Assembly (NCBI GenBank): GCA_030629485.1
Contig: DAOVOW010000021.1
Coordinates: 1 to 12,522 of the forward strand
Direction: 5' to 3'
Source of the DNA: a bacterium
GTDB taxonomy: Bacteria; Zixibacteria; MSB-5A5; GN15; FEB-12
DNA length: 12,522 bases
The position numbers and the translations under genes are program-made. Positions within the stretch are counted from its first letter, which is position 1; every line of letters starts with the position of its first letter. Below the pieces are notes generated by a model. That model was not told where the DNA came from and did not search any database. It saw only the letters and a program-made list of their open reading frames with translations. Positions 1 through 12,522 of the stretch are shown one piece after another.

Positions 1-22
1 ATCTAATGTCTATATTGAGCAA

Positions 23-2203
23 ATGAGTTCACGGTCTGACATGCCAGCGGCAGGCCGCTGGTTCCTGCCCGCCCTGTTGATATTCGCCTTGGTAATCCGG
101 GTTCTCTATTTGCTAAACTACTCCGACCTGCCACAGTGGGAGCAGTTGACCGTCGACAACTACTATCACCATCATTGGGCGGAAACTCTGGCCGGCGGGA
201 ACATTCTTGGAGACACGACGTACTTCCGGGCGCCTTTCTACATCTATGTCCTGGGCTTCGTTTACACTTTCTTCGGCGCCTCGTTATGGGCGGCCCGGTT
301 GTTCGGGCTGGTGGTAGGTCTGGCTTCGATATACTGTACCTACCGGATAGGCCGGAAGGCATTCTCACACCAACTGGGTCTTGTAGCCGCGACTGTACAA
401 GCTATCAACCCGGTCTTCCTCTATTTCGAAGCCGAATTGCTTCTGGACGTGCTGTTCACGTTGCTTTTGCAGATATCACTGTTGACCGTCTGGCACTGGC
501 TTGACAATCGCAAACTGGGCACTCTCCTTTTGGCCGGACTGGTTACCGGCGTCGCCGCTATCACGCGTCCGACCGCCCTGGTATGGGCCGGATTGGTGCT
601 CGCATGGTTGCTGCTTTTGTCCGGTGATGCCGCCGACCGCCTTAAGCGACTGGTGGTGTTTGCCGTCGGTTTGGCTTTGGTGATTGGTCCGATCTTCGTG
701 CGCAACCTCTACGTGGCGGATGACCCGGTCTTGATCGCATCGCAGGGAGGGATCAATTTCTTTATCGGCAACAATGAAATCGCGGATGGCGTCTCAGCCC
801 GTATGCCGGAACCGATGGGTCACAACTGGCGTCTCAAACAGGTGGTGCGAGCAGCCGAGGAGGCATCGGCGCGACGTCTCAAACCTGGCGAAGTTTCGGA
901 TTATTGGACATCGCAGGCATTCCAATGGATAGTGCGGAACCCCGGATCGTTTGTGAAACTGTATCTCAAAAAAATGTATCTCAGCATCGGCGACCGTGAA
1001 GTGTCCAACAACCGTGACCTGGGACTATTCTCCGCCGCCATGCCGTTGCTGCGACTCAACCCCGTCTCGTTTTCGATCATACTGGCCTTCGCAGTCGCGG
1101 GCGCTCTGATCGGATGGCGTCACGGAGGCAGCCGTGTGCGGCTGCTGATAGGGTTGATACTCACCTACCTGATGACGATGGCCTTGTTCTTTTTCAGCAG
1201 CCGCTTTCGCGTACCGGTACTGCCCTTCATGACGGTGCTGGCCGCCGTGGGGGCGATGACGGTTCTGGATTTGTTCGCCACCGATATCAAGCGAGGCGCC
1301 AGCATGATGCTGGCCGTTGTTACAGTCTGGGCGTTCTCATACTATCCGATGGTGAAACTTCCACCCGGTTCACCGGCGCAGGACTTCGTTTCCAAAGGGA
1401 TCCATTATTACGCAACCGGGGACTTCCAGAATGCGCTCAGCTACTTTCAGGCCGCTCGGATGTATGATCCTCCACCGGCAGAGACCAACCTGAACATCGG
1501 CGCTTGTTATCTGCGGCTTGGGATAGCCGACTCAGCGCTTTTTTATCTCGAGCAAGAACGCCGACTGCACTCCAATCGACCCAAGACATACAGCAACCTG
1601 GCCTCGCTGCACTTGATAAACGGTCGTTACCGTGAAGCTGCCGCCCAGGCTGAAAAGGCCCTGGCGCTGGCCGACTGGAATGTCACCGCCAACATGATCT
1701 ACCTGCGCGCATTGGCCGGAATCGACAGTATCACAAGCGACAGCTTTGTCGCCCGGGTGGAACAAGCCGCAGAGCGCACCGAAAATGATCTCTACCTATT
1801 GAATGACGCCGCCCTGCTCTTGCTTCGACGCGGCGACACCGCCCAGGCCGAATCACTTCTGCAACGAGCGTTACATTCGCGACCTCCACCAATCGAGACT
1901 GACGACGGCGCCTTTGACCGAAACTTTCCCAACCACTTTCTGAGACGACGCCACGAGACAGCCCGCACCCATTATCACCTCGGTCTGTTGGCCGGTCTGT
2001 CCGGAAAGTATCATCTGGCCATCAGCTACAACCGGCAGGCAATTGCAGCCGACTCGAGTCTGGTTGAGGCTTATGTAAACCTGGCCGGTGGTTATCGATA
2101 CACCGGACAGATGGAGTCGGCGGATTCGGTAATGACCATAGCCGCCCGACTTTTCCCCGTTCACGAAGTGATCAGACAGCTTACGCCTCGACACGACCAA
2201 TAA
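23..2203 (+). CDS. GT39/PMT-type membrane glycosyltransferase with C-terminal TPR domain
   Basis: Predicted to move a sugar from a polyprenyl-phosphate donor to an acceptor on the outer face of the inner membrane (family knowledge). The 726-residue protein opens with a membrane segment (about 13-31), followed by the first-loop acidic motif D45-N-Y-Y, a second acidic site in the YFEAELL segment (E137), R182-P183, and the SQGGINFFIGNN segment (240-251) that is typical of this family. About ten hydrophobic segments run to residue 443, and RFRVPVLPF (394-402) matches the usual late loop. Residues about 453-545 and 590-715 look like TPR helices (FVSKGIHYYATGDFQNALSYF; ARTHYHLGLLAGLSGKYHLAI). The acceptor is unknown. 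The ATG at 23 gives a normal-looking N-terminus, but the frame stays open to the window edge and the ribosome site is weak, so the true start could lie upstream. Confidence 0.85.
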   Translation: MSSRSDMPAAGRWFLPALLIFALVIRVLYLLNYSDLPQWEQLTVDNYYHHHWAETLAGGNILGDTTYFRAPFYIYVLGFVYTFFGASLWAARLFGLVVGLASIYCTYRIGRKAFSHQLGLVAATVQAINPVFLYFEAELLLDVLFTLLLQISLLTVWHWLDNRKLGTLLLAGLVTGVAAITRPTALVWAGLVLAWLLLLSGDAADRLKRLVVFAVGLALVIGPIFVRNLYVADDPVLIASQGGINFFIGNNEIADGVSARMPEPMGHNWRLKQVVRAAEEASARRLKPGEVSDYWTSQAFQWIVRNPGSFVKLYLKKMYLSIGDREVSNNRDLGLFSAAMPLLRLNPVSFSIILAFAVAGALIGWRHGGSRVRLLIGLILTYLMTMALFFFSSRFRVPVLPFMTVLAAVGAMTVLDLFATDIKRGASMMLAVVTVWAFSYYPMVKLPPGSPAQDFVSKGIHYYATGDFQNALSYFQAARMYDPPPAETNLNIGACYLRLGIADSALFYLEQERRLHSNRPKTYSNLASLHLINGRYREAAAQAEKALALADWNVTANMIYLRALAGIDSITSDSFVARVEQAAERTENDLYLLNDAALLLLRRGDTAQAESLLQRALHSRPPPIETDDGAFDRNFPNHFLRRRHETARTHYHLGLLAGLSGKYHLAISYNRQAIAADSSLVEAYVNLAGGYRYTGQMESADSVMTIAARLFPVHEVIRQLTPRHDQ

Positions 2204-2205
2204 GA

Positions 2206-2230
2206 ACGGGACCGAGTAACTCGGTCCCGT
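2206..2230. terminator. Hairpin between convergent genes, probable bidirectional terminator
   Basis: A perfect 11-bp stem ACGGGACCGAG / CTCGGTCCCGT closes a 3-nt loop (TAA). It lies 2 nt after the glycosyltransferase stop codon and 45 nt before the end of the convergent lipoprotein gene. On the + strand no T-run follows. On the - strand the stem is followed by TTCTTATT, which is more terminator-like. It may therefore stop transcription from both sides, best from the operon on the - strand. Confidence 0.7.
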
Positions 2231-2275
2231 AGTAAATGTCAAACTTATGACGACGTTTTGGCGATGACGATCATC

Positions 2276-4435
2276 TCAGTCGATGATCATCGCCTCCAGT
2301 CGCATCTTCTCGTATTCCTCGCACCGCGTATCGTAGTTGCGGCGCGCCTCAGAGAGAGACACTTTCACCGCGGCGTCGTGGTAGCGGTTCTCGGAAACCT
2401 GGCCATTACCGCCGCCAAGGGTCGGGTCGTACAGCCAGTTGAGCACCGAATCGACTACCACCTGCATCTGAGCCGAGTCGATTGACAGCGGCGTGAAGTT
2501 GAAGTGCACCGTTTTGAACAGATTAGTGGCCAACCGATGCGCTACCGGGCGCCCGTGTAGAATATGCTCCCCACCCAACGGGTGCGATGCGCCATAACTG
2601 GACTTGTACTTGTACAGGATTTCGGTACCGAACGACCGGACACACCAATCGACCTCCGGCAGGCCGGGATGATCGCCGTTCCAGTAATTGTAAGCCAACA
2701 AGTTCCAGCCATAACGAGTATGTAGCAATGCAGTATCCACGTCCAGATCCGGCCACTCACCCGGTAGACGAGAAAAAGTACCGATGAAGTCCTGATACGT
2801 CCCCTTCGGAGTGCAAGTCCCCGAGGCGGTGCCGATGTCCAAATAACAACTCCATGCGGAGTAGCCCATAGACTCAACCCCAAAGTACCATCTATACGCG
2901 AATGACGGCGCGATACCGGTACCGGTCATCGGCTCCTGCTGCCCCGGCCCCCCGCCGATCAACGTGGTGCGACCCGTCAGCCAAATATTGACGCCGGCAT
3001 CGATCGCTTTATAGGTCGTCGGCCACTGATCCGCGAAAATCTCCTTCTCTATCCCATCGTCGTAAATAATCAACATCTTATGCTTTAGAAGCTCAGCAAT
3101 CGGCGCCCCTTCGTTCCATTTGGTCATGACTATATAGTCAGGGCTAACATCTTTGTAGTTGAAATCACCCTCAGTAATTGTAGTAGTATCAAAAACGATA
3201 CTTCGGCCGGTGTTGACCCCCCATGCGTCGATGGCGGTTTTCCAGTAGGCCTTAATCGTATCACGTTTTACCGGCTGATTGAGTGCTCCCGGTTTGAACC
3301 TGGTGAAATCCATCACGTAGATATCACGCTCATATCGGGGATTGATGACAGGGAATTCGCGGTAGAACGGAACCAAATCCGGCACTTGGGCATCATCACG
3401 CGCTCTGAGCCAGATGACGTATATCATCTCCACGGTGGTATCAGAATGGAAACCCTCGAAGACGTTCCACAGGGTATCCGCCGTTGCACTGACCCAACCA
3501 TCGCTTCGCTGCTGAACCCTGTCATACTCTGACCCGACAAAGTCCGAATCATCGACTCGAAGGTACGGTTCCATTTCTCCGAAAGCCGACGGCTCGGTAT
3601 TTTCCGCCACGACTAAGGTGTCACATTCCTCTTCAAATCCGCCCTCAACATAGAACGTATCGCACCGGATCACGGTATCACCGAGTCGATATATGTTTCC
3701 GTCGTTAGAGACATAGACATCGGTCATAAAGGAGTCGCGTACGATCTGCATCTCCTCAGGGAAATACGGACCATAGAGCCGCCAGTCGAATTCAAACGGT
3801 GGCGGGTCGCTGGGATAGTCGATGGGGTCATAGGCGATCCAGCGCAATTTGACACCGGTAATGATGCCGCCGGGAGTAATGGCATTCACGAACGGCAGGT
3901 CAGTAGGCCGAAAGCCGAAGACGAACGAGTTCGGTGGATTGTCGTTCCGGGAGAAAAGCCGGTAGATGATATCGGAACCAAGCCCTTCCTCGTCGAATGC
4001 CTGCAGGAAGACGTATTGATCGACATACGTCAAGACCGGGTCGGACAGATCTGCCGACATAGCCACAATATTGCGTGTCATCGGATCCGGCCCTTTCGGA
4101 TCGACATCGAGCCTGATCCAGGCACTGTTCGAAACCGTCGAGATGTAATCCATCGGGTCGAGTCCGCCCAAGTCGGCCGCCGTAGCCACATGGTAGCGAA
4201 AATAGGCAATCAACCCGTCACGGTCGGTGCCGACCCAAAAAATCTCCGGGTTACGTGAGAACTTGTGTCCTTCGGGCGGGATATTCACAAAGTAGACGAT
4301 CGGTTTCTGGTTTGCGGTTATCTCACCGTCCAATCGTTTTGTACACCCCACGATGAGTACTACCGACGCTGCGGTCATGGCGGCCACCGCCAACAACGCG
4401 ACCGCTATTTTTGCTTTATTGATTTGATTCCTCAT
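2276..4435 (-). CDS. Large hypothetical lipoprotein, third gene of the receptor operon
   Basis: Family not recognised. The 719-residue product has a lysine-containing n-region, a long hydrophobic stretch and a lipobox I28-V29-G30-C31, so it should be lipidated at C31 and held in the envelope. Residues about 43-165 look like a beta-sandwich (fibronectin/Ig-like) domain, with a PPEGHKFSRNPEIFWVGTD stretch and DRDG at 71-74. Residues about 395-670 have alternating strand/helix character (KHKMLIIYDDG 451-461, then a GVNIWLTGR strand-turn at 481-489 and GG(G) 494-496). This is reminiscent of glutamine-amidotransferase-like (ThuA/DUF4350-type) folds, but I see no catalytic triad, so that is only a suggestion. 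The C-terminus is charged and helical. It starts 20 nt after the PorV-like stop, so it is very likely cotranscribed. A GAGG lies 13 nt before the ATG, a rather long spacing. A surface ligand-binding partner of the receptor is a reasonable inference. Confidence 0.75.
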   Translation of the reverse strand: MRNQINKAKIAVALLAVAAMTAASVVLIVGCTKRLDGEITANQKPIVYFVNIPPEGHKFSRNPEIFWVGTDRDGLIAYFRYHVATAADLGGLDPMDYISTVSNSAWIRLDVDPKGPDPMTRNIVAMSADLSDPVLTYVDQYVFLQAFDEEGLGSDIIYRLFSRNDNPPNSFVFGFRPTDLPFVNAITPGGIITGVKLRWIAYDPIDYPSDPPPFEFDWRLYGPYFPEEMQIVRDSFMTDVYVSNDGNIYRLGDTVIRCDTFYVEGGFEEECDTLVVAENTEPSAFGEMEPYLRVDDSDFVGSEYDRVQQRSDGWVSATADTLWNVFEGFHSDTTVEMIYVIWLRARDDAQVPDLVPFYREFPVINPRYERDIYVMDFTRFKPGALNQPVKRDTIKAYWKTAIDAWGVNTGRSIVFDTTTITEGDFNYKDVSPDYIVMTKWNEGAPIAELLKHKMLIIYDDGIEKEIFADQWPTTYKAIDAGVNIWLTGRTTLIGGGPGQQEPMTGTGIAPSFAYRWYFGVESMGYSAWSCYLDIGTASGTCTPKGTYQDFIGTFSRLPGEWPDLDVDTALLHTRYGWNLLAYNYWNGDHPGLPEVDWCVRSFGTEILYKYKSSYGASHPLGGEHILHGRPVAHRLATNLFKTVHFNFTPLSIDSAQMQVVVDSVLNWLYDPTLGGGNGQVSENRYHDAAVKVSLSEARRNYDTRCEEYEKMRLEAMIID

Positions 4436-4455
4436 AATTATCTGGTATCCTCTGT

Positions 4456-5448
4456 CTAAAACGCAAAGGCCATGCTGAAACGGTGAACCTGCGTCAGGAT
4501 TCCGAAGTCCTGGTAGGCGTAATCGACACGAATCTCACTCTCTTCTCCAAACGGCAAGGCAAGACCTCCGCCGACCGTGAAGCTGTCTTCGTCATAGTTG
4601 AAGCGGTGTCCCCCACGCAGTGAGAAACGATTCAGAAAAGTGTATTCCAGGCCGGTGTTGTATTTTTCCAGGTTATCCGAAGGATGCGAACCCTCGGCCG
4701 CGAAGGTTACCAGGTGATCCGTCTGTTCAACCAAGTTGATCGAACCTCCGAATCTGAAGTTAATCGGCAAAGGATAGGGTTTGCTGATCATCGTCATATC
4801 CGGCCCGAAATTCGTGATCACCATGGCGATCTTGAAGCCGCGATGGCCGGTGTCGTACATGGTACCGACATCAGCCGACCAGTCGCTGGCGCTGTAGTCG
4901 TGAACGAATTGACCGACAAACTTGACCGTAAAACCCACCGAAAACCGGTCGGTCAGATAGCGGCCATAACTGACACCCAAAGCGAAATCGTTCCAGCCGA
5001 AAGTCCGCCCGGTGCCCTCCTGTCTGCCCATGGTCCAGGTGCGTTCGATCATCTCACCGGAGGACAAGCCGTAAGCGCTTATTCCCAGGACACCACCAAT
5101 TGACTCCAACGGTAAACCGATGGCACAGAAACCGTAGCCGACATCGGCCGGCATATTGATGTAGGTGAACGCCACCTCCCGACCGTAGAGCGAGGTTAGG
5201 CCGGCCGGGTTGTAATATACCGCCGTGATATCGTCGGTGACCGCCGTGAAAGCCTCCGCCATACCCATCGCCCGCGCCGAAACGCCGAGTTCCAAAAACT
5301 GGGCGCCGGTAGTACCTACTTTAGCCTGAGCCAAAGCCTCGTGCGGCATCCATGCGACGCCGACACATAGCAATACCAGTCCGAGAAGCGCTGTTCGTGA
5401 GTACCTCGGCGGTTTCAGTAGCAGCGATCTATCATGTTTCAGAAGCAT
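4456..5448 (-). CDS. PorV/PorQ-family outer-membrane beta-barrel protein
   Basis: A 330-residue barrel of the FadL-related PorV/PorQ (UPF0164) family. The signal peptide is clear: basic n-region, hydrophobic core TALLGLVLLCVGVAW (19-33) and a cleavage site near ALA-QA (38-42). The mature protein begins with the family hallmark: GAQFLELGVSARAMGMAEAF (48-67) followed by an A-V-Y-Y-N-P-A-G-L segment (76-84). Repeated amphipathic strands follow and the chain ends in FSMAFAF, with the terminal Phe typical of barrels. In Bacteroidota the relatives PorV and PorQ serve type IX secretion; outside that phylum the role is not established. Start choice: the frame extends upstream to ATG 5475 and TTG 5499, but the ATG at 5448 has GAGG with a 5-nt spacer and leaves a standard signal peptide. 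It lies 52 nt downstream of the receptor stop, in the same operon. Confidence 0.85.
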   Translation of the reverse strand: MLLKHDRSLLLKPPRYSRTALLGLVLLCVGVAWMPHEALAQAKVGTTGAQFLELGVSARAMGMAEAFTAVTDDITAVYYNPAGLTSLYGREVAFTYINMPADVGYGFCAIGLPLESIGGVLGISAYGLSSGEMIERTWTMGRQEGTGRTFGWNDFALGVSYGRYLTDRFSVGFTVKFVGQFVHDYSASDWSADVGTMYDTGHRGFKIAMVITNFGPDMTMISKPYPLPINFRFGGSINLVEQTDHLVTFAAEGSHPSDNLEKYNTGLEYTFLNRFSLRGGHRFNYDEDSFTVGGGLALPFGEESEIRVDYAYQDFGILTQVHRFSMAFAF

Positions 5449-5453
5449 CTCAT

Positions 5454-5457
5454 CCTC
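5454..5457 (-). promoter_or_regulatory. Ribosome binding site that selects the PorV-like start
   Basis: GAGG on the - strand lies 5 nt before the ATG at 5448. The in-frame upstream candidates (ATG 5475, TTG 5499) have only weak purine stretches, so this site favours the shorter 330-residue reading. Confidence 0.5.
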
Positions 5458-5500
5458 ATCTATTGTGTCATTCATATCTATATTCTTCGCATTGCGCAAC

Positions 5501-8500
5501 TTACAGGTTTACCTCAAGCCCCAGTTTGATCTGACGACCGTAATCCCAGTTGTACGGGTTCAAGTCGTAGGGTGTGCCTCCCTTGATGACCTGACTCTGA
5601 TTCTGCCGGGTATCGGGCCGACCGGTGTTGTTGTATACGGTATTGACATTACGGCTGTCGAAGATGTTCTCCACCCACATGATCACACTGTAGTCAATCC
5701 CGATGAACTCGAAGTCCTTGGTGAAACGGACGTCGATATTGAAAATACCCGGCTTGCGCATCGAGTTGGTCTGGATGTCCTCACCAGTTGTCAACGACAG
5801 GTTCGGGTACGACCGATCCGGAGTAAAGGGACGCCCACTCTCGATAACACAATTGAAAGCCAGCGACCAGCCGTTGGGGATGGGCAGACCGAACAGGCGG
5901 GGCTTGTGCGTTTTGAGCACAAACACCTGAATATTGGCGTTAATGCGATGCCGAATATCGTTATTGAGGGCGGACTCGGAGAGGGGCTCGCGTGACAGTT
6001 CAAAATCGCTCATGTAGTTCTGGTTGGTTTGCGACGCTTTGCCGAAGGCAAAAGCATAAGTGTAGCTCAACTGACCATTTACGTAACCGCCGCCTCGCTT
6101 TTCGAGAGTGAATTCAAACCCACGGCTGCGGCCATAGTCACTGTTCTGATACTGCTGACGTGTCAGACCACCAATCCGAACCTTCGCGGAGTTGATCTTA
6201 TCAAACTCGTCTTTGAAGTAACCCGCCAAATCCAGTGAGTAGTTCTCAGACATCGCGTATCTAACGCCAAATGAGTATTGAATGGTCTTTTGGTAATCAA
6301 GGTTGTAGTTGCCGATAACGACATTCTGGGCCACCGTTGAAGTATTCCTTTTGTACATTCTCTCCAGAGGTGGCAGTTGGAAGAAGTGACCGTAGTTGAA
6401 GTGAATCTTGGCCTTGTCCGAGATCGGGTAGGAGAACCCGATGCGGGGCGAGAACTTCTGACGGTCACCAAGGATCACATCGCCCCAGATGTCGTCCTGT
6501 TTGGCTACATCCACCAGGCCATAACGATCCTGAAGGAAGAAATCCCAGCGGAAGCCCAGCGAAGCGATCATCGAACCGTACTCCAGCTTGTCCCGGAAGT
6601 ACACCGTACCCTGGTACGGCTCATAGTGGAACATGTCACGGAAAGAGCCGCGACCCGGGAACGGCCCCCCGTCGTCGCGTCCGCTATAAGGATAGTACGG
6701 CTTTTCGATTTCTTCGTAGACATACTCGTTGGCCTGTACCGCAACACCACCCTTGAGTTCATGAGAGCCCAACTGCCAGAACACCTTGGTCTCCAACCGA
6801 TAGGTGTTCGTGTTGTGATGGTGCCACAGTGCTGTTTCGTCGTAATTGCCCGGGATCAGGAAGTTCGAGGAACCACCGTAATCATAGCGACCGTTGCCGT
6901 TCACATCGGTAAACGGTTCGCCTTGATCGAAGCGGCCATTCGGCCGGTTATAGATGCCGTCGCCGTTCAGATCGATGTATGGAATACCCGGCTCCCACCG
7001 ATCCAGCGGACCGTCGTGTTTGCCGTTGTCGTTAAGGTCCTGGTTATTATCATCAACCGACATGACAAACAAATCGATCCCGATATCATAGACGCCGTTA
7101 CCGTTAATATCGGTAAAGTCCTCACCGACGATCGAATCACCATCCCTGTACGGCTCGGGCAGACGGTTGTTGATGCGGCTGATGCGATCATCATCCAGCA
7201 ACCCGTTACCATTCTTATCTCTGAGGAAATCTCCCTGGTCCCAGACACCGTTTCCATTCAGGTCGATAAACGGCTCACCCTCAAGGTTGTCGATAATGCC
7301 GTTGTCATTAAAACGGAAATCGGATGGAAAGGCGAAACCGCCCTGCTGGTTGATTTCCCAGAGTCCCTCTTCACCGTAAGTGTAGGCGGGACCGGTAAAA
7401 CCGAATCCGTAGGTTGCCGTGTCCGGGAACAGGTTGATGATCGGCTCCGGGGCGTCATAAACACCGTTGCCGTTACGATCATCGAAGTCCTCCCACTCCG
7501 AGTTCAGACGGAATTCATCGGGATCCAGTCCATGCCCCGGATTGTCGGGATCACCCGGCTTACGGGTCAGACTGTTCTTCGAATAAGAGAGAACCGCCTC
7601 GTAGCTCATGTTACGTGAGACAGACTGCGAAACCTCCAATGACAACGTCTCCCAGCGATCCAACTGCACCGGTGCGGTGTTAGGTGTGTAACGGTAGTTC
7701 CAATTGAAATGAGTCCACCGAGTCTGAGAGTTTTTGTACGAAAGGATAAACTTCAAATTCTGCATTGGACGGAACTTGAGGTTGGCCATATAGTAGTACT
7801 TGTTGTTCTTACGCTCCGGAATGTCAATCCCAAAAAGGTTGAACGATCCGTATTTCCGGCGAGTTATCGGAGTGTCATAAGACTCGTATTGATAGATGCC
7901 GTCATCCTTGTCCACCTCAGCATAGAAGTAATACGTGAACTCCTTATCCTCCATATAACTCAACCCCAAGGCCGGAAGAATCTTGTTCGTGAAGAACGGG
8001 TCCGGACCGCTTATGGAGAATCGCACGTAATCGTTGTTACGTGAATACTTGTTAAGGGACTTATTGCCGAAATCGTCGGTGATAAACTGCATGTTAATCC
8101 GGGTGTTGTCTTTCGATCCGGTTTGCGTAGTGATCTTGACGATACCGGAAAGAGCGTTGCCGTACTCAGGATCGAACCCGTCCTTAATCACCGTGAATTC
8201 CTGAATCGAACCGGAAACCAACGAAAGATTGGCACCCGCCTCACCCAGACCACCGAGCGGGTCGCCGATCGGCACACCATCAAGGATGTACGCAACTTCA
8301 CCGGCGCGACCGCCTCGGATGAAGATCTCACCGGAGGCGTTGGTGACCACACCGGCCACCTGCGTCAGCAACTCATCCACCGACGTGACCGGCTGAGACA
8401 TAATCTGTTCTTTGGAGATCGTGAACTTGTTGGAGGTCTCGAATTTCTCGATGATATCCCGCTTTCCCGTGACGGTGATGGTCTTGCCGATATCGGTAAT

Positions 8501-8839
8501 CTTCTTCTCCAGTGCCTCGGTAATCTCAACCGTCAGATCGGACTTGACCTCTACCTCCACGACTTGGACTTTGTTGAAATCAAGGTGCGAAATCTGAATA
8601 GTGTACATACCCGGCTCCATTCGACGGATGATGTACTTACCTTCGAAGTCCGTCATGGCGCCAAAAGTAGTACCCATAACCATCACTGAGGCACCGATAA
8701 CCGGCTCGCCGGTTTCTTTATCAGTGATAGTCCCTTTAATCTGTCCCACAGCCGCTGCGTAAAGGTTCACTGGCCCGATTGCTATCGCCAACGCCAGGAC
8801 CACGAACGAAACTAACAATTTCCTGGGCCCGAAAGGCAT
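5501..8839 (-). CDS. TonB-dependent outer-membrane receptor with calcium-loop-like insertion
   Basis: A 1112-residue energised outer-membrane transporter or receptor; substrate unknown. Order: signal peptide (1-28, hydrophobic core LLVSFVVLALAIAI); a carboxypeptidase-regulatory-like beta domain (31-110, with GTITDKETGEPVIGASVMV and a GKYIIRRMEPGMYTI stretch); KTITVTGKRD (119-128), where a TonB-box-like segment would be; the plug (about 130-240, with FIRGGRAGEVAYILDGVPIG and EYGNALSGIVKITT); then the barrel to the end, with NDIRHRINAN (960-969) and a late ENIFDSRN (1057-1064). Residues 454-653 hold about eight D-x-N-G-N-G-x-x-D loops, unusual for a receptor barrel. The last residue is Leu, not the usual Phe. 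The frame is open to 8899, but AGGAGG lies 7 nt before the ATG at 8839 and sets the start there. It is the first gene of the operon with the PorV-like protein and lipoprotein. Confidence 0.9.
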   Translation of the reverse strand: MPFGPRKLLVSFVVLALAIAIGPVNLYAAAVGQIKGTITDKETGEPVIGASVMVMGTTFGAMTDFEGKYIIRRMEPGMYTIQISHLDFNKVQVVEVEVKSDLTVEITEALEKKITDIGKTITVTGKRDIIEKFETSNKFTISKEQIMSQPVTSVDELLTQVAGVVTNASGEIFIRGGRAGEVAYILDGVPIGDPLGGLGEAGANLSLVSGSIQEFTVIKDGFDPEYGNALSGIVKITTQTGSKDNTRINMQFITDDFGNKSLNKYSRNNDYVRFSISGPDPFFTNKILPALGLSYMEDKEFTYYFYAEVDKDDGIYQYESYDTPITRRKYGSFNLFGIDIPERKNNKYYYMANLKFRPMQNLKFILSYKNSQTRWTHFNWNYRYTPNTAPVQLDRWETLSLEVSQSVSRNMSYEAVLSYSKNSLTRKPGDPDNPGHGLDPDEFRLNSEWEDFDDRNGNGVYDAPEPIINLFPDTATYGFGFTGPAYTYGEEGLWEINQQGGFAFPSDFRFNDNGIIDNLEGEPFIDLNGNGVWDQGDFLRDKNGNGLLDDDRISRINNRLPEPYRDGDSIVGEDFTDINGNGVYDIGIDLFVMSVDDNNQDLNDNGKHDGPLDRWEPGIPYIDLNGDGIYNRPNGRFDQGEPFTDVNGNGRYDYGGSSNFLIPGNYDETALWHHHNTNTYRLETKVFWQLGSHELKGGVAVQANEYVYEEIEKPYYPYSGRDDGGPFPGRGSFRDMFHYEPYQGTVYFRDKLEYGSMIASLGFRWDFFLQDRYGLVDVAKQDDIWGDVILGDRQKFSPRIGFSYPISDKAKIHFNYGHFFQLPPLERMYKRNTSTVAQNVVIGNYNLDYQKTIQYSFGVRYAMSENYSLDLAGYFKDEFDKINSAKVRIGGLTRQQYQNSDYGRSRGFEFTLEKRGGGYVNGQLSYTYAFAFGKASQTNQNYMSDFELSREPLSESALNNDIRHRINANIQVFVLKTHKPRLFGLPIPNGWSLAFNCVIESGRPFTPDRSYPNLSLTTGEDIQTNSMRKPGIFNIDVRFTKDFEFIGIDYSVIMWVENIFDSRNVNTVYNNTGRPDTRQNQSQVIKGGTPYDLNPYNWDYGRQIKLGLEVNL
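6881..7480 (-). repeat. Tandem-like calcium-binding loop motifs within the TonB receptor
   Basis: Residues 454-653 of the receptor contain DRNGNGVYD (454), an NDNGIIDN variant (511), DLNGNGVWD (526), DKNGNGLLDD (541), DINGNGVYD (577), DLNDNGKHD (601), DLNGDGIYN (623) and DVNGNGRYD (645). The spacing of Asp/Asn at positions 1, 3, 5 and 9 with Gly at 6 matches EF-hand/dockerin-like calcium loops. Several are preceded by a G-E-P-F or similar stretch. Calcium binding is inferred from the motif only. Confidence 0.8.
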
Positions 8840-8846
8840 TACCATT

Positions 8847-8852
8847 CCTCCT
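8847..8852 (-). promoter_or_regulatory. Consensus Shine-Dalgarno site of the TonB receptor
   Basis: A full AGGAGG on the - strand sits 7 nt before the ATG at 8839 and only 1 nt before an in-frame ATG at 8845. This makes 8839 the likely start and removes the first 20 codons of the longest open frame. Confidence 0.75.
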
Positions 8853-8926
8853 ACGATATGCAGAGACGACTCTACTTGTTTCCCAACCAATAATGTCACA
8901 CTCCAAGCCGACCCTGTGCGGTGAGG

Positions 8927-8994
8927 GAATCGAACGATTCAGTCCTGATCCGTTACCTACTTATCCGCCTGGAGTCTCCAGAATCTAAGGATTC
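8927..8994 (-). promoter_or_regulatory. Three palindromes in the receptor operon leader
   Basis: The leader contains GAATC-gaac-GATTC (8927-8940), CTGGAG-t-CTCCAG (8969-8981) and GAATC-taag-GATTC (8981-8994), read on the + strand. The first and third share the same arms and are 54 bp apart centre to centre. The third begins at the predicted transcription start. They could be operator sites for a dimeric regulator, or hairpins in the mRNA leader. The sequence alone does not decide. Confidence 0.45.
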
Positions 8995-9000
8995 CCGGGC

Positions 9001-9029
9001 ATTCTATGCAAACCGGAATCCGCTTTCAA
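9001..9029 (-). promoter_or_regulatory. Sigma-70-type promoter of the receptor operon
   Basis: On the - strand TTGAAA (9024-9029) and TAGAAT (9001-9006) are separated by 17 bp, each matching the consensus at five of six bases. Transcription would start near 8994, giving a leader of about 155 nt before the receptor ATG. Confidence 0.55.
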
Positions 9030-9035
9030 GCAACC

Positions 9036-9065
9036 AAAATACCTTACCGACGCCAACAAAGTCAA
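9036..9065 (-). promoter_or_regulatory. Possible second, upstream promoter of the receptor operon
   Basis: TTGACT (9060-9065) and TATTTT (9036-9041) lie 18 bp apart on the - strand, directly upstream of the better promoter at 9001-9029. It is weaker in the -10 box and may only be chance. Confidence 0.25.
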
Positions 9066-9133
9066 GCGGTTTTTCCCGTTAACCACTCAACATCGCGCCC
9101 CATTGCGCCACACTTATAGACTGTTGAAGGGTG

Positions 9134-9940
9134 TCAACTGTTCAACGAAATCCTTCGCCTTAGCGCTGCTTCATGAACCTGCTCGGCCCGGTCTTCCAAC
9201 TGGTTCAACTCCCGGCGATCAAACTCCGCGCGGCTCAGTTCGATGCCGAGTCGGCGATTGAGTATCTTGGGAAAAGCAGCGCTCGCCTGTTCCCAACGCC
9301 GGAGACTAAGCGGTTGCAAACCAACCGGATGCGATTGGACGTCAGCCGCCTGACAATAAAGCGTCGGGTGGGGGGCCACGCCATCAAGCTTGATCGATCC
9401 GTGTTGCAGGATGGAATCCCCCTGTTGGCGCGCTGCCGAAGCAACAATCTTCGCGCCGTTGGCCAACACTTCATAACGTGAAGCCGACACAAAACAGGCT
9501 GCCTTGTGGAAAAAATCAGACCGCGAATTACTCTCAGCCGAACGGCGACAGTAGCTCGCATCTGTGCCCATGACACTCACGAATTCCGCCAAAGTCTCAG
9601 CCACGGTGCGGTAGAAACTCGACCTGCCCGTCGCCCATTCGCGTCCGTGCCACTCGGAGAGATTGACGGCAATGCTGTAGGTCAACTCAGAGCAGTCGTG
9701 ATAAAGAGCCCGCCCGCCGGTTATGCGACGTATCACCGGCGTGCCGTTCAGTTGAGAAGAATCGAAGGCACGCTCCATGTCCTGATTGACTCCAAATGTG
9801 ATCGCCCCCTCAGCCCAACTGTACAAGCGAACGAACAACGACCCCGGGACGCTGTGAGCCCGATCAAACAACCATTCATCGACAGCCATGTTGTAATACG
9901 GGTCACAGGCAAACTGACGATAGAAAAGGGGCTTCAACAT
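9134..9940 (-). CDS. LipM-type octanoyltransferase / lipoate-protein ligase family protein
   Basis: A 268-residue member of the biotin/lipoate A/B ligase fold, which attaches octanoyl or lipoyl groups to lipoyl domains (GcvH, E2 subunits) in the cytoplasm. R71-R72-I-T-G-G-R-A-L-Y-H81 is the family substrate-binding motif. C149 in AACFVSASRYEV and K164 in the GAKIVASAARQ stretch, followed by QHGSIKLDG, match the LipM-type octanoyltransferase pattern of a catalytic Cys and a conserved Lys, so LipM is favoured over an ATP-using LplA. Oddity: the usual K-I-x-G-S-A-Q reads KIVASAARQ here, so Gly and Gln are both replaced by Ala. The ATG at 9940 is the first possible start, because a TAA stop lies 12 nt upstream in frame. 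There is no Shine-Dalgarno site. No lipoylated protein or lipA gene is adjacent. Confidence 0.8.
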   Translation of the reverse strand: MLKPLFYRQFACDPYYNMAVDEWLFDRAHSVPGSLFVRLYSWAEGAITFGVNQDMERAFDSSQLNGTPVIRRITGGRALYHDCSELTYSIAVNLSEWHGREWATGRSSFYRTVAETLAEFVSVMGTDASYCRRSAESNSRSDFFHKAACFVSASRYEVLANGAKIVASAARQQGDSILQHGSIKLDGVAPHPTLYCQAADVQSHPVGLQPLSLRRWEQASAAFPKILNRRLGIELSRAEFDRRELNQLEDRAEQVHEAALRRRISLNS

Positions 9941-9946
9941 GGCGAC

Positions 9947-9975
9947 ATATTACACACCATCGGGACACAACGCAA
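9947..9975 (-). promoter_or_regulatory. Possible promoter giving a leaderless lipM-like mRNA
   Basis: On the - strand TTGCGT (9970-9975), a 17-bp spacer and TAATAT (9947-9952) end 6 nt before the ATG at 9940. Transcription would begin at or next to the start codon, which would fit the missing ribosome site. Both boxes are poor matches, so this is tentative. Confidence 0.25.
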
Positions 9976-10024
9976 GCCCAACCCAGGAGAATGCGAGCCT
10001 GACTATCCCCTAATTCAACTGTTT

Positions 10025-10088
10025 GTGGGCGGCAGACGTCCTCGTCTGCCCCGTATCCACGTGGCGCACGAGGACGTACACCACGCAC
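10025..10088. repeat. Palindromic intergenic repeat, copy A
   Basis: It begins GTGGGCGGCAGACG and contains a perfect 8-bp stem GGCAGACG-tcct-CGTCTGCC (10031-10050). It continues through ATCCACGTGG to GCACGAGGACGTAC (10066-10079) and CACC. Copy B, from 10580, shares the same layout and the exact 14-mer GCACGAGGACGTAC. It looks like a dispersed non-coding repeat rather than a gene end. Confidence 0.55.
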
Positions 10089-10106
10089 AATAAAAACTAG
10101 GTGAAC

Positions 10107-10125
10107 GGCAGATGTCCACTCTGCC
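10107..10125. repeat. Small GGCAGA/TCTGCC palindrome related to copy A
   Basis: GGCAGA-tgtccac-TCTGCC has 6-bp perfect arms and resembles a decayed version of the copy A stem (GGCAGACGTCC...TCTGCC) lying about 57 bp beyond it. Possibly a fragment of the same repeat family. Confidence 0.4.
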
Positions 10126-10243
10126 AACTGCGAACAACTTCGACTGACACGGTCTGACAGTCACTACTGTTATACTGAGTCCAGATAGAAACGACGGTTG
10201 GCTCTGTGGTACGGTCGGGTTGGGGAGACAGAGGAACGGGGGC

Positions 10244-10317
10244 AAAAAAAAGAGGGCGGGTAGATCGATGGTAGAGGGGGCTAGGGAGCTACCAGTGGAC
10301 GATCTACCCAAGTCCTC
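10244..10317 (-). terminator. Rho-independent terminator of the small RNA (three stacked stems, T8)
   Basis: Complementary arms on the - strand stack as 4-, 10- and 6-bp helices separated by small internal loops and end directly at TTTTTTTT (10244-10251). It would also stop read-through from the sigma-54 activator gene, whose stop codon is about 370 bp upstream on this strand. Confidence 0.65.
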
Positions 10318-10321
10318 GTCA
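10244..10321 (-). ncRNA. Candidate small RNA of about 77 nt with its own promoter and terminator
   Basis: A near-consensus promoter (-35 10350-10355, -10 10328-10333) predicts a start near 10320-10322. The transcript folds almost whole: GAGG/CCTC at the base (10314-10317 with 10252-10255), a perfect 10-bp helix GGGTAGATCG/CGATCTACCC (10300-10309 with 10258-10267), then TGGTAG/CTACCA (10289-10294 with 10269-10274), closed by a 14-nt C/U-rich loop. The base of the stem runs straight into eight T residues (10244-10251). There is no open reading frame of note and no match to 6S, 4.5S, tmRNA or tRNA that I can see. It could instead be an attenuator in the leader of the LipM-like gene 300 nt downstream. 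Function unknown. Confidence 0.6.
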
Positions 10322-10327
10322 ACCGTC

Positions 10328-10355
10328 ATTATACCAGAATCCAGCCAAATGTCAA
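10328..10355 (-). promoter_or_regulatory. Near-consensus sigma-70 promoter of the candidate small RNA
   Basis: On the - strand TTGACA (10350-10355) and TATAAT (10328-10333) are both perfect hexamers with a 16-bp spacer. The -10 box carries the TGn extension (TGGTATAAT). A T7 tract (10368-10374) lies 12 nt upstream of the -35 box, where an UP element would be. The 9-mer ACGGTTGAC occurs twice, overlapping the -35 box and the start site. Confidence 0.75.
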
Positions 10356-10410
10356 CCGTTAGTTGAGAAAAAAACTGACTTGCGACGCAGCCGTGTTATG
10401 TGTGTTGGTA

Positions 10411-10430
10411 GTAACAGATTACACTGTTAC
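10411..10430. repeat. Perfect 7-bp inverted repeat upstream of the small RNA promoter
   Basis: GTAACAG-attaca-CTGTTAC, a 20-bp palindrome about 55 bp upstream of the -35 box. It may be a binding site for a dimeric regulator or part of the neighbouring hairpin cassette. Confidence 0.4.
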
Positions 10431-10489
10431 AAACCACGACCACCTTGAACGTCGCGCTCCACACCTCATCCTGAGCGGAGGAATCGCAG

Positions 10490-10567
10490 GTCGAAACCCC
10501 AGCGGTTTCGACATTGCGTCAGGATCACAAGGATCCTGACCTACTGGATTCCGGCTTTCGCCGAAAT
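10490..10567. repeat. Cassette of three consecutive hairpins
   Basis: GTCGAAACC-ccagc-GGTTTCGAC (10490-10512) and GTCAGGATC-acaag-GATCCTGAC (10518-10540) each have perfect 9-bp arms and 5-nt loops. ATTCCGGC-tttc-GCCGAAAT (10548-10567) follows with one mismatch. None is followed by a T-run, so they do not look like ordinary terminators. They resemble dispersed palindromic repeats and lie between the activator gene and the small RNA. Confidence 0.6.
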
Positions 10568-10579
10568 GACACTCGTAGT

Positions 10580-10688
10580 GTGTGCGGTGGACGTCCCCGT
10601 CTACCGCGCCGGCATCCAAAGGCCGGTGCACGAGGACGTACGCCGACCACAAACTTATGAGACCAGCCCCGGGGCGTCTGCCGCCCAC
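10580..10688. repeat. Palindromic intergenic repeat, copy B, with imperfect inverted ends
   Basis: It starts GTGTGCGGTGGACG (10580-10593) and ends with the inverse complement of GTGGGCGGCAGACG (10675-10688); the ends match at 11 of 14 bases. Inside are GACGTCCCCGTCT, ATCCA, and GCACGAGGACGTAC (10628-10641), shared with copy A. The element of about 109 bp with inverted ends could be a MITE-like or REP-like unit. It stops 2 bp from the activator stop codon. Confidence 0.5.
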
Positions 10689-10690
10689 GG

Positions 10691-12522
10691 TCAGGAGGGA
10701 TGCTTGTATTGGGCGAGATCGATATCGTACTGCTTGATCTTGAGACGCAAGGTCGACTCAGGGATATTCAAGAACGCGGCAGCGTGTTTCTTGACGCCAC
10801 GTTTGGCCATCAAGGCCTTCATGATGAAGGTCTTTTCATGGTCGGCCAGGTAGTCGTAAAGCCCAAATCGTTCGCTGAACTCGATGACATCCGGAGACGA
10901 CGTAGTAGCCCGGCCATCGCCGTTACCTCCATCGGCAGCAGAAGACTGCTCGCATATCTTGTTCGAAAGAAGATTGGGTATGATTTCCTCGTCGTCACCG
11001 GACAGCAGCACCAACTTCTTGATTTCATTATCAAGCTCACGTACGTTGCCCGGCCAATCATAATCCACAAACGCCTTCACCAGTTCCGGCGTCAATCTCT
11101 TGCCCGAGGGAGCGAGAAAGTGTTCGGCCAGCAGCAGAATATCTTCTCTACGTTCGCGCAGCGGTGGCAGTCGGAAAGTCATCGCGGACAGCCGATAGTA
11201 CAAATCCTGTCGAAACAGACCGGCGCTCATTTGTTCCTTAAGATCCCTGTTGGTGGCCGACACGATGCGCACATCGACCTGCCGCGGAACGGTTTCGCCC
11301 AGTCGAACGATCTCTTTTTCCTCAAGTATCCGCAACACCTTGGCCTGGATACTGAGTGGCATGTCGCCGATTTCGTCAAGGAAGAAGGTGCCGCCGTCGG
11401 CTTCCTCGAATAAGCCGGGCTTATCACGGTCGGCGCCCGTAAACGCCCCGCGGCGATAACCGAACAACTCTGATTCCAGAAGTGACTCTGGAAGGGCGGC
11501 ACAGTTGACCGAGATGAAGCGATGGTTCTTCCGAATCGAATTGTAATGAATGGCTCGGGCCAGAAGATCCTTGCCACAGCCGGTCTCACCTTCGATAGAG
11601 AGCGATATATTAGAATCAATGACCTGCCGCACCTGGGACAGCATTCTCAGCATCTCGGAATTGGCGGTGATGATATTTGGGAAGGCAGCTTCCTTCATCA
11701 ACTGACTCTTGAGTCTTTGGTTGTCTTCCAAAAGCTTGTTTTTCTGGATCTCGGTCCATTTGAAAGCAATGAGATCGGAGAAGCCAACCGCGAAATTCAG
11801 TTGTGTCTGGTTGAACGGATTAAGACAGTTGTCCTGTGACAATCGATCGAGATAGAGATATCCGGCCGAATCATCACTGGTTTTGAAAGGGACGACAATA
11901 ACACTGGCCACAACTTCAGCCACATCCGTGAATAATTCGTTGATGAAGGGATCACGGCGGCAGTCCAACAGCAAGGTGGGCCGGTCAACGGCAATCTCCT
12001 CGCCTAACATACCGCCAAGACTATCAGTGAATCGTTTGGCCTGCCCGGCCTCGATCGGGAAGGAGGCGATCACCGATTGATCTGAAGAATCCGGCACGTA
12101 AATCAGCGCCCGTTCACCGCCTGTCTTCTCCAGCAAGACCGACAGGATCACCTCCATCTGCGACGATTGGAGATCGGTCAAATCGTCTGGGCTGATCAGA
12201 TTACCGAAAATCTTGAATTCATTATCGTCCGAGATCGACAGAGCCACGGCCTGCTCCGATAAAGCGCGCAAATAGTTTGCGACTGCTCTGACTCGAGTGT
12301 TGGCGCCCAACGATGCGAACCCTTTCTCAGCCCGGCTGAGCTTGCGGAATCCAGCAGCCAACTCGCCGCACTGACAGGCGAATACGCCGGCCTTGAAGTT
12401 GGCTTCACTCATCCAGTAGTTGAGTTTCAATCTCCTGAATATGCGGTGGGCCTCATCAAGGCTCACCCGGATCTTGTCTTTCTCCTCGGTCTGAGCGGCC
12501 AGACAGATATCCGAAAACACCA
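10691..12522 (-). CDS. Sigma-54-dependent transcriptional activator (TPR-GAF-AAA+-Fis), N-terminus cut by window edge
   Basis: An enhancer-binding protein that uses ATP to open promoters bound by sigma-54 RNA polymerase. The visible 610 codons (the reading frame remains open at the window end; numbering from the GTG at 12520) show, in order: helical TPR-like repeats (about 5-95); a GAF-like sensor domain (about 115-255); a coiled-coil linker (256-275); and the AAA+ domain with Walker A GETGCGKD (311-318), the sigma-54 contact loop GAFTGA (358-363), Walker B GGTFFLDEIGD (376-386), a sensor I region (SATNRDL, 421-427), the arginine-finger stretch FRQDLYYR (436-443) and sensor II WPGNVREL (489-496). 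A Fis-type helix-turn-helix lies at about 561-600. All residues needed for ATP hydrolysis and sigma-54 contact are present. There is no receiver domain in view, so it is likely driven by a ligand or protein partner. Proteins of this layout can carry a kinase or more TPRs further upstream; that part lies outside the window. Confidence 0.93.
   Translation of the reverse strand, partial: VFSDICLAAQTEEKDKIRVSLDEAHRIFRRLKLNYWMSEANFKAGVFACQCGELAAGFRKLSRAEKGFASLGANTRVRAVANYLRALSEQAVALSISDDNEFKIFGNLISPDDLTDLQSSQMEVILSVLLEKTGGERALIYVPDSSDQSVIASFPIEAGQAKRFTDSLGGMLGEEIAVDRPTLLLDCRRDPFINELFTDVAEVVASVIVVPFKTSDDSAGYLYLDRLSQDNCLNPFNQTQLNFAVGFSDLIAFKWTEIQKNKLLEDNQRLKSQLMKEAAFPNIITANSEMLRMLSQVRQVIDSNISLSIEGETGCGKDLLARAIHYNSIRKNHRFISVNCAALPESLLESELFGYRRGAFTGADRDKPGLFEEADGGTFFLDEIGDMPLSIQAKVLRILEEKEIVRLGETVPRQVDVRIVSATNRDLKEQMSAGLFRQDLYYRLSAMTFRLPPLRERREDILLLAEHFLAPSGKRLTPELVKAFVDYDWPGNVRELDNEIKKLVLLSGDDEEIIPNLLSNKICEQSSAADGGNGDGRATTSSPDVIEFSERFGLYDYLADHEKTFIMKALMAKRGVKKHAAAFLNIPESTLRLKIKQYDIDLAQYKHPS

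Follow-up and report, generated by a model that had tools for sequence, protein, structure and literature searches.

A promoter-like sequence followed by a long hairpin and a T-run lies on the minus strand between two genes of the window, by which we mean the whole 12,522-nt stretch of DNA analysed here. This raises the question whether the locus is a small RNA gene of its own or belongs to the leader of the next gene. The original prediction preferred a candidate dedicated small RNA in a 750-bp gene-free gap, and this gap is present at 9941-10690 between both flanking genes. Conservation, covariation, promoter and context support this preference, and we regard it as very probable, judging from sequence data, that the locus is a real stand-alone sRNA gene. 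The predicted RNA of the window is one divergent copy of a multi-copy family that occurs in most of the phylum Candidatus Zixiibacteriota. The relevant features are, in the direction of transcription:

10691..12520, minus strand: upstream neighbour, a GAF / sigma-54 activator / HTH_8 regulator cut by the window edge, with its C-terminal part inside the window
10368..10374, minus strand: T7 tract upstream of the -35 hexamer, possible UP-like element (also T7 in the G004 and G006 copies)
10350..10355, minus strand: -35 hexamer TTGACA (recurs in the family)
10328..10333, minus strand: -10 hexamer TATAAT, with TGG before it at 10336-10334 (from the sequence)
10244..10320, minus strand: predicted small RNA gene of about 77 nt, divergent family copy (covariance model, fold, conservation)
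10314..10317, minus strand: basal stem, 5' arm GAGG (fold and covariation alignment)
10300..10310, minus strand: middle stem, 5' arm, 11 pairs in the window copy (fold)
10289..10294, minus strand: apical stem, 5' arm TGGTAG (fold and covariation alignment)
10275..10288, minus strand: 14-nt C-rich loop CTCCCTAGCCCCCT, presumed recognition site (found in the genus' copies of the locus)
10269..10274, minus strand: apical stem, 3' arm CTACCA (fold and covariation alignment)
10257..10267, minus strand: middle stem, 3' arm (fold)
10252..10255, minus strand: basal stem, 3' arm CCTC (fold and covariation alignment)
10244..10251, minus strand: T8 tract directly after the stem, predicted intrinsic termination point
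10144..10160, no strand assigned: palindrome CTGNCA-N5-TGNCAG, 83 nt past the RNA end, sole match in the window (10/10 letters)
9134..9940, minus strand: flanking gene downstream, lipoate-protein ligase family (Pfam)

Promoter, fold and conservation within the genus

The promoter consists of TTGACA, a 16-nt spacer ending in TGG, and TATAAT, and is the only promoter-like site in the 12.5-kb window with 12/12 hexamer letters, the next best having 10/12. The perfect hexamers, the TGn extension and the upstream T7 tract reported earlier can all be read in the sequence. The predicted transcript, with a start at about 10320, begins with GACGAGGACUUGGG and folds as a three-tier hairpin that leads straight into U8. 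At -27.6 kcal/mol, this hairpin was not equalled by any of 200 shuffled sequences, and the z-scores were -4.5 for 10321-10244 and -5.2 for 10320-10244. The earlier description of a three-tier stem ending exactly at T8 agrees with the fold, in which T8 (10251-10244) directly follows the stem, and the predicted transcript of about 77 nt, mostly hairpin, is supported by a fold z-score of about -5 and by conservation that matches its predicted extent. A simple terminator scan lacked this hairpin because the 14-nt loop exceeds the limit of 8 in that scan. The two covariance models introduced below matched 10242-10320 with E-values of 4.7e-12 (R1) and 7.4e-16 (R2).

The assembly that contains the window comprises 2.47 Mb in 437 contigs and is 83% complete. 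Within a set of seven genomes of the genus, including that of the window, BLAST located the locus in four others and did not find it in G001 and G005, both of which are incomplete. Over the 77 nt, identity to the window was 77/77 in G006 and G004, 75/77 in G003 and 74/77 in G002. For the 60-nt promoter region, the values in the same order were 93, 87, 62 and 62%, for the 30 nt upstream of it 83, 87, 47 and 20%, and for the 60 nt past the U-run 57, 83, 30 and 43%. Conservation is confined to the promoter and the predicted transcript and exceeds chance.

A small protein was considered and rejected, as no frame was maintained across copies, which measure 68-83 nt: the three frames anchored at the C-run were stop-free in 8, 13 and 53 of 100 copies. 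The 750-bp gap is crossed by a 104-aa ORF, which had no Pfam match and whose ATG is missing in G004 and G006; its frame is open across the RNA in the five genus copies and ends 105-303 nt beyond the start of the RNA. The RNA is flanked at 10021-10090 and 10619-10688 by imperfect repeats, both inverted and direct (CACGAGGACGTAC, GGCAGACGTCC), which are rare in about 2 Mb of family loci.

A multi-copy family in Candidatus Zixiibacteriota

Secondary BLAST matches shared only the apical hairpin, but belong to full paralogues, in which a promoter-like stretch is followed by a stem of the form GAGGG...CCCTC and by a U-run. The pattern GGTAGNNNNYTAGCCCCCTCTACC occurred 11 times in the 7 genus genomes and in 66 stretches among 84,980 species genomes. 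The labels Zixiibacteriota, Zixibacteria or GN15 were attached to 53 of these stretches, and 11 of the other 13 were assigned to the same phylum by eye, leaving L074 and L087 unassigned. In a looser pattern search with 3 mismatches permitted, the reversed control gave matches in many genomes as well, and we relied on the counts of the covariance models instead. R1, built from 65 copies, matched in 68 of 80 genomes of the order, in 108 of 132 genomes of the phylum and in 65 of 78 good phylum genomes. R2, a second model to which divergent copies had been added, matched in 112 of 386 relatives, namely 109 of the phylum (132 genomes) and 3 of 254 outside it; the figure of 254 presupposes that the 386 include every one of the 132 phylum genomes, which was deduced from their numbering. 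The three matches outside the phylum (E 0.001-0.003) are about the number expected at E 0.01 per genome. R2 found no match in 23 of the 132 phylum genomes, some of them with an estimated completeness of 99-100%. Six listed genomes of family f19 (G125-G130), all at least 93% complete, are without a match, which may indicate a loss, or that the RNA arose after this branch.

The window genome contains three copies, on contigs C111 (main type), C189 (the window) and C9. The third (L217, G000:C9:1822-1898) has its own TTGACA-17-TATAAT promoter and a loop of little more than UUCCCCCCUCU. The highest number of copies per genome was four, in G078. Tandem pairs of RNAs about 130-210 nt apart, with diverged loops, were seen at L165 (3050-3413), L166 (2982-3351) and L188 (3011-3296). 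An outlier subfamily in family f3 (L185, L187, L215) has the basal stem GCGGCGT or similar and the loop GUUGACUAAUCCCCU or GUUGCCAACCCCCU, and its copies adjoin a CheW-family gene on the opposite strand (by Pfam for L185). At L320, about 1474-1487 on the minus strand (G076:C15), GGAAGTTTCCTAACCCCCTCTCCC lies inside a longer inverted repeat; this site is absent among the listed model matches and may be a further distant relative. Plasmids and viruses as vehicles of spread were considered and rejected: plasmids gave no match with one main copy as query, and IMG/VR gave none with the exact pattern.

Covariation strongly supports the structure. In 98 distinct copies, all 18 model pairs showed two-sided changes that keep the pairing. 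The alignment contained 203 compensatory cells compared to 42 ± 5 in shuffles, of which 0/500 reached that number, although the count is inflated because the alignment was fitted to the structure. The covariation score was 0.395, against 0.146 in shuffles and at most 0.075 for slid structures. From the same alignment, RNAalifold independently selected 16 pairs, all with two-sided changes. The check proposed with the original prediction, a covariance search for compensatory changes, was thus strongly passed, with stem and promoter conserved. Alignment A3 holds 65 of 71 extracted copies selected by the exact apical-loop pattern, and its apical invariance is therefore due to selection. Apical covariation was taken from alignment A5 (97 chosen sources, 100 matches, E up to 0.01), which omits locus L085 as a duplicate of L206. 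Alignment A4 was discarded since its limit of E up to 1 admitted doubtful matches, among them some on the reverse strand. L197, which has E 0.003 and folds poorly, does not enter A5 or the promoter and next-gene counts given below, but is part of the regulator-neighbour and palindrome tallies.

The lower stems differ strongly between subtypes, with GGGTAGATCG/CGATCTACCC in the window and GAGGGTG plus CTCTG with CAGAG and CRCCCTC in the main type. The loop changes little, from UUUCCUAGCCCCCU in most main copies to CUCCCUAGCCCCCU in the window. The main-type loop mostly reads TTTCCTAGCCCCCT, and the end YTAGCCCCCT is common to the window and main-type copies. The near-invariant part is the 14-nt loop ending in YUAGCCCCCU, with variants in divergent copies; the most distant copies retain only the C-run, usually five or six C, mostly followed by UCU.

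The absence of a known RNA family, as noted before, was borne out: at gathering score, Rfam gave no family in the window and only tRNAs in 12 family loci, and permissive Rfam scans returned nothing or chance-level matches. Searches of open-licence papers gave no small or noncoding RNA of Zixibacteria among the papers listed. The small RNA family is absent from Rfam 15 and appears in no catalogue searched.

Possible partners of the C-rich loop

The function that we somewhat favour is that of a stand-alone sRNA gene of about 77 nt whose loop pairs with G-rich mRNA without Hfq or ProQ; for loop base pairing as such, we see an even chance. RNA polymerase would start near 10320, and the RNA's own hairpin would stop transcription, which would give a stable RNA that presents the loop CUCCCUAGCCCCCU as seed. 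The loop might then pair with G-rich stretches in a limited set of mRNAs and change their translation or stability without Hfq or ProQ. Hfq was not found in 80 genomes of the order by a search that detects it in 5 of 14 known controls, and ProQ was not found in the same 80 genomes by a search with 1 of 14 controls detected. Pairing with G-rich mRNA is thought most likely because the loop resembles the seed loops of RepG and of 6C RNA, which we take to be identical with mycobacterial B11.

6C is conserved through many genera of Actinomycetales, with C-runs in the hairpin loops and two stem-loops with typically six C each (PMC4046766). B11 acts on a tract of six G in the 5' UTR of eccB4 (PMC10470900), and B11/6C hosts are bacteria without known Hfq or ProQ (PMC8628891). 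The Zixibacteria RNA is similar to 6C/B11 in its C-rich hairpin loop and may be so in working without Hfq or ProQ, which were not found in 80 genomes of the order by the searches described above. It differs from 6C in having one hairpin with one C-run of usually five or six, as well as in a different loop sequence and in a loop that is part of the terminator hairpin; the Rfam model of 6C gave no match, whether at gathering score or with E-values of up to 10 admitted. RepG of Helicobacter pylori uses the C/U-rich loop of its terminator hairpin as seed, and regulation is restored by a mutant with that stem-loop alone; the RNA, which has a further stem-loop, pairs with a phase-variable G-repeat in one leader (PMC8295292). 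Compared by features, the two RNAs share a C/U-rich loop inside the terminator hairpin, but the Zixibacteria RNA lacks the further stem-loop. C-rich stretches also recognise targets, including Shine-Dalgarno regions, in IsrR of Staphylococcus, a longer RNA in which the terminator is separate from the three C-rich regions, and in FsrA of Bacillus, which needs chaperones (PMC9410917). In the Zixibacteria RNA, on the other hand, pairing of the loop with gene starts did not exceed that of shuffled loops in the one genome analysed.

Pairing was examined in several searches. At 301 gene starts at family loci, words complementary to the CCCUC end of the loop were enriched: GAGGG occurred 15 times, compared to 5 and 1 in controls, and AGGGG 10 times, compared to 2 and 3. 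This enrichment is part of the general Shine-Dalgarno signal. The same gene starts were not enriched in GGGGG (4 versus 3 and 2), GGGGGC (0 versus 2 and 0) or CUAG-spanning words. In G021 (at most 643 predicted genes), gene starts were favoured over coding controls by -0.51 kcal/mol with the 19-nt loop, compared to -0.41 ± 0.32 with 15 shuffled loops, and the 13-nt loop core, at -0.03 versus -0.51 ± 0.34, was worse if anything. General Shine-Dalgarno blocking was rejected, as the signal was no more than any C/U-rich loop would show, and so was regulation of the neighbours through their starts, at which pairing was likewise not above the level of shuffled loops. Complements of the 13 nt with at most 1 mismatch outside RNA copies did not recur in leaders in the 23 sites examined of about 46 (counted by eye), and a fully complementary conserved partner was rejected on this basis. 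The only recurring complement (G012, G028, G029, G030, G054) lies inside one coding gene on the antisense strand and is therefore no mRNA target; three others are located 40-46 nt before an ORF, each in single genomes. The lack of a pairing signal at gene starts means that targets are few, or that the loop binds a protein.

Accordingly, the same sRNA family may have a loop that binds a protein or one dedicated partner RNA, which the RNA would titrate or guide, as CsrB works on CsrA and GlmY on RapZ; we consider this possible, though rather doubtful. The seeds of pairing sRNAs often drift together with their targets, whereas this loop is kept almost letter for letter across the phylum, and the presence of several copies per genome, together with pairing at gene starts not beyond that of shuffled loops, also points in the direction of a dedicated partner. 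So do hairpins with degenerate U-runs beside a large regulator gene, which look like a shared recognition element. However, no candidate partner protein was found, and the third loop of the window genome (G000:C9), with little beyond its C-run, looks more like a pairing seed. A Y RNA as partner of Ro60 was rejected, as TROVE-domain proteins were found in 0/80 genomes of the order by a search with 1 of 14 controls detected.

Divergent copies tend to lie near signalling genes, and the window copy belongs to this group. The regulator-linked hairpins were found at eight loci (in G010, G016, G038, G066, G073, G074, G095 and G096), where a copy lies 148-281 nt upstream of a giant regulator on the same strand, and in G037 the same regulator is also downstream of the RNA copy. 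The protein at L085 has 1406 aa with Pkinase, TPR, GAF, sigma-54 activator and HTH_8 domains, and the others were identified by BLAST. Divergent copies adjoining the giant regulator are L182, L183, L195, L197, L203, L205, L206, L207 and L208. In the window's genus, a homologue of the regulator is located upstream, and a kinase domain was not detected in it; in G004 it has 981 aa with TPR, sigma-54 and HTH_8. In the eight kinase-linked copies of A5, T occupies 2-5 of the 8 positions after the stem in seven and 7 in one (mean 3.9), compared to a mean of 6.4 in the other 92 copies (p 8e-5, rank test, with related loci). The U-run is thus weak as a terminator in 7 of 8 regulator-linked copies, and read-through would be possible there. 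NarL-type response regulators are encoded at most 1.2 kb upstream on the same strand of 13 copies, and the two tested have Response_reg and GerE domains. The regulator-gene background was none of kinase or response-regulator type in 800 kb of one genome. The position of the RNA behind response-regulator genes is reminiscent of sRNAs under two-component control. The RNA lies directly behind a NarL-type gene at L162, L165, L174-L178 and in the main copies L069, L072, L076 and L099, and at L165 a GAF-HisKA_3-HATPase histidine kinase precedes the response regulator.

The palindrome listed above had one 10/10 match in 800 kb of a relative. With at least 9/10 letters, it occurred within 350 nt downstream of 4/19 A-like copies (including L001, the window), 8/51 divergent and 0/60 main copies, and within 350 nt upstream of 1/19, 4/51 and 1/60, respectively. 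From its frequency in 800 kb of G021, 0.012 matches would be expected per copy on each side. The pattern was defined after viewing regulator leaders, so that its matches there (6/9) are no independent test; matches that did not define it are the window, whose site was noticed by eye first, L295 and L296, which are genus relatives of the window, and L167, L169 and L200. The site is 39-97 nt downstream of the RNA in the window, L203, L167, L169, L182, L183, L195, L197, L207 and L296, and 260-295 nt downstream in L200 and L295. The palindrome is possibly the binding site of the sigma-54 activator regulator, a reading suggested by the regulator's HTH_8 domain.

These observations can be combined in a reading that we regard as unlikely, in which one hairpin with a near-invariant C-rich loop acts throughout the phylum as a recognition element that takes two forms. 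One would be the sRNAs that end in a terminator and have promoters of their own, the other the related hairpins with degenerate U-runs, next to the gene of the giant Ser/Thr-kinase-TPR-GAF-sigma-54 regulator and the palindrome presumed to bind it. Both forms would then compete for one partner. If this were true, the resulting signalling circuit would differ from those of Hfq, ProQ and CsrA.

Own promoter and gene context

Returning to the stand-alone sRNA gene, the sequence evidence in its favour consists of an own promoter, a covarying terminator-ended hairpin and no conserved frame. Of 124 copies with enough flank, 109 have at least 5/6 letters of TTGACA at a distance of 25-76 nt before the stem, compared to 34.6 in shuffles, and 86 have exact TTGACA, mostly 34-54 nt upstream. 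Most main copies sit behind a gene of the PALP family (cysteine-synthase-like) and a DUF1573 gene, and a good part of them is arranged tail to tail with RtcB and archease genes; among 60 main copies, PALP was near 40 and RtcB near 19. Of the same 60, 43 are followed by a convergent gene and 8 by one on the same strand; for 6 more the next gene is over 700 nt away, and for the last 3 it was out of reach. Among 19 other copies with the exact apical pattern, the next gene was convergent for 7 and lay on the RNA's own strand for 11, and among 57 divergent copies these numbers were 32 and 18. The convergent arrangement thus does not hold for all subtypes. Genes in these context counts were called by a simple ORF rule, and the counts are non-independent events because neighbours are inherited. 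A tRNA-Gly/tRNA-Cys pair lies within a few kb of the RNA at L064, L068, L077, L079, L096 and L111; linkage to tRNA genes was rejected, with tRNAs in 14/53 loci scanned and no fixed position.

This context bears on the alternative given with the original prediction, an attenuator of the LipM-like gene, or more generally a cis-acting leader (attenuator or riboswitch) of the downstream lipoate ligase gene, which we judge highly improbable. The ligase gene lplA does begin 303 nt past the RNA in the same orientation, and the gene order regulator-RNA-lplA-TonB receptor-PorV-like is maintained where contigs reach, with RNA and lplA in this order in five species; elsewhere, divergent copies precede the large regulator at the distances given above, mostly with a weak U-run. 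However, the gap between RNA and lplA is 66 nt in G002, 429 in G004, 881 in G003 and 1734 in G006, so its position is not fixed, and the first 60 nt of the spacer are poorly conserved in 3/4 relatives (30-57%), with 83% in G004. The MFE and centroid structures of the 77-78 nt alone contain no anti-terminator. For the majority of the main copies, which are the commonest type, a role as leader is unlikely, because the next gene is usually convergent.

A disguised housekeeping RNA, such as a shortened 6S RNA that binds RNA polymerase, is very unlikely as well. The spread of the family through the phylum would suit such a role, and RF00013 detected no 6S in the window or in 80 genomes, but the same model finds 6S in only 5 of 14 control genomes, so this absence says little. 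6S RNA has about 180 nt and a long stem with a central bubble, whereas the present RNA has 77 nt, a C-rich loop, multiple copies and neither of these structures. An ordinary transcription terminator of an upstream gene that was copied around is extremely improbable: most main copies do follow the DUF1573 gene by about 80-340 nt on the same strand, but most copies have a promoter directly upstream, their loop is conserved, which a terminator does not need, and they sit behind unrelated genes.

Few sRNAs are conserved throughout a phylum, and most of these have housekeeping functions. The present candidate is an sRNA of a phylum without cultured members, and the survey of one order of this phylum detected neither Hfq nor ProQ. 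With its alignment and covariance model, its defined loop and its genomic link to signalling genes, the family makes it directly testable how bacteria without Hfq or ProQ use small RNAs.
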